Below, piece after piece: positions 1-64,000 of a stretch of 64,000 nucleotides of DNA (position 1 is the first letter of the stretch; each line of letters begins with the position of its first letter). The notes beneath the pieces were generated by a model. It made no database searches and was not told the origin of the DNA. It was given only the letters and a program-made list of their open reading frames with translations. The DNA comes from Denitrovibrio acetiphilus DSM 12809 (lineage in GTDB: Bacteria; Chrysiogenota; Deferribacteres; Deferribacterales; Geovibrionaceae): contig NC_013943.1 of the NCBI RefSeq assembly GCF_000025725.1, forward strand, positions 310,001 through 374,000, written 5' to 3'. The translations under genes and the position numbers were made by a program.

Positions 1-1
1 C

Positions 2-1936
2 CCTAGTATCGTGTCATATCCTTCTCTTTTGCACTATGCTGATACAGGCGACAGTATTTTTCAGGTCTACAGTGATGATGGTGCGAACATGGATCTTGCG
101 GATAACGAGTCTATTAAGGTGAAGGCTCATGGTACCGGCATGACGGAGATGGGGTACATATATAACACTTCTGATGTGAATCTTGATCTTGCCAGTGACC
201 CGCAGCTTCTTGTTTATATCAATTCAAATCCGGTTACGCTTGAATATGGTGTGGATTTTAATACCATGGCAGAGCTTGCAAATGCACTTGAAACGCAGCT
301 TAATACAGCCGCAGGTGCAGCGGATTTCTCAGTTGCTGTAGTTGACGGTACCATTAATGTTACAAGAAATACTGTTGTCGGTGCTAATGTTTCTATCGAC
401 TCATTCAGTGGTTCACCACTGTTGGCAGTGGCAATGTCCGACCTCGCATCTGTTTATGACGATGCAGGCGATACTAAATCCAGTGATGAAATGTACTACG
501 AAAGTCAAATCTATGCCGGCAGAGATTTTACAACGCTGACAGAGCTTGCATCTGCAATTGAAGAGGCTATTGACGGTAACGTTATTCCTACAGATGAATT
601 CAATGTCACTTATGACAGTGCTACAGGTCAGTTTAACTATGTAATAGACAATACGCTGAACTCTGCTCTCGGCACACTTAGGCTTTCTGGGTTCTCTCTG
701 GATAAAGCTTACAGTGGGACAGTTTTTGAGAATAATATAGTTCCTGCCGGTGCAGTGATTGAAGCTGTATACGGTACTACAGATACGGAACTGAGCAATA
801 CATTTCTGCGTACAGCTCAGGATGACGACCCGCTGACAGAGCTTTTTACAAGTTCCGGCGACAGTCTTGGTCTTGACGCAACGGCTATTCTCCAGTTTTC
901 TGCTGGTGTTGCGGGAGAGAATCTGGCTGGTACGGCAACTATTCCGGCAGCGACATCAACACTTGATGACCTGAGAGAAGCTATCGCTGCCTATATGGGA
1001 TACGACTCTGCAACAGAAGACGATGTGTTACAGCACATTGCAAGCCTTGATAAAAATTCGGGCAAGCTTCAGATAACAGGGGAAAAAGGCAGCCCGAATG
1101 AAATAGACTTTGTGAAATTTGAAGTTGTCGGTTCAGGGACATATGACACTTTCTATGACTATTACGAGTATAATACTGTTCAGGAAGCCAAAGGCGGTAC
1201 TCTGACAACATCTCAGACAATCTATGATGCTCAGGGTAATGCGCATACAGTGCAGTATAATTTTGAAATGTCTGACTCGCTTGATAATGTATGGAAGCTG
1301 ACAGTTTCCACTCCTGATGATGGAGCTGAGATATCATTTAATGAAACAACGGGTAATCAGGTTTATATGCATTTTAATGCAAACGGATCTTTTAATTACC
1401 TTACAACTGAAAGTGGACAGAGAATAGCTTCCCTCTCAATGAACTATGATACAGGTGGCGGCGCCGGTGTTGTTTCAGATATTGAAATGGATCTCGGTAC
1501 TGCCGGAAAATTTGACGGTATATACATATCCTCTGACGACAGCGGTATTACGAAGGCTGCTCAGGATGGATACGCCACAGGTCTTTTGGAGTCTACATTG
1601 TTTAACTCAAACGGAGAGATAATCGGTTACTATACTAACGGTCAGGTAGCAACTATCGCACAGATAGCTACTGCGACTTTTACAAACCCCGGAGGTCTTA
1701 CTAAAGTTGGGGATACGACTTTTCAGAAATCATCAAACTCTGGTGATCCAGCAATAGGCAGACCTGGTACAGGTTTCAGAGGAAAAGTAGCCGCAGAGAC
1801 ACTTGAAAACTCGAATGTGGATCTTTCAACTGAGTTTGTTAATATGATCACTACACAAAGGGGATTTCAGGCGAATTCAAGAGTAATCACTACATCTGAT
1901 GAGATGCTTCAGGAGCTCATGAGCCTTAAACGTTAA
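2..1936 (+). CDS. flgE: Flagellar hook protein FlgE (5' end cut by window)
   Basis: The frame is open from base 2 and has no stop before the window edge, so the N-terminus lies outside; the GTG at 11 is internal. The product is a large hook or hook-like protein of the FlgE/FlgF/FlgG family, which builds the joint between flagellar rod and filament. The last 40 residues carry the family's C-terminal signature (NVDLSTEFVNMITTQRGFQA, then NSRVITTSDEMLQEL), which forms the coiled-coil core. The long middle, rich in Thr, Ser, Asp and Gly, fits a surface-exposed hook domain, and the size (over 640 visible residues) points to FlgE rather than FlgG. An intrinsic terminator follows. Confidence 0.88.
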   Translation, partial: PSIVSYPSLLHYADTGDSIFQVYSDDGANMDLADNESIKVKAHGTGMTEMGYIYNTSDVNLDLASDPQLLVYINSNPVTLEYGVDFNTMAELANALETQLNTAAGAADFSVAVVDGTINVTRNTVVGANVSIDSFSGSPLLAVAMSDLASVYDDAGDTKSSDEMYYESQIYAGRDFTTLTELASAIEEAIDGNVIPTDEFNVTYDSATGQFNYVIDNTLNSALGTLRLSGFSLDKAYSGTVFENNIVPAGAVIEAVYGTTDTELSNTFLRTAQDDDPLTELFTSSGDSLGLDATAILQFSAGVAGENLAGTATIPAATSTLDDLREAIAAYMGYDSATEDDVLQHIASLDKNSGKLQITGEKGSPNEIDFVKFEVVGSGTYDTFYDYYEYNTVQEAKGGTLTTSQTIYDAQGNAHTVQYNFEMSDSLDNVWKLTVSTPDDGAEISFNETTGNQVYMHFNANGSFNYLTTESGQRIASLSMNYDTGGGAGVVSDIEMDLGTAGKFDGIYISSDDSGITKAAQDGYATGLLESTLFNSNGEIIGYYTNGQVATIAQIATATFTNPGGLTKVGDTTFQKSSNSGDPAIGRPGTGFRGKVAAETLENSNVDLSTEFVNMITTQRGFQANSRVITTSDEMLQELMSLKR

Positions 1937-1961
1937 TAAGTATGAAGTATCAGATTTTAAG

Positions 1962-1992
1962 GCCGCAGTTTTCATCAACTGCGGCTTTTTTT
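1962..1992 (+). terminator. Intrinsic terminator after flgE
   Basis: A perfect 9-bp stem (GCCGCAGTT / AACTGCGGC) with a 6-nt loop is followed by seven T. It separates the hook gene from the motor and export operon downstream. Confidence 0.93.
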
Positions 1993-2113
1993 GTATTTAT
2001 GTCTCTGTTTACAAATTTTCCGAAGCTTTATCAAAACATTATTTCTGTTGACTGATGCCTCGTAAGTCCTGTATCTTTAAGAGGAAAAGCTATATAATAT
2101 CATTGCATTAATT

Positions 2114-2146
2114 CACCGGGCAGCGGGTTTGTGACTGCCGGCGGTG
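2114..2146 (+). promoter_or_regulatory. Stem-loop in the motA leader
   Basis: GGCAG (2119-2123) pairs with CTGCC (2135-2139), and the flanking CACC (2114-2117) can pair with GGTG (2143-2146). This makes a nested GC-rich hairpin about 12 nt upstream of the motA ribosome-binding site GGAG (2159-2162). There is no U-run, so it is not a classic terminator. It could be a translational control or RNA-stability element. It does not match the conserved core of the c-di-GMP-I riboswitch. Confidence 0.4.
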
Positions 2147-2167
2147 CAGATTAAATCTGGAGAACCT

Positions 2168-2932
2168 ATGGATATCGCAACCATTGTTGGTACGTTACTG
2201 GCATACATACTCGTTGTTTCTGCGATGCTTATGGGAGCAGGTATCGGTCCTTATATTGATATTCCGTCTGTTCTCATTGTCATCGGAGGAGTGACCGGTA
2301 TTGTCTTTATGAGTTTCCCTATGGACAAAGCTCTGGGACTTATAAAGTTTGCAATGAAGACTATCAAGTATCCACTTGATGATCCCGCGTCACTCATCTC
2401 TCAGCTGGTAGAGTTTGCTGTTAAGGCAAGACGTGACGGGATACTGTCTCTGGAGTCTGCCGAAGACGAGGTTAAAGACGAGTTCCTCAAAAAAGGGATC
2501 AGGCTCGCAGTGGACGGCACTGAACCCGAAGTTATAAAGAATATTCTGGAAACAGAACTTGAATACATGGTAAGCAGGCATAAGCTTGGTGCCAGTGTAC
2601 TGGGCTGTATGGAAGCTTTTGGTCCTGCGATGGGTATGATAGGTACTCTTATCGGGCTTGTTGCTATGCTTCAGTCCATGGAGGATCCGAGCACAATCGG
2701 TCCTGCGATGGCTGTTGCCCTTCTTACTACTATGTACGGAGCTATGCTGGCAAACCTTTTTGCAGGTCCTTTCAGAATCAAAATCGAAGTACGCTCCGGT
2801 CAGGAACAGCTGCTCAGAGAGATTATGATCGGCGGTATTATGGCTATACAGGCGGGGGACAACCCAAGGATCGTTGAGCAGAAGCTGAACGCATATCTTC
2901 CGCCGTCACAGCGTAAGTCCCAGTTTGATTAA
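2168..2932 (+). CDS. motA: Flagellar motor stator protein MotA
   Basis: MotA is the ion-channel and torque-generating half of the MotA/MotB stator in the inner membrane. The 254-residue product has four membrane segments (about 5-22, 31-49, 143-167 and 178-202) and a large cytoplasmic loop containing the charged stretch near R88/R89 to E100 that meets FliG. Pro153 in 'FGPAMGMIGTLIGL' and Pro179 match the two conserved channel prolines. I chose the ATG at 2168 because GGAG lies 5 nt upstream; the frame is open further up to a GTG at 2144 that lacks a ribosome-binding site. It opens an operon running through fliQ. Confidence 0.95.
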   Translation: MDIATIVGTLLAYILVVSAMLMGAGIGPYIDIPSVLIVIGGVTGIVFMSFPMDKALGLIKFAMKTIKYPLDDPASLISQLVEFAVKARRDGILSLESAEDEVKDEFLKKGIRLAVDGTEPEVIKNILETELEYMVSRHKLGASVLGCMEAFGPAMGMIGTLIGLVAMLQSMEDPSTIGPAMAVALLTTMYGAMLANLFAGPFRIKIEVRSGQEQLLREIMIGGIMAIQAGDNPRIVEQKLNAYLPPSQRKSQFD

Positions 2933-2979
2933 GGGCAGCCTTTAAGTTTAGAGGGTGTCGATAAACCCTCAGAGGATAT

Positions 2980-3723
2980 ATGGGAAAAAAGAAGTGCGAA
3001 GAGTGTAAACCGGGTGCTCCGATGTGGATGAGTACATTTAGTGATATGGCAACACTCCTTATGACATTTTTTATTCTGCTGCTTTCAATGGCTTCCATGG
3101 ACAAGAGGAAGATCAAAGTTGCCCTTGGGTCTCTGCAAGGATCTCTCGGGGTGCTGAAAGAGGGCAATAAAACTGAGATGACTCAAGAAGATATAATGTC
3201 CAGACTCTCCTTTGTGCAGAATGTGCGTTCTGTTCAGAGAAAAGTAACAAAGAGTCTGCGTGAATATGTTAAAAGTGCGCAAATGTCGCAGGTTGTGACA
3301 ATCGCCGAGACTAAGAAAGGCGTCTCTGTGCGCATACTCGACAAGATGCTTTTTAAATCCGGGAGTGCTGAAATTCTCGATCAGGGGAAGCCGCTTCTGG
3401 ATAAGCTTGCGGCGGTTATAGAAGAATCACCTTTCAATATCATGGTGGAAGGTCATACTGATGACATCCCCATAAGTACAGCACTTTACCCTTCTAACTG
3501 GGAACTTTCTACGGCAAGAGCCGTTTCTGTGGTAAAATATTTCATGAGTAAAGATGTCAGTGCGCAGAGGCTTTCTGCCTCAGGTTATGCGGAATATCAT
3601 CCCGTAACACCAAATATCAGCGCTGCAAGCAGAGAGAAAAACAGGCGTGTGGAGGTAAACTTCATCAGTCCTGAGCTTGCTGAGTCTAATAAACAAATCT
3701 TCGATGAAGAGAACGGGGAGTAG
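2980..3723 (+). CDS. motB: Flagellar motor stator protein MotB
   Basis: MotB pairs with MotA and anchors the stator to peptidoglycan. The 247-residue product has a short cytoplasmic N-terminus, one membrane helix (about 17-38) holding the essential ion-carrying Asp22 ('STFSDMATLLMTFF'), and a periplasmic OmpA-like peptidoglycan-binding domain (about 125-230, with 'VEGHTDDIPI' and 'NRRVEVNF'). AGAGGA precedes the ATG. The gene lies 47 nt after motA and 4 nt before fliL. Confidence 0.95.
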   Translation: MGKKKCEECKPGAPMWMSTFSDMATLLMTFFILLLSMASMDKRKIKVALGSLQGSLGVLKEGNKTEMTQEDIMSRLSFVQNVRSVQRKVTKSLREYVKSAQMSQVVTIAETKKGVSVRILDKMLFKSGSAEILDQGKPLLDKLAAVIEESPFNIMVEGHTDDIPISTALYPSNWELSTARAVSVVKYFMSKDVSAQRLSASGYAEYHPVTPNISAASREKNRRVEVNFISPELAESNKQIFDEENGE

Positions 3724-3727
3724 AATT

Positions 3728-4261
3728 ATGGCAGAAGATGAAAAAGGGAAAGATGAAGAATCGTCTGAAGGAAAAAAGAAGAGCGGCGGTGCGCTGAAAC
3801 TTATTATTGTAATACTGCTTTTGCTTATAATACTTGGAGTGCTTGGCGGGGCTGGCTATATGTTTTTTATGAAACCTAAGCCTGATGCCGCTGCCGAGGT
3901 TCAGCCTGCGAAAAAAGCAGCTGCACCCAAGAAAGAAGTGAAAGAGGGGGGCGGTATCGGCTCGCTTTATCCGCTCGAAAACTTCATTGTAAATATGGCT
4001 GACACCGGCGGTACAAGATATCTCCGTGTCACTCTCCAGCTTGAACTTGATGATACAAAAAAGTTTGCAGAAGCACTTGATATGCGCAAACCACAGCTCA
4101 GGGACGCTATTCTTACGGTGCTTGCGTCTAAAAGATATGAAGAGGTTAGCTCCGCTCAGGGGAAACTAATTCTTAAGCAGGAGCTTCTGCGGAGGCTGAA
4201 CAGCCTTGTGACAGAGGGGACTATTGTAAACATATATTTCACTGAGTTTGTTGCTCAGTAA
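3728..4261 (+). CDS. fliL: Flagellar basal body-associated protein FliL
   Basis: FliL surrounds the stator and supports motor torque. The 177-residue product has a Lys/Glu-rich cytoplasmic N-terminus, one membrane helix ('LIIVILLLLIILGVLGG', about 26-45), an Ala/Lys/Pro linker and a periplasmic FliL domain ('YPLENFIVNMADTGGTRYLRV'). The start at 3728 has GGGGAG upstream; the same frame extends further up inside motB without a ribosome-binding site. It is tightly packed between motB and fliN. Confidence 0.92.
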   Translation: MAEDEKGKDEESSEGKKKSGGALKLIIVILLLLIILGVLGGAGYMFFMKPKPDAAAEVQPAKKAAAPKKEVKEGGGIGSLYPLENFIVNMADTGGTRYLRVTLQLELDDTKKFAEALDMRKPQLRDAILTVLASKRYEEVSSAQGKLILKQELLRRLNSLVTEGTIVNIYFTEFVAQ

Positions 4262-4270
4262 GGGGTTCGT

Positions 4271-4558
4271 ATGACAGAGGTGGAACTTGCCAAGAATGAG
4301 TTTGGCGAGGTTCTTTTTGATATTGATGTTGAGCTTGGGCGTAAGATGGTAAAAGTGCGTGAACTGCTCAACTGGGAAAAAGGGACTATACTTAAGTTTA
4401 CGAAAACGTCCGGTGAGCCTGTGGATTTTCTCGTTAACGGCAAGCCGCTGGCACTGGGTGAAATAATGGTTTTGGACGAACGATTTGCAGTTCGGATTAC
4501 AGAAATACTGGAAAAGGAAGACCTCACAGAGATGTACAAGAATGGCATGTACCGTTAG
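4271..4558 (+). CDS. fliN: Flagellar motor switch protein FliN (SpoA domain)
   Basis: FliN lies at the base of the C-ring, where it helps switch rotation and docks export cargo. The 95-residue protein is essentially one SpoA/FliMN_C domain. Typical elements are 'DIDVELGRKMVKVRELLNWEKGT', split here as DIDVELGRK followed by VRELLNWEKGT, and 'PVDFLVNGKPLALGEIMVLD' with 'FAVRITEI' at the end. It is shorter than many FliN proteins because it lacks an N-terminal extension. No fliM is seen in this window. Its 3' end overlaps fliO by 17 nt. Confidence 0.9.
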   Translation: MTEVELAKNEFGEVLFDIDVELGRKMVKVRELLNWEKGTILKFTKTSGEPVDFLVNGKPLALGEIMVLDERFAVRITEILEKEDLTEMYKNGMYR

Positions 4559-5324
4559 ATATCTGCTGCTTTTCATTCTGCTGACAAGTGTACCCGCAAT
4601 GGCTGCGGGTGTCATATATGATGTGGATAACAGCAGTCTGAGCATAAAAATCAGCTTCAGCAAAGGTTACTCAAATGTAAATACCCTGAAGCTGGATAAA
4701 AGCTATGTCATAAGCTTTGAGACGAACGAGGAACTGAGTTTTGAACAGACATTCTGGGATATGCCTGTTAAGTCTGCTTATGTAACCTCGGACGGTACAA
4801 GAAAGCGTTTCATTGCTGAGTTTGACAGAGACGTTATTGTTCCTGAAGTCAGCTCACAGGAAGGTCTTTTAAAGATAAACTTCCCATTTCCGAAAGGAAC
4901 TGTGGAAGAACCTCTTGTCGGTACAAAAGCATACGCAAAGATGATATGGGGACTTCTCATTATTCTTGCTGTTATGCTGTTTTCTTTCTGGCTTTTGAAA
5001 TCGTTTTTCAAAAAACAAGTTCTTACTGATATACCCGGGACAGGGCGGCTGCTCGGGAAGGCAGATCTTGACATCAGAAAGAGCCTTTATTTCTACGAAA
5101 TAGACGAAACAATATACATCATAGGTGTAACAGATGCATCTATGAACCTAATAGATAAGATAAGCGGAGAGGATGAAGCATCGCGCATCAAGGCAGGTTT
5201 TTCTAAGAAGAATGATTTTTCATCATATATGCATTTCTTTAAAAAACAGCCGAGTATCAAAGATGAAGTTGAAATATCCAGAACCACAATAAACGAGAGG
5301 TTAAAGTCATTAAGAAAACGCTGA
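4542..5324 (+). CDS. fliO: Flagellar biosynthesis protein FliO (divergent)
   Basis: This is the expected position for fliO, between fliN and fliP. The 260-residue product has an N-terminal signal or membrane segment ('YLLLFILLTSVPAMA'), a beta-rich periplasmic region of about 110 residues, a second membrane helix near 133-155 ('MIWGLLIILAVMLFSFW') and a cytoplasmic FliO-like tail ('LDIRKSLYFYEIDETIYIIGV'). FliO assists assembly of the FliP pore. The periplasmic extension is larger than in enterobacterial FliO. The start at 4542 lies inside fliN; coupling to fliN translation is likely. Confidence 0.8.
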   Translation: MACTVRYLLLFILLTSVPAMAAGVIYDVDNSSLSIKISFSKGYSNVNTLKLDKSYVISFETNEELSFEQTFWDMPVKSAYVTSDGTRKRFIAEFDRDVIVPEVSSQEGLLKINFPFPKGTVEEPLVGTKAYAKMIWGLLIILAVMLFSFWLLKSFFKKQVLTDIPGTGRLLGKADLDIRKSLYFYEIDETIYIIGVTDASMNLIDKISGEDEASRIKAGFSKKNDFSSYMHFFKKQPSIKDEVEISRTTINERLKSLRKR

Positions 5325-6055
5325 TGGTGCTGTTTCTGCTGGCTATCCCATTCACAGCGGTGCTGGCGGCAGACCCTATACCTTTTCCCGCTTTCAGATT
5401 CGGCATGGAGCAGGCGAATAGCCCGCAGGATGTTGCTGTCACTATACAAATAATGCTGCTCATGACTTTTATCTCAATCGCTCCCGGATTTCTTGTTCTT
5501 ATGACGTCATTTACAAGGATTGTGATAGTTTTTTCATTGCTAAGAACAGCGATGGGGACAAGCCAGATGCCCCCCAATCAGGTGCTTTTGAGTCTGGCGC
5601 TTATTCTGACATTTTATATTATGAATCCAGTGTTTACAGAGATGTATAATAAAGGATTGGGGCCATATTTTGAAGAGACTATAACATTTCAGGAGATGGT
5701 TTCCGAAGTTAAGAAGCCGTTGCGTAAATTTATGCTTTATAATACAAGAAAGCAGGATGTCCGCACATTTCTCAGTATCAGCGGAGAGGCGAGACCGAAA
5801 ACTGCTGACGATATACCAGATCTCGTGCTTTTGTCCTCCTTTGTAGTGAGTGAGCTTACCACAGCGTTCCAGATGGGATTTTTGCTTTTTCTGCCTTTTC
5901 TTATCATAGATTTTGTTGTGGCGAGTGTGCTTTTGTCCATGGGTATGATGATGCTGCCCCCCGTAATGATATCTGTTCCGTTTAAGATAATGCTTTTTGT
6001 CCTGGTAGACGGGTGGGGGCTTATTGTAACCTCAATTGTGAAAAGTTTCGGGTGA
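5324..6055 (+). CDS. fliP: Flagellar export gate protein FliP
   Basis: FliP forms the core of the export gate with FliQ and FliR. The 243-residue sequence has the family hallmarks 'PGFLVLMTSFTRIVIVFSLLR', split as PGFLVLMTSF and TRIVIVFSLLR, then 'MPPNQVLLSLALILTF' and 'DFVVASVLLSMGMMMLPP'. It starts with a signal peptide ending near 'TAVLAAD'. The ATG at 5324 overlaps the fliO stop (TGATG) but has no well-placed ribosome-binding site. An in-frame ATT at 5309 has GAGAGG 8 nt upstream and would give a better signal peptide (IKKTLMVLFLL). The true start may therefore be upstream. Confidence 0.95.
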   Translation: MVLFLLAIPFTAVLAADPIPFPAFRFGMEQANSPQDVAVTIQIMLLMTFISIAPGFLVLMTSFTRIVIVFSLLRTAMGTSQMPPNQVLLSLALILTFYIMNPVFTEMYNKGLGPYFEETITFQEMVSEVKKPLRKFMLYNTRKQDVRTFLSISGEARPKTADDIPDLVLLSSFVVSELTTAFQMGFLLFLPFLIIDFVVASVLLSMGMMMLPPVMISVPFKIMLFVLVDGWGLIVTSIVKSFG

Positions 6056-6058
6056 TAT

Positions 6059-6331
6059 ATGAGCGCTGACCTTGTTATTGACATGCTGGTTCAGGCACTG
6101 CAGCTCTCGCTTTTAGTTGCGGCTCCGATGCTGGGCATAGGACTCATTATCGGGCTTCTGATCAGTATATTTCAATCTGTAACGCAGATTCAGGAGATGA
6201 CGCTGACATTTATACCTAAGATCATAGGTGTTGTTGTGGCTGTTATGGTTTTTGCGCCTTGGATGGTTGACAAGATGATGGTTTACACTATCAATCTCTT
6301 CACCAACCTTGGTCAGTACATAGGCAAATGA
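6059..6331 (+). CDS. fliQ: Flagellar export gate protein FliQ
   Basis: FliQ is a 90-residue protein with two membrane helices that wraps around the FliP/FliR gate. The sequence shows 'LLVAAPMLGIGLIIGLLISI', 'FQSVTQIQEMTLTFIPKI' and 'FAPWMVDKMM', all characteristic of the family. It lies 3 nt after fliP, and its stop overlaps the next start by 4 nt (ATGA). No fliR is present in this window. Confidence 0.96.
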   Translation: MSADLVIDMLVQALQLSLLVAAPMLGIGLIIGLLISIFQSVTQIQEMTLTFIPKIIGVVVAVMVFAPWMVDKMMVYTINLFTNLGQYIGK

Positions 6332-7683
6332 GTCCTCTCAGGCTGTTTCTGATATCATTTTTCGTTTTAGTTTCTTTACCTGTTCTGGCTGCTGACCGAG
6401 CTGCTGTCTCTGCCGACAGACTAGCGCAGATTACCGCTGATGAACTGTTCAGTGTTAGTGCGGCTTTTGTTGCAGGTTCGGAGAACTATTCCGGAGGGTG
6501 GGCGGAACTTTCCGGAGTGAGAGATGATGTGCGCGATGTTGCAGAACTGCTGAAAGATGCGGGATTTACAGTTGAAACAAATATCAACCTTACCAGACAG
6601 GGTTACATAGACGCCCTTGATAAATTCTTCAGAAAATATGCCGGTAACAGAAAAGCAAGGCTGCTTGTTTATTACGCTGGTCATGGTCATACTCTTAAAA
6701 CCAACGAGGATAAAACCGGATATATTGTCCTCAGCAATGCCAAGGTTCCAGATAGAGACCTGAAAGGCTTCCTTGCAGGGAGCATTCCTATGGATTATTT
6801 CTCTGACAGAGCTAAGTCACTTAAAGCAAAACAGGTACTTTTCGTATTTGACAGTTGTTTCTCAGGTACTGTCTTTTCGACTATGCGGTCTGTTCCTGCG
6901 CTGGTTCTGGAGATGCTGCAAAAGCCTGTAAGGCAGTTTATCTCTTCCGGAACGGACGAACAGATGGTTCCTGACGAATCAGTTTTCAGGAGACGCTTTG
7001 TGACCGGACTGCGTGGTGGGGCTGATTCAGATAAAAACGGCATTATCACTGGTTCGGAACTTGGGACATATTTGAACCGTTCGGTGTCTGCATACTCCGG
7101 CGGGACGCAAACTCCGGTTTTTGGAAAGATGCCGGGGTATGAAGGTGAGTTTGTTTTTTTCACTCCGAAAGAGAAGCCGGTTCTGGCTAAGAAGGCAGTG
7201 CCATCAACTGAAAAGGGAGAGCTTTTAGCAATAATCAAAGAAAATCCTCATTCACCGGCAGCCTCTGAGGCACTGAAAAGACTTCGTGAAATAGACAAAA
7301 CCCTAAATAATCAACCACCTGTAAAAGTGCCCGAACGCAAAGACTTTGTGATGACTGCAAAATCTGCTCAATACGAGTCATTCGCAGATGATTTTTACCC
7401 ATATGTTATTATTGCGCCTGTGCCTGTTACTGCGGGGGGGAAGTCATATAAGGCAGCTTTCAGGATAAGAGCGAAAGATGCGGAATCATACAAAAGACTT
7501 TCTGTGAGAAAATTTATGCTGAAGTCAGTGCTTGCCCGCAGGCTGGGTGAAGCCAACCTGCAGGAAGCTGATGATATGGTCGAATTCAGGAGAGCAATAA
7601 GGCAGATAGCCAGAGATTCTTCTGACTGGGTATGCCCTGATTGCAGTGATAGAATTCCTGCTATTGCAGGTCTAAAGGGTTGA
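6328..7683 (+). CDS. Secreted caspase-family (C14) peptidase with EF-hand-like loop
   Basis: A signal peptide (about 1-22, ending PVLAAD) precedes a caspase-fold domain. The catalytic dyad is visible as His119 in 'YYAGHGH' and Cys177 in 'FVFDSCFSG'. Residues 233-244 (DSDKNGIITGSE) match a 12-residue EF-hand calcium loop at positions 1, 3, 5, 7, 9 and 12, which fits the calcium dependence known for many metacaspases. A linker (about 285-340) and a C-terminal region of about 110 residues ending with the pair 'CPDC' have no family I recognise. The start overlaps fliQ by 4 nt, so it is translationally coupled to flagellar export genes. A role in cleaving periplasmic proteins is inference. Confidence 0.85.
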   Translation: MSPLRLFLISFFVLVSLPVLAADRAAVSADRLAQITADELFSVSAAFVAGSENYSGGWAELSGVRDDVRDVAELLKDAGFTVETNINLTRQGYIDALDKFFRKYAGNRKARLLVYYAGHGHTLKTNEDKTGYIVLSNAKVPDRDLKGFLAGSIPMDYFSDRAKSLKAKQVLFVFDSCFSGTVFSTMRSVPALVLEMLQKPVRQFISSGTDEQMVPDESVFRRRFVTGLRGGADSDKNGIITGSELGTYLNRSVSAYSGGTQTPVFGKMPGYEGEFVFFTPKEKPVLAKKAVPSTEKGELLAIIKENPHSPAASEALKRLREIDKTLNNQPPVKVPERKDFVMTAKSAQYESFADDFYPYVIIAPVPVTAGGKSYKAAFRIRAKDAESYKRLSVRKFMLKSVLARRLGEANLQEADDMVEFRRAIRQIARDSSDWVCPDCSDRIPAIAGLKG

Positions 7684-8188
7684 TGACAAGCTGTTCATAC
7701 ATGGCTTCTATCTCGCCTATGTAGAGTCTGTGGTAGTCATCTCCTTTATAGAGTTTATTTATGAAATCAGCCTGGAAATTTTTCGGATCCAGATCCTGAA
7801 AATACAGTTTTTTGCAAACCATAGCTATCTTTGTCTCTTCGAAATATATCCCGTCACCGTCAAAGACAGGTGTAAGACCAGCTTCTTTAACCTTGTCGAT
7901 ATCCCTGCCTGATTTTGTACCACAGAGATTCAGAGCGTCACGATACTGATCGTCGAAAAAGGACAAAGTATAGTGGTCGTGCTTTTCCATAAATTCATAT
8001 GTGTATCTGTTCGGGCGAACGACGACAAAAGAAACATTCTTGTTCCACATGATGCCCATTCCGCCCCAGCTGGCAGTCATTGTATTGAACTTTTCTTTAT
8101 TTCCAGCGGTAATAAGCATCCAGTCATCATTAATCATAGTGAAAGGGTTTCCCATCAGTTTTGATGGTTCTACTTCTTTGAATCTCAT
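7661..8188 (-). CDS. Flavin reductase-like, FMN-binding split-barrel protein
   Basis: The 175-residue protein has the flavin reductase-like fold. The features are 'NPFTMINDDWMLITAGNKEKFNTMTASWGG' (an early strand pair with the flavin-contacting T-x-S-W motif), 'VSFVVVRPNRYTYEFME' and 'TLSFFDDQYRDALNLCGTKSGRD'. Such proteins bind FMN and reduce flavins or act as NAD(P)H:flavin oxidoreductases; the substrate here is unknown. The start at 8188 has a strong GGAGG 8 nt upstream. Its 3' end overlaps the caspase gene convergently by 23 nt. It is 1 nt from the cytochrome gene upstream, so the two are probably cotranscribed. Confidence 0.85.
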   Translation of the reverse strand: MRFKEVEPSKLMGNPFTMINDDWMLITAGNKEKFNTMTASWGGMGIMWNKNVSFVVVRPNRYTYEFMEKHDHYTLSFFDDQYRDALNLCGTKSGRDIDKVKEAGLTPVFDGDGIYFEETKIAMVCKKLYFQDLDPKNFQADFINKLYKGDDYHRLYIGEIEAMYEQLVINPLDLQ

Positions 8189-8189
8189 A

Positions 8190-8435
8190 TTATTTTCCTC
8201 CTGCAAGAAATGCTGCAACAGCATTGGTTTCAGCCGATGAAATGCTGAGTCCGTGTTTTTTCATTCGTTTGATTGTGCTTTGCCATTGAGCTGTTGATTT
8301 TTTTTTATTTAATGAAAGTGACGAGCTGTGGCATCCTGAGCATTTGCTGTAGAATATGTTTTCGCCGCTCTCAGCCGCAGCATAAAGTGTTGCTGCCGAT
8401 ATTATAGCCAGAGTTACTAATGCTGTTTTTAACAT
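8190..8435 (-). CDS. Small monoheme c-type cytochrome
   Basis: The 81-residue precursor has a signal peptide (about 1-21, ending YAAAES) and a single heme-attachment motif, C32-S-G-C-H36. A methionine near residue 57 could be the distal heme ligand. After processing it would be only about 60 residues, smaller than class I cytochromes, and similar to sulfite-oxidase-like or cytochrome c-553-type mini-domains. It acts in the periplasm in electron transfer. AAGGAG precedes the ATG. The flavin reductase gene lies 1 nt downstream. Confidence 0.85.
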   Translation of the reverse strand: MLKTALVTLAIISAATLYAAAESGENIFYSKCSGCHSSSLSLNKKKSTAQWQSTIKRMKKHGLSISSAETNAVAAFLAGGK

Positions 8436-8445
8436 GCCCGTCTCC

Positions 8446-9012
8446 TTAATTTATTGATTTTATATGCCGGATAGCATCTTTTGCCGTTTCCGGTGAAACA
8501 ATTCTCGCAGTCAGCTCTCTGTTGTATTTAAGAGCACTGTTAGTATAGTTATGACTGCCGATGTAAGTTATCTCACCGTCAACAACGAGGCACTTGGTGT
8601 GCATCCTGTTGTCCGGTTTGTCGTAAACAACTTTAATACCATGTTTACTGAATTCTGTGCCAGTCTTTTTGTTTTCGGTGTCAACAAAGTCACCGCCGTC
8701 TGATGCTTCCAGTGCAACGTATATGCTGACGCCCCTGTCAGCTGCATCTGTTATAGATTTCTTTAGAAGCCCTGCGCCCCTGCTGATGTTGTCATAGGAC
8801 TTAAACATGTACATAGCGGCATAGATGCTGTTCTGAGCGTTTGCTATGTCTTTTGCAAGAGCAGTTTCGAGTTCGCTGTCCTGAAGAATTGTAACTTTCG
8901 CGTCATGTTCTCTGGTATTTGCGGTTACATTCGCGTATATGAAAAAACATATCAGCCCTGCAAGGGTGAGCAGAAGTTTAAGATGTGATTTCTTCAATTT
9001 TTTCCCAGACAT
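8446..9012 (-). CDS. PLD-like (HKD) nuclease or phospholipase, membrane-anchored
   Basis: The 188-residue protein has an uncleaved signal or membrane anchor (about 11-28, 'LKLLLTLAGLICFFIYANV') and one HKD motif, 'HTKCLVVDGEITYIGSHN', near residue 140-160. A single HKD motif with this length resembles bacterial Nuc-type endonucleases, which dimerise to build the active site. It probably acts outside the cytoplasm. The start overlaps engB by 35 nt, so cotranslation is likely. Substrate (DNA or phospholipid) cannot be decided from sequence. Confidence 0.85.
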   Translation of the reverse strand: MSGKKLKKSHLKLLLTLAGLICFFIYANVTANTREHDAKVTILQDSELETALAKDIANAQNSIYAAMYMFKSYDNISRGAGLLKKSITDAADRGVSIYVALEASDGGDFVDTENKKTGTEFSKHGIKVVYDKPDNRMHTKCLVVDGEITYIGSHNYTNSALKYNRELTARIVSPETAKDAIRHIKSIN

Positions 9013-9550
9013 CTTCTTTCCCTTTTTTGCTGAGAGAAGAGAAAATCAGAAAATCTTCCCTTGGCATATTAAGCTGTTTGCTTATTTTCGCAAGCCTTGA
9101 TATCTGTTGGTTGTTTGAGAGTTTATCGCATTTTGTAAGTGCTATCAGAGCTTTTACATTATAATGCTGAAGCCAGTAAAGCATACCGAGGTCGTCTTCG
9201 TTAGGGTCTCTTCGTATGTCAAGTATCAGTACGCATGCACTGAGCTGAGTTCTTTCGGTGAAGTAATTTTCTATGGTTTCGCCCCACTGAGCTTTTTCAG
9301 CTTTGGAAACTTTTGCAAATCCGTACCCCGGCAGGTCTACCAGCATTATACGGTCAGATACCAGAAAAAAGTTAACCAGACGGGTTTTACCAGGTGTTTT
9401 GCCGACTTTTACGAGTTTTTTTGTACCCAGCAGGGTGTTAATCATGCTGGATTTTCCGACATTACTTCGTCCGGCAAAAGCTATTTCAGGGAATTCTGTC
9501 TCAGGGTATCCTTTCGGCTCTTTTGCCGATGTAATAAATTCAGCTTTCAT
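8978..9550 (-). CDS. engB: Ribosome biogenesis GTP-binding protein EngB/YsxC
   Basis: EngB is an essential GTPase in assembly of the large ribosomal subunit. The 190-residue sequence carries all G motifs: 'GRSNVGKSSMI' (G1), 'GKTPGKTRLVNFF' (G2), 'DLPGYGFAKV' (G3), 'TKCDKL' (G4) and 'SSLSKKG' (G5). I chose the ATG at 9550 because GGGGAT lies just upstream; the frame extends five codons higher. It overlaps the 3' end of the DHH gene by 11 nt and the PLD gene by 35 nt. Confidence 0.95.
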   Translation of the reverse strand: MKAEFITSAKEPKGYPETEFPEIAFAGRSNVGKSSMINTLLGTKKLVKVGKTPGKTRLVNFFLVSDRIMLVDLPGYGFAKVSKAEKAQWGETIENYFTERTQLSACVLILDIRRDPNEDDLGMLYWLQHYNVKALIALTKCDKLSNNQQISRLAKISKQLNMPREDFLIFSSLSKKGKEDVWEKIEEITS

Positions 9551-10394
9551 CAAGTATCCCCGCATTTTTCAGGAAATCCATAGTATTAAATTCGAAGTCC
9601 AGCGAGAAACCAGCGGCATTTTTATGTCCGCCTCCGCCGTTCATCTCTGCTATTGTGCGCACATCAACATCTTTCCTTGAGCGGAGGGAGACTTTTCTTC
9701 TCTGCATGTTGATAAGCACGACATAGTCCACGCCTATCTCCTGAATGATGTAATTGCCGAGTTCGGAATTATATTCTTCTGCGTAGACCAAAGCGATATC
9801 CATTCCTTGAGCATCTTTAAGCATTTCGATTGATTTGCCGGCAGCGTAAAGGTATTTATCCCGTCTCTCAGTTTCCAGTTCAACGATGAGTGCTTCGTCC
9901 TCTGTGAACCCATTAAATCCTCTTCTGGAAAACCTTTCAAGGTATCGCTCAACACCGAGCTTCATAAAGAGCATGTTCATCTGAAGACTTTCTTTGCGTT
10001 TCAGATGCCACATATCATAGTCGTTAACGCACTCCACAAGGTCTTTGTATTCACTGACGTCAATACCCTGTCCTTCGAGCCATTCGTACGTGAGCATGGT
10101 AGCGCATTTTGTAATGTCGTGAACAGTGGGGGTTAGCTCTGTCAGCCAGTCTGATGTTTCGTGATGGTCTATGACGAGCACTTCAATCTCGCCAAGAATT
10201 TCCTTAAGTCCTCTTTTGCTCGGGGACATATCTGTGATAAGGATCTGGTCATATTTACGGAGGCTGACTTCCTCCAGAATCAGATCTATTTCGTTATAGT
10301 TACAGAAGGTGTGGTCCACGTCTTTAAGGAAGCGCTTGGTGAGCACTCCGCATGTTACACCGTCTAGGTCATTGTGAGATATATGTAAGATCAA
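9540..10394 (-). CDS. DHH/DHHA1-family phosphoesterase
   Basis: The 284-residue protein has the DHH domain motifs 'HISHNDLDGVTCG', 'LITDMSPS' and 'LVIDHHETSDW', and a C-terminal DHHA1 motif 'GGGGHKNAAGFSLD'. These bind two Mn2+ ions. Relatives are nanoRNases (NrnA), oligoribonucleases and cyclic-dinucleotide phosphodiesterases; which substrate applies here is open. The start is TTG at 10394 with GGAG 6 nt upstream. It lies upstream of and overlaps engB. Confidence 0.88.
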   Translation of the reverse strand: MILHISHNDLDGVTCGVLTKRFLKDVDHTFCNYNEIDLILEEVSLRKYDQILITDMSPSKRGLKEILGEIEVLVIDHHETSDWLTELTPTVHDITKCATMLTYEWLEGQGIDVSEYKDLVECVNDYDMWHLKRKESLQMNMLFMKLGVERYLERFSRRGFNGFTEDEALIVELETERRDKYLYAAGKSIEMLKDAQGMDIALVYAEEYNSELGNYIIQEIGVDYVVLINMQRRKVSLRSRKDVDVRTIAEMNGGGGHKNAAGFSLDFEFNTMDFLKNAGILDES

Positions 10395-10421
10395 TTTTTA
10401 CTCCGGTTTGTATTATAGAAA

Positions 10422-10841
10422 TTATTCGCCGATTATCTTAACAAGGACACGTTTTCGCCTTTTACCGTCAAATTCGCCATAAAATATACACTCCCACGGT
10501 CCGAAGTCAAGCTCCCCATCTGTCACAGCAACAACGACCTCACGCCCCATTATCTGCCTTTTGTGGTGGGCGTCTCCGTTGTCTTCCCCAGTGAGGTTGT
10601 GGCGATATCTTAAGAGAGGTTCGTGGGGAGCAAGCTCCTCCAGCCAGTCTTTATAGTCCTGATGCAGTCCGCTTTCGTTATCGTTAATGAAGACTGAAGC
10701 GGTGATATGCATAGCGTTGACAAGGCATAGACCTTCCTTTATGCCGCTTTCACGGACGCATTGTGTGATTTCATTAGTGATATTAATGAATTCCATTCTT
10801 TTTCCGGTGTTGAACCAGAGCTCTTTACGAAATGATTGCAT
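10422..10841 (-). CDS. YjbQ family protein (UPF0047)
   Basis: The 139-residue protein matches the compact YjbQ/UPF0047 fold, with '[20 protein letters not shown]', '[19 protein letters not shown]' and '[20 protein letters not shown]'. Conserved His residues form a metal-binding pocket. Some members complement thiamine phosphate synthase as a side activity; the true role is not established. AGAGGG precedes the ATG. It is divergent from nikR. Confidence 0.9.
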
Positions 10842-10910
10842 CTGTCCCTCTTCCCTTGAAATATAAACTGCTTGGCAGATTGATGCAAGTTTATTAAAAA
10901 AAATATAAAA

Positions 10911-10939
10911 TTGACACTTATCATATAATCTTTTGTATG
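10911..10939 (+). promoter_or_regulatory. Candidate promoter of the nikR-nikMNQO operon
   Basis: A perfect -35 (TTGACA, 10911-10916) is followed at 17 nt by the weak -10 TGTATG (10934-10939). It is about 40 nt upstream of nikR in the divergent gap. I found no clean GTATGA-N16-TCATAC NikR operator, so self-regulation by nickel is only a possibility. Confidence 0.4.
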
Positions 10940-10978
10940 GTATTAATCTTCTATTAAAAGTATTACTGGGTGTTTATG

Positions 10979-11395
10979 ATGTCTAAGGTGTCCAGAATCA
11001 GTATATCTATTGAAGAGACGCTCCTTGAGAAGTTTGAAAAATTTCTCGAAGATAACAACTTTCCTTCACGGTCTGAAGGGATCAAATACCTTATAAGAAG
11101 TCTTCTGGTTGAGCAGGAGTGGGCTGCGGGAACAAATATTGCAGCATCACTTAGCATCGTTTACGATCACCACAAAAGCGGGCTAATGGAAAAGCTTGTT
11201 TCTATTCAGCATGACTTCGAACAGCTTGTTGTGTGTTCTCAGCATGTTCATCTTGACCATCTGAACTGCATGGAAGTTCTTGTGCTGAAGGGTGACGCTG
11301 CCGAGGTTAAAGAGCTTCATACCAGGCTTATGTCTGTTAAGGGGTTGAAACACTGCTCTCTTATGAAGGGTACAACCGGAGAGAATGTCGGCTGA
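10979..11395 (+). CDS. nikR: Nickel-responsive transcriptional regulator NikR
   Basis: NikR binds Ni2+ and represses nickel uptake. The 138-residue protein has an N-terminal ribbon-helix-helix DNA-binding domain ('SRISISIEETLLEKFEKFL') and a C-terminal ACT-like domain. The four nickel ligands of E. coli NikR are conserved with identical spacing: His78, His89, His91 and Cys97 ('QHVHLDHLNCMEV'). The start at 10979 has GGGTG 6 nt upstream; earlier in-frame starts at 10970 and 10976 are too close to it. It heads the nickel transporter genes, supporting assignment of that transporter to nickel. Confidence 0.93.
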   Translation: MSKVSRISISIEETLLEKFEKFLEDNNFPSRSEGIKYLIRSLLVEQEWAAGTNIAASLSIVYDHHKSGLMEKLVSIQHDFEQLVVCSQHVHLDHLNCMEVLVLKGDAAEVKELHTRLMSVKGLKHCSLMKGTTGENVG

Positions 11396-11441
11396 CCCTG
11401 AGAAGCACTATCCTTTTTTATTATCTTACCGGAGGTGCATC

Positions 11442-12467
11442 ATGCATATGGCAGATGCGTTACTTTCTTCTGCTGTCGGGGCGGCAGGGTGGGCTGTTTC
11501 AGCCGGGCTTATAGCTTATAGTTCCCGCAAATTAAATGATAATTTCGATGAAAAAAGAGTTCCGCTTATGGGTGTTTTGGCAGCATTCATATTTGCGGCT
11601 CAGATGATAAATTTCACGATTCCGGCAACAGGCTCCAGCGGTCATCTTGCGGGGGCACTGTTACTTGCATTTCTTTTGGGACCTTATGCTGGGTTTATAT
11701 CTATTGCTTCTGTGCTGACTGTACAGGCATTTTTCTTCGCAGACGGCGGAATACTTGCTCTAGGCTGCAACATGATAAATATGGGAGCATTCGCCTGTTT
11801 TATCGTATATCCAGTGGTCAAACACACACTTTTGAAAGATAACCCTACGAAATCTAAAATTATAATCGGATCGGTGCTGGGGTCTATTATTGGACTTCAG
11901 ATGGGAGCTTTTGCTGTGGTTCTTGAAACAAGAGCTTCCGGAATATCAGAGCTTCCTTTCGGCACGTTTTTACTGCTGATGCAGCCTGTACATCTTGCGA
12001 TAGGTGTTGTCGAAGGGGTTGTTACGGCAACGGTTGTCCTGTTTGTATGGGGCAACAGACCAGAGTTGCTTACAGCAGAAAAGGTCGGTTCACACAGCAT
12101 AACAAGAGTTATTGTCAGTCTTTTAGTAGCTGCCGTTTTTACAGGCGGTGTCCTGAGCTGGTTTGCCTCTGCAAACCCTGACGGGCTCGAATGGTCTATG
12201 TTTAAAACATCTGGTCAGGAAGAACTTGCGGCGCCCGATAGGGGACTTTATAACTCGCTCAACTCTTTGCAGGAGAATTCATCTTTTCTCCCTGGTTACG
12301 ACTTTAAACCGCCGGTGGGTGCTGAAAGTTCAGATAAAGCATGGGGCAGTGTGAGCGCAGGTACGAGTCTGGCAGGCATTCTAGGCAGCTTGATAACGCT
12401 GGTACTGACTTTTGCAGCGGGAGTGCTGTTCAGGAAGAAAAGCAGTTTGCTGACTGCAAAGAAATAG
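11442..12467 (+). CDS. nikM: ECF nickel transporter NikMN (CbiM-type substrate component with fused NikN)
   Basis: This is the substrate-binding part of an energy-coupling factor nickel/cobalt transporter. The 341-residue protein begins MHMADALLS, and the N-terminal Met-His that chelates the metal dictates the ATG at 11442, which has GGAGG upstream; the frame is open further up but that would bury the motif. Residues 1-220 form the CbiM-like membrane domain ('PATGSSGHLAGALLLA', 'GGILALGCNMINMG'). The rest resembles NikN/CbiN, with 'ANPDGLEWSM', a soluble loop and a final membrane helix. Specificity for Ni rather than Co is inferred from the adjacent nikR. Confidence 0.92.
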   Translation: MHMADALLSSAVGAAGWAVSAGLIAYSSRKLNDNFDEKRVPLMGVLAAFIFAAQMINFTIPATGSSGHLAGALLLAFLLGPYAGFISIASVLTVQAFFFADGGILALGCNMINMGAFACFIVYPVVKHTLLKDNPTKSKIIIGSVLGSIIGLQMGAFAVVLETRASGISELPFGTFLLLMQPVHLAIGVVEGVVTATVVLFVWGNRPELLTAEKVGSHSITRVIVSLLVAAVFTGGVLSWFASANPDGLEWSMFKTSGQEELAAPDRGLYNSLNSLQENSSFLPGYDFKPPVGAESSDKAWGSVSAGTSLAGILGSLITLVLTFAAGVLFRKKSSLLTAKK

Positions 12468-13277
12468 ATGTCAAAACTACAGAAGCAGTTTCTGAGGGTA
12501 GAATATATTGATGAGCTTGCAAGGCAGCAAAGTCCGGTGCATTCCGTTGAGCCCCTCGCTAAACTTATTACGACCCTCTTTTTCATTATTACAGTTGTCT
12601 CTTTCGACAGATATTCTCTGACTCCACTTTTTCCTTTTCTGCTATTTCCTGTGGTAATGATATCAGTCGGTGGACTGCCTTTGTGGTATATCGTGAAGAG
12701 TGTGCTGATCGTATCACCGTTTGCAGTTTTAGTGGGGATATTTAACCCTATCATAGATCACAGTGTTGTGGCACATGTGTTTGGGGTTGATATAACAGGG
12801 GGTTGGTTGTCATTCTTGTCGATACTCCTTCGCTTTGTGCTTACAGTATCATCTGTTCTGGTGCTTATCAGCCTGACCGGGTTTAATTCTGTCTGCGGGG
12901 CGCTTGAGAGACTGCGAGTGCCGAAGCCTTTTGTTGTTCAGCTTATGTTCCTATACAGATACCTTTTTTTGCTGGTGGAGGAAGCAGGGCGTATGATAAT
13001 GGCTAGAACTCTCCGGTCATTCGGCAGGGGAGACGGGTTCCGTGTTTATACCTCTCTGCTGGGGCATCTGCTGCTCAGAGCTATGGACAGAGCACAGAGG
13101 ATACATCTTGCCATGTATTCCAGAGGTTTCAGTGGCAATATCCATATGATAAAAAGAAGCAGATTCGGACTTAAGGATGCTCTTTTTGTTATTATATGGG
13201 TCAGTATCTTTATATTATTCAGAATATATAACATACCGCTTCTCTTGGGCGGTGTTTTTACGGGGTTAGCATCATGA
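12468..13277 (+). CDS. nikQ: ECF nickel transporter, transmembrane T component
   Basis: The 269-residue CbiQ/NikQ-type protein couples the ATPase to the substrate component. It has several membrane helices and the T-component coupling motif 'ARTLRSFGRG', followed by the second one in 'AMYSRGFSGN'. It begins directly after the nikMN stop and overlaps nikO by 4 nt, so all three subunits should be made together. Confidence 0.93.
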   Translation: MSKLQKQFLRVEYIDELARQQSPVHSVEPLAKLITTLFFIITVVSFDRYSLTPLFPFLLFPVVMISVGGLPLWYIVKSVLIVSPFAVLVGIFNPIIDHSVVAHVFGVDITGGWLSFLSILLRFVLTVSSVLVLISLTGFNSVCGALERLRVPKPFVVQLMFLYRYLFLLVEEAGRMIMARTLRSFGRGDGFRVYTSLLGHLLLRAMDRAQRIHLAMYSRGFSGNIHMIKRSRFGLKDALFVIIWVSIFILFRIYNIPLLLGGVFTGLAS

Positions 13278-14014
13278 GTCATCATCTGGTTGAAGTCAAA
13301 GACCTATTTTATAACTATCCTGACGGGAGCGAAGTTCTGAGCGGCATCTCTTTCAGGATCACTCACGGGGAATCTGTTGCGATAGTAGGCGAAAACGGCG
13401 CGGGGAAGTCAACTCTTCTCCTGCATCTGAACGGTTACTATGCTCCTGCAAAAGGCGAGGTGAGGGTCGGTGATATGCCGGTGGTGAAATCAACACTTAA
13501 TGAGATACGCAAAACTGTCGGTATGCTCTTTCAGGACTCTGACGACCAGCTTTTTATGCCCACTGTTTTTGATGATGTTGCTTTCGGACCCCTTAATCTA
13601 GGCATACCTGACGCAGAAGTTGAGAGGAAAGTTGCACAGGCGCTTGAATGCGCCGGCGTCCTGCATCTGAAGGAACGCAGTACGCATAAGCTTTCAACAG
13701 GAGAGAAGAAAGCTGTGGCATTTGCCGGAATCCTTGCTATGTCACCGGACATCCTTGTGCTGGACGAACCTTCCGCAAGCCTCGACCCGAAGGCGAGAAG
13801 ACGAATGATTAAGATGCTGAAAAGTTTCACACATACGAAAATAATAGCTACGCACGATTTAGATATGGCATATGAACTCTGCGACAGAGTGATCGTGATG
13901 CATGAAGGAAAGATAGCTGCCGATGATACCCCTGACAATATATTTACCAATGATGAGCTTCTCGAGAGATGTATGCTGGAGAGACCTCTGAGCATGCAGG
14001 ATGATGATTACTGA
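13274..14014 (+). CDS. nikO: ECF nickel transporter, ATP-binding component
   Basis: The 246-residue ABC ATPase energises nickel import. Motifs are Walker A 'GENGAGKST', Q-loop 'MLFQDSDDQLFMPTVFDDV' (the DDQLF pattern is typical of ECF ATPases), signature 'LSTGEKKAVAFAG', Walker B 'ILVLDEPSASLDP' and the switch 'ATHDLDM'. It overlaps nikQ by 4 nt. Its stop abuts the convergent DUF2905 gene with no spacer and no visible terminator. Confidence 0.94.
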   Translation: MSHHLVEVKDLFYNYPDGSEVLSGISFRITHGESVAIVGENGAGKSTLLLHLNGYYAPAKGEVRVGDMPVVKSTLNEIRKTVGMLFQDSDDQLFMPTVFDDVAFGPLNLGIPDAEVERKVAQALECAGVLHLKERSTHKLSTGEKKAVAFAGILAMSPDILVLDEPSASLDPKARRRMIKMLKSFTHTKIIATHDLDMAYELCDRVIVMHEGKIAADDTPDNIFTNDELLERCMLERPLSMQDDDY

Positions 14015-14236
14015 TTATTTCCGGAAAAAGATGTTCAGGATTATCGTAATTACAATGCTTATTATAATAGAGGTCACTATGGGGAAATGAAAGGAGAAGT
14101 TATCTTTTTTTATATTGATGTCTCCGGGGAGCCTGCCAAAGTTTATGCCTGTCTTTGAGATCAGCAGAACTACAACACCGGCGACAATCAATATTATTCC
14201 AACTGTTATAAGCATTTTGCCAAAGTCAAAATTCAT
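14015..14236 (-). CDS. DUF2905 family small membrane protein
   Basis: The 73-residue protein has two membrane helices (about 8-27 and 52-70) flanking the conserved 'FGRLPGDINIKKDNFSFHFP' that marks the DUF2905 family. Its function is unknown. The start overlaps the stop of queH by 4 nt. Confidence 0.88.
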   Translation of the reverse strand: MNFDFGKMLITVGIILIVAGVVVLLISKTGINFGRLPGDINIKKDNFSFHFPIVTSIIISIVITIILNIFFRK

Positions 14237-14811
14237 TTAAGGAACTCTCTTATCTCTTTCCCTTCTGCGAAACGTTTGCTCAACTGCTGTCTGTATCTCT
14301 CCTCTTCGGAATAGATGCATCCGCAGTACTGCTGACGGTACATTCCACGTTTTTTTGAGGTTTCAATGCCCTCCTGCCATCCTGTGCGGTAGTCTTCATA
14401 ATGAAATATTATCTTATATTTCTTTGCTGCCAGTTCGCAGAATTCCTTCATAAGCTCGTGGTCCTGCCACCTGCTATACATCAGAGTTGTTGTGAATGCA
14501 TCAAATTTGCCTCTGGAAGCTATCTGGGCAGTATTTTCTATGCGCACCTGATAGCAGTATCTACACCGTGCATCCTCTCTGAATGAGGCGGATCTGGTGA
14601 ATTCTGTCAGACCGTAGGTTTCGTCAATGATAGTTTTCAAACTTTCATCGTCGTTGAATTTTCTGAGAGTTTCAAGGCGCTTATAATATTCTGTTACAGG
14701 ATGTATGTTAGGGTTAAACCAGTAACCCATAATGCTGTGCCCCTGTTCCTTCAGCACCCTGACAGGATAGACCGAACAGGGACCGCAGCATTGATGAAGT
14801 AATATTTTCAT
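14233..14811 (-). CDS. queH: Epoxyqueuosine reductase QueH
   Basis: QueH makes the last reduction of queuosine synthesis in tRNA and is unrelated to QueG. The 192-residue protein contains the family cysteines that bind iron and an Fe-S cluster: 'HQCCGPCSVYPV' near the N-terminus, 'CRYCYQVR' in the middle and 'QYCGCIYS' near the end. Other conserved stretches are 'WFNPNIHPVTEYYKR' and 'YSRWQDHELM'. It starts 1 nt after the trpB2 stop, so the two are likely cotranscribed. Confidence 0.93.
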   Translation of the reverse strand: MKILLHQCCGPCSVYPVRVLKEQGHSIMGYWFNPNIHPVTEYYKRLETLRKFNDDESLKTIIDETYGLTEFTRSASFREDARCRYCYQVRIENTAQIASRGKFDAFTTTLMYSRWQDHELMKEFCELAAKKYKIIFHYEDYRTGWQEGIETSKKRGMYRQQYCGCIYSEEERYRQQLSKRFAEGKEIREFLK

Positions 14812-16164
14812 TTAGTCTAGATCAACTTTAGGAAGGCTTCTGAGAGATTTTTCTATCTCTTCCTCCGGGTAGGAGTAATCCTCAAGTTTGCCTTCGTAAT
14901 ATGCATCATAGGATGCCATGTCAAAATGCCCGTGACCGGAAAGGCAGAATAAGAGCGATTTGGATTCGCCTCTTTCGTCACATGCCAGAGCTTCTTTCGC
15001 TGCTCCTGCGATGGCATGGGATGATTCCGGTGCGGGGATGATTCCTTCTGTTTTTGCGAAAAGTGTGCCGTATTTGAAGACATCCAGCTGACCGATGCTT
15101 CTTGCATCTATCAGCCCCTGCTTATACATAGCGCTTACAATAGGGCTGTCGCCGTGGTATCTGAGCCCGCCTGCATGGATAGCAGGAGGCATAAAGTCGT
15201 GACCGAGAGTATACATCTGCATAATAGGTGTCATCTTGCCCACGTCACCGTAATCGAAAGTGTATTCACCTTTGGTCAGAGTAGGGCATGAGATAGGCTC
15301 CATGGCAACACACTCGACTTTTTTGCCGTCCATTTTATCTTTGACAAAAGGGGCTGCAATGCCGCCGAAGTTTGAACCGCCGCCGCATGATGCAAAGACC
15401 ATATCAGGGTAGTCCCCTCCGATTTCCATCTGTTTTTTAGCTTCCAGTCCGATGAGTGACTGATGTATTATTACGTGGTTCAGTACAGAGCCTAGAGCGT
15501 AGTTGGTGTCGCTGTTGCTCGCTGCCTCTTCCACTGCTTCGCTGATAGCAAGACCGAGTGAGCCGTGTGACTGAGGGTCGCGCTCAAGTTCCGCCCGTCC
15601 TGCATTTGTCAGGTTGGAAGGCGAGGGGATAACCTCTGCTCCGAACATGTTCATGAAAGATTTTCTGTATGGTTTCTGGAAGTAGCTGACCTTAACCATA
15701 TAAACCCTGAGAGACATCTCAAAGATCGATGTGGCATAAGACAGCGCACTCCCCCACTGACCGGCACCTGTTTCAGTGGTCAGTTTGTTGATACCTGATA
15801 TTTTATTATAATATGCCTGTGGAACAGCCGTATTTGTTTTGTGACTGCCTGCCGGCGACCCGCCTTCGTATTTGTAATAGATTCTGCACTTTGTACCCAG
15901 TGCTTTTTCGAGTCTTTCGGCACGGACAACGGGTGAAGGACGCCATATTGTGAGTATGTCCAGCACTTCTTCAGGTATGTCTATGTGGCGCTGAGCGCTC
16001 ATTTCCTGCTCAAGGATAGGTCCGGGGAAGATTGCAAGCATCTCTTCCGGTGTGGCCGGTTTGCCTGTTGCAGGGCTTATGGGCGGTGCAAGCTGCGGCA
16101 GGTCTGCCAATATGTTATACCATTGTGTGGGCATATCGCTTGGATTCAGATAAATCTTTTTCAT
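14812..16164 (-). CDS. trpB2: Tryptophan synthase beta chain-like protein TrpB2
   Basis: The 450-residue PLP enzyme is of the TrpB2 type, which makes tryptophan from indole and serine without needing TrpA. The PLP lysine sits in 'GSPAGSHKTNTAVPQAYY', and 'SCGGGSNFGGIAAPF' binds the phosphate. The N-terminal extension ('MPTQWYNILADLPQL') and 'IPAPESSHAIAGA' are typical of TrpB2 rather than TrpB1. Start at 16164 with AGAAGG upstream. No trpA or other trp genes are nearby, so a salvage role for indole is a reasonable inference. Confidence 0.92.
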   Translation of the reverse strand: MKKIYLNPSDMPTQWYNILADLPQLAPPISPATGKPATPEEMLAIFPGPILEQEMSAQRHIDIPEEVLDILTIWRPSPVVRAERLEKALGTKCRIYYKYEGGSPAGSHKTNTAVPQAYYNKISGINKLTTETGAGQWGSALSYATSIFEMSLRVYMVKVSYFQKPYRKSFMNMFGAEVIPSPSNLTNAGRAELERDPQSHGSLGLAISEAVEEAASNSDTNYALGSVLNHVIIHQSLIGLEAKKQMEIGGDYPDMVFASCGGGSNFGGIAAPFVKDKMDGKKVECVAMEPISCPTLTKGEYTFDYGDVGKMTPIMQMYTLGHDFMPPAIHAGGLRYHGDSPIVSAMYKQGLIDARSIGQLDVFKYGTLFAKTEGIIPAPESSHAIAGAAKEALACDERGESKSLLFCLSGHGHFDMASYDAYYEGKLEDYSYPEEEIEKSLRSLPKVDLD

Positions 16165-16278
16165 AACGTATCCTTCTCTTGATTTTTTGAATAAACGTAC
16201 CAAGATTTTACAATAATAAGGTATGGTATTTCAACCATTTTTGGTATTCTGTGAAAATATATAGCAATGAGGTGGAAA

Positions 16279-16842
16279 ATGGGAAAAGTAATTGTTGTTT
16301 TGGCAGATGGATTTGAAGAGATCGAGGCTGTCAGTGTTATTGATATTTTACGCAGGGCGGATGTTGAGGTTTGCGCTGCCGGTGTTAAAGATGGCAATGT
16401 AAAAGGCGCTCACGGACTCATAGTAAAGCCTGATTCCACTCTGGAAGACATAGATGAAGACGATTATGACATGATAGTTCTCCCCGGGGGGGCTGTCGGT
16501 GCAGAAAATATTGGCAAGAGCAAAGATGCGGACGATATTCTTCGCAAATTCAAAAAAGATGATAAATATATTGCAGCGATATGTGCAGCGCCTAAGATTC
16601 TTGCTGATAAAGGTCTGCTGAATGGATGTATGGCTACAAGTTACCCCTCTTTTAAAGATGCAGTAGCGAAAGATAGTGACTATCAGGAAGCTATTGTTGT
16701 TGTTGATGAAAATATCATCACCAGCAGAGGTCCGGCAACTGCCGCAGAGTTTGCATTTACCCTCGTTGAACTGCTGGTGGAAGAAGACACTGCCGAAAAA
16801 CTTCGTGAAGGTATGCTTTTTACTGATGATGACTGTGAATAG
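16279..16842 (+). CDS. DJ-1/PfpI family protein (glyoxalase III / deglycase-like)
   Basis: The 187-residue protein has the DJ-1 fold. Cys102 lies at the nucleophile elbow in 'IAAICAAPKIL', with the partner Glu16 in 'DGFEEIEAVSVIDILRRADV'. 'LPGGAVGAENI' and 'ITSRGPATAAEFAFTLVE' are also diagnostic. Members act as glyoxalases or in carbonyl and oxidative stress protection. The start at 16279 has GAGGTGG upstream. Confidence 0.92.
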   Translation: MGKVIVVLADGFEEIEAVSVIDILRRADVEVCAAGVKDGNVKGAHGLIVKPDSTLEDIDEDDYDMIVLPGGAVGAENIGKSKDADDILRKFKKDDKYIAAICAAPKILADKGLLNGCMATSYPSFKDAVAKDSDYQEAIVVVDENIITSRGPATAAEFAFTLVELLVEEDTAEKLREGMLFTDDDCE

Positions 16843-16867
16843 TTAGGATATATTTTCCACATAATTC

Positions 16868-16883
16868 AGGCTCACTTTTTGCT
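16868..16883 (+). promoter_or_regulatory. Sigma-54 (-24/-12) promoter upstream of the unknown three-gene cluster
   Basis: AGGCTC-N5-TTGCT has GG at 16869-16870 and GC at 16881-16882, exactly 10 bp apart as RpoN requires. The predicted start of transcription near 16894 lies just upstream of the GGAGGTGAG ribosome-binding site of the gene at 16909. A second, even better copy precedes the third gene of the cluster. Confidence 0.7.
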
Positions 16884-16908
16884 ACGTTCTGTTGAATGGA
16901 GGTGAGCC

Positions 16909-17499
16909 ATGAATAACGCAATCGTGGTTAATGACAGTATTTCGCCTTCGACGCAATACAATGTAAACCGCAAAAGCACTAATGACGGCTATAGTACATC
17001 GTTCAGAGACGCTATGGCAGCAAACACTCGTTCATCAGAAGATGAGGTAAATATTTCCTCGTCTGCAACAGACCGGCTCAGGGATGATGTCAGTTTTGAA
17101 GCAGACCATACTGAAAGTGACGAGGCACAGTCTGAAATAGACGATATCTTTGTTCGCATCAATGAACTTCTTATGCTCAAATATCTTTTAAAATACACCG
17201 GAGAGGAAGAAGAGGAGGACGATCAGTCTGACGAATCCGGTGAAAGCGGCATCGTAGATGAAAGTTCCGCAACCGAGGAGGATGAAGCCCGTTACGAATA
17301 CACTAAGATTCTGAGAGAGATCGAGCGTACGAAAGAAGAAGCTCTTGAAAGATTAGGGACTGACAAAAACAGATATGCCCTTGCTATTGAAGCCTATAAT
17401 AAAGTTCAGCAGACTGATGGGAATAGCTCCGGAAAAATCCAGATAAACAATAGTGTACTTGAGAGCGCCGAAGAAAATTCTGCGAATTCTACAGCCTGA
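16909..17499 (+). CDS. Uncharacterised acidic protein, first gene of sigma-54 cluster
   Basis: I recognise no family. The 196-residue product has no signal peptide or membrane helix. Residues 1-55 are polar and probably disordered (Ser, Asn, Thr). A helix follows ('DDIFVRINELLMLKYLLKY', about 79-97), then a very acidic linker (runs of Glu and Asp, 99-125), then a predicted charged coiled-coil ('ILREIERTKEEALERLG', about 132-150). 'DEVNISSSATDRLRDD' faintly resembles the start of FlgM, but the rest does not. A strong ribosome-binding site and a sigma-54 promoter support a real gene. The next gene begins 12 nt downstream. Confidence 0.75.
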   Translation: MNNAIVVNDSISPSTQYNVNRKSTNDGYSTSFRDAMAANTRSSEDEVNISSSATDRLRDDVSFEADHTESDEAQSEIDDIFVRINELLMLKYLLKYTGEEEEEDDQSDESGESGIVDESSATEEDEARYEYTKILREIERTKEEALERLGTDKNRYALAIEAYNKVQQTDGNSSGKIQINNSVLESAEENSANSTA

Positions 17500-17510
17500 G
17501 AGGTCAAGCC

Positions 17511-18203
17511 ATGAATGTCGATAATGCAAATAGTTACAGTAATGAAGTTTCAGTAAGTACGGCAGATTCAAATGCCGAAAAAATGTCACAGCACAAAAGC
17601 TTCAGTAATAATATTTCTAACTATAGTCGCTCAGGGGAGATCTCTCTTAATAATGAGGGTCAAAGGGCGGCAGATAAATCTGCTGTTTTTGAAAGCCTCC
17701 TGACGGAAATGATGCAGGAAGGCAACACGCAGATAAGTGTTAAGCAGGTGCAGATTACAGGCCCAAGGCTGGCTGACAGAGACGGTGCGGATGATTATGA
17801 CAACCTGAAGGAACTTTGCGAGCGCCTCGGGTATATGCTTGATCTGCTGTTTATAAGGAATGGCATACCAAAAGACCCGCCTGTTGAAATAGGATTTTCT
17901 TATACCAGCACTGAAATACAGATAAAAGGGGACAGGGACGATATCGAAGAGCTGACCAGACTGATTAGCGAAGATCCCGATATCGTAGATCAGATAAACA
18001 ATGTTCTTACACTCGCAGGAAGTCTTATCAATATTGCTGAAAGTCTCAGATTTCAGTCTGAGTACCGCACCAGTGACGATCCGGAAGCTATTGTAAGTAA
18101 GTATTCACATCTATTTGAAGACGGCAGAGAAGTTCATAAGGCTATTTTGTCATACGGAGACGGACTGTCACTCGTTTCAGACGGAAATATCTATTCACTA
18201 TAA
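17511..18203 (+). CDS. Uncharacterised protein, second gene of sigma-54 cluster
   Basis: The family is unknown. The 230-residue product has a disordered Ser/Asn-rich N-terminus (1-60) and a folded C-terminal half. From about residue 95 it shares an order of motifs with the protein encoded at 18255: a helix, 'FIRNGIPKDPPVEIGF', 'IQIKGDRDDIEELTRLIS', 'LTLAGSLINIAESL', and near the end 'LSYGDGLSLVSDG'. No catalytic motif is apparent. GAGAGG lies upstream, and the gene is probably cotranscribed with the one at 16909. Confidence 0.75.
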   Translation: MNVDNANSYSNEVSVSTADSNAEKMSQHKSFSNNISNYSRSGEISLNNEGQRAADKSAVFESLLTEMMQEGNTQISVKQVQITGPRLADRDGADDYDNLKELCERLGYMLDLLFIRNGIPKDPPVEIGFSYTSTEIQIKGDRDDIEELTRLISEDPDIVDQINNVLTLAGSLINIAESLRFQSEYRTSDDPEAIVSKYSHLFEDGREVHKAILSYGDGLSLVSDGNIYSL

Positions 18204-18215
18204 TAACATTAAACT

Positions 18216-18231
18216 TGGCGTGCCTCTTGCT
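18216..18231 (+). promoter_or_regulatory. Sigma-54 (-24/-12) promoter before the third cluster gene
   Basis: TTGGCG-N6-CTTGCT has GG at 18217-18218 and GC at 18229-18230 with the required 10-bp spacing, matching TGGC and TTGCT at all key positions. The predicted start near 18242 falls 13 nt upstream of the ATG at 18255, the same arrangement as at 16868-16909. Confidence 0.75.
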
Positions 18232-18254
18232 TTATATGAAGTGAGAGGTGCGTT

Positions 18255-18788
18255 ATGGATCACGATTTTTCAAATTTTAACAACTCCGGCGGCAAGCGTC
18301 AAAAAGAGCGTGGATACATTCAAGACATTGATGCATCAGGCGTTTTACTAAATACACTTACGGCATTTGAAGAGATTGATAAGCTGGAAAATCTGGCTGT
18401 TAATGATGAAGTTGTAGAGGAATCCATAGAGTCATTTCTTCCGAGTCTGGAAAATATCATGGAATTCTCTTCCTACCTGCGTGATAAAATAGAATTCATA
18501 CTTAATATGAACGGATTAGCCAACGATCCTGCTTTTGTTATCGACACTTCGAAGAGCGGCAAAAAAGTCAGCCTGAGTGGTGACAGAAAAGATTTGCGTA
18601 AGGTAAGCAGGCTTATTAATTCCGACAGTGAAACCCGAGATGGTCTTCTCACCCTCCTCAGTATAGCAGGACAAACTTACGAACTTTTACAATCCCTTGA
18701 TAAAGAAGAGAAACCAGCTTTTAATGAATCTGCCCGTATCACGTACTTATACGGAGACGGATACCTCAGCCTCTATAAAGAAGGGTAA
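18255..18788 (+). CDS. Uncharacterised protein, third gene of sigma-54 cluster; paralogue of the second
   Basis: The 177-residue product is of unknown family and has no signal peptide. Its C-terminal 110 residues parallel the product of the gene at 17511: 'ILNMNGLANDPAFVID', 'VSLSGDRKDLRKVSRLIN', 'LTLLSIAGQTYELLQSL' and 'YLYGDGYLSLYKEG'. The N-terminus is short and different. GAGAGG precedes the ATG, and a dedicated sigma-54 promoter lies just upstream. A terminator follows about 100 nt after the stop. Confidence 0.78.
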   Translation: MDHDFSNFNNSGGKRQKERGYIQDIDASGVLLNTLTAFEEIDKLENLAVNDEVVEESIESFLPSLENIMEFSSYLRDKIEFILNMNGLANDPAFVIDTSKSGKKVSLSGDRKDLRKVSRLINSDSETRDGLLTLLSIAGQTYELLQSLDKEEKPAFNESARITYLYGDGYLSLYKEG

Positions 18789-18881
18789 TATAAATCTTTT
18801 TATAGGCAGGCTTCAGCTCATATGGCAGATGGTAAAGCAATTAACCATGAAGCTGTATCAGTTTAGCTGGCTTTGATTTAG

Positions 18882-18908
18882 AAAAGCCCCTCAAATGAAG
18901 GGCTTTTT
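18882..18908. terminator. Bidirectional intrinsic terminator
   Basis: AAAAGCCC (18882-18889) pairs with GGGCTTTT (18900-18907) around a 10-nt loop. The A-run and T-run allow termination on both strands, so it can serve the unknown cluster (+) and glyQ (-). Confidence 0.9.
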
Positions 18909-18979
18909 ATCCATAGTAAGTGACCAAAGGGAACGCAAGAAAAGTTCTCTGTATCTGGTCACGCTTTTGTGTTTTAGTG

Positions 18980-19852
18980 CTACTTCTTAATTAGAGGGAA
19001 GCCGAGTTCCTCTCTGTGTTTGAGATAATTTTCAGCACACATTTTTGCAAGATTGCGCACCCTTACAATATATCCTGTACGTTCGGTGACAGAAATTGCA
19101 TTTCTGGCATCCAGCAGGTTGAAAGAGTGGCTGCATTTCAGGCAATAGTCATAAGCAGGAAGGGGGAGCCCCTTTTCATTTATGCTGATACATTCTTTTT
19201 CATACATTTCGAATAGTTTGAAAAGCATTTCGGTATCTGCATATTCAAAGTTATATCCGGAATGCTGAACTTCATTTTCATGAAAGATGTCGCCGTATGT
19301 TATTCCTGTGGCGTTGTATGTCAGGTCATATACCGACTCCACACCTTGCAGGAACATAGCAATTCTTTCAAGACCATAGGTTATTTCGCCGGAGACAGGC
19401 TTAAGGTCGATGCCTCCTGCCTGCTGAAAGTAAGTGAACTGAGTTATTTCCATACCGTCCAGCCAGACTTCCCAGCCAAGCCCCCATGCGCCAAGGGTTG
19501 GCGACTCCCAGTCGTCTTCTACAAATCTTATGTCATGGTCTTTAGGGTCAACCCCCAGAGTTTTCAGAGACTCAAGGTAGAGCTCCTGAATGTTATCCGG
19601 TGACGGTTTCAGAATAACCTGATATTGGTTAAAGTTCTGAAGTCTGTTAGGGTTCTCACCGTAGCGTCCGTCTGTGGGTCTTCTGCTTGGTTCCACATAG
19701 GCAACATTCCAAGGCTCGGGACCTAGACAGCGCAGAAAAGTGGCAGGGTTGAATGTACCTGCACCAACCTCGATGTCGTAAGGCTGATAGATTACGCATC
19801 CCCTCTCAGCCCAGAATTGGTGAAGTTTCAGTATCACGTCCTGAAAGTGCAT
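18980..19852 (-). CDS. glyQ: Glycyl-tRNA synthetase alpha subunit
   Basis: GlyQ is the catalytic alpha subunit of the alpha2beta2 glycyl-tRNA synthetase. The 290-residue length is typical. Hallmarks are '[29 protein letters not shown]' (split: [17 protein letters not shown]), '[19 protein letters not shown]', '[19 protein letters not shown]' and '[12 protein letters not shown]'. AGGAG precedes the ATG. The beta-subunit gene glyS, usually next to it, is not in this window; downstream there is only the terminator and opposite-strand genes. Confidence 0.96.
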
Positions 19853-19978
19853 ATATAAAATCTCCTGTTACAGCCACTGCATGGTTTTCAGAGAAGCACC
19901 GTTTGCTTTAAGGCAGGATACTCTACTAAATACCTGTTGCTGTGACAATGAATTATAATTTAGCTGTGCTGGTAGGCA

Positions 19979-21190
19979 CTATTTTTTAGCTCTCTTCGCG
20001 TGTGCTTTAAGCGGAAGAGCATGAAGCTTGATGAATCCGGCTGCGTCAGTCTGATCGTAAGCTCCCTCATCATCTTCCATGGAAACTACTTTTTCATCGT
20101 AAAGTGAGTATTGTGACTCACGTCCGATACATGTGATGTTCCCTTTGTAAAGCTCAAGGCTTACTTTACCGCTGACAAATTCCTGAGTTTTTTCAAGGAG
20201 TGCCATCATAGCGTCCATCTCAGGACAGTACCAGTATCCATTGTAAACCTGAGTTGCAAACCTAGGCATAAGTGTTTCTTTCAGGTTTATAGTCCCGCCG
20301 TCCAGAGTGAGTGCTTCAAGGTCACGGTGTGCAGCGTAAAGTATTGTGCCCCCTGGGGTTTCATATACGCCACGGGATTTCATCCCGACATATCTGCTTT
20401 CAACCATGTCCACACGCCCAACACCGTGTTTTCCGCCCAGTTTGTTCAGAGCACGAAGCATGTTTGCAGGGGAGAGGCTTTCACCGTTAAGCTTGACTGC
20501 CTCGCCTTTGCTGAATTCAAGCTCGATTATCTCAGCTTCGTCAGGTGCGTCTTTCGGGTCTGTTGTGTATTCGAACATCTCTTTCGGAGGTCTCAGTGCA
20601 GGGTCTTCCAGTACGCCAGCTTCAAAGCTGATATGCAGAAGGTTGTCGTCACTGCTCCAAGGCTGCTGGACTGTCGCCTTTACAGGGATTCCGTGTTCAT
20701 GTGCGAAGTCCATAGCTTCCTTACGTCCTTTGATTTTCTCGAAGAACTCAGGGATACGCCATGGGACGATTGTTTTTAAAGCAGGGTCAAGGCTTGCGGC
20801 AGACAGTTCGAAGCGAACCTGATCGTTACCTTTGCCGGTTGCGCCGTGTGCGAGGAATTTCGCACCGGTTTTATGAGCGACTTCCACCATCCCCTTTGTG
20901 ATGATAGGACGTGCAAGAGATGTACCGAGGTAGTAGCGTCCTTCGTAAAGGGCGTTGAATTTAACAGCAGGGTACACGAAATCTTTAACAAATTCTTCCT
21001 GAAGGTCGAGAGCGTAGAAATCAACTGCTCCTGACTGCATAGCTTTTTCACGGATAGCTTCAACGTCCGGAAGCTGACCGAGGTCTGCAACATATGCTAC
21101 AACGTCATAGCCTTTAAGCTGGAGCCATTTCAGTATTACTGATGTGTCCAGACCGCCTGAATATGCGAGAACTACTTTATCTTTTGCCAT
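19979..21190 (-). CDS. argG: Argininosuccinate synthase
   Basis: ArgG joins citrulline and aspartate using ATP in arginine synthesis. The 403-residue protein starts with the ATP-pyrophosphatase loop 'LAYSGGLDTSVILKWL' and contains 'GATGKGNDQVRFE', 'IPVKATVQQPWSSDDNLLHISFE' (split: PWSSDDNLLHISFE) and 'FVSGKVSLELYKGN'. AAGGAG precedes the ATG. It is the last of argD-argF-argG, 60 nt after argF. Confidence 0.97.
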   Translation of the reverse strand: MAKDKVVLAYSGGLDTSVILKWLQLKGYDVVAYVADLGQLPDVEAIREKAMQSGAVDFYALDLQEEFVKDFVYPAVKFNALYEGRYYLGTSLARPIITKGMVEVAHKTGAKFLAHGATGKGNDQVRFELSAASLDPALKTIVPWRIPEFFEKIKGRKEAMDFAHEHGIPVKATVQQPWSSDDNLLHISFEAGVLEDPALRPPKEMFEYTTDPKDAPDEAEIIELEFSKGEAVKLNGESLSPANMLRALNKLGGKHGVGRVDMVESRYVGMKSRGVYETPGGTILYAAHRDLEALTLDGGTINLKETLMPRFATQVYNGYWYCPEMDAMMALLEKTQEFVSGKVSLELYKGNITCIGRESQYSLYDEKVVSMEDDEGAYDQTDAAGFIKLHALPLKAHAKRAKK

Positions 21191-21250
21191 TTTTGTTTCT
21201 CCTTATCGAGAGTGTTGTTAGATGTCTTATTACCAGTGAGGTATATTTGT

Positions 21251-22171
21251 TCAGCTGCCCATAACTTTGAGCATGACTGCTTTTTGTGCATGAAGTCTGT
21301 TTTCCGCTTCGTCCCAGACGATGGATATATCGGATTCATAAACATCTTCTGTTACTTCAAGCCCCATATATGCCGGCAGGCAGTGCATAAATAAAGTTTT
21401 TCTGCCTGTGGCTTCCATAAGTTTTTTATTAACCTGATATCCTGCGAATATCTTTTTGCGCTCTTCCTTTTCTGATTCCTGCCCCATGCTTGCCCATACG
21501 TCAGTATAGATTATGTCGGCGTTTTTTACAGCGTCAAAGGGATCACGGCAGAGCTCAATTTTAGCACCTGTCTGTTTTGCTGCTTCCACTGCTGATTTAA
21601 CAACGGCAGGGTCGCACTCGTAGTTTTCAGGTGATGCAACAGAAATGTCCATGCCGAATTTCGCCGCCCCGTAAAGCCAGCTCTGCGCCATATTGTTTCC
21701 GTCGCCTATATAAGCTACTTTTACATCGAAAGTGTTCATGTGTTCATAAATAGTCTGAACATCTGCCATCACCTGACATGGGTGAAAGTCGTCAGTGAGA
21801 CCGTTTATTACCGGAACATCGGCATTTTCCGCGAGCTCTTCTATTATATCATGACCTTTTGTTCTTATCATGATGCCGTCGACGAACCTTGACAATGTGC
21901 GTGCAGTGTCTTTCACAGTTTCGCCTCTGCCGAGCTGGATGTCATCAGAGCTGAGATAGAGCGCATGTCCGCCCAGCTCATACATGCCCACCTCGAAGGA
22001 TACGCGTGTTCTTGTTGACGGCTTTTCGAATATCATTGCAAGCTTTTTGCCTGCAAGATGATGATGCGTAATACCATTTTTATTTTCAGCTTTCAGCCTG
22101 ATAGCTGTCTGGATCATACTTTTCAGCTCGTCAGTGCTCCAGTCTTTAAGTGTAAGGAAATCTCTCTTCAT
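21251..22171 (-). CDS. argF: Ornithine carbamoyltransferase
   Basis: ArgF makes citrulline from ornithine and carbamoyl phosphate. The 306-residue protein has the carbamoyl-phosphate motif 'FEKPSTRTRVSFE', 'DDFHPCQVMAD', and the ornithine and catalytic motif 'FMHCLPAYMGLEV'. GGAGG precedes the ATG and lies within the end of argD, 3 nt from its stop, so translation is coupled. Confidence 0.97.
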   Translation of the reverse strand: MKRDFLTLKDWSTDELKSMIQTAIRLKAENKNGITHHHLAGKKLAMIFEKPSTRTRVSFEVGMYELGGHALYLSSDDIQLGRGETVKDTARTLSRFVDGIMIRTKGHDIIEELAENADVPVINGLTDDFHPCQVMADVQTIYEHMNTFDVKVAYIGDGNNMAQSWLYGAAKFGMDISVASPENYECDPAVVKSAVEAAKQTGAKIELCRDPFDAVKNADIIYTDVWASMGQESEKEERKKIFAGYQVNKKLMEATGRKTLFMHCLPAYMGLEVTEDVYESDISIVWDEAENRLHAQKAVMLKVMGS

Positions 22172-22174
22172 TTA

Positions 22175-23344
22175 TTAACCTCCAAGCCCGAGATCTGTTG
22201 CGGTCTTGCTTATAAGTTCAAGTCCGGCGTCCAGATCTTCCTGAGATATTGTGAGCGGAGGGTATATCCGCACAACATCGTGACCAGCGGGAACAAGCAG
22301 AAGTTTGTTCTCAATAGCTTTATTTATAAATTCTTTCTGTCTGCCCGGTATTTTGGCTCCGAGCATCATGCCCATACCCAGCACAGTGACATCTGTACCT
22401 TCGAATATGTTTTCCAGCGCCTCTTTCATGTATGCGCCCTTTTCGTTCACTTCTTCAAGGAAGCCGTCGGCGTTCATAACATCAAAAACGGCGAGAGCCG
22501 CAGCACATGCGAGAAAATTACCGCCGAATGTTGTGCCGTGGGTGCCTGGCGTCATGTATTTTGCGAATTCCGGCTTTGCGATCATCGCCCCCATAGGGAC
22601 ACCGTTTGCTATCCCTTTTGCGAGTGTTATCACGTCAGGCTCTATACCGAACTGTTCATACGCAAAGTAACTTCCTGTACGGCAGAAACCAGTCTGTATC
22701 TCGTCAAGGATGAGCATCACGCCCTCTTTACGGCAGAAGTCTGCACATTGTGCAAGGTATTTCTTATTAAGAGCGCAGAGACCGCCTTCACCTTGTATCA
22801 GCTCCAGCATGAATGCTGCAACGTCCCCTTTGTCAACTTCGCGCTTTAGAGCATCGAAGTCGTTAGCGGGGATGTGGGTGAAAAAGTCAGCCACAGGCTC
22901 AAAGCCTTTCTTTATCTTGTCCTGTCCGGTAGCGGACAGTGTCATGTATGAACGTCCGTGGAAAGAGTTTTCCAGAGTTATTACTCTCAGTCTCTTTCCT
23001 TCAAAGTGAGTGTTGCCGTAAATTCGTGCAAGCTTAAGCGCTGCTTCGTTTGCCTCCATACCGGAGTTGCAGAAGAAGACGTCTCCTCCGAAGGATCGTC
23101 GGCTGAGTTTATCCGCAAGTCGCTCCTGAACAGGAATGTTGTAAAGGTTTGAAGTGTGGATAAGCGTGCCTGCCTGTGTGCAGATGGACTCTGTCACCGC
23201 GGGGTGAGAGTGACCAAGGTTGACAACAGATATGCCGCTTCCAAAGTCGAAATAAATTTCGCCTTTGTCATCAGTGAGTCTGCACCCTTCTCCTTTAACA
23301 AAAGAGAGCGGGTAGCGTGCGTAGTTTTTAAATATCGCGGACAT
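22175..23344 (-). CDS. argD: Acetylornithine/succinyldiaminopimelate aminotransferase
   Basis: ArgD is a class III PLP aminotransferase acting in arginine and possibly lysine synthesis. The 389-residue protein has 'YFDFGSGISVVNLGHSHP', 'FCNSGMEANEAALKLAR', 'ILDEIQTGFCRTG' and the PLP lysine in 'TLAKGIANGVPMGAM'. I chose the ATG at 23344 because AAGGTGG lies 4 nt upstream and the protein then begins at the usual place; the frame is open up to 23455 with non-conserved residues. It is the first gene of the arg operon. Confidence 0.95.
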   Translation of the reverse strand: MSAIFKNYARYPLSFVKGEGCRLTDDKGEIYFDFGSGISVVNLGHSHPAVTESICTQAGTLIHTSNLYNIPVQERLADKLSRRSFGGDVFFCNSGMEANEAALKLARIYGNTHFEGKRLRVITLENSFHGRSYMTLSATGQDKIKKGFEPVADFFTHIPANDFDALKREVDKGDVAAFMLELIQGEGGLCALNKKYLAQCADFCRKEGVMLILDEIQTGFCRTGSYFAYEQFGIEPDVITLAKGIANGVPMGAMIAKPEFAKYMTPGTHGTTFGGNFLACAAALAVFDVMNADGFLEEVNEKGAYMKEALENIFEGTDVTVLGMGMMLGAKIPGRQKEFINKAIENKLLLVPAGHDVVRIYPPLTISQEDLDAGLELISKTATDLGLGG

Positions 23345-23606
23345 ATACCACCTTAATGAATTTAATGCTCTGTCAGCAGCCATATTCAGCAGTAAAAAGA
23401 AGAGTCTCAGACCAGCGGGGAGAGGTTCTTCATCTGTACATAAAATGACATACATTATGAGAGCCGGGAAATTAATATTAAAAGCACATTCCTCTTCTTA
23501 GTTCAAGGATTTTCTAGTGTCACGATGTTTTTAATAAGAAATATAAAGAGCATCTTGGGGCTTTCAAAATGGATGATTTTGATATAAGCTTTTATAAGGA
23601 GTATTT

Positions 23607-23756
23607 ATGAGCTTAATGAGTACCACTGCTGTTGACAGATACAGGGCTGCCCACGACTACTTCGGCTCTGCCGGATTTGACCTGAAAAAGGCAATAGTTG
23701 TCGGGGTTCTGCTGTGCTTCATTTTGTTTCTGATATATTACGCAGTTAAAAAATAA
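23607..23756 (+). CDS. Small 49-residue membrane protein
   Basis: An ATG with AAGGAG 6 nt upstream opens a 49-codon frame. The N-terminal half is soluble ('MSLMSTTAVDRYRAAHDYFG') and the C-terminal half is one membrane helix ('VVGVLLCFILFLIYYAV') ending in KK. The stop overlaps the start of the DUF1461 gene (TAATG), which argues for coupled translation and a real gene. Family and function are unknown. Confidence 0.75.
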   Translation: MSLMSTTAVDRYRAAHDYFGSAGFDLKKAIVVGVLLCFILFLIYYAVKK

Positions 23757-24490
23757 TGATAAATACAGTTAGACGTCTTATCCCAAACTTTATTTTGCTG
23801 ATTACACTGATCTATTTTGCGCTATTTGCCGGGTGGTACGTGTGCTATTCCAATTATTTCTTTTTCCCTGTGGTGTACGAACTGGAAGACATACATGGAC
23901 ACGTTCTCGAATATGCTCCACAGAACAGACGCGGGCGTGCTGATTTCGTATATGTAAGCCCTGCTTATCATCTGCGGATATTCGGTGAGATGCTCCACGC
24001 TGTCGAACACGGCGGGGAAGGGCTGGCACAGATCAGTTATCCTGCCGGGAGAGGTAAAAAAAAGTTTCTGACGGGAGCGGAGCAGACTCATCTTCAGGAT
24101 GTCGCGAACCTTCTTACCGCAATACGTTCGGTATGGTATTTGATGCTCGCAGGTTTTGCAGCGTCAGTTGTTTTTATGTCGTATAAAAAGATACGCCCTT
24201 ACAGTATGCGAACTATCAGCTTAGGTACCGTTGTCTGCGGCGGAGTTTTATATGTGTTTTTATCAGTTTTCGGATTTGAAAAGATATTCTACCGTTTGCA
24301 TGAGCTTGTATTCCCCGCAGGTCATAAGTGGTTTTTTTACTATCAGGACTCACTGATGAGCACAATGCTGAAAGCTCCTGACAGCTTTGCCGACATGGGG
24401 CTGATTATGGGTGCTGTTTCTCTCGGGTTGTTTATTGTTGTTTATAAGCTGATCCAGTTTGGCATGAACGGATTTATTTGTAAAAATTAG
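23756..24490 (+). CDS. DUF1461-like integral membrane protein
   Basis: The 244-residue protein has four or five membrane helices (about 9-30, 123-143, 155-175, 215-235) and a periplasmic loop. The stretch 'RLHELVFPAGHKWFFYYQDSLM' (split: RLHELVFPAGHKW, FFYYQDSLM) resembles the conserved FHxxFF-x-W-x-DxL region of TIGR01906/DUF1461 proteins. Function is unknown. It is translationally coupled to the 49-residue membrane protein, and its end overlaps the convergent lpxL-type gene by 17 nt. Confidence 0.65.
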   Translation: MINTVRRLIPNFILLITLIYFALFAGWYVCYSNYFFFPVVYELEDIHGHVLEYAPQNRRGRADFVYVSPAYHLRIFGEMLHAVEHGGEGLAQISYPAGRGKKKFLTGAEQTHLQDVANLLTAIRSVWYLMLAGFAASVVFMSYKKIRPYSMRTISLGTVVCGGVLYVFLSVFGFEKIFYRLHELVFPAGHKWFFYYQDSLMSTMLKAPDSFADMGLIMGAVSLGLFIVVYKLIQFGMNGFICKN

Positions 24491-25355
24491 TCGCCTTGAA
24501 TCTTCCTTCTGCATCGGTGGTTTTTTTGAATCTTTTATGTATAAGATACCACTGCTCCGGGTGTTCTCTGATTATCTCTTCATAAACCTTATTAATACGC
24601 AGTGCGAGGTCATGGGCTCTCTCTTTAGGTTTGAGTGCTTTGTCGGGGTACATCAGAGGATAGGTTATCAGCTTAAACCCTTTCTGCTCCCTCAGTATGA
24701 ATGCCGGAAGTATGGGGTAGTTTCTGCGAACAGCAAGAAGGGGGACGCCCTTTATGAATGTGGTATTAATCCCGAAGAAGGGGACAGCAAAGCAGTCACG
24801 GCTGGTTGCGCTGTGGTCTAAAAAGACTCCTATCGACTCCCCTTTGTCCATGTATCTCTTTATCGATTCAGTCGCATTTCTATGGTAAATGACGCTGACG
24901 ATAGAGTTTTTGCGTTGTTCTCTTATGAATTCGTCAACTTTGGGGTCTTTTAGCTTTCTGCCGACTACTGCGCCCTTTAACCCAAGCTTTTCAGTCATAA
25001 CATAGGAGCCGACTTCCCACCCGCCGAAGTGGGCGGAAACCATAAAGCACGCAAGGTTTTCAGGCTTTTCACCCCGGTGTTCAACGCTTACCATCTTTTC
25101 AAGGAATGCGCTGTCGATATTTTTAGTATAGAAAGATTCTATGTATGAACAAAATGTATGTTTAAAAGAAGATTTGACGATTCTTTTACGGTCTTTCTCC
25201 GGTATGCCTATGATCTCACAGTTTTTATAAGCAACTTTTCTGCGGTCTTGAAGTATGTAGTACATGGCAGAACCGGTTGTCCGCCCTATGAACTCAAGCG
25301 TGTTGAAAGGCAGTCTGCTCAGCAGTGAGTAAAGTATTCTAAGAGTTATATACAC
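24474..25355 (-). CDS. lpxL: Lipid A biosynthesis acyltransferase (LpxL/HtrB family)
   Basis: The 293-residue inner-membrane acyltransferase adds a secondary acyl chain to lipid A. The catalytic motif is 'FMVSAHFGGWEVGSYVM', with His and Glu in the H-x4-E arrangement. 'GVFLDHSATSRDCFAVPFFG' and 'RNYPILPAFILRE' are also family features, and a membrane segment lies near the N-terminus. Its start overlaps waaA by 17 nt, so it belongs to a lipid A/LPS core operon. Confidence 0.9.
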   Translation of the reverse strand: MYITLRILYSLLSRLPFNTLEFIGRTTGSAMYYILQDRRKVAYKNCEIIGIPEKDRKRIVKSSFKHTFCSYIESFYTKNIDSAFLEKMVSVEHRGEKPENLACFMVSAHFGGWEVGSYVMTEKLGLKGAVVGRKLKDPKVDEFIREQRKNSIVSVIYHRNATESIKRYMDKGESIGVFLDHSATSRDCFAVPFFGINTTFIKGVPLLAVRRNYPILPAFILREQKGFKLITYPLMYPDKALKPKERAHDLALRINKVYEEIIREHPEQWYLIHKRFKKTTDAEGRFKATNFYK

Positions 25356-26562
25356 TGGTCAGAACCTCTTTCAGGTGCATCAGTTTTCTCTCTCTGTCGG
25401 TATCAAGTGCCTGGAAAAAGCTTTTGAAGTTTTTCCCGCATTCCGGGCTGTCTATGAACTCAGCAAGTTCGTCCTCATTCTTTACTGTGCAGGTGACTCT
25501 GTGGTCGGAGGCAAGGCTTGATATCTCCTGAAAGTTTCTCATGTTTGGTCCTGTCGCCACACATTTTTCAAACTGGAGTGCTTCGAAGATGTTGTGTCCG
25601 CCTGTGTGGTTTAGCGACCCGCCGATAAAAATTTTGTCCGATGTGATGTAAAGCTCTTCTAATGTGCCGAATCTGTCAACTATAACAACATCAGTGGATC
25701 CGTCTCTGTCTGCAAGCATGCTTACGGTAAGTCCTTTGCTGATTACCAGACTGCGGATATCCTCTATTCTGTTTATGTGTCTGGGAGCGATGATCAGTCT
25801 GTCGCAGCTTTTGGATTTTTTGAATGCGTTGATAACAATTTCCTCTTCGCCTCTGTGTGTGCTTGCTGCGGCAAAGACGCTATGATTCTTTATATAGTTG
25901 AATATGCCGCTGTCGATGATTTCGGCACGGGAGTTAAATTTGATATTTCCGAGTGTGACTATGTTGTTCGGACTGCCTTTAATCCTGCTGAATTTTTCAG
26001 TGTCCTCGTCGCTTTTGGTGAAGATAACTTCAAACCGTTTCAGCAGGCTGCCGAAGAGAAAGCTGAACCTTTTGTAACTTCTGAATGACTTGTCGGACAT
26101 TCTTCCGTTGAGAAGGAAGAGGCGGCTCTTTCTGGATGCCATCCGGATCATATTCGGCCAGAGTTCTGTGTCTATTATAAAAACTGCTTTAACGTTCATA
26201 TAGTCTATAATGTGTGAGATTGACATAGAATTTTCAATAGGGAGCAGAAAGGCGAAATAAGGGTCAAGCTCAGCCATAGCCATTTTTTTGCCTGTTGCTG
26301 TGGTTGTGCTGATCATTATCTTAATATCGGGAAATTCTTTGTTTATAAAATCCATAGCCGATTTAAGGCTCCGGACTTCTCCTACGCTGGCACAGTGAAA
26401 CCAGATGCACTTTGCAGGCGGTTCAGGGAACTTTATTACCCCGTATCTCTGAAAGTAGTCTTCATCTTCTTTTTTTTTGAAAGCCACGATATACCCCAAA
26501 GGTACGGCGATGGGCACTATGATGGCTATGAGGAGATTATATAATATCTTTAGAATAAACAC
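25339..26562 (-). CDS. waaA: 3-deoxy-D-manno-octulosonic acid (Kdo) transferase
   Basis: WaaA (KdtA) transfers Kdo to lipid A precursors at the inner membrane. The 407-residue protein has an N-terminal anchor ('LYNLLIAIIVPIAVPLGYI'), then a GT-B fold with 'WFHCASVGEVRSLKSAM', 'ISTTTATGKKMA', 'ELWPNMIR', 'FAAASTHRGEEEI', 'IIAPRHINR' and 'GGSLNHTGGHNIFEAL'. It overlaps the DUF374 gene upstream by 26 nt and the acyltransferase downstream by 17 nt. Confidence 0.95.
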   Translation of the reverse strand: MFILKILYNLLIAIIVPIAVPLGYIVAFKKKEDEDYFQRYGVIKFPEPPAKCIWFHCASVGEVRSLKSAMDFINKEFPDIKIMISTTTATGKKMAMAELDPYFAFLLPIENSMSISHIIDYMNVKAVFIIDTELWPNMIRMASRKSRLFLLNGRMSDKSFRSYKRFSFLFGSLLKRFEVIFTKSDEDTEKFSRIKGSPNNIVTLGNIKFNSRAEIIDSGIFNYIKNHSVFAAASTHRGEEEIVINAFKKSKSCDRLIIAPRHINRIEDIRSLVISKGLTVSMLADRDGSTDVVIVDRFGTLEELYITSDKIFIGGSLNHTGGHNIFEALQFEKCVATGPNMRNFQEISSLASDHRVTCTVKNEDELAEFIDSPECGKNFKSFFQALDTDRERKLMHLKEVLTSVYNS

Positions 26563-27160
26563 GTGTGAGCTCCATAATATTTTTCTGCACTTCGGCTAGC
26601 TCCTGTTCAACAGTTTCTTTATCTACAGATTCGCTTATTTGTATCGGTTTAAGCAGATGAAGGTCAACCTTTGCGAATGGTTTCGGGAGTATGAAATTGT
26701 CCCAGCTGTTGAAACGGAAAAAGCTTTTGCAGTTGCAAAGGACAGGGACAAGTATGCAGTCGGCTTTCTTTGCGAGATAGAGAGCCCCCGGCTTTGCCTG
26801 ATACTTAGGACCTTTAGGACCGTCCACAGCCATGGCTGCATGGTAGCCTTTGTTCATATGCTCAAGCATCTCTATCAGCCCTGCACTTGCTCCTTTGGAA
26901 GATGAGGCTCTGACAACAACATGTCCGAAGCTTTCCACGACAGGAGCGAGGATATCTCCATCTTTACTGCGTGAAATCATGCTGGCAAACCTGTATATTC
27001 CGCTCTGCCCCAGAGAGAGAGCCAGCTGGTTGTGCCAGCAGAAGAATACAATTCGCTTCCCCTCTTTCGTGAGCTTCGTGACAGCTTCGTCAGTGTGCAG
27101 ATTATGTCTGAAGGTTGATAAATAGAGTTTTAATATCAACCGTATCAGAAAGCCTTTCAT
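26537..27160 (-). CDS. DUF374 domain protein, probable lysophospholipid-type acyltransferase
   Basis: The 207-residue protein belongs to the DUF374 group of PlsC-like acyltransferases. Features are 'IVFFCWHNQLALSLG' in place of the HX4D motif, 'MISRSKDGDILAPVVESFG', 'VVRASSSKGASAGLIEML' and 'HAAMAVDGPKGPKYQAKPG'. Its position ahead of waaA and lpxL suggests a role in lipid A or lipoprotein acylation, but the substrate is not established. Confidence 0.88.
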   Translation of the reverse strand: MKGFLIRLILKLYLSTFRHNLHTDEAVTKLTKEGKRIVFFCWHNQLALSLGQSGIYRFASMISRSKDGDILAPVVESFGHVVVRASSSKGASAGLIEMLEHMNKGYHAAMAVDGPKGPKYQAKPGALYLAKKADCILVPVLCNCKSFFRFNSWDNFILPKPFAKVDLHLLKPIQISESVDKETVEQELAEVQKNIMELTRVYSKDII

Positions 27161-27339
27161 TATATATTAATTCCGCCGGATTTTTTAATATCATTGTGAT
27201 AATTTTATAACAATGCCCGAGACACAGCTTTCTACAATATCTTATTATTAAAAGTGATGCAAATATAAATGATATATAATGACCTAATGTGAATACACCT
27301 AATTTTTATGTTGCACGTATGTCGTGTTGAGTGGTAAAA

Positions 27340-27876
27340 ATGCCGGATATGATGAAAGGTACAACTGTCGTCGCAGTTAAAAAAGACGGAAAAACAGCAA
27401 TAGGTGCTGACGGGCAGGTCACTTTCGGTAATACCGTGCTGAAGCACAACGCAAAGAAAGTGAGAAAGGTTTATAACAATAAAGTAGTGTGCGGTTTTGC
27501 GGGTTCCACTGCGGATGCCTTTACCCTTATGGAGAGGTTCGAAGCTAAGCTGGAACAACACGGCGGGCAGCTTCTCAGGGCTGCTGTTGAGCTTGCTAAA
27601 GACTGGAGAACAGACAGGTATCTGCGTAAGCTTGAAGCGATGATGATTGTTGCTGATGCCGAAGAGTTGTATATCATGACAGGGAACGGAGATGTTGTTG
27701 AACCGCAGAATGGTGTTGCAGCTATCGGTTCCGGTGGTCCATATGCTCAGGCTGCGGCAATTGCAATGGCAGAGAATACCGAACTTTCCCCGTCAGAAAT
27801 TGTCGATAAAGCGCTGCATATTGCGGCAAATATCTGCATTTATACAAACGACAATATAATAGTAGAGGAGATATAA
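27340..27876 (+). CDS. hslV: ATP-dependent protease subunit HslV
   Basis: HslV is the proteolytic dodecamer of the HslUV protease. The mature N-terminal Thr nucleophile follows a short propeptide: Thr8 in 'MKGTTVVAV'. Also seen are '[20 protein letters not shown]', '[12 protein letters not shown]' and '[14 protein letters not shown]'. The exact start is uncertain: ATG at 27340 has GAGTGG nearby, GTG at 27331 is also open, and ATG at 27349 or 27352 would give an even shorter propeptide. It lies 8 nt before hslU. Confidence 0.95.
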
Positions 27877-27884
27877 AGTCTTAG

Positions 27885-29204
27885 ATGGAAGAATATACCC
27901 CAAAAAAGATAGTAGACGAACTGGACAAATACGTTGTGGGACAGAAAAACGCTAAGAAAGCTGTCGCTGTCGCCATGAGAAACAGATACAGAAGACTTCA
28001 GCTTCCTAAAAGCCTCCAGGACGAAATTTCACCAAAAAATATAATTCTGATAGGACCGACTGGTGTTGGTAAGACAGAGGTGGCGAGGAGGCTGGCGAAA
28101 CTTTCCAGATCACCTTTTATAAAAGTGGAAGCTAGCAAGTATACCGAAGTGGGCTATGTCGGACGTGATGTTGAGAGCATGGTTCGCGACCTTGTGGAGA
28201 TTTCTGTAAGCCTTGTACGTGAAGAGAAGAAGGCAAGCGTTATAGATAAAGCTAAAATCAATACTAAAGAGAGACTTCTTGATCTGCTGCTCCCTCCTAC
28301 AACCGGATACGCCGAACAAGACAGTGGAACCAGAGAGAAGCTTCGTGTTAAGCTCGAAGCGGGAGAGCTGGATGAGCGCACGGTAGAAGTTGAGGTTGAC
28401 GACAGTCCGCCGCAGGTTGAAGTATTTACCAATATGGGCATAGAGGACATGGGCTCCGGTCTGTCGGACATGATGAAAAACATGTTCCCTTCAAAAAAAC
28501 GCAAAAGAAAAATGAAAATCTCAGAGGCGAAGCCGATCCTCGAACAGCAGGAGACAAACCGCCTGATAGACATGGACGATGTAAAAGATATTGCAACGGA
28601 AAGAGTGGAGCAGAGCGGTATTATCTTTCTGGATGAGATAGACAAGATATGTGTTTCGAACTCTTCCGGTACAAAAGGCGGAGATGTTTCCAGAGAAGGT
28701 GTTCAGCGGGATCTTCTGCCTATTGTGGAAGGCTCCACAGTTAATACAAAATACGGGATGGTTCGCACGGATCATATACTCTTTATTGCTGCCGGTGCTT
28801 TCCATATAGCGAAACCTACGGATCTTATCCCTGAGCTTCAGGGGCGTTTCCCTATCAGGGTCGAGCTTGAAAGCCTCACAGCAGAAGAGTTTGTGCGGAT
28901 ATTAAAAGAACCTGAAAACTCTCTAACCAGACAATACACAGCACTTCTGGGGGCGGACGGTGTTGAGCTCTCTTTTACAGATGACGGGATATGCCGTATT
29001 GCAGAGATGGCTGATGAACTGAACAAAACCCTTGAGAATATAGGCGCAAGAAGGCTCCACACGATAGTTGAAAAACTTCTTGAAGAAGTTTCATATGAAG
29101 CACCTGAAGTCGAAAGCAAAGGTGTGGTTGTTGATGCTGCCTATGTTGACGAACATCTTAAAGACATTGTGGAAGACAGAGATCTCAGCAGGTATGTTCT
29201 TTAA
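27885..29204 (+). CDS. hslU: ATP-dependent protease ATPase subunit HslU
   Basis: HslU is the AAA+ unfoldase that feeds HslV. The 439-residue protein has Walker A '[17 protein letters not shown]', the pore motif within '[19 protein letters not shown]' (GYVG), a middle I-domain, Walker B '[11 protein letters not shown]', sensor '[12 protein letters not shown]' and the C-terminal tail ending 'DLSRYVL', which docks in HslV. Confidence 0.97.
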
Positions 29205-29269
29205 TTATTAATATATAAGAACGCCTGACGTCCTTCGGCTATGAAAAGTAATTGAAACTGGAGATATAT

Positions 29270-30895
29270 ATGAAAAAGATTCTTTTTTTGATGCTGGTGC
29301 TCATCCCCGCCGTAGCTTTTGCCCGTTTTGAGAAGCTTACAGCGGATATCGATGACATGTTTTCGCGCTTCACCGGTTATGTGGTGAGTGTTGAGGACAA
29401 CGACATCATCACAGACCTCGGGCTTGATAAAGGCGTTTTCCCGGGGATGGAACTTAAAATATTCCGTAAGAGCGAACCTATAATACATCCCGTGACAAAG
29501 CAGGTGCTTGGTAATAAAAAGATCTATGTCGGCGATCTTGTGATAAAGTCTGTTTATGGTAAGTATTCAGAAGCTAAATCTGATCAGCTTAACAGAGCTG
29601 TGAAGCCCGGTGATATCATAGCGATGAATCCTCCTGTGGAAGTAGCTGTGGAAACTGAGAATATACCTGTACGGCTTAAACTCCTGCTTAAAGAAGAGTT
29701 GGGGCGGGTTAGCAACATTCTTATTAAAGACAGCGCACCCCTTGTTCTGACTTTTTCTCAAAAGGAAGAGGGCGGTATAGGCTATACGGTAACGGAGAAG
29801 AAGAGCGGTACTCTTGTTTACTCAAGATATTTTTCAGATCAGGATCTTGGTCAGGGCGGCGGCTCTATGGCGACTAAGGACATTTTATACAGTGATGCAA
29901 TAGACGAAACATATAAGTCTATGGCTGTGGGGCACGCAAAAAACGATAAGAATATATATATCGCAGCAGCAACGAAGAAGAGGATCGACCTCTATGAATT
30001 TACCGGGACAGGGTTTATACCAGCCGGAAGTGTGGATAAAGAATTTGATAATATACAAAATATAGAGCTGGCAGATCTTGACGGCGACAGTGTGGATGAA
30101 CTTTTTGTTACCGAGGTCAGGCATGAGTCCACTGTCCGATCTTCCATCTATGAGTATGACCGTGGTTCTTTTAAAGAGCTTGAAAGTGACATGCAGTACA
30201 TATTTCGCACAGTTTTTGTTAAAGGAAACAAAGAGATAGTAGCACAGAAGCTTGCTGTTGACGGCAGTTCCATAGGGATGGTGCACAAGTTTCTATATGT
30301 CAAAGACAGATATGAGAGGGGGGGCGCAGTTTCTAAAAGCCCTTCTATCGGCATATACGGCTTTGGTTATTCAGATATTAACGGAGACGGAACCAGCGAA
30401 GTTTTCCACATTGACGACAATTATAGACTGAACGTATATAACGATTCCAATGTTGAGTATACTTCAGTGCAGCAGTTCGGGCAGACACCTTATTATTTTA
30501 TCCTTGCTAACGAAGTTAAGAACGAGACTAATTCAAGCATTATGGAAAGTAAGAATGACGGTGATAATGACCCTTTTGTTTATGAGAAGCTAAAGAAATA
30601 TATCAAAGGACGTGTTTTCGTTAATTCTGATAATAATGTGTATGTTGTTCAGAATGAACAGAAATATAAGATGCTGGCAAGTACTAAGATTTTTGAATCG
30701 TCTATGTTTGCAGTATATTCATGGGACGGTAGAAGGCTGCGCAGTATGTGGCAGTCCGAAGTTATGGAGCCAACAATCGTAGATTATTACATGTATGAGG
30801 AGTACGGCAGAACATATCTCTTTATGCTAAGGAATTTTAGTGACGGGCTTCTTAAAGGCGATAAATCTCAGCTTATATATATAGAAACTAAATAG
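29270..30895 (+). CDS. Secreted protein with FG-GAP/VCBS-like repeats, unknown function
   Basis: The 541-residue protein has a signal peptide (about 1-19, 'ILFLMLVLIPAVAFA'). Residues 25-125 resemble the C-terminal domain of FlgT-type proteins ('VVSVEDNDIITDLGLDKGVF', 'GDLVIKSVYGKYSEAK'). The second half contains at least two calcium-binding-like repeats, 'LADLDGDSVDELFV' and 'SDINGDGTSEVFHID', of the type found in beta-propeller FG-GAP domains. An outer-surface or periplasmic scaffold role is inference. GGAG precedes the ATG at 29270. Confidence 0.7.
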   Translation: MKKILFLMLVLIPAVAFARFEKLTADIDDMFSRFTGYVVSVEDNDIITDLGLDKGVFPGMELKIFRKSEPIIHPVTKQVLGNKKIYVGDLVIKSVYGKYSEAKSDQLNRAVKPGDIIAMNPPVEVAVETENIPVRLKLLLKEELGRVSNILIKDSAPLVLTFSQKEEGGIGYTVTEKKSGTLVYSRYFSDQDLGQGGGSMATKDILYSDAIDETYKSMAVGHAKNDKNIYIAAATKKRIDLYEFTGTGFIPAGSVDKEFDNIQNIELADLDGDSVDELFVTEVRHESTVRSSIYEYDRGSFKELESDMQYIFRTVFVKGNKEIVAQKLAVDGSSIGMVHKFLYVKDRYERGGAVSKSPSIGIYGFGYSDINGDGTSEVFHIDDNYRLNVYNDSNVEYTSVQQFGQTPYYFILANEVKNETNSSIMESKNDGDNDPFVYEKLKKYIKGRVFVNSDNNVYVVQNEQKYKMLASTKIFESSMFAVYSWDGRRLRSMWQSEVMEPTIVDYYMYEEYGRTYLFMLRNFSDGLLKGDKSQLIYIETK

Positions 30896-31182
30896 ACGTA
30901 TATATTTGGCATGATAAATGCTTATCATATGCTTGACTGTTATTAAATTAGCCGCAATAACAGTGAGTAGTTGATAAAAGCTTTGCGAACACTTTACATA
31001 ATTTATCTAAAGTATTTGTATATAAAGGCGATAATCAGATAGGGCTTAGGCTGTTTGACATTGGTAATTAAAGAAGTACGCTTATCAGATGCAGAGACGG
31101 ACTGTTAACAAAAGTATACAGTGTATCTGGCAGGATTCATATAAGTGTATGTCATAAAGAATAAAAAAAAATCGTTTTGATG

Positions 31183-31211
31183 TTGACAGAGGCTGTATGC
31201 CGTGATAGCAT
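31183..31211 (+). promoter_or_regulatory. Sigma-70 promoter of the porin gene
   Basis: TTGACA (31183-31188) and TAGCAT (31206-31211) are spaced by 17 nt, and TGA just before the -10 gives an extended -10. Transcription would begin near 31218. The quality fits the heavily expressed porin gene downstream. Confidence 0.65.
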
Positions 31212-31224
31212 TTTAACGATTATA

Positions 31225-31246
31225 TGTATGCAGTAGACTGTATACA
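31225..31246. promoter_or_regulatory. Imperfect palindrome in the porin leader
   Basis: TGTATGCAGT and ACTGTATACA form an inverted repeat of two 10-nt arms around AG (18 of 22 positions symmetric). It lies just after the predicted transcription start. A related ATACAGTGTAT palindrome sits upstream of the promoter at 31116-31126, so this may be a pair of operator sites for a dimeric regulator. Confidence 0.4.
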
Positions 31247-31304
31247 CGAATTTAGAAACAAAGGTAAAACCTTTAAAATGTAAAAACCTACAGGAGGAAA
31301 AGAA

Positions 31305-32576
31305 ATGAGAAAACTTCTTGTTGCTCTCATGATCGTAGCTTTTGCTGCTACAGCTTTCGCTACAGACATCAAATTTTCCGGTACTTATGAAGTGTCCGGT
31401 AAATACCTTAAGAACACAGAGGCTAGAGAGGATGATACTCTTGAGCACAGATTCTATGAGCACGACTTTGATCTTTGGCTTAAAGCAGATGTGGACAAAG
31501 ACACATTCTTCAAAGCTAAATTTGAAATCCTTGACGACACATGGCAAGGCAGCCCTGGAAATGACACAGGGTATGGCAACCAGACACAGTTTTCTGTACA
31601 GAGAGCTTGGATGGGACATAACTTCGGTTCTGTTCTTCTTGAAGTTGGTCTTATGGACGGCGGTGCTTGGTCATACGCTTTCGGTAACAACAAAGAAGGT
31701 CACTACAGAATTAAAGCAACTGTGCCTGTTTCAAACGGCAGAGTTTCTTTCTACACCCAAAAATCTAAAGAGACTGAAGATCTTGGTTTTGATGATACTA
31801 CTGATACTTACACTGGTTCCGCATATGTCGAAGATCAACAAAAAGATGATAACGATGCTTATGCTATCAACTATGTTGGTAAATTTAATGGTATCACAGT
31901 TGCACCTCTTCTTGTTTACAAAAACAATTCATACAAAGTTGCTGATCAAGGCAGCGATGGTGAGAAAATATGGTCTCTTGACCTCGCTGTTGGCGGTGAT
32001 CTTGGTCCAGTAGGATTCGAATTTGAATTCGACTATGACAACGCTTCTGCTGACTTCGATTACGCTGTTGGCGAAGATTCATATGATGTCTTTGGTATCT
32101 ACGGTAACGTATTTACAAAAGTTGGCGACGCTACAGTAGGTTTTATCACAGCTTACTCCTCATTTGATAAAGATGCTGGCGTTGCTTATGATATGGCTGA
32201 TGACTTTGATGATGACCTTCTTTTCATCCTTGGTGATGAAGGTTACCTTTCAAGTGCTATAGGCGCTGCAGGCGTTGCACTGAACGGTTCATACTCAGGT
32301 CTTGCTGCTATATGGGCTAACGGTATCTACGCTGCTTACGATGTTAACGAAAAACTTAACATCACTGGTGGTTTCTTCTATGCTATGTCTACTGCTGAAG
32401 ATACAGCAGTTGAAGATGCTACAGGTTATGAATTTGACCTTATCGGTAGCTACGCTGTAACTGATGCACTTTCTTACAAAGTACAACTTGGTTACGCATC
32501 TGTTGATCCTGATGTTAGCGGTGTTGATCCAGATCCAGCAATGGCTCTGTTCCACACACTTTCACTCAGCTTCTAA
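31305..32576 (+). CDS. Outer-membrane porin-like beta-barrel protein
   Basis: The 423-residue precursor has a signal peptide (1-19, 'LLVALMIVAFAATAFA'), alternating beta-strand patterns throughout, many Asp residues and a C-terminal 'HTLSLSF' ending in Phe, the recognition signal for the BAM complex. It is probably a general or anion/cation porin; the substrate is unknown. A consensus AGGAGG lies upstream of the ATG, codons are strongly biased (GCT, GGT, AAA), and a strong terminator follows, all signs of high expression. No gene upstream or downstream is coupled to it. Confidence 0.88.
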   Translation: MRKLLVALMIVAFAATAFATDIKFSGTYEVSGKYLKNTEAREDDTLEHRFYEHDFDLWLKADVDKDTFFKAKFEILDDTWQGSPGNDTGYGNQTQFSVQRAWMGHNFGSVLLEVGLMDGGAWSYAFGNNKEGHYRIKATVPVSNGRVSFYTQKSKETEDLGFDDTTDTYTGSAYVEDQQKDDNDAYAINYVGKFNGITVAPLLVYKNNSYKVADQGSDGEKIWSLDLAVGGDLGPVGFEFEFDYDNASADFDYAVGEDSYDVFGIYGNVFTKVGDATVGFITAYSSFDKDAGVAYDMADDFDDDLLFILGDEGYLSSAIGAAGVALNGSYSGLAAIWANGIYAAYDVNEKLNITGGFFYAMSTAEDTAVEDATGYEFDLIGSYAVTDALSYKVQLGYASVDPDVSGVDPDPAMALFHTLSLSF

Positions 32577-32604
32577 TCAAATTAATTACGATTTGATATA
32601 AAGT

Positions 32605-32635
32605 AAGGGCTCGCCAATGTGGTGGGCCCTTTTTT
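32605..32635 (+). terminator. Intrinsic terminator after the porin
   Basis: AAGGGCTCGCC pairs with GGTGGGCCCTT across a 5-nt loop, with one mismatch region, followed by a run of T. It lies 30 nt after the porin stop. Confidence 0.9.
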
Positions 32636-32689
32636 GTTTATACACTAATTGATCTTTATATAATCTCATTTTTGTATTAATCTGACTGC

Positions 32690-33829
32690 ATGGATAAATC
32701 ACGACTGGCTATAATAATATTTACCACAATACTCACATTCTCTGCACTTTATGCACCTCAGCCTGTGCAGCCCATAATAATGGAATATTTTAATATCTCG
32801 CAGTCTCAATCAGCACTTCTGACTACTGTGACTATGTTTCCTCTCAGTATTTCACCTATATTTTATGGTTATATGCTGGAGTCTGTATCGTCAAAAAAGA
32901 TGTTGCTTGTTTCGCTCATTGTGATTGCAATCTGTCAGTTCATCTTTTTCTTATCTGACTCATTTAACCTGCTCCTGGTTTTGCGCGTAATAGAAGGGCT
33001 GGCTATCCCTGCTGTACTCACAGGTATAATGACTTATATCGCACGTATGACTACAAAAGATAATGTTCAGAAAATAATGGCAATTTATATTTCATCAACC
33101 ATCATAGGTGGCTTTTCAGGCAGGTTTTTTTCTGGTCTGATTTCATATTACACTAACTGGCGTACAGTATTTTTTATACTTGGTGTTTCATTGCTTGGAG
33201 CCGTCATTATGATATGGCGTCTGGGGAGCAGTAAGGCAGAGGTACATAAGCTAGATCTTAAAGCTGCTGCTGTAATTCTTAGGAAACGTAGTTTTTTTGT
33301 AACTTACATGATGGTCTTCAGTATGTTTTTTATGTTTACAGGTGTTATGAATTTTATCCCTTACAGGTTGCGTGAGATTGATCCGAGCTCAAGTGCTATG
33401 TTGATTGGAGTGATATACACCGGCTACATAATGGGAATTGTGACATCTCTTAATTCACTAAAACTAATCAGAATATTCAGGGGGGAAGTAAATGCAATCC
33501 TCGCTGGACTTACTATTTTCCTTATGGCTCTTGTTTTGTTTATTCCAGTCAACATATATATCTTGTTTTTTGGTATGTTCGTATTTTGTGCGGGTATGTT
33601 TATGACCCATACTGTCGCATCAGGGTACATTAATAAGATGGCAGATGAGAATAAAGGCGTAACAAACGGTCTTTATGTATCATTCTATTACTGCGGAGGA
33701 ACACTTGGTTCTATCTTGCCAGGTGTTGTTTATGAAAACTACAACTGGAACATGTTTTTGGTGTTCCTCGGCATAATGATGTTTTCTACGATACTTTTAG
33801 GCAGGCTGCACCTGCGTCAGTCTGATTAA
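32690..33829 (+). CDS. MFS transporter (YnfM/arabinose efflux-like)
   Basis: The 379-residue protein has about 12 membrane helices and MFS landmarks such as 'FYGYMLESVSSKKMLLVSLI' in the 2-3 loop and 'LRVIEGLAIPAVLTGIMTYI' in helices 4-5. It resembles the YnfM/AraJ-type drug or sugar efflux group; the substrate is unknown. There is no clear ribosome-binding site. It ends 4 nt inside the convergent ccmD gene. Confidence 0.85.
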   Translation: MDKSRLAIIIFTTILTFSALYAPQPVQPIIMEYFNISQSQSALLTTVTMFPLSISPIFYGYMLESVSSKKMLLVSLIVIAICQFIFFLSDSFNLLLVLRVIEGLAIPAVLTGIMTYIARMTTKDNVQKIMAIYISSTIIGGFSGRFFSGLISYYTNWRTVFFILGVSLLGAVIMIWRLGSSKAEVHKLDLKAAAVILRKRSFFVTYMMVFSMFFMFTGVMNFIPYRLREIDPSSSAMLIGVIYTGYIMGIVTSLNSLKLIRIFRGEVNAILAGLTIFLMALVLFIPVNIYILFFGMFVFCAGMFMTHTVASGYINKMADENKGVTNGLYVSFYYCGGTLGSILPGVVYENYNWNMFLVFLGIMMFSTILLGRLHLRQSD

Positions 33830-33960
33830 TCCTCTTCGCTGTCAAGGGCTTCGACTCTCTTTTCCAGATCAGAAACTTTTGATCCGAGTATAAAGAAATA
33901 AGCACCTAAAAGAAGAAATATAGCAGTGTATCCTGCGAACAGGTATGAAAAATTCTGCAT
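33826..33960 (-). CDS. ccmD: Heme exporter protein CcmD
   Basis: The 44-residue protein has one membrane helix ('YLFAGYTAIFLLLGAYFFIL') and a charged cytoplasmic tail ('SDLEKRVEALDSEED'), the usual CcmD plan. CcmD releases holo-CcmE from CcmC/CcmAB. It lies 4 nt after ccmC with its own GAGGG upstream of the ATG. Confidence 0.85.
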   Translation of the reverse strand: MQNFSYLFAGYTAIFLLLGAYFFILGSKVSDLEKRVEALDSEED

Positions 33961-33964
33961 ATAA

Positions 33965-34621
33965 TTAACCCTCCAGTGAATCTATTTTGCGTGCGAGTGA
34001 TGCGACTCTGGTTCTTTTAAGAAGCATGGCAGCGTATAAAAGAGTGAATGCGAATACACTTATAAGCAGAGCTTTAAGCATGTCAGGGTGAAGACCGCCT
34101 CCGCCTTCCTGAACAACATTCGGGTGAATTGTGCGCCACCAGCGTATGGAAAAGAAAACTATCGGTACATCTATAAAGCCTATTATCCCCACCGCAGCAG
34201 CGAACTTAGCTCTTTTGTCAGGTTCATCGATGAATTTGCGAAGCATGATATAACCTGCATATATAAACCAGAGAATTGTTGTTGTAGTCAGTCTCGGATC
34301 CCATGTCCACCAGACACCCCATGTAGGTCTTGCCCATATAGGACCCGTGATGAGGACTATTGTACAGAAGAGAATACCTATTTCTGCGCTGCTCTCTGCG
34401 ATATCGTCAAATAAAAAGTTCTGTTTAATAAGAAACAGAATACTGAGTACGAAGGTCACAAAGAAGGCGAAAAAAGCTATCCAGGCAGATGCCACATGGA
34501 AATAAAAAATACGCTGTACAGCGCCCATGTGTAGTTCGGCTGGAGCGAAAATAAATGCAAAGTAAAGTGCAATGCACACAGCAGAAATAGCTGCGACATC
34601 TAATGTCTTTTGTAATTTCAT
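33965..34621 (-). CDS. ccmC: Heme exporter protein CcmC
   Basis: CcmC presents heme to CcmE at the outer face of the inner membrane. The 218-residue protein has six membrane helices and the tryptophan-rich motif 'TWGVWWTWDPRLT', with the two flanking heme-ligand His residues in 'RIFYFHVASAW' and 'RWWRTIHPNV'. AGAGGA precedes the ATG; the stop of ccmB is 1 nt away. Confidence 0.96.
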   Translation of the reverse strand: MKLQKTLDVAAISAVCIALYFAFIFAPAELHMGAVQRIFYFHVASAWIAFFAFFVTFVLSILFLIKQNFLFDDIAESSAEIGILFCTIVLITGPIWARPTWGVWWTWDPRLTTTTILWFIYAGYIMLRKFIDEPDKRAKFAAAVGIIGFIDVPIVFFSIRWWRTIHPNVVQEGGGGLHPDMLKALLISVFAFTLLYAAMLLKRTRVASLARKIDSLEG

Positions 34622-34622
34622 A

Positions 34623-35300
34623 TTAATCCTCTACTATAAAATCGAATACTGCAAACACAACGACTGTAAATATAATATCGAATACTGCAAGAAGACTCAA
34701 CCATTTGTGAGCGAGTGCAGGATCTTCACCAAGAATATAAATGTTAAGTGCCTGAACTGCGGAGAGAATAACCGGTACCATCACAGGTAGAAGCAGGAGA
34801 GGCAGCATAACCTCTCTGGTTCTTGTGTTGACAGATATAATGGAAAACAAGGTGCCTAATATGGCAAATCCATAAGTTCCCATTAGAAAAACTGTCATAG
34901 GCATATAGCTGGAGTTAAAGATGCTTATGTTATAGAGAACTGTAAAGAGCGGTATGGTTATAAGCTCTACCACCATCATAAACATAAAGTTGCTTATCGC
35001 CTTTCCGAAAAAGATAGCCGATCTGTCAACCGGAGCAAGTAGTAGGGCTGAAAAGTTACCGCCGTTGACTTCGCTCATCATAGACTTGTTCAGCCCGAGC
35101 AGTCCGGCGAAGATAACCGCCATCCACAATATACCTCCGACAACACGGTTTTTAAACTCTGAGCCTGGCTCAAATATAAAACTGAAAACCACAACAGTTA
35201 AAACAGAGAAGAGAAGCATAGACACTACTATCTCTCTGGACTTGAGTTCGTGCAGCAGGTCTTTGCGTATGATAGCCATGAGTGACTGCATATAGTTCAT
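34623..35300 (-). CDS. ccmB: Heme exporter protein CcmB
   Basis: CcmB is the membrane subunit of the CcmAB ABC transporter that powers release of holo-CcmE. The 225-residue protein has six helices and family stretches 'IIRKDLLHELKSREIVVSML', 'GGILWMAVIFAGLLGLNKS' and 'DRSAIFFGKAISNF'. It overlaps ccmA (TGATG). Confidence 0.94.
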   Translation of the reverse strand: MNYMQSLMAIIRKDLLHELKSREIVVSMLLFSVLTVVVFSFIFEPGSEFKNRVVGGILWMAVIFAGLLGLNKSMMSEVNGGNFSALLLAPVDRSAIFFGKAISNFMFMMVVELITIPLFTVLYNISIFNSSYMPMTVFLMGTYGFAILGTLFSIISVNTRTREVMLPLLLLPVMVPVILSAVQALNIYILGEDPALAHKWLSLLAVFDIIFTVVVFAVFDFIVED

Positions 35301-36007
35301 CAGCTCACCGCCTCAGTGTATGACCGCTCAAATTCAGTGAGCGAAATGTCTGACTTTTTCTTATCAAAAACAAGCTTCCCTCGCCTGATAATCGCAAGTC
35401 GAGAAGCTGCATCGTACCCCTGTTTCATGTTATGGGTAACCATGATAATTGTACGCAGACTATCAAAGAGCTCTGTTAATATTTTAGTCAGTATGTCAGA
35501 TGCGTGTGTATCGAGACCCGTGTAGGGCTCGTCAAGGACAACAATGTCGGGGTTGTGCAAAAGAGCTCGTGTGATAGAAAGTCTTTGCAGCATGCCTCTG
35601 GAGTAGCCTCTAACTTTGTCATTACGTCTTTTATAAAGTTCGACCTTTGTCAGCAGTTCTTTTATGCGTTCGTCAATGTGCTTTACGCCGTAGAGTTGAG
35701 CATAGAAACGAAGATTTTCCATAGCTGTAAGTTCAGAATATAAAAACGGCTGATGCGAGATCACCCCGAATCTACTTCGGTATTCGTCTCTGAGCTTTTT
35801 CAGAGGAACTCCTTCATAGCTTATCTCTCCGGATGAGGGGGATGTCATTGTGCAGAGGAGTTTTAAAAAGGTTGACTTACCTGCACCGTTCGGACCGAAG
35901 ACGCTGACAAACTCGCCCTTTTCAAAAGAGACGGACACATCACGCAGTGCGTGGATGTGCCCGTATTTTTTATTAACGCTGCTGAACTTTATAAGAGGTT
36001 CAGACAT
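35300..36007 (-). CDS. ccmA: Heme exporter ATP-binding protein CcmA
   Basis: CcmA is the ATPase of the CcmAB complex. The 235-residue protein has Walker A 'FGPNGAGKSTFLKLL', Q-loop 'GVISHQPFLY', signature 'YSRGMLQRLSITRALLH' and Walker B 'IVVLDEPYTGLD'. The ATG at 36007 overlaps the ccmF stop by 8 nt, which is why I prefer it to the longer frame up to 36046. Confidence 0.95.
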   Translation of the reverse strand: MSEPLIKFSSVNKKYGHIHALRDVSVSFEKGEFVSVFGPNGAGKSTFLKLLCTMTSPSSGEISYEGVPLKKLRDEYRSRFGVISHQPFLYSELTAMENLRFYAQLYGVKHIDERIKELLTKVELYKRRNDKVRGYSRGMLQRLSITRALLHNPDIVVLDEPYTGLDTHASDILTKILTELFDSLRTIIMVTHNMKQGYDAASRLAIIRRGKLVFDKKKSDISLTEFERSYTEAVS

Positions 36008-37916
36008 TTTGTTTTTTCCGTCCTGATATACCGTATATACCACCAAGTACCATAACTATACACCCTATCCATACCCAAGCTATCAACGGCTGATAAACTG
36101 CTTGAATACCAACATAGTTTTCATTTTTAGAATAGGACGACAGTATAAGGTAAAGATCACCTTTAAGGGAAGACCTTATTGCCACTTCAGCGAATGCTTC
36201 CTGATTTTTATCGTAGAATCTGCGCTCAGGAGCAAGAGTGTATAATTTCTTGCCGTCTTTAAAAACGCGGACAGGAGCGTAAGCAGAGGTGTAGTTTTTA
36301 CGCTGTTTAAACTGAACATCTGCAACCTGAAGAGTATATTCTTCAAACTTAAAGCTTTCGCCGGGTGCAAGAACTCTATCGACCTGATAATTATAAAAGG
36401 ATGATGCAATGATGCCATATGCCATAAGGACTACCCCGATATGTACGATAAGTCCTCCATAGTAGCGTCTGTTGGACAGCAGCACCTTAGCACCGCTTTT
36501 CCTGACATTTACTGTTATTTGTATAAGTATTGTTACAAACGAAAATGTTGTTACACCAGTGAGAATGACAGAAAGAGGCTGTGTGTAGCCGAAAACATAC
36601 ATTGCAGCCATGGCAAATATGCCTATGACAGCAGATGGAAGCATCTTCTTGATAATCGTTCCGCTTTCAGTTTTGCTGTATGAAAGCAGCGGGGCAATAC
36701 CGCTTGCCAGCAGGATAAGCAGAAAGAAAGGTGATGATACTTTGTTATAATACGGGATGCCTACAGTTATCTTTTCCGGCAGAAAAAGACCGGATATTAT
36801 TGGCATCATAGTGCCTATAACGATAACTAGTGTAAGTCCGACAAAAAACCAGTTAGCAAGGAAGAAAACACCTTCTCTGGATGAAAAGTTGAAATGTTTA
36901 TCCTCATTCTCTGAAAGTTTTTTTGCCATAGGGATAAGATATGCGATGAATATGATTGTTGTACCGATCATGAAAACGAGGAAAAAATATCCAAGTGATG
37001 ATTTACCGAATGCATGCACGGAGTCAAGAACACCGCTTCTTGTGATAAATGTTCCGAAAAGGCACATCTGGAATGATATAAGGATCAGCATATGTGACCA
37101 TATCTTGAGTTTTCCTCTGCGTTCGAAGATGACTATGGAGTGAAGCAGTGCGGTGGATGTCAGCCATGGAAGCAGAGATGCGTTCTCCACGGGGTCCCAC
37201 GCCCAATAACCGCCCCAGCCGAGCTCAACATAAGCCCACTCGCCACCGAGAACAATACCTATTGTAAGGAAAATCCATGTAATTATAAGCCAGCGGCGTG
37301 TGTCTACAGCCCAGAAAGCAGATGCTTCTCTGCTGACAAGTGCGCCGAATGAGTGCCCGGCAACTATTGTGAAACCAACAAACCCAAGGAATAGGGTTGG
37401 CGGGTGATAAAGCATTCCAGGGTTCTGCAACAGCGGGTTCATCCCCATACCATCCTGTGGAAAGAAGTCAAGTTCCTGAAAAGGACTGGTGACGAAGACA
37501 GTCAGGATAAGGAAGAATGTCGCAGTAAGTGCTGAAACAGCAAGCACAGCAGATCTGTGTTTAGTGTCATAATTTTTAAGACGTATTACTTCTATAAGTG
37601 CGTAAACTGTGATCAGCCATCCCCAGAAGAGGAGTGAACCGGCCTGACCAGCCCACCATCCGCTAATTTTATATATGAACGGCAGAGCACTGTCTGTATA
37701 CTGTGCCACGTATTCCATTTTGAAATACCCTGTGGCGAGTGCGTAAACAAGCACCATAGAGGCTAAAGTTGTGCAGGCGGCTTGTGTTATCATAAACCAG
37801 TCAGCCATTTTGCTGTAAGATTTAGACTTCGTCTGCATAGCGTAAACATACATACCAAATGCCGCAAAACCGGCAAATAATCCGAGCAATTGAAAAAGAT
37901 TACCAATTTGTCCCAT
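36000..37916 (-). CDS. ccmF: Cytochrome c heme lyase subunit CcmF
   Basis: CcmF takes heme from CcmE and attaches it to apocytochromes. The 638-residue membrane protein contains the WWD heme-handling motif 'WGGYWAWDPVENASLLPWL', preceded by 'GGEWAYVELG', and 'NPGMLYHPPTLFLGFVGFTI'. No ccmH or ccmI partner is seen in the window, which matters for the mechanism (see the CcmE entry). It lies 44 nt after ccmE. Confidence 0.96.
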   Translation of the reverse strand: MGQIGNLFQLLGLFAGFAAFGMYVYAMQTKSKSYSKMADWFMITQAACTTLASMVLVYALATGYFKMEYVAQYTDSALPFIYKISGWWAGQAGSLLFWGWLITVYALIEVIRLKNYDTKHRSAVLAVSALTATFFLILTVFVTSPFQELDFFPQDGMGMNPLLQNPGMLYHPPTLFLGFVGFTIVAGHSFGALVSREASAFWAVDTRRWLIITWIFLTIGIVLGGEWAYVELGWGGYWAWDPVENASLLPWLTSTALLHSIVIFERRGKLKIWSHMLILISFQMCLFGTFITRSGVLDSVHAFGKSSLGYFFLVFMIGTTIIFIAYLIPMAKKLSENEDKHFNFSSREGVFFLANWFFVGLTLVIVIGTMMPIISGLFLPEKITVGIPYYNKVSSPFFLLILLASGIAPLLSYSKTESGTIIKKMLPSAVIGIFAMAAMYVFGYTQPLSVILTGVTTFSFVTILIQITVNVRKSGAKVLLSNRRYYGGLIVHIGVVLMAYGIIASSFYNYQVDRVLAPGESFKFEEYTLQVADVQFKQRKNYTSAYAPVRVFKDGKKLYTLAPERRFYDKNQEAFAEVAIRSSLKGDLYLILSSYSKNENYVGIQAVYQPLIAWVWIGCIVMVLGGIYGISGRKKQNV

Positions 37917-37960
37917 TACTACTCCCTATTTTAATAAATTGAATCAGAAGAAACTTAAGA

Positions 37961-38365
37961 TCAGCCCTCGTCAACGTCCGCTTCGTACTTGGACGGACAT
38001 TTAGTTAAAACTGTAGCAGCATTAAAAACATCTGCATCCTGGTCGAAACGCCCTTCAATGATGACTTGTATATCCTCTTTGAAGGTATCGGGGATGATAC
38101 CATTGTATATCACTTTCATAGCCTGACCGGATGTGTCAGCGATGTCAAATTCCAAATATTGTTTTTTGAAATCTTTTACGATAGTGCCTGTGACAACGTC
38201 TCCGCTGACACGCATGCCTTTTTTGTTGAATTTTTCCGGATTATGCAGAACTTCTGAGACTTCTAAGTAATAAACGCTCTCCGAACTGAAACCGGATACT
38301 AAAAGATACCCTATTGCGCCTGCGAAAACTACTGCGGCGAATAAAAATTTCCAGGATTTCTTCAT
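37961..38365 (-). CDS. ccmE: Cytochrome c maturation protein CcmE, Cys variant
   Basis: CcmE is the periplasmic heme chaperone. The 134-residue protein has a membrane anchor (about 6-23) and the OB-fold domain ('MRVSGDVVTGTIV', 'MKVIYNGIIPDTFKED', 'VIIEGRFDQDADVFNAATVL'). In classical CcmE, heme binds covalently to His in HxxxY. Here the same place reads C123-P-S-K-Y127, after 'LTK'. This CxxxY form is known from sulphate reducers and archaea that have a Ccm system without CcmG and CcmH, and neither is seen here. The start at 38365 has GGGAG upstream; the frame continues to 38404. Confidence 0.93.
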   Translation of the reverse strand: MKKSWKFLFAAVVFAGAIGYLLVSGFSSESVYYLEVSEVLHNPEKFNKKGMRVSGDVVTGTIVKDFKKQYLEFDIADTSGQAMKVIYNGIIPDTFKEDIQVIIEGRFDQDADVFNAATVLTKCPSKYEADVDEG

Positions 38366-38576
38366 ACTTTCAACTCCCGTGTTTATGTTAAGACATCTGA
38401 ACACTGCAAAAAGTTTTAAACAATGAGCAGTATATTATATTATTATTTTACTAATCGCAACTAAAATAGATATTATCTAATAAAAATTATCCTTATCGTG
38501 TTGCCTTCAATTATTCATGTAAATATAGTGTAAAAAAAGCATTGCTTTATCAATAAAAAATTTATAAAAATTGTAA

Positions 38577-39317
38577 ATGAACAATATATCAATATACACC
38601 GCACTACTTGCCGGGCTGCTCTCCTTTTTGTCTCCGTGTGTTCTTCCTCTTCTACCGGGGTACCTTTCGTTTATCTCCGGTGAATCGATCGAGACACTTT
38701 CCAGAGGCGATAAAAAAGCTGCACGGCTGAAAGTTTTCCTTGGAGCAGTCTTTTTCGGACTGGGTTTCATGCTTGTGTTTGTACTTCTCGGTGCATCAGC
38801 CACTAAGGTTGGGATGCTTCTGAAAAGCTACAAGCTTATTATCGGGCGCATTGCCGGAATTGTGATCATAATTCTGGGACTGCACATGATGGGAGTTTTC
38901 CGCATTAATAAACTTCTGGTGCAGAAGAAGTGGAATTATTCCAATAAAGCAGGTAAACCTTTCTATATTAATGCCTTTCTGCTTGGGATTGCATTTGTTT
39001 TCGGCTGGACACCATGTCTGGGACCTGTTCTTGCAGGTATTTTTGCAATGGCAGCAAGCGAAGACACAGTATGGCAGGGTATAAAACTTCTGACTGCTTT
39101 TGGCTTTGGTCTGTGGATACCGTTTCTTATCTCGGCTTTTGCTGTCGGGTATGTCCTCAGCGGAGTCAGGAAGGCTGGAAAAATCGTTATGGTTGTTGAA
39201 AAAACATCAGGGGTGCTGCTCATAATTATCGGTCTTTTGATGCTGACAAACAGCCTTCAGACTATCAGCTCATATCTTGTTATGTGGTTTCCTGTACTTG
39301 GCAATATAAATTTCTGA
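38577..39317 (+). CDS. ccdA: Cytochrome c biogenesis protein CcdA (DsbD membrane domain type)
   Basis: CcdA moves reducing equivalents from cytoplasmic thioredoxin to periplasmic thiols, needed to keep apocytochrome CxxCH reduced. The 246-residue protein has six helices and the two active Cys in 'LSPCVLPLLPGYLSF' and 'GWTPCLGPVLAGI'. It is divergent from ccmE. The ATG has no recognisable ribosome-binding site, but the first Cys at residue 20 fixes the N-terminus. Without CcmG/CcmH in view, CcdA may be the main thiol input of this Ccm system. Confidence 0.93.
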   Translation: MNNISIYTALLAGLLSFLSPCVLPLLPGYLSFISGESIETLSRGDKKAARLKVFLGAVFFGLGFMLVFVLLGASATKVGMLLKSYKLIIGRIAGIVIIILGLHMMGVFRINKLLVQKKWNYSNKAGKPFYINAFLLGIAFVFGWTPCLGPVLAGIFAMAASEDTVWQGIKLLTAFGFGLWIPFLISAFAVGYVLSGVRKAGKIVMVVEKTSGVLLIIIGLLMLTNSLQTISSYLVMWFPVLGNINF

Positions 39318-40526
39318 TCAGATCGGCATGTTGGTGATTAAAGAAAATACCGGTCCCATGAGTCCGAGCATTATCACCAGCATGAAAGCCCCGATAAATG
39401 CTATTATCAGAGGTTCTATCATTTTAGATATGTTTGTTGATGTGCAGTCAACCTTATAGTAGTAATTTTCTGCTATATTGCCAAGCTGGACATCGAGGTT
39501 GCCGGTCTGTTCGCCTATACTGACCATCCTTAAGATCACATTTGGATAGAGGTTCTGCTCCTTTAATGCCTCTGAAAAGGATTTCCCCATAGATATCCCA
39601 TCTTTTGCCTGCTCTATAGAGCATTTGTATACCGAATTTGTAAGACTTTCTTCCATTATCGTTAACGCCAGATAAAGAGGAAGACCTGCAGATATCATCA
39701 GCCGTAGATACTCTGCAATGAACGCATAGTTATAATTCCTGATTATCTGACCAAAGACAGGTGTTTTGAGGAGCAGTTTGTCAGTTATGTATTTGTATCT
39801 GTTTTGTGTCTTCCTGAGAGTCAGGTGCAGAGACACAAATACGAAGGATATTATTGCGGTCTCTATAAAGTATGACTGAAAGAAGCCTGACATTCCCATT
39901 ATGAGTTTGGTTGCAGGAGGCAGATCAATCTGAAATGATTTGAATGCAGAGATCATTTTAGGCATGACAGCCACCAGCCAGAAAACCATTGTCAGAATCA
40001 TACCGACCAGCGCAAATGAGGGGTAAATAAGTGCTGATTTGGTTTTAGTGGTGAGGTCGTTCATCTTCTTCATATGTTCAGCCGCATCTTTCAGGGTATT
40101 GTCGAGTTTTCCTGTTTCTTCGCCTATGCGCACGAGGTTTACTGTGATATCTGAGAATATTCCGGAGTGTCTGGAAAGTGCTTTTGATAGAGTCATTCCA
40201 GCGTGTACTCTGTTAGAGATATTTTCCAGCACACTTTGTAGATGATTATTGTCGGCATCTTTTGCAAGGTCGGAGAGTGCAGAGCTGATAGGGAGACCGG
40301 ATCTGACTGTTAGGTGCAGATTTTCTATCAGTTCCACTATGTCCTGTGGATTAATCTTTTGCCTGAACCTGAGAAAGCGATAAAATGATGGAAGTTTCTT
40401 TATTGATAAAACGTTTGAACCATCCATCTCCATATAGTCTGCAACATTTTCATTGTCTTCCAGTTCTATTATCTGATGTGTTTTCTGACCTTTATCATTT
40501 ATTGCCGTCACGCCATATAGCCGCAT
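39318..40526 (-). CDS. gspF: Type II secretion / type IV pilus inner-membrane platform protein (GspF/PilC family)
   Basis: The 402-residue protein is the membrane platform that the ATPase works on during pilus or pseudopilus assembly. It contains two repeated T2SSF domains (about 65-190 and 270-395, each with a motif such as 'RSGLPISSALSDLAKDADN' or 'SAGLPLYLALTIMEESL', and 'IGEETGKLD' / 'IGEQTGNLD') and three membrane helices. It starts 1 nt after the gspE stop. Confidence 0.92.
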   Translation of the reverse strand: MRLYGVTAINDKGQKTHQIIELEDNENVADYMEMDGSNVLSIKKLPSFYRFLRFRQKINPQDIVELIENLHLTVRSGLPISSALSDLAKDADNNHLQSVLENISNRVHAGMTLSKALSRHSGIFSDITVNLVRIGEETGKLDNTLKDAAEHMKKMNDLTTKTKSALIYPSFALVGMILTMVFWLVAVMPKMISAFKSFQIDLPPATKLIMGMSGFFQSYFIETAIISFVFVSLHLTLRKTQNRYKYITDKLLLKTPVFGQIIRNYNYAFIAEYLRLMISAGLPLYLALTIMEESLTNSVYKCSIEQAKDGISMGKSFSEALKEQNLYPNVILRMVSIGEQTGNLDVQLGNIAENYYYKVDCTSTNISKMIEPLIIAFIGAFMLVIMLGLMGPVFSLITNMPI

Positions 40527-42197
40527 CTAGAGCGCTACCCGAAGTATTTCGTCGGGGGTTGTGATGCCGTGCATAACTTTAATGAGTCCCGATTCAATTA
40601 TAGGTATCATACCGTTAGTCACTGCTTTTCTGAAGATTGTCATAGGTGTTGCTCCGGTGACGATTAATTCGCCGATTTCCTGGTCTATAACAAGCAGTTC
40701 ACTTATTACACCTCTTCCGGCGTAGCCTGTATTTCTGCAAAAAGCGCATCCCTTTCCCTGCTTGTAAATTATTTCTCCGTCAGGAGAGTAGCCGTGCTTT
40801 GTAAATACCTCCTCTGGTATCCCTTTGCTGATAAGCTCTGCTACGCTTTCGGATGTTTCTTCCTGACATGAACAGCAAGTTTTTCTGATCAGTCTCTGGG
40901 ACAAAATCCCTCCAACGCCTGAAGCTATCATATAATCTTTGATTTTCATTTCCATCAGTCTGGGAATAGCAGTTACAGCGTCGTTGGTGTGGAGTGTTGA
41001 GAGAACGAGATGACCTGTTATCGACGCTCTCATGGCCATTTCTGCTGTTTCCTCGTCACGCATCTCACCCAGAAGAATAACATCCGGATCCTGACGCAGG
41101 AAAGCCCTCATTGCCCGTGGAAAAGTATATCCGGCTTTCAGATTAAGCTGAGTTTGTTTAATGAACGGAAACTTGTATTCGATGGGGTCTTCTGCGGTTA
41201 GTATCTTTCGCTGCAAAGAGTTAATTTTACGCAGGGAGGCATACAGAGTTGTTGTTTTGCCTGACCCCGTAGGACCTGTGACAAGCAGAATACCGTGTGG
41301 ACGCTTAAGCTGCTTTTCTAGTTTATCTCTGGTGTCCGGTTCGAACCCTAGGCTTTCCAGATTAAACAGCGAGATGTTTTTCGAAAGCACTCTGAGAACA
41401 ATTCCTTCTCCGCAACAGGTTGGTATTGTTGATACCCGGACATCGAAATCCTCATCAAAAAAGGAGTGGCTCATCGCTCCGTCTTGCGGGAGTCTTTGTT
41501 CGGCAATGTCCAGGTTTGACAATATTTTAATGCGTGAAGATAGTGCACTGTGTACCATATGGGGGAAGGCGTAGTAGTGGTGCAGGATGCCGTCTATGCG
41601 AAAGAATATATGCGTGGCAGAGGTTTCAGGTGAAATGTGTATATCTGTGGCTCTTTCGATAATGGCACTGTTTAAAATATGCTCCACCAGCAGAGGCGGT
41701 TCAGATGTTATGCCTGATGCGACGGCACTGTCTATAAGCTTTTGAATTTCTTTGTCAATCGGACATTCAAGCATGTGATAATTAGTTTCTATATTTTTGA
41801 GTATAGATTCCCTGTCTGCTACATAGACATTAATCTGTTTATTGGTTTTTCTGCGGAGTATGTCTATGGTGTTTATGTTGAACGGGTCAGCCAGTGCCAC
41901 TGTCAGTCTCTTTTCAGTGTTTTCTATAGGTATTGCTTCGAGCTGCTTTGCTGTATGCCTGTCTATGAGCCTGAGAGCATCCGCACTCGGCGGGTGTTCG
42001 CTGATATCGATGAATGGTTTGTCTGCCTGTCTGGCTATGACAATGGCAACTTCTCTGGGGGAAACAAAGGAGAGATCGACCAGTATTTCTCCGAGCATCT
42101 TCTTGTTTATTTTTTTTATTTCGAGAGCAATTCTGATCTGCTCTTCTGTTACACATCCGGATTCTTTAAGGAGCTCGCCTACGGTCATTTCAGCCAT
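40527..42197 (-). CDS. gspE: Type II secretion / type IV pilus assembly ATPase (GspE/PilB family)
   Basis: The 556-residue ATPase drives pilus or pseudopilus extension. It has an N-terminal MshEN domain ('LKESGCVTEEQIRIALE', 'GEILVDLSFVSPREVAIVIA'), Walker A 'VTGPTGSGKTTTLYASL', Asp box 'LTAEDPIEYKFPFIKQTQ', Walker B 'RQDPDVILLGEMRDEETAE', His box 'TGHLVLSTLHTNDA' and a zinc-binding tetracysteine ('CCSCQ' and 'CAFCRNTG'). I chose the ATG at 42197 with AGAGGT upstream. MshEN domains can bind c-di-GMP; whether this one does is not shown. Confidence 0.93.
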   Translation of the reverse strand: MAEMTVGELLKESGCVTEEQIRIALEIKKINKKMLGEILVDLSFVSPREVAIVIARQADKPFIDISEHPPSADALRLIDRHTAKQLEAIPIENTEKRLTVALADPFNINTIDILRRKTNKQINVYVADRESILKNIETNYHMLECPIDKEIQKLIDSAVASGITSEPPLLVEHILNSAIIERATDIHISPETSATHIFFRIDGILHHYYAFPHMVHSALSSRIKILSNLDIAEQRLPQDGAMSHSFFDEDFDVRVSTIPTCCGEGIVLRVLSKNISLFNLESLGFEPDTRDKLEKQLKRPHGILLVTGPTGSGKTTTLYASLRKINSLQRKILTAEDPIEYKFPFIKQTQLNLKAGYTFPRAMRAFLRQDPDVILLGEMRDEETAEMAMRASITGHLVLSTLHTNDAVTAIPRLMEMKIKDYMIASGVGGILSQRLIRKTCCSCQEETSESVAELISKGIPEEVFTKHGYSPDGEIIYKQGKGCAFCRNTGYAGRGVISELLVIDQEIGELIVTGATPMTIFRKAVTNGMIPIIESGLIKVMHGITTPDEILRVAL

Positions 42198-42329
42198 GGT
42201 TTTATGAACCTCTGTTGATTTATAAAATGTTATAGTAAAACACAATAACTTTAAAGTTAAATGTTATTCATTATTTGCCTAGGAGATGGATATAGTGTAA
42301 TATTGGCAAAATATGACGGAGCCGCCTAT

Positions 42330-44132
42330 ATGATGCAAGTCACTATGAATCTTTATTTGCTTCTGGACAATATCATTCAGCTTTCTGTAAAGATATTGAG
42401 AGAGCTTGCTGATTATGTTCAGGCAGATCCGGTTTCCGTTTTTCTCACTCTTGGCGCAGCTTTTGCCGGATATGTTATTCTTAATATCTATAAGTATGTA
42501 GCATCTAAACGTACAGTAAGTCTGAAGCTTGATATACTGATCTATATTCTTTCCCCTTTTATTTACATATTATTCACATATTACGCAGTTCAGTCTGATG
42601 AGACAAATCCGCTTTTTCTGGCGTTGAATTATCTGGGGATTTTCTGGATTTCCGGTGCGCTGATGCGTGTGCCGTCTAAATATTACGGAATCAAAGTAAG
42701 GTTATACTATATCCCGTCTATACTGTTGATAGCTGTTGCCCTTGTGCTTTCAGCTTATATCGACATGGCGGCTATCTATTCAGATGTCACAGAGAAGGGA
42801 CTTAAGGGTGTTCTGGTTTTTGCGCGTGGTTTGTCCAAGATCCTTATGATGATTGGTATTTTTATTTATCTCAGGGCGATTCTGCCGAGGTCAGTAAAGA
42901 TGCTTGAGAGCTATTACCCGAAGATTACAGCATTCGCAACACTTTCAAGGCTCGTTATGACTGCCTATACTGTAGTGGCTCTTTTGTGGGTTTTGAATAT
43001 GATTGTGCTGGATTTTCGGGCTGTAATGTCGTTTGCGCTGCTGGGTATGATGCTGGCGCTTCTGTCTTATATCCTTTATAAAGTCAGGCAGAACCTTGAC
43101 AGAATCTATAAGCGTGCTCTTTACACCGAACTTGAATGGATGCAGATACAAAAAAGCCTCGGAAGGTTTATGCTGCTGACGTTTGCATATATTTATTATT
43201 CACTGGTTTATAATGCTCTTAACATGAGCGATGTGCTTGCCAAACTGAAGAAGATTTATTTCTTTGAAACCAAACTGTTTTCTCTTTCTGTACTCAGCCT
43301 GATATCGGCTGTATTTATATTTATGTACCTGAAAAGCTTGCTCTTTCTGCTTACAAAATACCTACGTGTCATTTTCTCTGACAGGTCGTTGTCGGACGAT
43401 ACAGATTCGCTGGAGATAATAGTTTATAATATGGGGTTATTGCTGGTAATCATGTCTGCAATGCTTCAGCTTGGTATCACATGGCAGATAGTCGTGCCTG
43501 CTGCGGGTGCTCTTGGTATAGGTATCGGATTCGGTCTTCAGGCTGTAATTAATAACTATATCTGCGGGTTTATTCTTCTGTTTTCAAAGAAGGTGCGCAT
43601 AGGCGATTTTGTGGAACTCCCCGGTTCTGCCGGGAGTGCTGTGGGGGTGCAGTCAGGGTCTGTCTTCGGTCGTGTTGTATCCATAGATATGTTTGCAACA
43701 ACAGTGCAGACTTACGACAACATAGAAATAATGGTTCCGAACTCTATCTTTATCTCTGAGACAATAATAAACTACACCAGAAGCGATAAATTTATCCGTG
43801 TGCGTGTTCCTGTTGGGATAGCCTATTCCTCTGATATAGACCTTGCGCAGAAGCTCATGAGAGAAGCTATCGAAGACTGCGAGCATGTGGTCAAGCATAA
43901 AGGGCAGGATGTATGGTTTATGGGATACGGTGAAAGCTCGCTGGACTTTATGGTGCTTTTCTGGCTGAATATGTCCGAAGGGTTTCAGATAACCGCCGTC
44001 AAGAATGTTTTTTTAACGTCCCTCTGGCATAAATTCAAAGAACATGATATAGAAATCCCGTTTCCTCAGTCGGATGTATGGTTTCGTAATGAACTGCATA
44101 TGGCTGACAAGACGGTTAAGGAGAATGATTAA
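42330..44132 (+). CDS. MscS-family mechanosensitive ion channel
   Basis: The protein has about 11 membrane helices and the MscS pore and beta domain at the end: 'GALGIGIGFGLQAVINNYICG' (split: GIGIGFGLQAVINNY), 'VRIGDFVELPG', 'GRVVSIDMFATTVQTYDNIE' and 'MVPNSIFISETIINYTRSD'. It releases solutes on osmotic down-shock. The long multi-helix N-terminus resembles the larger MscK/YnaI-type channels. I favour the ATG at 42330 (600 residues) because GGAG lies 8 nt upstream; the frame runs up to 42261 without one. The stop overlaps the proS start. Confidence 0.9.
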   Translation: MMQVTMNLYLLLDNIIQLSVKILRELADYVQADPVSVFLTLGAAFAGYVILNIYKYVASKRTVSLKLDILIYILSPFIYILFTYYAVQSDETNPLFLALNYLGIFWISGALMRVPSKYYGIKVRLYYIPSILLIAVALVLSAYIDMAAIYSDVTEKGLKGVLVFARGLSKILMMIGIFIYLRAILPRSVKMLESYYPKITAFATLSRLVMTAYTVVALLWVLNMIVLDFRAVMSFALLGMMLALLSYILYKVRQNLDRIYKRALYTELEWMQIQKSLGRFMLLTFAYIYYSLVYNALNMSDVLAKLKKIYFFETKLFSLSVLSLISAVFIFMYLKSLLFLLTKYLRVIFSDRSLSDDTDSLEIIVYNMGLLLVIMSAMLQLGITWQIVVPAAGALGIGIGFGLQAVINNYICGFILLFSKKVRIGDFVELPGSAGSAVGVQSGSVFGRVVSIDMFATTVQTYDNIEIMVPNSIFISETIINYTRSDKFIRVRVPVGIAYSSDIDLAQKLMREAIEDCEHVVKHKGQDVWFMGYGESSLDFMVLFWLNMSEGFQITAVKNVFLTSLWHKFKEHDIEIPFPQSDVWFRNELHMADKTVKEND

Positions 44133-45844
44133 TGAGATATAGCAAGTATTTTATCCCTACGCTGAGAGAAGTTCCGGCGGATGCGGAAGTTGTCAGTCAT
44201 AAGCTGATGGCACGTGCCGGAATGATCAAAAAAGTTGCATCGGGGATATACAGCTATCTGCCTCTTGGGCTGGTGGTTATTAAGAAAGTAGAGGATATAG
44301 TGCGTAAATGTATGAACGAAGCGGATGCTGTTGAGCTTATGATGCCTTCTGTCCAGCCTGCGGAACTCTGGCAGGAATCCGGCAGATGGGACTTCTACGG
44401 CAAGGAGCTTCTCAGGATAAAAGACAGACATAACAGAGAGTTCTGCTATGGTCCAACACATGAGGAAGTTACGACTGACATTATCCGCAGTTACATAAAC
44501 TCATATAAGGCATTACCTGTAAACCTTTATCAGATACAGACAAAATTTCGTGATGAAGTGCGCCCTAGGTTTGGTCTCATGCGTGGGCGTGAGTTCATAA
44601 TGAAAGACGCTTACTCATTTGACATGGACGACGCAGGAGCAAATATCAGCTACCAGAAGATGTATGATGCCTACCGCCGAATATTTGAAATGTGCGGTCT
44701 GCGCTATAAGGTTGTTGATGCTGATAGCGGCGCAATCGGAGGTTCATTCTCTCACGAATTCATGGTTCTTGCCTCAACTGGTGAGGATTTTGTTATAAGC
44801 TGTAATAGCTGTGATTATTCTGCAAATGTGGAAAAAGCTACCGTCAGAAAGAGCACTGAGCCTTTTAGCGGTGACATGAAAGCTGCCGAGGACATTAACA
44901 CCCCTAACGCTAAGACTGTGGCAGATGTCGCAGCATTTCTTAATATAAAAGAGTCTGAGGTTATCAAGACCATGGTGCTTAATGTGGATGACAAAATCAT
45001 TGCTGTCTGCATAAGAGGTGATCACGAGCTCAATCTTGCGAAGGTTAAAAACTTTTTTAATGCTTCTGTTGCTGAGTTTGCAACCCCTGTGGAGATATAC
45101 GACAATACGGGCGGTCCGCTTGGATACAGCGGTCCTGTAGGGCTTAAAATACCTGTTTATGGTGATTATGCTGTTGAGGCAATGGGGAATTACTGTGTTG
45201 GTGCTAATGAAAAAGAGATGCACAAGATTAATGTTAATCATGGCAGAGATTTTAATTTTGAGTCTGTAGATGATTTCAGAAACGCAGAGGCAGGAGATGT
45301 GTGCTGTGAGTGCGGCGGAACATATGAGATAACAAAGGGTATTGAAGTTGGGCATATTTTTAAGCTTGGTACAAAGTATTCATCATCCATGAATGCAATG
45401 TATCTGGATAAAGATGGGAAGAGAAAACCTTTTGTGATGGGATGTTACGGTATCGGTATCACAAGAGTTGTCGCTGCTGCCATAGAGCAGAACCACGATG
45501 AAAAAGGGATTGTCTGGCCTGTTAATCTCGCACCGTTCAAGATTTGTGTGCTCCCTCTTGCAATGAAAGATCAAGAAGTTTCAGAAACAGCCGAAAATAT
45601 ATATAAGGATCTTATAAATAAAGGGGTTGAAGTGCTGCTTGATGACAGGGATGAAAGACCTGGCGTCAAGTTTAACGATGCTGAACTTATAGGTATACCG
45701 TTGCGTGTTGTGATAGGCAAAAAGACTCTTGCACAAGGGAAAATTGAAGTTACTGTAAGGGCTTCCGGCGAATCCTATGAGGTTGATGTGGAAGGATGTG
45801 TTGACGTTCTGCTTCAGAAACTGGAAGAACTAGCTGGTAGATAA
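44132..45844 (+). CDS. proS: Prolyl-tRNA synthetase (bacterial type)
   Basis: The 570-residue class II synthetase has motif 1 'GIYSYLPLGLVVIKKVEDIV', motif 2 'FRDEVRPRFGLMRGREFIMKDAYSF' (split: FRDEVRPRFGLMRGREFIMK) and motif 3 'FVMGCYGIGITRVVAAAIEQ'. It includes the editing insertion domain (about 225-395) that removes Ala from tRNA-Pro and an anticodon-binding domain at the end. It follows mscS directly (TAATG overlap). Confidence 0.97.
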   Translation: MRYSKYFIPTLREVPADAEVVSHKLMARAGMIKKVASGIYSYLPLGLVVIKKVEDIVRKCMNEADAVELMMPSVQPAELWQESGRWDFYGKELLRIKDRHNREFCYGPTHEEVTTDIIRSYINSYKALPVNLYQIQTKFRDEVRPRFGLMRGREFIMKDAYSFDMDDAGANISYQKMYDAYRRIFEMCGLRYKVVDADSGAIGGSFSHEFMVLASTGEDFVISCNSCDYSANVEKATVRKSTEPFSGDMKAAEDINTPNAKTVADVAAFLNIKESEVIKTMVLNVDDKIIAVCIRGDHELNLAKVKNFFNASVAEFATPVEIYDNTGGPLGYSGPVGLKIPVYGDYAVEAMGNYCVGANEKEMHKINVNHGRDFNFESVDDFRNAEAGDVCCECGGTYEITKGIEVGHIFKLGTKYSSSMNAMYLDKDGKRKPFVMGCYGIGITRVVAAAIEQNHDEKGIVWPVNLAPFKICVLPLAMKDQEVSETAENIYKDLINKGVEVLLDDRDERPGVKFNDAELIGIPLRVVIGKKTLAQGKIEVTVRASGESYEVDVEGCVDVLLQKLEELAGR

Positions 45845-45921
45845 TAATAATCCCTTGAAAAGACAAGTCTTTTCCGGTACAATATTGCAAATTTCCATGT
45901 AGACAGCACGTCGGAGGTTGT

Positions 45922-46839
45922 ATGAAGAAGAAATACACTGTGATGATTTTTGACGAGTCACGTCTGGACGAGGTGAAAACCCGTAAAATCAGCAGCAGAT
46001 TAATTCGTTTTGTTATGCTATCTTTAGCATTCTATGTGTTTGTGTCCGGAGCTGGTTTCTATTTTCTGAACAACCTTTATAAAGAACGTACGGTTCTTTC
46101 CCAGTATAAAGACGAGAATCTTCAGCTTAAAGATAAAATAGCCGGTTATGAGTCACAGCTTATAAGCATTAATGAAAAACTTGCGGGTGTTACCGAGCTT
46201 GAAAACAAAGTGAGAGGTCTCGCTGCTTATGGTCAGAGTGATACAGAAGGGCGACAGCTCGCTGTAGGCGGTAAAGAAGTTGACGTGCTTCAGGATCTTT
46301 CTAAAGTTTCAGAACGCAAGGATAAGAGATTTTTCGAAGAGCTCAATGTAACTCTTACAAATCTTAGCATGGAGATAGAGAAAAGGTCTGTCAGCCTTTC
46401 TGAACTTGCAGATTTTCTCGAAGAGCAGAAACTTATGCTCAGTTCCACACCGACTATCTGGCCTGTCAAAGGCTGGATATCCAGCGGCTTTGGCTACAGG
46501 ATATCCCCTTTTACCGGCAGAAGAGTCTTTCATGAAGGGCTGGACATCGCAACTAAGTATAATACCCCTGTGAGATCAGCAGCGAAAGGCATAGTTGTTT
46601 TTTCCGGCAGAAAAGCAGGTTACGGCAAGATGGTGATTGTCGATCATGGCTACGGATATATTACAAAGTATGGTCATAACAACAAGCTTCTCGTAAAAGC
46701 AGGTGATAAAGTCAGCAAAGGTGATTTTATTGCAGAAGTAGGAAGTACAGGTCGCAGTACCGGTCCCCACGTGCACTACGAAGTTCTTGTGAACGGAATA
46801 CCTGTTAACCCTTTGAAATTCATAGTCGGTTACAACTAG
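45922..46839 (+). CDS. M23-family (LytM) peptidoglycan peptidase
   Basis: The 305-residue protein has an N-terminal membrane anchor (about 27-49), a coiled-coil (about 55-150, 'KERTVLSQYKDENLQLKDKI') and a C-terminal Zn peptidase domain with 'GFGYRISPFTGRRVFHEGLD' (His and Asp ligands) and 'GRSTGPHVHYEV' (His-x-His). Such proteins cut peptide cross-links in the cell wall or regulate amidases. GGAGG precedes the ATG. A terminator follows. Confidence 0.92.
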   Translation: MKKKYTVMIFDESRLDEVKTRKISSRLIRFVMLSLAFYVFVSGAGFYFLNNLYKERTVLSQYKDENLQLKDKIAGYESQLISINEKLAGVTELENKVRGLAAYGQSDTEGRQLAVGGKEVDVLQDLSKVSERKDKRFFEELNVTLTNLSMEIEKRSVSLSELADFLEEQKLMLSSTPTIWPVKGWISSGFGYRISPFTGRRVFHEGLDIATKYNTPVRSAAKGIVVFSGRKAGYGKMVIVDHGYGYITKYGHNNKLLVKAGDKVSKGDFIAEVGSTGRSTGPHVHYEVLVNGIPVNPLKFIVGYN

Positions 46840-46862
46840 TTTTATAAATTATAATCTTAAGA

Positions 46863-46890
46863 GCCTGCCCATTCGGGTGGGCTTTTTTTT
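46863..46890 (+). terminator. Intrinsic terminator after the M23 peptidase
   Basis: GCCTGCCC (46863-46870) pairs with GGGTGGGC (46875-46882) including two G-U pairs, with loop ATTC and a run of eight T. Confidence 0.9.
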
Positions 46891-47002
46891 CGTCTGAAAG
46901 AGATAGAACCGCCCCGTGAATCCGCACATCTGCTATTTATACTTTAAAATCCTATATTGATAATGTAATATTACTATCTTAGTTAAACCTTTGGAGTGTT
47001 CC

Positions 47003-49045
47003 ATGAGTATCAAAACAAATAATAAACTGATAGATTTCGTAAAGTTATACTTTTTTAGCATCCTTATCGTTTTTGCTGTTTCTGCATGTGTTTCATCTGA
47101 AGACGAGGCTCTTTATAATTCCAGCCTAGCTATGTTGCAGGATGGGCATAAAGATAAAGCATATGAGAACCTTAAGGGACTTTGTTCGAAATTTCCCGAT
47201 GATGAGCGTTTTTGCAAAGATGCGGAACTGATCAGGAGTGAGCTATACAGAGAGAGCATAGAGTTTGTTAAAGTGAAACTTAACGCAAATCCGCCTGTAA
47301 CTGTCCCAGAGCTGAAGGCAGCGGAGAAAGCTCTTAAAAGAGCAGCGCTTTATGCAACAGATAAAACAGAAGTCTCAAGTTATGAATCAAAGCTTATAGA
47401 ATATAGTAAAGCGACAGATACCATCGTTGAAGGAGCCTTGAAAAGTTCTGAAGAAGCAGCCTTAAAGGGTGAGTATATAACAGCCCACAGCAGAGCAAGC
47501 AGAGTCAGAAACCTTAATCCGGCTGTCGTTGGTCCTGTTGCGGACTCTTACGGGAAGAAAGCTGTCGAGGTTAATCTGAAAAAAGCAGAGAACCTTCTTG
47601 CTTTAGACAACCTGAAAGAGGCGAAAGAGCTGCTTGTTAAGCTGAGGAATATAGACCCTAAAAATAATAAGATAAGGGAATATATTAAAACAGCAGAGCG
47701 TAATGACAACTCAGACTATTATATGTCAAAGGGGGATAACTCCAGTGAGTCTCAGGAGCTGGAAAAAGCCCTCTCATATTACATGAAAGCCGTAGCATTC
47801 CCAGATGCAAGACAACAGGCTCAGGCTGCCATACACAATACCAGATCGAAAATCATATCAATCAGTTTTAAAAAAGGTGTGACCTACACTCAGCAGGAAA
47901 TGTATAAAAAGGCATACGATTATTTTTATCAGGCTTTTGAAACGATGAAACAGTTGCCGATGGAACTTCGCGCAATGATAAATGTACCGAAAAATGAATT
48001 AGAGCTTTATTACGACAGTATGTACTTTATGGGGCAGAAAGCACTTGATGAGGGTGCATACGGTCAGTCTTATCTTTATTTTGATATGCTGAACAATCTT
48101 GCTCCGACATACCTTGGGCTTAAAATGATAAGGCAAACTGTTGAGGGGAAACTGCTCGACAGAGCTCTCAAAAGCATTGCAGTGATCCCTTTCAGAAGCC
48201 CTGCGGGGGCACCTGAAATAGGCTTTCAGATAACTTCGAATATCATGGAAGCAGTTCAGGGAAATATGAAAAGTGATGTCCGTGTGATAGACAGAGAAGC
48301 GCTTGAAGTGCTGATTGAAAAGTACGGACTGGATGCTGATGGAAATGTCAATACAGCACAGAAGGTGGATTCTAGGGTAAAAATTGAAAATGCTGACTAT
48401 CTCCTCGTTGGCGAAGTTCTGGACTATAAAACAGAGACGAACATGCAGCGGAACAAGAAGAAGGTTCGTGTAAAAGTTGGCGAAACCAAAGTGCGCAACA
48501 TTGAGTGGGAAGATTGGAAGAAAGAAGCCGATGCTATGGCATCCGCTGGAAAAGAGGTTCCGAAAGAACCTGCAAAATATGTTATGAAGCCTAATTACGA
48601 AATTGCAGAATACGACTTTGCTTTTCATCAGAAAACCAGCTATATGAGCGTCAGCTACCGTTTAGTAAATACTGCAAACGGAGATGTTGTATACAGCAAT
48701 TCCGTCCGTGTTAAAAAAGACGCACGAGATGATTCCACCAGTGGAATTGACCTCGGTAATTACAAAGTTGAGATGAAGACCGCTCACCTGCCGTCTGATA
48801 TAGAACTTAGCGGTGATGTACGCAAAGAAGCAGTTGAAAAGATCGCTGCTCAGGTTGTGGAACAGTTCGAATCTCAAAATGAGGTTTATGTGCGTGAGGC
48901 GGATAAATTTGCCGCAACCGATAATTATAAAGCTGCCGTAGAGATGTATATTGATGCACTGGTTCTCAAGGAAAGAAAGGGAGAAGATGCATCCCCTTTG
49001 AAATACAAAGCTTCAGAATACCTTGACGGGCTGCTCACGGACTAG
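47003..49045 (+). CDS. CsgG-like lipoprotein with TPR-type repeats
   Basis: The 680-residue precursor has a signal peptide with lipobox 'AVSAC' (Cys29) and should be lipidated. The first 370 residues are helical and TPR-like ('LLVKLRNIDPKNNKIREYIK', 'AYDYFYQAFETMKQLP'). From about 380 a CsgG-type domain appears ('KSIAVIPFRSPAGAPEIGFQ', 'DVRVIDREALEVLIEKYGL', 'ADYLLVGEVLDYK'). CsgG relatives make outer-membrane secretion pores; here, without curli genes, the role is unknown. The start at 47003 has GGAG upstream. Confidence 0.78.
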   Translation: MSIKTNNKLIDFVKLYFFSILIVFAVSACVSSEDEALYNSSLAMLQDGHKDKAYENLKGLCSKFPDDERFCKDAELIRSELYRESIEFVKVKLNANPPVTVPELKAAEKALKRAALYATDKTEVSSYESKLIEYSKATDTIVEGALKSSEEAALKGEYITAHSRASRVRNLNPAVVGPVADSYGKKAVEVNLKKAENLLALDNLKEAKELLVKLRNIDPKNNKIREYIKTAERNDNSDYYMSKGDNSSESQELEKALSYYMKAVAFPDARQQAQAAIHNTRSKIISISFKKGVTYTQQEMYKKAYDYFYQAFETMKQLPMELRAMINVPKNELELYYDSMYFMGQKALDEGAYGQSYLYFDMLNNLAPTYLGLKMIRQTVEGKLLDRALKSIAVIPFRSPAGAPEIGFQITSNIMEAVQGNMKSDVRVIDREALEVLIEKYGLDADGNVNTAQKVDSRVKIENADYLLVGEVLDYKTETNMQRNKKKVRVKVGETKVRNIEWEDWKKEADAMASAGKEVPKEPAKYVMKPNYEIAEYDFAFHQKTSYMSVSYRLVNTANGDVVYSNSVRVKKDARDDSTSGIDLGNYKVEMKTAHLPSDIELSGDVRKEAVEKIAAQVVEQFESQNEVYVREADKFAATDNYKAAVEMYIDALVLKERKGEDASPLKYKASEYLDGLLTD

Positions 49046-49677
49046 AACCTGTCGAACAGGTATGCGATGCTCACAGGCTTTTTACTGTCTGAACCGCAGA
49101 TGGCTGTTGATGTCCATTCCTGAGAGACCGTAGATATTGAGTTGCCGTTAATCCAGCGAATGCGGTCGGAGGAGGCAGGCTTTGCGCCTTTGTCGTCGGG
49201 CTTGTTTTTGTCTATGGTCTGCTCCATCTGAAAGGCTGTCATGCATGAAACGTCTTTCAGTACCAGTACATTGAGGACTTGCCTGTCATTTAATACCCCT
49301 GCGTAATATGCAAAGCCGTTGCCTGCAAGCGATGCGTGAGCATAGTTATTTTCATCTGAGAGAATGCCAAGTTTTTTAAGTTCGATGAATGAATCGTCAA
49401 CGTCGGGTGTCCGGTCTGAAATACCATTTATTTCACCGGAGTCAGCCTGAAGATCAGCAAAATCTATACGTCCGTCATTGTCACTGTCTCCGGCAAATCT
49501 TCCTGTTTGTTCAAAATATCGATTTTGAGCGTTTGCCAGAACCGTAGCCTGAACGATAATTTTCTTTGATTCAGATGTTTTTATTATGCTGATAGAGCTT
49601 ATTGCCGCACTAACAACAAAGCCTATAATGACGAGAACAATTGCTAGTTCTAAAAGAGTAAAGCCTGATCTTTGCAC
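49042..49677 (-). CDS. Type IV prepilin-like protein
   Basis: The 211-residue protein has the prepilin peptidase site and hydrophobic helix 'SGFTLLELAIVLVIIGFVVS', with Glu5 of the mature form present. The globular region contains 'GDSDNDGRIDFADLQ', a D-x-D-x-D-G calcium-binding motif, and three Cys. It is likely a pilin or major pseudopilin of the machine encoded around it. It is convergent with the CsgG-like gene (4-nt overlap) and precedes by 3 nt the histidine kinase in the same operon. Confidence 0.88.
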   Translation of the reverse strand: MQRSGFTLLELAIVLVIIGFVVSAAISSISIIKTSESKKIIVQATVLANAQNRYFEQTGRFAGDSDNDGRIDFADLQADSGEINGISDRTPDVDDSFIELKKLGILSDENNYAHASLAGNGFAYYAGVLNDRQVLNVLVLKDVSCMTAFQMEQTIDKNKPDDKGAKPASSDRIRWINGNSISTVSQEWTSTAICGSDSKKPVSIAYLFDRF

Positions 49678-49680
49678 CTG

Positions 49681-50736
49681 TTATTTCCTTTTAAGTTGCA
49701 GGACGAATGTTGGACCTTCTGCCGAATTTTCTGCCCACAGCTTGCCGCTGATGTTGCTGGCTATGCTTCTGCAATGGTAAAGCCCTATCCCCAGCCCGCC
49801 TTTTTTATCAGAGAAGAATGGTTCAAATATACGTTCTGTATTGGGAATCATCGAACCTGTATCCGAAAATGAGATTGTAAAATATTCTTCAGATTTGCTA
49901 ATACTGACAGTAAGTTTAATGCCTGGTTCATTTATGCTTTTGTCGTAAAAATTTTTAATCAGATTTTCAAATATAATTATCAGGCTTTTTCTGTCTGTAG
50001 ATATTTCTTCTTCCTCTCCGTTACATTGAATAGGCACATTCATTATGGAAGCTATGTTTCTGGCTATCAGGCAGGGGGTTACGACTTCATCTTCGGTCAT
50101 GAAATCCTTAGTATTTTCCGTAATAGTGCTCAGAACCCTGTCAGCTCGCATTTTGATAGTTGGAGCAGAGCTTTTCATGTATCTTATAAGGCGCTCTTTG
50201 TCATTAGAGGTCAGGTTGCCGGATAAATTGTGCTGCATAATATTGAGAAACTGTACAAGGTTTTTTACGTCGTGGCTGAGAAACGCATTAATTTTGTTAA
50301 ATTCAGAAAGTGCTTTGTTGGCAGCGCGCAGGTTCAAGTTTACGTCTATCTTTAGTATAAGAAATACTGTTTCCACAAGCAGGCGTACGAGGTATGCCCT
50401 TTCCCAGCGGAGTTTACCGGGAGATATTTCTAAAAAAATGGTGAAATCCTGTGCGCAGACGAATTTTTTGAAAGAATTCTTTTTGTGATTAGCATGTTTC
50501 TGATGCTCAGTGTCGTGATAGTAAAGGTAATACGAATAAGAGTGAATCCCTAGTTTGTCAATCAGAGGCGGTAGAGTTTCCAAAAATTTTACAGGATCAT
50601 ACTCATTGAGTTCATTCACTTTAATTATTTCAGTTATAACTTTTAGAAAGCCTGAAGCCGCACGTTTCATGTAAAAGATGACGGCGAAAATAACAAAACC
50701 GGCAAATATAAGTGATTGGTAGAGAATGTCAACCAT
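49681..50736 (-). CDS. Sensor histidine kinase (PrsK-like HisKA-type)
   Basis: The 351-residue protein has one N-terminal membrane helix (about 7-23), a middle domain (about 30-135) without a recognised fold, the H-box 'AFLSHDVKNLVQFLNIM' (His155) and an ATPase domain with 'SFSDTGSMIP' and 'GGLGIGLYHCRSIA'. 'HDVKNLVQ' resembles the PrsK kinases linked to exopolysaccharide export. It lies 1 nt after the response-regulator gene and upstream of the pilin gene, so it probably controls this secretion or pilus locus. Confidence 0.87.
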   Translation of the reverse strand: MVDILYQSLIFAGFVIFAVIFYMKRAASGFLKVITEIIKVNELNEYDPVKFLETLPPLIDKLGIHSYSYYLYYHDTEHQKHANHKKNSFKKFVCAQDFTIFLEISPGKLRWERAYLVRLLVETVFLILKIDVNLNLRAANKALSEFNKINAFLSHDVKNLVQFLNIMQHNLSGNLTSNDKERLIRYMKSSAPTIKMRADRVLSTITENTKDFMTEDEVVTPCLIARNIASIMNVPIQCNGEEEEISTDRKSLIIIFENLIKNFYDKSINEPGIKLTVSISKSEEYFTISFSDTGSMIPNTERIFEPFFSDKKGGLGIGLYHCRSIASNISGKLWAENSAEGPTFVLQLKRK

Positions 50737-50737
50737 T

Positions 50738-51328
50738 TCAGTTTCGTTCCAGATGAAATTTCTTTATGAAATAGTAGAGGCTTTCCCTTTTGACCCCGAG
50801 TATCTGGGCAGATTTATAGACATTAAAGCCTGTTTCGTTCAGAACTCTGATAATAATATTCTTTTCAGCTTTTTCTCTGATATCCTGTAACCCGTTACCT
50901 ATTTCAACCTGAATATCTATACGTTCGACGCCTCTGCTTTTAAGTTCGTTTTCAGTGTCTATGAACAGCTTGGCTCTGTCCATTGAAAATAGCAGTTGGT
51001 CAATGTTTACAGGTTTTTCCAGATAGTCAAAGCAGCCCATTTCAAGGCTCTTTACTGCGGCTTCTCTGGTTGCCTGTCCGGTCAGAACTATAACTTTGCA
51101 CGAATAATTTTCGCAAATGTGATTAATGATGAAAAGACCTTCATCCGGAGAATTCTCGTTTGGAGGCAGCCCGAGGTCCAGGATTGCTATCTCCGGCATA
51201 TGCTTTTTCAGCATATCCAAAGCCTCAAGGCGGTTGCCTGCTTCTGATACTTCGTGATCTGATTCCAGAGTGAACAGCAACTGTTTCCGCAGTGCCTCAT
51301 CGTCTTCAATTAATATTATCTTTGTCAT
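50738..51328 (-). CDS. Response regulator with Fis-type DNA-binding domain
   Basis: The 196-residue protein has a receiver domain with phospho-acceptor Asp51 in 'AILDLGLPPNENSPDEG' and 'VIVLTGQATREAAVKSLE', and a C-terminal Fis-like helix-turn-helix ('KNIIIRVLNETGFNVYKSAQ', 'ILGVKRESLYYFIKKF'). There is no AAA+ domain, so it resembles the RegA/PrrA type rather than NtrC. It lies at the head of the RR-HK-pilin operon and is divergent from the gspL-like operon. Confidence 0.9.
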   Translation of the reverse strand: MTKIILIEDDEALRKQLLFTLESDHEVSEAGNRLEALDMLKKHMPEIAILDLGLPPNENSPDEGLFIINHICENYSCKVIVLTGQATREAAVKSLEMGCFDYLEKPVNIDQLLFSMDRAKLFIDTENELKSRGVERIDIQVEIGNGLQDIREKAEKNIIIRVLNETGFNVYKSAQILGVKRESLYYFIKKFHLERN

Positions 51329-51380
51329 AACCTACTCTAAAAACTCTTGAATACTGTACCCGCAGACTGTATTGTTAAAC

Positions 51381-52763
51381 ATGAAACTATTCAGCGCAGA
51401 TATTACAACAGCCGGAGAAAGTGACGTCGCCAAGGCGGTAATCCTCAGAAAGACACGTAACGGCTATCATATTCTAAAACATTATATCACAGAACCCGAG
51501 AATCTAAAGGCACTTTCAGGTGATCTCCCTCTGAACCTTTCTACAGACTATTTCGAAACTGTTATAGGGAGCGTTTATCTGCCTGTGGTAAAAGATCCGA
51601 AGACATTTATGATGCTGGCTCAAAACAAGCTGAAAGATCAGCTGGAGCCAGGTGTGGATTATCTCATGGCGTACAGACCGGATGAGAGCACTCCCGCTGA
51701 CAGCTTCGGGAACTCTTCCTATAAGATTTATATGATACCTGCATCTGTATACAACAGAACAGCAGTTATCCCTGAGCAGGATCGACAGCGGACAAATATG
51801 TTTACATTGTCCGGGTTTGCTATATGCGGGATATCTGCCGGATGTTTTCGGGACGAGACGGTTTTTCATGCTTTTGCTGACAGCAGAAAGATTCTTGTGA
51901 CTGTCAGCAGAAATGAGACTGTCTTATATACCAGAGATATGGAATACCAAACAGGCGAGCCGGGGCAAACTGACAACATTTTTTATGAAAGTCTGCATCT
52001 GACTTATCTGTTTGTAGTGAATAATGTACAGGTTGATGTGGAGAGAGTTGTGCTTTCTGGTTTGCTGGCAGAACGGGAAGGGCTTTCCGCAATGCTTTTT
52101 GCTTTTAATGAGGTTACGCAATCGGTTATAATTCCGTCAAAATTGATAAACGGCTGCGGCAGAGAAGAGTTACACCGGTTTATGCTTCCGATATCACTTT
52201 GTATGCTTGAAGACGACTATGACTTTACTCCAATTAAATATAAAGAGACCAGAGCATATAATTTGCTGAAATCCTGTGCGGGAATTATTTTGCTTCTCAT
52301 GGCGTTTATTATTGCGTATCTGGACGTAATAACCTATGCGGATCTGGACAAGCTGAAAGATCGTTACTCTCGGGAAGTGGCTGTTCTGGGGGCGGATGCA
52401 AAGCAGTATGCGGCAAATTTCAGAGATGTTGAAGATGAAAAATACGGTCTGTACTATCTCTCACAGATTCAGAAATATAAATCAGGTGCCTTTGATATAT
52501 ATAAAGATACGGCAGAGCTTATTGATACCGGAGATTACGCTCATGTTGTTTTTTCCACTGACGAGCAGAACCGCCCCGCAGTGATGTTACGCGGTACCGT
52601 TAGCTATTCCGGTCTGAAAGATATAGACAGGCATCAGCATTTAATAAAAGAGGAGATCAATAAACTGGATGCATCCGGTATATATAAAGTTAGTAACGGC
52701 TCAAGGTATAATATGGAAAAACAGACCGGTGATATAAGACTGCTGGTGGAGCATGCTAAATGA
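51381..52763 (+). CDS. Pilus/secretion assembly protein, GspL- or PilM-like
   Basis: The 460-residue protein has a soluble N-terminal region of about 300 residues with the length and ordering of a PilM/GspL actin-like domain, one membrane helix (about 302-320, 'SCAGIILLLMAFIIAYLDVI') and a periplasmic domain. The assignment rests mainly on synteny with gspM-, gspC- and secretin-type genes next to it; motif similarity is weak. No clear ribosome-binding site precedes the ATG at 51381. It overlaps the next gene by 4 nt. Confidence 0.6.
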   Translation: MKLFSADITTAGESDVAKAVILRKTRNGYHILKHYITEPENLKALSGDLPLNLSTDYFETVIGSVYLPVVKDPKTFMMLAQNKLKDQLEPGVDYLMAYRPDESTPADSFGNSSYKIYMIPASVYNRTAVIPEQDRQRTNMFTLSGFAICGISAGCFRDETVFHAFADSRKILVTVSRNETVLYTRDMEYQTGEPGQTDNIFYESLHLTYLFVVNNVQVDVERVVLSGLLAEREGLSAMLFAFNEVTQSVIIPSKLINGCGREELHRFMLPISLCMLEDDYDFTPIKYKETRAYNLLKSCAGIILLLMAFIIAYLDVITYADLDKLKDRYSREVAVLGADAKQYAANFRDVEDEKYGLYYLSQIQKYKSGAFDIYKDTAELIDTGDYAHVVFSTDEQNRPAVMLRGTVSYSGLKDIDRHQHLIKEEINKLDASGIYKVSNGSRYNMEKQTGDIRLLVEHAK

Positions 52764-53287
52764 GATGCGTTATGAAGTTGCTCGGCAGCTATTCTATTCT
52801 TCTTTTGCTTGGTGTCATCTGTGCGCTTCTTTCTGTCCAGCTTATTGTCATGCAGGGCGTTAGGGATGAACTGAAACAGGCATCAACAGAAGTTATGAGA
52901 GAAAAGAGGGGCTTGAGATCGGGCGAAACGCATAAACTTCTGATCAAACTCGAGAAGATAATGAAAGACTCGGAATTCCCAGCCTACAGAAGAGAAAACG
53001 CCAGAGGACATCTTCTGGAAACTGTGGAGGAGTTCCGGTCAGCTTACGGCGCAAAGGTGCTTACTTCAGTTCAGGAAGAGGGGAGCAGCCTCATCATCGA
53101 CATACAGTTCAAATATCTGCCTGCGTCCCCTGAAGACCTTATATCACTCTTACAATATCTGAAAAACAGTATCTCGCCTATATATCAGGTTACAAAAGCT
53201 GAGTTCGTAGAAGACAAGAACAAAAGGACAGCAGATATACGCTTAAAACTGATACAACCGTTTTCCGGAGGGGATTATGTTTTTTAA
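52760..53287 (+). CDS. Small bitopic protein, GspM/PilO-like by position
   Basis: The 175-residue protein has one membrane helix (about 9-30) followed by a coiled-coil ('GVRDELKQASTEVMREKRGL') and a ferredoxin-like periplasmic part ('SLIIDIQFKYLPASPEDLIS', 'LLQYLKN'). This is the plan of PilO/GspM. GGTGGAG lies upstream, with 4-nt overlap to the preceding gene and 11-nt overlap to the next. It probably links the inner-membrane platform to the secretin. Confidence 0.6.
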   Translation: MRCVMKLLGSYSILLLLGVICALLSVQLIVMQGVRDELKQASTEVMREKRGLRSGETHKLLIKLEKIMKDSEFPAYRRENARGHLLETVEEFRSAYGAKVLTSVQEEGSSLIIDIQFKYLPASPEDLISLLQYLKNSISPIYQVTKAEFVEDKNKRTADIRLKLIQPFSGGDYVF

Positions 53288-53816
53288 ATCCATGCAGTAT
53301 GCTCATGTCAGGCACGTTTTAAAAATTACATTTCCTTTTGTGCTTGTTTTATTTGTGTTTATTCTGCGTAGCTCAATATCTTCACCTGTGGGGGCATATA
53401 CAGCAGAGAGGCTTGACTCAGACAGAGATGCTGTAAAAAGTTTGCTGAGTGCCAAAGATGTGGAATTTTCTACTGCACTTGCAGACCTAAAGAATATTGA
53501 CCAGATAAAAAAATACAATTATAGTGTATATGTTAACAGAGGTTTTATTCAGAGACAAAAGAATGGTTCTGGTACCATGAAAGAGGGTGACGGAAAAATA
53601 AATAACCCGGCACCCGCAGGGCTATACCGCTTTCAGCCGCGATATGACGTCAGCAGTGTTTTTATAGGCACGTCACGCAGATATGCTGTAATTGACGGCA
53701 GGATATATGTGACAGGTGACAAGCTGGAAAGCGGAGAGCATGTTTCTGCGATTTTGAAAGGTAAAGTTCTTTTACAGGGACACTGGGGAGATAGATGGCT
53801 ATATGTAGATTACTGA
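53277..53816 (+). CDS. Bitopic protein, GspC/PilP-like by position and C-terminal domain
   Basis: The 179-residue protein has one membrane helix (about 17-34) and an HR-like C-terminal beta domain ('VFIGTSRRYAVIDGRIYVTG', 'HVSAILKGKVLLQGHWGDRW') that resembles the homology region by which GspC/GspB/PilP contact the secretin. It overlaps both neighbours, the secretin gene by 22 nt. Confidence 0.6.
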   Translation: MFFKSMQYAHVRHVLKITFPFVLVLFVFILRSSISSPVGAYTAERLDSDRDAVKSLLSAKDVEFSTALADLKNIDQIKKYNYSVYVNRGFIQRQKNGSGTMKEGDGKINNPAPAGLYRFQPRYDVSSVFIGTSRRYAVIDGRIYVTGDKLESGEHVSAILKGKVLLQGHWGDRWLYVDY

Positions 53817-55324
53817 TTGTATTGTTATGTATGACGGCACTTGGGTGCGTTGCGAAACAAATCGACGCTCCCGAAAATGTCAGTCTTATTCCGAATGTGG
53901 AAAGCCCTCCTTCTCCTGCCCCAAAGCTTCTTTCGCCCCCGCCTCCGGTTTACAAAACAGAAATAGCAGAATACGACCCAATGGACGATACCTATGTGAC
54001 TCTTGACTCTGTGGAGGAGTCCCTTTCGTCCATACTATACATGATCGCATCCGAAGCCGGACTGAACCTCATCATAAGTCCTGACATTAATGTTAAGAAC
54101 CCTTTCACTATAACTGTCAATAATATGCCTGCAAGGGACGCTCTCGACATAATTGCTGAAAATACCGGTATATATTATGAAGTGACAGGTAGTTCTCTGA
54201 AAATGCTTGGCAGTGTTACCAAAACATTCAAGTTTCCGTATGTTAGGATGAAGACAACACAGAATTCAGAAATAGGCGGTGATGTTTTCGGTTCCGCAGA
54301 AGCAAACCTTCGCGGGGATTATTCTCTGAAATATGAAAACCTGCCTGAGTCCAGTGACGTACAGACTCAGATCATCAACAGCGTTCATGCCATTATTTTT
54401 GCAGGGGAAACAGAAGATATCCTTGGGTCAAGAGTGGGCGAGACGAACGCCATCGGCTCTGGCAGCGGTCATTTCAGGGGAGCTGAGGGTTATATATTCA
54501 ACAGGTTCACAGGCATTCTCAAAGTTACCACCACTCCTAAAAAGATGAAAATTGTCAGCAGCTATATGGAAGATGTGATACGGGAGCTCAACAAACAGGT
54601 TCTCATTGAGGCAAAGCTTGTGGAGGTTACGCTGAATGATACCAGTGCCTACGGCATAAACTGGCGTGGAACGGCTGACGGAAAGTCCATAGGGCTTAGT
54701 CTTGGTACGGACGGAGGTGCTGCTGTTCTGCCGGGCGGGCTGACTGCTGTGGGCGCAATATCCAGCTTTGACTACAGTGACTGGTTTGCTTTCATGGCGG
54801 CATACGGACGTGTGGAGTCGGTGGGAAACCCACGCATACGGGTGATGAACGGTCAGAGTGCCATGATAACATCCGGTCAGCTAAAGCCATTCTGGGAGAT
54901 GGAGCGGGAGACGGACGATGACACAGATGATGTTACAGTCACTTACACACGGGTAACTGTCCTGGACGGAATTATGCTTGGTGTTACCCCCCATGTTAAA
55001 GAGGACGGCACGATTACTCTTAATATTGTGCCTGTGTTTTCTGATGTGGAAGAAACTCCTGAGCAGCAGCTTGATGAGAACGGTGTGGTTGTAGCCAGCT
55101 ATCCGAACATTAATCTTAAGGAAGCGGGAACTGTGCTGAACCTTGAAAGCGGCTCGACAGTTGTGATGGGCGGGCTGATAAGCAATGTTGAAACCGAAGA
55201 CGAAACAAAGGTTCCTCTGCTCGGGGATGTTCCTTTTCTCGGGTATCTTTTTAAATCTAAATATAAATATACGCAAAAAAGAGAACTGGTGATTTTTCTG
55301 ACTGCCACCATTATCAGCGGGTAA
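53795..55324 (+). CDS. Secretin (MshL/PilQ/GspD family) lipoprotein
   Basis: The 509-residue protein has a lipobox 'MTALGC' near residue 18, so it is probably anchored in the outer membrane by lipid. An STN/N0-like domain ('LTIISPDINVKNPFTITVNN' region near 90-130) is followed by the secretin C-domain with 'VLIEAKLVEVTLNDTSAYGI', 'NPRIRVMNGQSAMITSG', 'MLGVTPHVKEDGTITLNIVP' and 'GLISNVETEDETKVPLLGDV', ending in the transmembrane barrel ('KRELVIFLTATII'). It is nearer to the MSHA secretin MshL than to GspD in size. Secretion pore of the locus. Confidence 0.92.
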   Translation: MAICRLLIVLLCMTALGCVAKQIDAPENVSLIPNVESPPSPAPKLLSPPPPVYKTEIAEYDPMDDTYVTLDSVEESLSSILYMIASEAGLNLIISPDINVKNPFTITVNNMPARDALDIIAENTGIYYEVTGSSLKMLGSVTKTFKFPYVRMKTTQNSEIGGDVFGSAEANLRGDYSLKYENLPESSDVQTQIINSVHAIIFAGETEDILGSRVGETNAIGSGSGHFRGAEGYIFNRFTGILKVTTTPKKMKIVSSYMEDVIRELNKQVLIEAKLVEVTLNDTSAYGINWRGTADGKSIGLSLGTDGGAAVLPGGLTAVGAISSFDYSDWFAFMAAYGRVESVGNPRIRVMNGQSAMITSGQLKPFWEMERETDDDTDDVTVTYTRVTVLDGIMLGVTPHVKEDGTITLNIVPVFSDVEETPEQQLDENGVVVASYPNINLKEAGTVLNLESGSTVVMGGLISNVETEDETKVPLLGDVPFLGYLFKSKYKYTQKRELVIFLTATIISG

Positions 55325-55327
55325 AGG

Positions 55328-56473
55328 ATGAGTGCTATTTTGAATAGCCTGAAAAGGCTCAGGACAAATTCAGCCGGCAGTCTGCTGCCCCTTTTATGGA
55401 TATCGAAGACTGCAAAGAAGCAGTCAAGCAGCATAAGCACTTTGCTTTTGATATTATTGGCTGTTTCACTGACGGTATTTGCCATGACATTTTTTATTGA
55501 TTCAGGTCAGGGAAACTATAATAATCTAATACTGAATAAAATCGTGAGTGCAGATACCGGGAGATCCGGAGCGGATACGGGCAGAGTTTATCTGAGCGAG
55601 GAAGAATTGCTTGAGAGGATTAATGAGGCCGTAGACAAGGCTCTCGCTGAAAGGGATGCGGAGCTTTCCCGGAAGCTGAATGGTATCAGAGATGTAAATG
55701 TCCGGCGTTTGTCTGTAATAGAAGCACTCCCTGCACAGGCAGGGGAACAGGCGAGCGGTGGTGATAGTTTACGGGCTGAAGTGCAGACCGCAAAAGCGTC
55801 AGTTCAGAAAACTGAATATGAACATTTCAATGCTGCTCCACCGGAAGCTGATTCACACAAAAAAAAGACAGACAGTAAAGTTCATTACAATGCGCTGCTG
55901 GGTATGAGCGACAGAGCTTTTGAAAAAGGTAATTATCAGAAGTCCGCAGAGAACCTGACCAAAGCTCTGCAAATGAGAGAAACAAAAATGTCGGTGCTGA
56001 AACTTGTCAGAGTTAAGCTCGCTATGGGAAAACCGGAAGAGGTTAACAGAGTCCTCGAAGCTTATCCTGATACAGTTGATGACAAGCTGATAGCCTCGGC
56101 TGCTTCTTATGCCGGGAGCGTGGGATACAACGCTTATGCTCTGAATCTGATCGACAGTTATGCCGGAGTCTTTTCAGGAAGTTCGGCCTTGTACTACTCT
56201 GCCGGACAGATATACGAAGATCTAAAGAACTATCCTATGGCAGAGAGTGCTTATTCTGAAGCGGTTCGGCTAAGTCCTTTTGATTCATATTATAAATATG
56301 CCTATGCGCGTATCCTTGATATTAATGAAAAACATGAAGATGCTCTGAAAGAATATTCGGATATAAGTGAGTCTGCGTCAGATAAGACCATCCTCATACA
56401 ATCAAGGAAGAGGGCTGAAATTCTGGAAGCTTATCTGACGGGAATCAGGGCTCGGAATGACGAAAACTTCTGA
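55328..56473 (+). CDS. TPR-containing membrane protein, MshN-like
   Basis: The 381-residue protein starts 'MSAILNSLKRLR', a motif shared with MshN/GspB-type proteins, followed by a membrane helix (about 37-58), a coiled-coil linker and TPR repeats from about 185 on ('AFEKGNYQKSAENLTKALQM', 'IYEDLKNYPMAESAYSEAVR'). MshN works with the MshL secretin in MSHA pilus biogenesis. It follows the secretin by 3 nt and ends convergently inside the MFS gene by 29 nt. Confidence 0.68.
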   Translation: MSAILNSLKRLRTNSAGSLLPLLWISKTAKKQSSSISTLLLILLAVSLTVFAMTFFIDSGQGNYNNLILNKIVSADTGRSGADTGRVYLSEEELLERINEAVDKALAERDAELSRKLNGIRDVNVRRLSVIEALPAQAGEQASGGDSLRAEVQTAKASVQKTEYEHFNAAPPEADSHKKKTDSKVHYNALLGMSDRAFEKGNYQKSAENLTKALQMRETKMSVLKLVRVKLAMGKPEEVNRVLEAYPDTVDDKLIASAASYAGSVGYNAYALNLIDSYAGVFSGSSALYYSAGQIYEDLKNYPMAESAYSEAVRLSPFDSYYKYAYARILDINEKHEDALKEYSDISESASDKTILIQSRKRAEILEAYLTGIRARNDENF

Positions 56474-57602
56474 AGACAGTGATAATAAAAATAAATGCTG
56501 TGGCGGCTGCGACAAGCTGAAAGTTGAAATTAACTCTGTGCACATCGGCTGCTTTTGCTATTGTATCCATTACTATAGGTGAGAAAAACTGACCGATGAA
56601 TATGGATAGGGTAACTGCTGATGTGGCTGCTACATTATTGCCCTTTGCCGCTTCTGTTGCCTTGACCATAATATACGGTATGGACATACTCAGGGTATAT
56701 CCGTTTGCTATCATGGCTAAGTTGACTGCTGCCACAGAGCTTGTAAAGCCAAGAAGCAGATGACATATGAGCATGGAAAAGGCTATTGAAGGTACGTAGA
56801 CACGTCCAAGTTTTTTTCTGACTTTTGCAACTGTGAGCCCAAGAAGCATCGCTGTTCCTGTTGAGAATGCCATAGCGTATCCCGCTTCTTTCGGACCTCC
56901 CAGCCCTGCGGAGGCAAGATATACTGCGATATTGGTAGGTATAGTGTAAAACCCCAGAAACACCAGAAAGCCTGGGAGTGCTTTTATATATACCTCAAGA
57001 GGCAGTTTAAGTCTTGGTGCCTTTTTGTCAAAATTCTTTGTCTGTTCCGGTTCTTTAATGAAAAGCATAGCAATTATGAAAACCGGTATCCCCATAGCAT
57101 AAACAAGGAAAGCGTACCGCCAGTTTATGGATGCCAGCAGTCCGGAAGAAAATGTTGCGAGAATTCCGCCGAAATTCGCAAAAGCGGCATTGTACCCCAT
57201 CATGCGCATCCGCTTTTCTCCATGAAAGAAGTCTGCTATCAGAGCTGCTGCAACAGGCATTATGATACCGACAGCAACGCCCAGAACTGCTCTGGAGGCA
57301 AGAAGCATATAGATATCTGTTGCAAAGAAAGCCCAGCAGCCTGAAACGGTATAGATTGCTACCCCTGCAAGAGCAAGATTTTTCTTAGATATTCCGCCGG
57401 AGAATTTCCCGATACAATAGGATGTGGGGATAATAAAGACAGCGGGCAGGGTAAGGATCATTTTTATGAGTGTCGGCTGGGCACCCTTTATGCTGTTCTG
57501 AATATCTGCAAGTGCAGGAGACACAGCGGCTCCCGCCATTATTGTCAGTAGAGAAAGTGATAGTATTCCGAAGGAGAGGAGAGGTTTATTGTTACTCTGC
57601 AT
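56445..57602 (-). CDS. MFS transporter
   Basis: The 385-residue protein has 12 predicted helices and MFS motifs ('SYCIGKFSGGISKKNLALAG' in loop 2-3, 'ASRAVLGVAVGIIMPVAAAL' in helices 4-5, 'MGYNAAFANFGGILATFSSG'). It resembles drug/H+ antiporters of the Bcr/EmrD-type size class; substrate unknown. The ATG at 57602 is chosen because it overlaps the end of the hemerythrin gene by 11 nt; the frame is open 11 codons further up. Confidence 0.85.
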   Translation of the reverse strand: MQSNNKPLLSFGILSLSLLTIMAGAAVSPALADIQNSIKGAQPTLIKMILTLPAVFIIPTSYCIGKFSGGISKKNLALAGVAIYTVSGCWAFFATDIYMLLASRAVLGVAVGIIMPVAAALIADFFHGEKRMRMMGYNAAFANFGGILATFSSGLLASINWRYAFLVYAMGIPVFIIAMLFIKEPEQTKNFDKKAPRLKLPLEVYIKALPGFLVFLGFYTIPTNIAVYLASAGLGGPKEAGYAMAFSTGTAMLLGLTVAKVRKKLGRVYVPSIAFSMLICHLLLGFTSSVAAVNLAMIANGYTLSMSIPYIMVKATEAAKGNNVAATSAVTLSIFIGQFFSPIVMDTIAKAADVHRVNFNFQLVAAATAFIFIITVFRSFRHSEP

Positions 57603-57999
57603 TGCTTCTGAGGTATGCAGCCAGTCTGAGGTCATAGCCCATTATATGTTCTACAAACCACACCTGAAGCAGAGTTGTGAGCTCATCTTCCACGCGTTCA
57701 GAATTGCCTGAAGATATAAGTTTTTTATAGCAGGCCATAAGAGTATTCACAATATTTCTGTGTGCAGACATATGCTCTTTCAAGTCAGGGTAGCCGCTCT
57801 TTCTCATAAGTTCTTCTTCAGTGCTGAAATGGAAACGGACATATTTTACAAGATAGTTCAGGGTGCGCACGGTTATTTCGTGGCTGAACTCTCTGCTTAT
57901 GCTGTCAAAGAAGTTATTGATGTGTTCAAATAGTTCTTTGTGCTGTTCGTCAATTGTTGCGTTACCACTTTCAAGCGATGATGTCCATACTGCTTTCAT
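57592..57999 (-). CDS. Bacteriohemerythrin
   Basis: The 135-residue four-helix protein carries all seven diiron ligands at the classical spacing: His20, His57, Glu61, His76, His80, His118 and Asp123. It binds O2 reversibly or senses it; in anaerobes it may protect or deliver oxygen. GGAGGG precedes the ATG. The MFS transporter gene overlaps its end, so they are probably cotranscribed. Confidence 0.95.
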   Translation of the reverse strand: MKAVWTSSLESGNATIDEQHKELFEHINNFFDSISREFSHEITVRTLNYLVKYVRFHFSTEEELMRKSGYPDLKEHMSAHRNIVNTLMACYKKLISSGNSERVEDELTTLLQVWFVEHIMGYDLRLAAYLRSNAE

Positions 58000-58052
58000 C
58001 GGCCCTCCGGAGCTATAGATACTAAATATTACGTTATATTTGTTACAGAGCT

Positions 58053-58391
58053 TTACTTATTATTATCGTCGTGACAGTTGCGGCATGTATCCAGAGGCGC
58101 ATGATTACCGTTTTGAGGCCATTGGTTGTGACACTGGAAACAATCATTACCACACTTCTCCGAACCGCCCCCACCAAGCTGAAAAATCTGTTCGCTTACC
58201 GGCTTGTGGCACTGAATGCATGTAGTCAATGCCAGATGGTCTTTGTCCCCTTCGAGCTGTGGGTGACATGTCATGCAGTCACCTGCACATCCTGCGTGGG
58301 CCGCTATGGTAAGAGCTGCCACAGCAAAGACTGTACAGAGTCCAGCAGCAATTCTCCCCTTTTTTTCAGCGACACGTTTGAACCATCCCAT
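58053..58391 (-). CDS. Periplasmic tetraheme c-type cytochrome
   Basis: The 112-residue precursor has a signal peptide (about 1-33, 'GLCTVFAVAALTIAAHA') and four CxxCH heme sites: C39-H43, C58-H62, C84-H88 and C103-H107. Extra His residues (52, 97 region) could give bis-His ligation. It is a small multiheme electron carrier. AAGGAG precedes the ATG. Its first 88 nt overlap the 3' end of hemW in another frame. Confidence 0.92.
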   Translation of the reverse strand: MGWFKRVAEKKGRIAAGLCTVFAVAALTIAAHAGCAGDCMTCHPQLEGDKDHLALTTCIQCHKPVSEQIFQLGGGGSEKCGNDCFQCHNQWPQNGNHAPLDTCRNCHDDNNK

Positions 58392-59395
58392 GATAAAAGC
58401 TCCTTTTCTGACAGGTCAGAAAACAAATTATATATTTTTTCCTTTAGTTCTGCATTAACATTCGTACATATTTTTTCAGCGTCCAGCCCTTTTGCCAGTC
58501 GCAGCCCGAACACAATCTCTTCCAGAGCGGTTTGCGGAGGCTCTGTGATCTCTGTTTCCGCATATTCCTTCGGAGAATGAATATACTCAGGCAGATTGTC
58601 GGATTTGCCTCTGAGTATGCGCTTGCCATCTTCGTAGCTGAGTGACCATGCAGAAGAACCTATGCCGTCATATTCACCAAGCATCCAGTAGTTTATATTA
58701 TGCATGCTCTCATGTCCGGGTCTTGCAAAATTTGATATTTCATATTTTACATATCCTGCATTTTCAAGTTCGTCACGTACAACCATAAAGTCTGTTGCGT
58801 CAGCATCTCCCTCTTTGAGGAACTCTGTATCAAAGCTGTATGTGTATGCAGAAATATGTTCAGGATTTAATGCTATTAGGTCTTTGAGTGTTTTATAAGT
58901 GCTCTCAAACTGTGTGCCGGGTATATCATACATCATGTCAAGGCTGACATCAGTGTCCGGACAGAGCTTACGCACCATGTCGTAAGAGTGGAATATATCG
59001 CTCGCTGAGTGTATCCTTGTCAGCTTTTGCAGTACATCGTCAGAGGTACTCTGGCACCCTATACTTACCCGTGAAAACTTATAAAAATCCACTATCCTGC
59101 AAAACTCTTTATCAATACTTTCCGGATTTGCTTCAATAGTGCTCTCTTTAAAATCCCATCTGCATGTTATTGAAACAGCGTCCAGAAATGAAGCAAGGAG
59201 CTTTCTGTCTGCTGTTGACGGTGTTCCTCCGCCAATATACAGCGTTTCGTAAGCATGTTTTTTCCTGCTTCGCAGATCAGATATCAGGGCTTTGAAATAG
59301 TCCGCCTGTGTGTCATAGCAGTCTGTCTCAGAGTAGAACCCGCAGTATGCACACTTGTTTCTGCAAAATGGCAGATGGACATAAAGACCTTTCAC
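58304..59395 (-). CDS. hemW: HemW-like radical SAM protein (heme chaperone)
   Basis: The 363-residue protein has the radical SAM cluster motif 'CRNKCAYCGF', with HemW features 'TLYIGGGTPSTADRKLL', 'EANPESIDKE', 'RVSIGCQSTSDDVLQKLTRIH', and 'ISAYTYSF'. HemW proteins bind heme and may insert it into respiratory enzymes; they are not true coproporphyrinogen oxidases. The start is GTG at 59395 and lies 3 nt after the stop of the candidate selenoprotein. The end 'KKRGELLLDSVQSLL' is the normal family C-terminus, so the 88-nt overlap with the tetraheme cytochrome appears genuine. Confidence 0.93.
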   Translation of the reverse strand: MKGLYVHLPFCRNKCAYCGFYSETDCYDTQADYFKALISDLRSRKKHAYETLYIGGGTPSTADRKLLASFLDAVSITCRWDFKESTIEANPESIDKEFCRIVDFYKFSRVSIGCQSTSDDVLQKLTRIHSASDIFHSYDMVRKLCPDTDVSLDMMYDIPGTQFESTYKTLKDLIALNPEHISAYTYSFDTEFLKEGDADATDFMVVRDELENAGYVKYEISNFARPGHESMHNINYWMLGEYDGIGSSAWSLSYEDGKRILRGKSDNLPEYIHSPKEYAETEITEPPQTALEEIVFGLRLAKGLDAEKICTNVNAELKEKIYNLFSDLSEKELLSWDGSNVSLKKRGELLLDSVQSLLWQLLP

Positions 59396-59398
59396 CTT

Positions 59399-59563
59399 TC
59401 ACTTTTCCTCTTTATCCTTCTTTTTTTCATTCTTTTTCATCTTTTTGTATCGATCCTCGATACTGCAGCTGTCTGCTCCGATGCCTCAGCCGCCGCCTGG
59501 TTTCAGCCTTGCCATAACTATGACAAAGACAATGAACAGGATAAGTCCGATATAATCTTCCAT
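59399..59563 (-). CDS. Candidate selenoprotein: small membrane protein with in-frame TGA
   Basis: From an ATG at 59563 with AGAGGG upstream, the frame encodes a membrane helix ('YIGLILFIVFVIVMARL') and GGG, reaches TGA at 59488-59486, then stays open for 28 more codons (GIGADSCSIEDRYKK, then a Lys/Glu-rich tail) to a TGA at 59401-59399, one codon before the hemW GTG. The other two frames of the tail have stops. Read as Sec, the protein is 54 residues with Sec26 and Cys33. A bSECIS-like hairpin follows the TGA. The alternative is a 25-residue peptide ending in GGG with the tail as coincidence. Function unknown; the neighbourhood (hemW, tetraheme cytochrome) suggests redox or heme work. Confidence 0.55.
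59447..59463 (-). promoter_or_regulatory. Candidate bacterial SECIS hairpin
   Basis: On the minus strand GTATCG pairs perfectly with CGATAC around the 5-nt loop AGGAT. The loop begins 28 nt after the TGA (59488-59486), within the 16-37 nt range described for bacterial SECIS elements. The second loop base is G, as required among the first two positions. The hairpin is inside the coding region, as bacterial SECIS elements are. Confidence 0.5.
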
Positions 59564-59578
59564 AAATCCCTCTTACAA

Positions 59579-61669
59579 TTATTGAACGAGACCTTCTACA
59601 GGTCTGCCGTCAATAAAGTATTTATATGATATTCTGTCAGTCATTTTTGGAATATAGTTTCCGTTAATGCAGATGTTCAGTTTTTCGGAGCTCTTTTCGA
59701 ATAATAGGTTTATCTCACCTTTGCTGTTGTTTTGTAATATACCATTTTTAACAAATCCTACCAGTGGATAAATGTCAAGGGGGCTGGTGTTGTAATGCCT
59801 TTTGATGTCACCGGTGATGCTCAGTTCGAATCCGGTGAGGGATTTACCAGGGTAAGAGAACACTGCTTCATAGCAGTAGTCGGGGGTTCCGTCCGCTCCC
59901 GGCTTGTTTCTGTCGCCGATGAGATCCTTCGCTTTTTCGGCTTTGTTTATGAATACGAAAGGACGGACGGTTTTTACTTTCTGATCATTTTTTGAGTATT
60001 CTGTTATTATTATGTACGGCTTTAATGAGTCGTACTGGGATTTTTCAGTAGAGAAATTATGGTTTCCATAGCTGCCTGCTTCCGGTACTCCGCCGATGGC
60101 AACAGATCCGCCATCTTTTAAAAGAACATCTGTAATATCTATCTCCTGGCTGTACGGCTCTTCGCTGGGGTATATCTGACCTGCGTACTGACTGTTGCCT
60201 AGGTAGTTTTGTGTTCCGTCTTGCAGAACGTCATACTTAAATATCGAGATGCGCCCCCGCTGGTTATCCGGCAGGTGGGTTAAGACAAGCTTGGCAGAGA
60301 TATGCTTTATCGGATCGAGCTTAAGTGCCTCTCTGTTCGGAGATATATAGATCATTGCGTTTGAGTCGCGTCCTGCACCGATGTTCAGAATGTTGTCTGA
60401 GGAGCGGAGAAGTTTTCCGTTGAAATCAACTGCATAAGTTTTAATATCCGCAGTTTTATCGGTAAGAATAACTTTCCTTTCAACAGGTCTGTAGCCACCG
60501 GTATCAGCATTGAAGCTGCCGCCGCCGCCTGTTCCTGTCCATTTGCCTTCAAGTGTTCCGTTTTTGCGGGTTGCGTTGAAAACCTGCTCACATCCGAAAT
60601 CAGTACCCGCCCTTTTGCAGTCGAGGGTGAGTGTTATCCCGTCTTCTGTTGATTCCCCTTTGATCGGGTAGCTCTGATAACCTTTGGATGTATTTACATA
60701 GGCAGTTCCAAAGACCTTTGTGCCTGCTGTTTCAAGGTTCCATATCTGTTTTCTGGTCTTTCCGCTGGTGTCATAAATCATAGCACTCTCAAAGAAACCA
60801 CCCTTGAACATGGTCATTTTAGAAGCCTGATCGTAGTCAAGGTAGAAAGTTGCTCCAAGCTCTATGTCGTCTATGCCGTCAAGCATTATAGAATGTTTAA
60901 AGTTGCCTTCGCTGTCTGTCAGAAAGCTGTCTCCGGTTTCGAGAATATTTACAGTGGCAGCCGGCAGAGGATCAAGTTCTTTGGTAAAAACTTTTCCGCT
61001 CACAGTGATGCTTGCAGGAAAATCAGTGGTAAATGCAAGCTGTTTGGTCTGAAGCTCATACCCTTCGGCAGACACTTCCAGAGTGAGCTTTTTTATCAGG
61101 TACATGTCAGTGTTATCAAGGATGAATTTATCAAGAGCTTCGTTAACAGGGTTTGCAATGTCCATCAATGCGAAGCCGTCATTTGCGTGCATCCAGACAA
61201 CAAAAGTTTTATTTATAAAAACGAGATAAAAATCTGCATCGTTGATGTAGCCTGATTTCGGGTAGATGAAGAAAAGCCCGCGTTCCCCGAAACGCACCTG
61301 CTGGCTCCTGTTTTTAGGCGCATCTTTGGTTAGTTCATGGAAATACATTGAAGCGTCCACAAAGTTATTAAAGGAGTATAGAGCGATATTGGTTTCAAAC
61401 TGCCCCTTGCGGATGATATTCATCATCTTTTTTGATTTGCCGGAATAAAATGAATAGGTTGTTGAATATACCGTGTGATTGTCCTCAGTTTTCTTTTTGA
61501 CACCTGTGTTCAGCCAGAGCTCAGCTCCTCCGTCAAGGTCGGTGACCTTTGGGAAAAATGCACGTACCTGCATTTCAGAAACAGGAGCGGCGTAGGCGTA
61601 GCCCGTTGTGAGTATTAGAAGTGAAATGAAGATTAACAGCTCGCCGGTGAGTATTTTTATAATTTTCAT
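59579..61669 (-). CDS. Large secreted protein, unknown function
   Basis: The 696-residue protein has a signal peptide (about 1-28, 'ILTGELLIFISLLILTTGYA' then YAAPVSE). It is not a recognised enzyme. A beta-sandwich region near 220-290 ('SITVSGKVFTKELDPLPAAT', 'VNILETGDSFLTDSEGNFKHS') looks like a carboxypeptidase-regulatory-like domain. The rest is beta-rich with Gly-rich turns ('GKWTGTGGGGSFNADTGG'). It probably works outside the inner membrane. I chose the ATG at 61669 because AAAGG lies upstream; the frame extends to 61765. It lies upstream of the selenoprotein-hemW run, 15 nt before the ATG at 59563, so it may head that operon. Confidence 0.7.
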   Translation of the reverse strand: MKIIKILTGELLIFISLLILTTGYAYAAPVSEMQVRAFFPKVTDLDGGAELWLNTGVKKKTEDNHTVYSTTYSFYSGKSKKMMNIIRKGQFETNIALYSFNNFVDASMYFHELTKDAPKNRSQQVRFGERGLFFIYPKSGYINDADFYLVFINKTFVVWMHANDGFALMDIANPVNEALDKFILDNTDMYLIKKLTLEVSAEGYELQTKQLAFTTDFPASITVSGKVFTKELDPLPAATVNILETGDSFLTDSEGNFKHSIMLDGIDDIELGATFYLDYDQASKMTMFKGGFFESAMIYDTSGKTRKQIWNLETAGTKVFGTAYVNTSKGYQSYPIKGESTEDGITLTLDCKRAGTDFGCEQVFNATRKNGTLEGKWTGTGGGGSFNADTGGYRPVERKVILTDKTADIKTYAVDFNGKLLRSSDNILNIGAGRDSNAMIYISPNREALKLDPIKHISAKLVLTHLPDNQRGRISIFKYDVLQDGTQNYLGNSQYAGQIYPSEEPYSQEIDITDVLLKDGGSVAIGGVPEAGSYGNHNFSTEKSQYDSLKPYIIITEYSKNDQKVKTVRPFVFINKAEKAKDLIGDRNKPGADGTPDYCYEAVFSYPGKSLTGFELSITGDIKRHYNTSPLDIYPLVGFVKNGILQNNSKGEINLLFEKSSEKLNICINGNYIPKMTDRISYKYFIDGRPVEGLVQ

Positions 61670-61835
61670 AATATGACCTTTCTGTTTTATTGATAATGTG
61701 GGGACGCTAAAGTTCTGCGTAATATAACTTTGCATATAATTGCACATAGTTAAACCTTGGCGCAAGACATAAGCAACATATTGCCGTCAGGTCGTGATAT
61801 GCATAATAACCTGATGTTTGTTATAAACTTGTAAG

Positions 61836-61864
61836 TTGACACGCAGATATGATAGTTATAGTAT
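61836..61864 (+). promoter_or_regulatory. Candidate promoter of the ArsR-type gene
   Basis: TTGACA (61836-61841) and TAGTAT (61859-61864) are separated by 17 nt, about 30 nt upstream of the ATG. TATAGT overlaps the -10. No palindromic ArsR operator was clear. Confidence 0.55.
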
Positions 61865-61895
61865 AGCTGAACGATTGTACACGTGAGGATATGTT

Positions 61896-62243
61896 ATGAC
61901 TGACGATATATTTCAGATATCTGAACCCCATGAGGATCTTCTGTCTGAACTCAGAGGGAAGATGCTTTCTGACGATTCGCTGAAAGATCTGGCGGACACA
62001 TTCAAGCTTTTATCAGATTTCACAAGGGTGAAGATCCTTTATGTGTTGTCCCTCTCTGAACTTTGTGTTCAGGACATTTCCGAACTGACAGGGGTCTCCC
62101 AGTCTGCTGTGTCACATCAGCTTCGTATATTGCGCAACTCCCGTCTCGTCAGCTGGAAGAAAACCGGCAAACAGGTCTTTTACAGCCTAAACAGTGATGC
62201 TGTACGTGCCCTGATAGAAAAGGGTATGGAGCACAGTGTTTAA
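61896..62243 (+). CDS. ArsR/SmtB-family transcriptional regulator
   Basis: The 115-residue winged-helix repressor has the ArsR core 'DLADTFKLLSDFTRVKILYV', 'SELCVQDISELTGVSQSAVSHQLRILRNS' (split: SELCVQDISELTGVSQSAVS) and wing 'KTGKQVFYSL'. Cys57 lies in the place of the ELCVCD metal site but the second Cys is Gln; the C-terminal helix keeps Asp101 and His113 of the SmtB Zn site. The inducer metal is therefore unclear. AGGA precedes the ATG. No metal pump or resistance gene follows; instead the gene end is duplicated downstream. Confidence 0.9.
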   Translation: MTDDIFQISEPHEDLLSELRGKMLSDDSLKDLADTFKLLSDFTRVKILYVLSLSELCVQDISELTGVSQSAVSHQLRILRNSRLVSWKKTGKQVFYSLNSDAVRALIEKGMEHSV

Positions 62244-62257
62244 GGCACAGGATGTGC
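62192..62257 (+). repeat. Direct repeat copy 1 (end of the ArsR-type gene)
   Basis: These 66 nt cover the last 17 codons of the ArsR-type gene and the hairpin GGCACA-GGA-TGTGCC after its stop. They recur at 62364-62429 with 3 mismatches. Confidence 0.9.
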
Positions 62258-62354
62258 CTCATGGAGCGAACCGCAGGTTTCAGCGTAATGAGAGCAAAGC
62301 GTGACTTTGTTATGTTTTGCGATAGATACAATTCTTTAGGACAAAGAATTGTAT
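62244..62354 (+). repeat. Array of short hairpins after the ArsR-type gene
   Basis: Four inverted repeats lie in a row: GGCACA-GGA-TGTGCC (62243-62257 region), GAACC-GCA-GGTTTC (near 62267-62280), CAAAG-CGTGA-CTTTG (near 62295-62309) and a perfect 12-bp stem, 62326-62337 with 62343-62354, loop AGGAC. The last one is followed by TTTGCTT and could be a weak terminator. The array sits between the two copies of the duplicated gene end. Confidence 0.7.
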
Positions 62355-62363
62355 TTGCTTAAT

Positions 62364-62429
62364 CAGTGATGCTGTACATGCCCTGATAGAAAAGGGGATG
62401 GAGCACAGTGTTTAAGGCGCAGGATGTGC
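62364..62429 (+). pseudogene. Duplicated 3' end of an ArsR-type gene (direct repeat copy 2)
   Basis: The sequence matches 62192-62257 at 63 of 66 positions. It holds the last codons of an ArsR-family gene and the stop, but no start and no helix-turn-helix, so it is a non-functional remnant of a duplication or of a second, deleted regulator gene. The hairpin after the stop has partly decayed (GGCGCA-GGA-TGTGCA). Between here and the next gene at 62538 I see nothing coding. Confidence 0.8.
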
Positions 62430-62537
62430 ATCGTTTAAATTAGTTTTTTATACAGAGTTTTATTTGCAATATAGACAGTGAACCATATTTCATTATATGT
62501 GTCATTTTTACACTAACTTTATTTCGGAGATGTCATT

Positions 62538-63665
62538 ATGCAGTTTTGTAATCTGAAGAAACAGTATCAGGAACTTAAACCTGAGATAGATAATGCGATA
62601 GCTCAAGTGCTTGAGCATGGTATGTATGTCGGCGGACCTGAAGTCGGCGAGCTCGAAAAGAAATGCACAGACTTTACAGGTGCAAAATTTGCGAAGGCAT
62701 GCAGCTCCGGTACAGATGCCCTTGTGCTTGCACTTATGGCTTACGATGTAGGAGCTGGTGACTATGTCATTACAACCCCATTTACATTCATTGCCACAGC
62801 AGAATGCATCTCGCTTGTGGGGGCGAAACCTCTGTTTGTTGACATAGACCCGCAGACATATAACATATGTCCGAAAAAGCTGAAAGAACTTTTAGATACT
62901 ACTGATATTCCTGAAGATAAAATAAAAGGTGTTATCACTGTGGATCTTTACGGGCAGTGTGCGGACTATGATGCTATACGTGAAGCAATGAAGGGGCATG
63001 ATCTTTTTCTTGTACAGGATGCAGCACAGTCATTTGGTGCGGCTTATAAGGGCAAAAACGCAGGCTCACAGGGTGATATTGGTACAACTTCATTCTTCCC
63101 GGCTAAACCTTTTGGTTGCTATGGCGACGGCGGTATGGTATTCACTGATGATGCAGAACTTGATCTCAAACTGAACTGGCTGCGCAATCATGGTCAGAAC
63201 GAAAGGTACAACCATAAAATTATTGGTATGAACGGACGTCTTGATACTATTCAGTGTGCAGTGCTGAACGCTAAGTTTGACAGATTCAGGTATGTTGAGA
63301 TTAAAAACAGAAATAACGCAGCTGATAAATATATGGCGCTTCTTAAGCCGCTGGCTGATGCGGGAAAAGTTGTTCTGCCTTATGTGATGCCTGACAGTGT
63401 CCACGTGTGGGCACAGTTTACGCTTAAGGTTGAAGATAGAGACGGGCTTATGGCTCATCTCCAGAAGAATGATATCCCGTGTGCTATCCACTATCCGAAG
63501 CCTCTGCATATGCAGGAAGCTTTTGCAGATCTCGGATACAAAAAGGGCGATTTCCCTATTTGCGAAGAGATGGGTAAGAAAGTTATAAGTCTTCCCATGT
63601 GTGCATATAAGGAAGATGGTGAAATAGAAGAAGTGTGTGAAGTAATAAGTTCATTCTACAAGTAA
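62538..63665 (+). CDS. DegT/DnrJ/EryC1/StrS-family sugar aminotransferase
   Basis: The 375-residue PLP enzyme transfers amino groups to keto-sugars, normally for O-antigen, capsule or flagellin glycans. Motifs are 'FCNLKKQYQELKPEIDNAI', 'CSSGTDALVLALMA', 'TTPFTFIATAECISLVGA', 'VQDAAQSFGAAYKGKNAG' and the PLP lysine in 'TTSFFPAKPFGCYGDGGMV'. The exact sugar substrate cannot be read from sequence. GGAG precedes the ATG. No other sugar genes lie in the window. Confidence 0.93.
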   Translation: MQFCNLKKQYQELKPEIDNAIAQVLEHGMYVGGPEVGELEKKCTDFTGAKFAKACSSGTDALVLALMAYDVGAGDYVITTPFTFIATAECISLVGAKPLFVDIDPQTYNICPKKLKELLDTTDIPEDKIKGVITVDLYGQCADYDAIREAMKGHDLFLVQDAAQSFGAAYKGKNAGSQGDIGTTSFFPAKPFGCYGDGGMVFTDDAELDLKLNWLRNHGQNERYNHKIIGMNGRLDTIQCAVLNAKFDRFRYVEIKNRNNAADKYMALLKPLADAGKVVLPYVMPDSVHVWAQFTLKVEDRDGLMAHLQKNDIPCAIHYPKPLHMQEAFADLGYKKGDFPICEEMGKKVISLPMCAYKEDGEIEEVCEVISSFYK

Positions 63666-63732
63666 GATAACCGCTGTGGGCGGGGCTTGTAAGGAACTTT
63701 TAGAAAGTTTATAAAAAAATCTAACAAAAAGC

Positions 63733-63759
63733 TTGACATATTTTTGCTTAGGTTATACT
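63733..63759 (+). promoter_or_regulatory. Promoter of the tRNA operon
   Basis: TTGACA (63733-63738) lies ahead of TATACT (63754-63759) with a 15-nt spacer, or 16 nt counted from CTTGAC. The start would be near 63768 in a GC-rich discriminator (GCCTCCG), typical of stable-RNA promoters under stringent control. Confidence 0.6.
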
Positions 63760-63789
63760 ATTTGCCTCCGTTTTGATGCGGAAACTTCA

Positions 63790-63862
63790 GCTGGTGTAGC
63801 TCAAACGGTAGAGCAACTGACTTGTAATCAGTAGGTTGTAGGTTCAAGTCCTATCACCAGCT
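63790..63862 (+). tRNA. tRNA-Thr (anticodon TGT)
   Basis: The cloverleaf is complete: acceptor GCTGGTG/CACCAGC, anticodon loop CTTGTAA with TGT between ACTGA and TCAGT, and T-arm loop TTCAAGT. Discriminator T; the CCA end is not encoded. It is the first of two tRNA genes. Confidence 0.96.
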
Positions 63863-63902
63863 TTTAATAAGATGTATATCCGGTGTACGCCGGGCACGTG
63901 TA

Positions 63903-63985
63903 GGGGAGATACCCAAGTGGCCAAAGGGGGCAGGCTGTAAACCTGTTGTCGTATGACTTCGAAGGTTCGAATCCTTCTCTCCCCA
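63903..63985 (+). tRNA. tRNA-Tyr (anticodon GTA)
   Basis: A class II tRNA with acceptor GGGGAGA/TCTCCCC, anticodon loop CTGTAAA with GTA between GCAGG and CCTGT, a long variable arm and T loop TTCGAAT; discriminator A. The order Thr(TGT)-Tyr(GTA) is that of the tufB-type tRNA operon, so tRNA-Gly, tRNA-Thr(GGT) and tuf may follow beyond the window. Confidence 0.96.
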
Positions 63986-64000
63986 CTTTAATGTTAGCGG

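Follow-up and report, generated by a model that had tools for sequence, protein, structure and literature searches.

The minus strand of Denitrovibrio acetiphilus DSM 12809 carries, directly upstream of hemW, a short reading frame that is interrupted by a TGA, which raises the question of whether this codon terminates a small membrane peptide or is read as selenocysteine (Sec) within a longer protein. The window is the whole stretch of 64,000 nucleotides that was analysed (contig NC_013943.1, positions 310,001 to 374,000), and the frame from 59563 to 59399 translates as MEDYIGLILFIVFVIVMARLKPGGG-U-GIGADSCSIEDRYKKMKKNEKKKDKEEK-stop. The initial annotation, made from the sequence alone, proposed an undescribed selenoprotein on the basis of the reading frame with its in-frame TGA, a tail of 28 open codons behind it, stops in both other frames of the tail, and a perfect hairpin (GTATCG-AGGAT-CGATAC) whose loop begins 28 nt past the in-frame TGA. 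All of these features are confirmed from the sequence. As a whole, the explanation that we favour is a Sec-decoded single-pass membrane protein that would act as a thioredoxin-reduced redox relay, to which we assign a probability of roughly 0.8. Gene finders would truncate the 54-residue membrane protein at the in-frame UGA. The AGAGGG ahead of the ATG is plausibly a ribosome-binding site. The features are listed in Table 1.

Table 1. Features of the locus in window coordinates, with the evidence for each.
Feature	Position	Strand	Evidence
Putative selenoprotein gene, 54 residues with Sec26, and stop codon (TGA)	59399..59563	-	21 Deferribacterota genomes have homologues whose in-frame TGA is at the matching position
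UGA codon of predicted selenocysteine 26	59486..59488	-	Conserved as TGA in all close relatives; also TGA in 36 genomes beyond the phylum, all of them with SelB
Predicted bSECIS hairpin within the coding tail: stem GTATCG/CGATAC, loop AGGAT (alternatively 7 bp, loop GGA)	59447..59463	-	Fold, synonymous-recoding control, fixed codons, random-TGA control
Predicted transmembrane helix, residues 3-20	59504..59557	-	Hydropathy over 59 members; helix 3-20 in the AlphaFold2 model
Cys33 codon, likely resolving cysteine	59465..59467	-	Unchanged in all 21 Deferribacterota members; of 38 members elsewhere, 32 have a Cys no more than 13 residues from Sec
Predicted tail helix, charged, lysine-rich, residues 35-53 (to residue 54)	59402..59461	-	Conservation and AlphaFold2 model
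Shine-Dalgarno-like AGAGGG, 4 nt upstream of the ATG	59568..59573	-	Sequence
Adjacent upstream gene; product has a signal-like N-terminus and about 690 residues; found at this position in four of the five Deferribacterota families	59579..61669	-	
hemW, directly downstream, same frame, one spacer codon between	58304..59395	-	TIGR00539 above its cut-off

The surrounding genes are as the initial annotation described them, with hemW and a four-CxxCH protein on one side and a secreted-type protein with a signal-like N-terminus on the other. After hemW lie a bacteriohemerythrin and the small protein with four CxxCH heme motifs (57592-57999 and 58053-58391, both on the minus strand). The upstream protein of about 690 residues (59579-61669, minus strand) has a weak CarboxypepD_reg-like match.

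Hairpin, close relatives and decoding machinery

The published rules for a bacterial SECIS element (bSECIS) specify a loop of 3-9 nt, a stem of 4-16 bp, a G in the first two loop positions and a spacing of 16-37 nt, together with an energy of -7.5 kcal/mol or lower (PMC13188914). The initial annotation held that the hairpin obeys such rules, and this stands for loop, stem, loop G and spacing, all of which are met (PMC13188914). On energy the hairpin alone falls just short, at -7.4 kcal/mol against the cut-off of -7.5, and the 57-nt region that contains it reaches -13.9 kcal/mol. ViennaRNA adds one A-U pair to the hairpin, giving 7 bp and a GGA loop, and the 57-nt region folds better than each of 200 dinucleotide shuffles (z = -3.96). 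No Rfam family matches the hairpin. A repeated or mobile palindrome was considered and rejected, since the motif is found once in the genome.

The gene was recovered from 21 of the 60 genomes searched, which represent five families of one order, and the clade that carries it is Deferribacterota (Denitrovibrio, Seleniivibrio, Calditerrivibrio). The TGA is always at the same position, and none of the 21 close relatives ends there with TAA or TAG. The segment after the TGA, CSIEDRYKK, is the best-conserved part of the protein, and the selenoprotein claim of the initial annotation withstands both of these checks. Within the hairpin, the codons for S-I-E-D-R-Y show a single substitution across the 21 genomes and the adjacent codons vary. 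AGT, GAG, GAT, CGA and TAC are invariant and ATC is replaced once by GTC, which retains a G-U pair; the Cys codon is either TGC or TGT, and most codons immediately 5' of the TGA vary freely. Fixed codons of this kind are the signature of a sequence predicted to serve as both protein and RNA structure. The distance from the TGA to the loop is 28 or 22 nt in Deferribacterota, differing by whole codons. The arrangement of TGA, tail and hairpin is far beyond chance, as judged by the shuffle test and by conservation over the 21 Deferribacterota genomes.

The components for Sec decoding that the initial annotation left to be checked are all present in the D. acetiphilus genome: selA adjoins selB, and one tRNA-Sec (anticodon TCA) and selD are found. 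Because selD (G000:C1:2752413-2753327, L189) also contains an in-frame TGA, with a GGC-loop hairpin behind it, SelD is a predicted selenoprotein and a second expected Sec-decoding target in this genome. Among Deferribacterota assemblies that are at least 95% complete, 16 contain both the gene and SelB, 16 contain neither, two contain SelB only and none contains the gene only (p = 7e-8). Three Deferribacterota assemblies of 73-92% completeness have the gene without a detected SelB, which counts against the selenoprotein reading.

Distant members and the extent of the family

Profiles that were extended stepwise (A2, A4 and A5) were used to survey 385 genomes, 334 of which lie outside the phylum. 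The family occurs in 36 of these 334 genomes, distributed over 32 families, and every occurrence has the TGA and a SelB-positive genome. SelB itself was detected in 151 of the 334, and close to a quarter of these SelB-positive genomes have the family (36/151; p = 3e-14 for the association with SelB). The 59 members that were examined comprise the 21 from Deferribacterota and 38 from elsewhere. Distant members have a membrane helix, which is usually followed by [LF]P-x-[LMF]G-[VI]-x-T-U. A locus from a MAG (L068) has a different N-terminus with PKLGVSTUMSEA ahead of an identical CSIEDRYKK and hairpin, and forms an apparent bridge between the Deferribacterota-type and the distant members. Profiles built from only one half matched, among the collected loci, only members of the other half, with weak scores (best E 0.0018; 9.5e-6 in the reverse direction). 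In two genomes, G269 and G127, the frame stays open past the TGA and goes on to encode an entire thioredoxin domain (PF00085; E 6e-29 and 8e-29).

A bSECIS-type hairpin was found in 59 of the 59 members examined. Among the distant members the stem sequences differ almost everywhere, with pairing kept and the loop staying GG or GU, and one clear compensated stem pair is observed (GTATCG/CGATAC versus CTGTCG/CGACAG, both around AGGAT). The mean hairpin energy of the 38 members outside the phylum is -8.3 kcal/mol, compared with -2.2 kcal/mol for synonymous recodings (z = -14), and -5 kcal/mol is reached by 90% of members versus 11% of random TGAs from the same loci.

At an E threshold of 0.001, no Cys form was detected in the 385 genomes. 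One member (L148, G296:C168:3081-3194) has CGA (Arg) at the Sec position and a tail shortened to MSDGCK in a SelB-positive genome, and reflects either an ongoing loss or an error in sequencing. Weak stop-free candidates (L024, L026, L028 and L047-L050) were rejected as Cys homologues because they belong to a different type of short membrane protein that is rich in Cys (tail CGCG...), and a match in G191 was rejected for its length of only 16 residues. One further match, G188, ends just before the Sec position; G188 and G149 were not inspected by eye. Viral contigs, searched without profile A5, matched neither the exact hairpin pattern nor the family; plasmids gave no match for the one member searched, and PADLOC gave no match.

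Comparison of these sequences strongly supports both Sec decoding with a SECIS element and a single protein family that occurs in more than 30 bacterial families and is in some cases fused to thioredoxin. Although there is no protein evidence, the product is almost certainly a selenoprotein. The breadth of the family, the absence of Cys forms and the thioredoxin fusions were not foreseen in the initial annotation.

Topology, proposed mechanism and alternative readings

The charge averages -0.7 before the helix and +1.6 after it in the 59 members, and the positive-inside rule predicts an N-out, C-in orientation for 44 members and the reverse for 8. The AlphaFold2 model (mean pLDDT 70) contains helices at residues 3-20 and 35-53 and, between them, a loop of low confidence in which Sec26 and Cys33 lie. 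A Cys is located within 13 residues after Sec in 53 of the 59 members, most often as U-x4-C. The redox pair of Sec26 and Cys33 that was suggested at the outset is sustained within Deferribacterota, where all members conserve Cys33, but it is not universal, as 6 of the 38 members elsewhere have no Cys within 13 residues of Sec.

We propose that SelB and tRNA-Sec insert selenocysteine at UGA 26, directed by the bSECIS hairpin inside the coding tail, and that the resulting small protein spans the inner membrane once and exposes its N-terminus on the outer face. The Sec would be located in a flexible loop just beyond the membrane on the cytoplasmic side, with a resolving cysteine usually 4 or 6 residues after it, followed by a charged, often lysine-rich tail. 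The most likely reaction is an attack by Sec at the membrane on a substrate, as yet unidentified, that could be an oxidant, a disulfide, a persulfide or a metal(loid); the nearby Cys would then resolve the selenenyl intermediate, and thioredoxin would reduce it. The topology, the redox relay and the reduction by thioredoxin are only inferred, in the absence of biochemistry.

The neighbouring genes bear on this proposal. In the 36 genomes outside the phylum, thioredoxin-fold genes are located within 1 kb in 8, compared with 2 at 3-7 kb. Two of these neighbours are thioredoxin 2 with a zinc ribbon, and two others have lipoprotein-like N-termini. Thioredoxin 2 with a zinc ribbon is a cytosolic type, and these two neighbours therefore fit a cytoplasmic Sec. 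The corresponding counts within 1 kb and at 3-7 kb are 8 versus 0 for FmdB zinc-ribbon genes, 5 versus 1 for YgaP-like membrane genes, 4 versus 0 for RND efflux genes and 4 versus 2 for ArsR genes, and these neighbours point to stress from oxidants, sulfur or metal(loid)s. No thioredoxin gene was recognised beside the selenoprotein gene in Deferribacterota, where the recurrent neighbour is instead the protein of about 690 residues. With the fusions, the neighbours and the U..C motif as its basis, a thioredoxin-linked redox relay at the membrane is an inference for which we see about even odds.

Two further observations concern these genes. The FmdB zinc-ribbon genes adjoin distant members in 8 of the 36 genomes (L152-L187), and an FmdB-family protein is among the predicted selenoproteins (PMC13188914). 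In the window, an ArsR-like regulator (61896-62243, plus strand) lies about 2.3 kb from the selenoprotein gene; ArsR genes recur near distant members as well, but the one in the window is not adjacent.

A true selenoprotein could also use its Sec to bind or transport selenium, sulfur or metal at the membrane, for example in an efflux or sensing system, without any thioredoxin-coupled relay. We hold this to be possible although unlikely: it would account for the ArsR regulators, RND efflux genes and YgaP-like membrane genes that recur nearby and for the members that lack a second Cys, whereas the thioredoxin fusions, the thioredoxin neighbours and the Cys near Sec in 53 of 59 members speak for a relay.

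It is far more doubtful that Sec decoding is real but mainly regulatory, with the ribosome's progress past the UGA serving as a selenium sensor that ties translation to hemW or kdsA downstream, and with a peptide of little importance in itself. The closing TGA (59401-59399) precedes the GTG of hemW (59395) by one codon, and the tail overlaps the start of kdsA in Seleniivibrio-type genomes, both of which suit such coupling. However, the downstream genes vary inside the phylum (hemW, kdsA, a TauE-like gene or unrelated genes) while Sec, helix and tail are conserved, and the thioredoxin fusions imply a function of the protein. Least credible of all is an ordinary stop after a 25-residue membrane peptide, in which case the hairpin would act in regulation or at the DNA level, for instance as terminator or operator of the gene that follows. 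The hairpin does lie near that gene, and a palindrome can serve as a binding site for protein, but the stop choice never varies, the in-frame tail is conserved as protein, the loop distance shifts by whole codons only, occurrence tracks SelB, two members run on into thioredoxin and the hairpin motif is single-copy in the genome.

Comparison with known selenoproteins

The initial claim that the family is undescribed holds against the resources searched. NCBIfam (June 2026), Pfam, PHROGs and PDB sequences gave only chance-level matches for the family, and no NCBIfam match suggested a selenoprotein family for any member scanned. The 119-family table of prokaryotic selenoproteins contains no similar entry (PMC13188914); the specialist literature was incompletely covered, and an earlier mention cannot be fully excluded.

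The closest general comparison is with the bacterial bSECIS selenoproteins such as FdhA and SelD (PMC13188914), with which the Sec-decoded membrane protein proposed here shares an in-frame UGA, a downstream hairpin, a G at the loop start, a spacing of 16-37 nt and an expected dependence on SelB. In contrast to these, the new family is small, membrane-bound and without similarity to the listed families, and no Cys form of it was found in 385 genomes. Cys homologues exist for nearly all selenoproteins known so far, and the majority of discovery methods rely on Cys/Sec pairs (PMC13188914), which may be why the family was missed. On balance, and with some reserve, we favour an undescribed, very widespread, apparently Sec-only membrane selenoprotein family that would function as a thioredoxin-coupled redox module and was overlooked for this reason. 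If true, a family without a detected Cys form that occurs in roughly one in four of the SelB-positive genomes surveyed beyond the phylum would expose a systematic blind spot. The family would be a clean system for asking when selenium is indispensable, would help explain why bacteria retain the costly Sec machinery, and would offer a concrete target for redox chemistry at the bacterial inner membrane.

Eukaryotic selenoproteins K and S cross the membrane once, through a helix close to the N-terminus, and carry their Sec on the cytosolic side within a flexible stretch that is often rich in glycine. The predicted architecture of the new family is alike in its single N-terminal-side helix and in a Sec in a flexible cytosolic-side region, but its Sec adjoins the helix rather than lying near the C-terminus, and its SECIS element is within the coding region; a Pfam search up to E 1 gave no selenoprotein K or S match. 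A thioredoxin-like selenoprotein of Brachyspira carries Sec in a short extension before the thioredoxin domain (PMC5330540), as the two fusion members have a Sec segment ahead of theirs. In the new family, unlike the Brachyspira protein, this segment is a predicted transmembrane module that as a rule occurs unfused; where it is fused, its partner is PF00085 rather than Thioredoxin_3.
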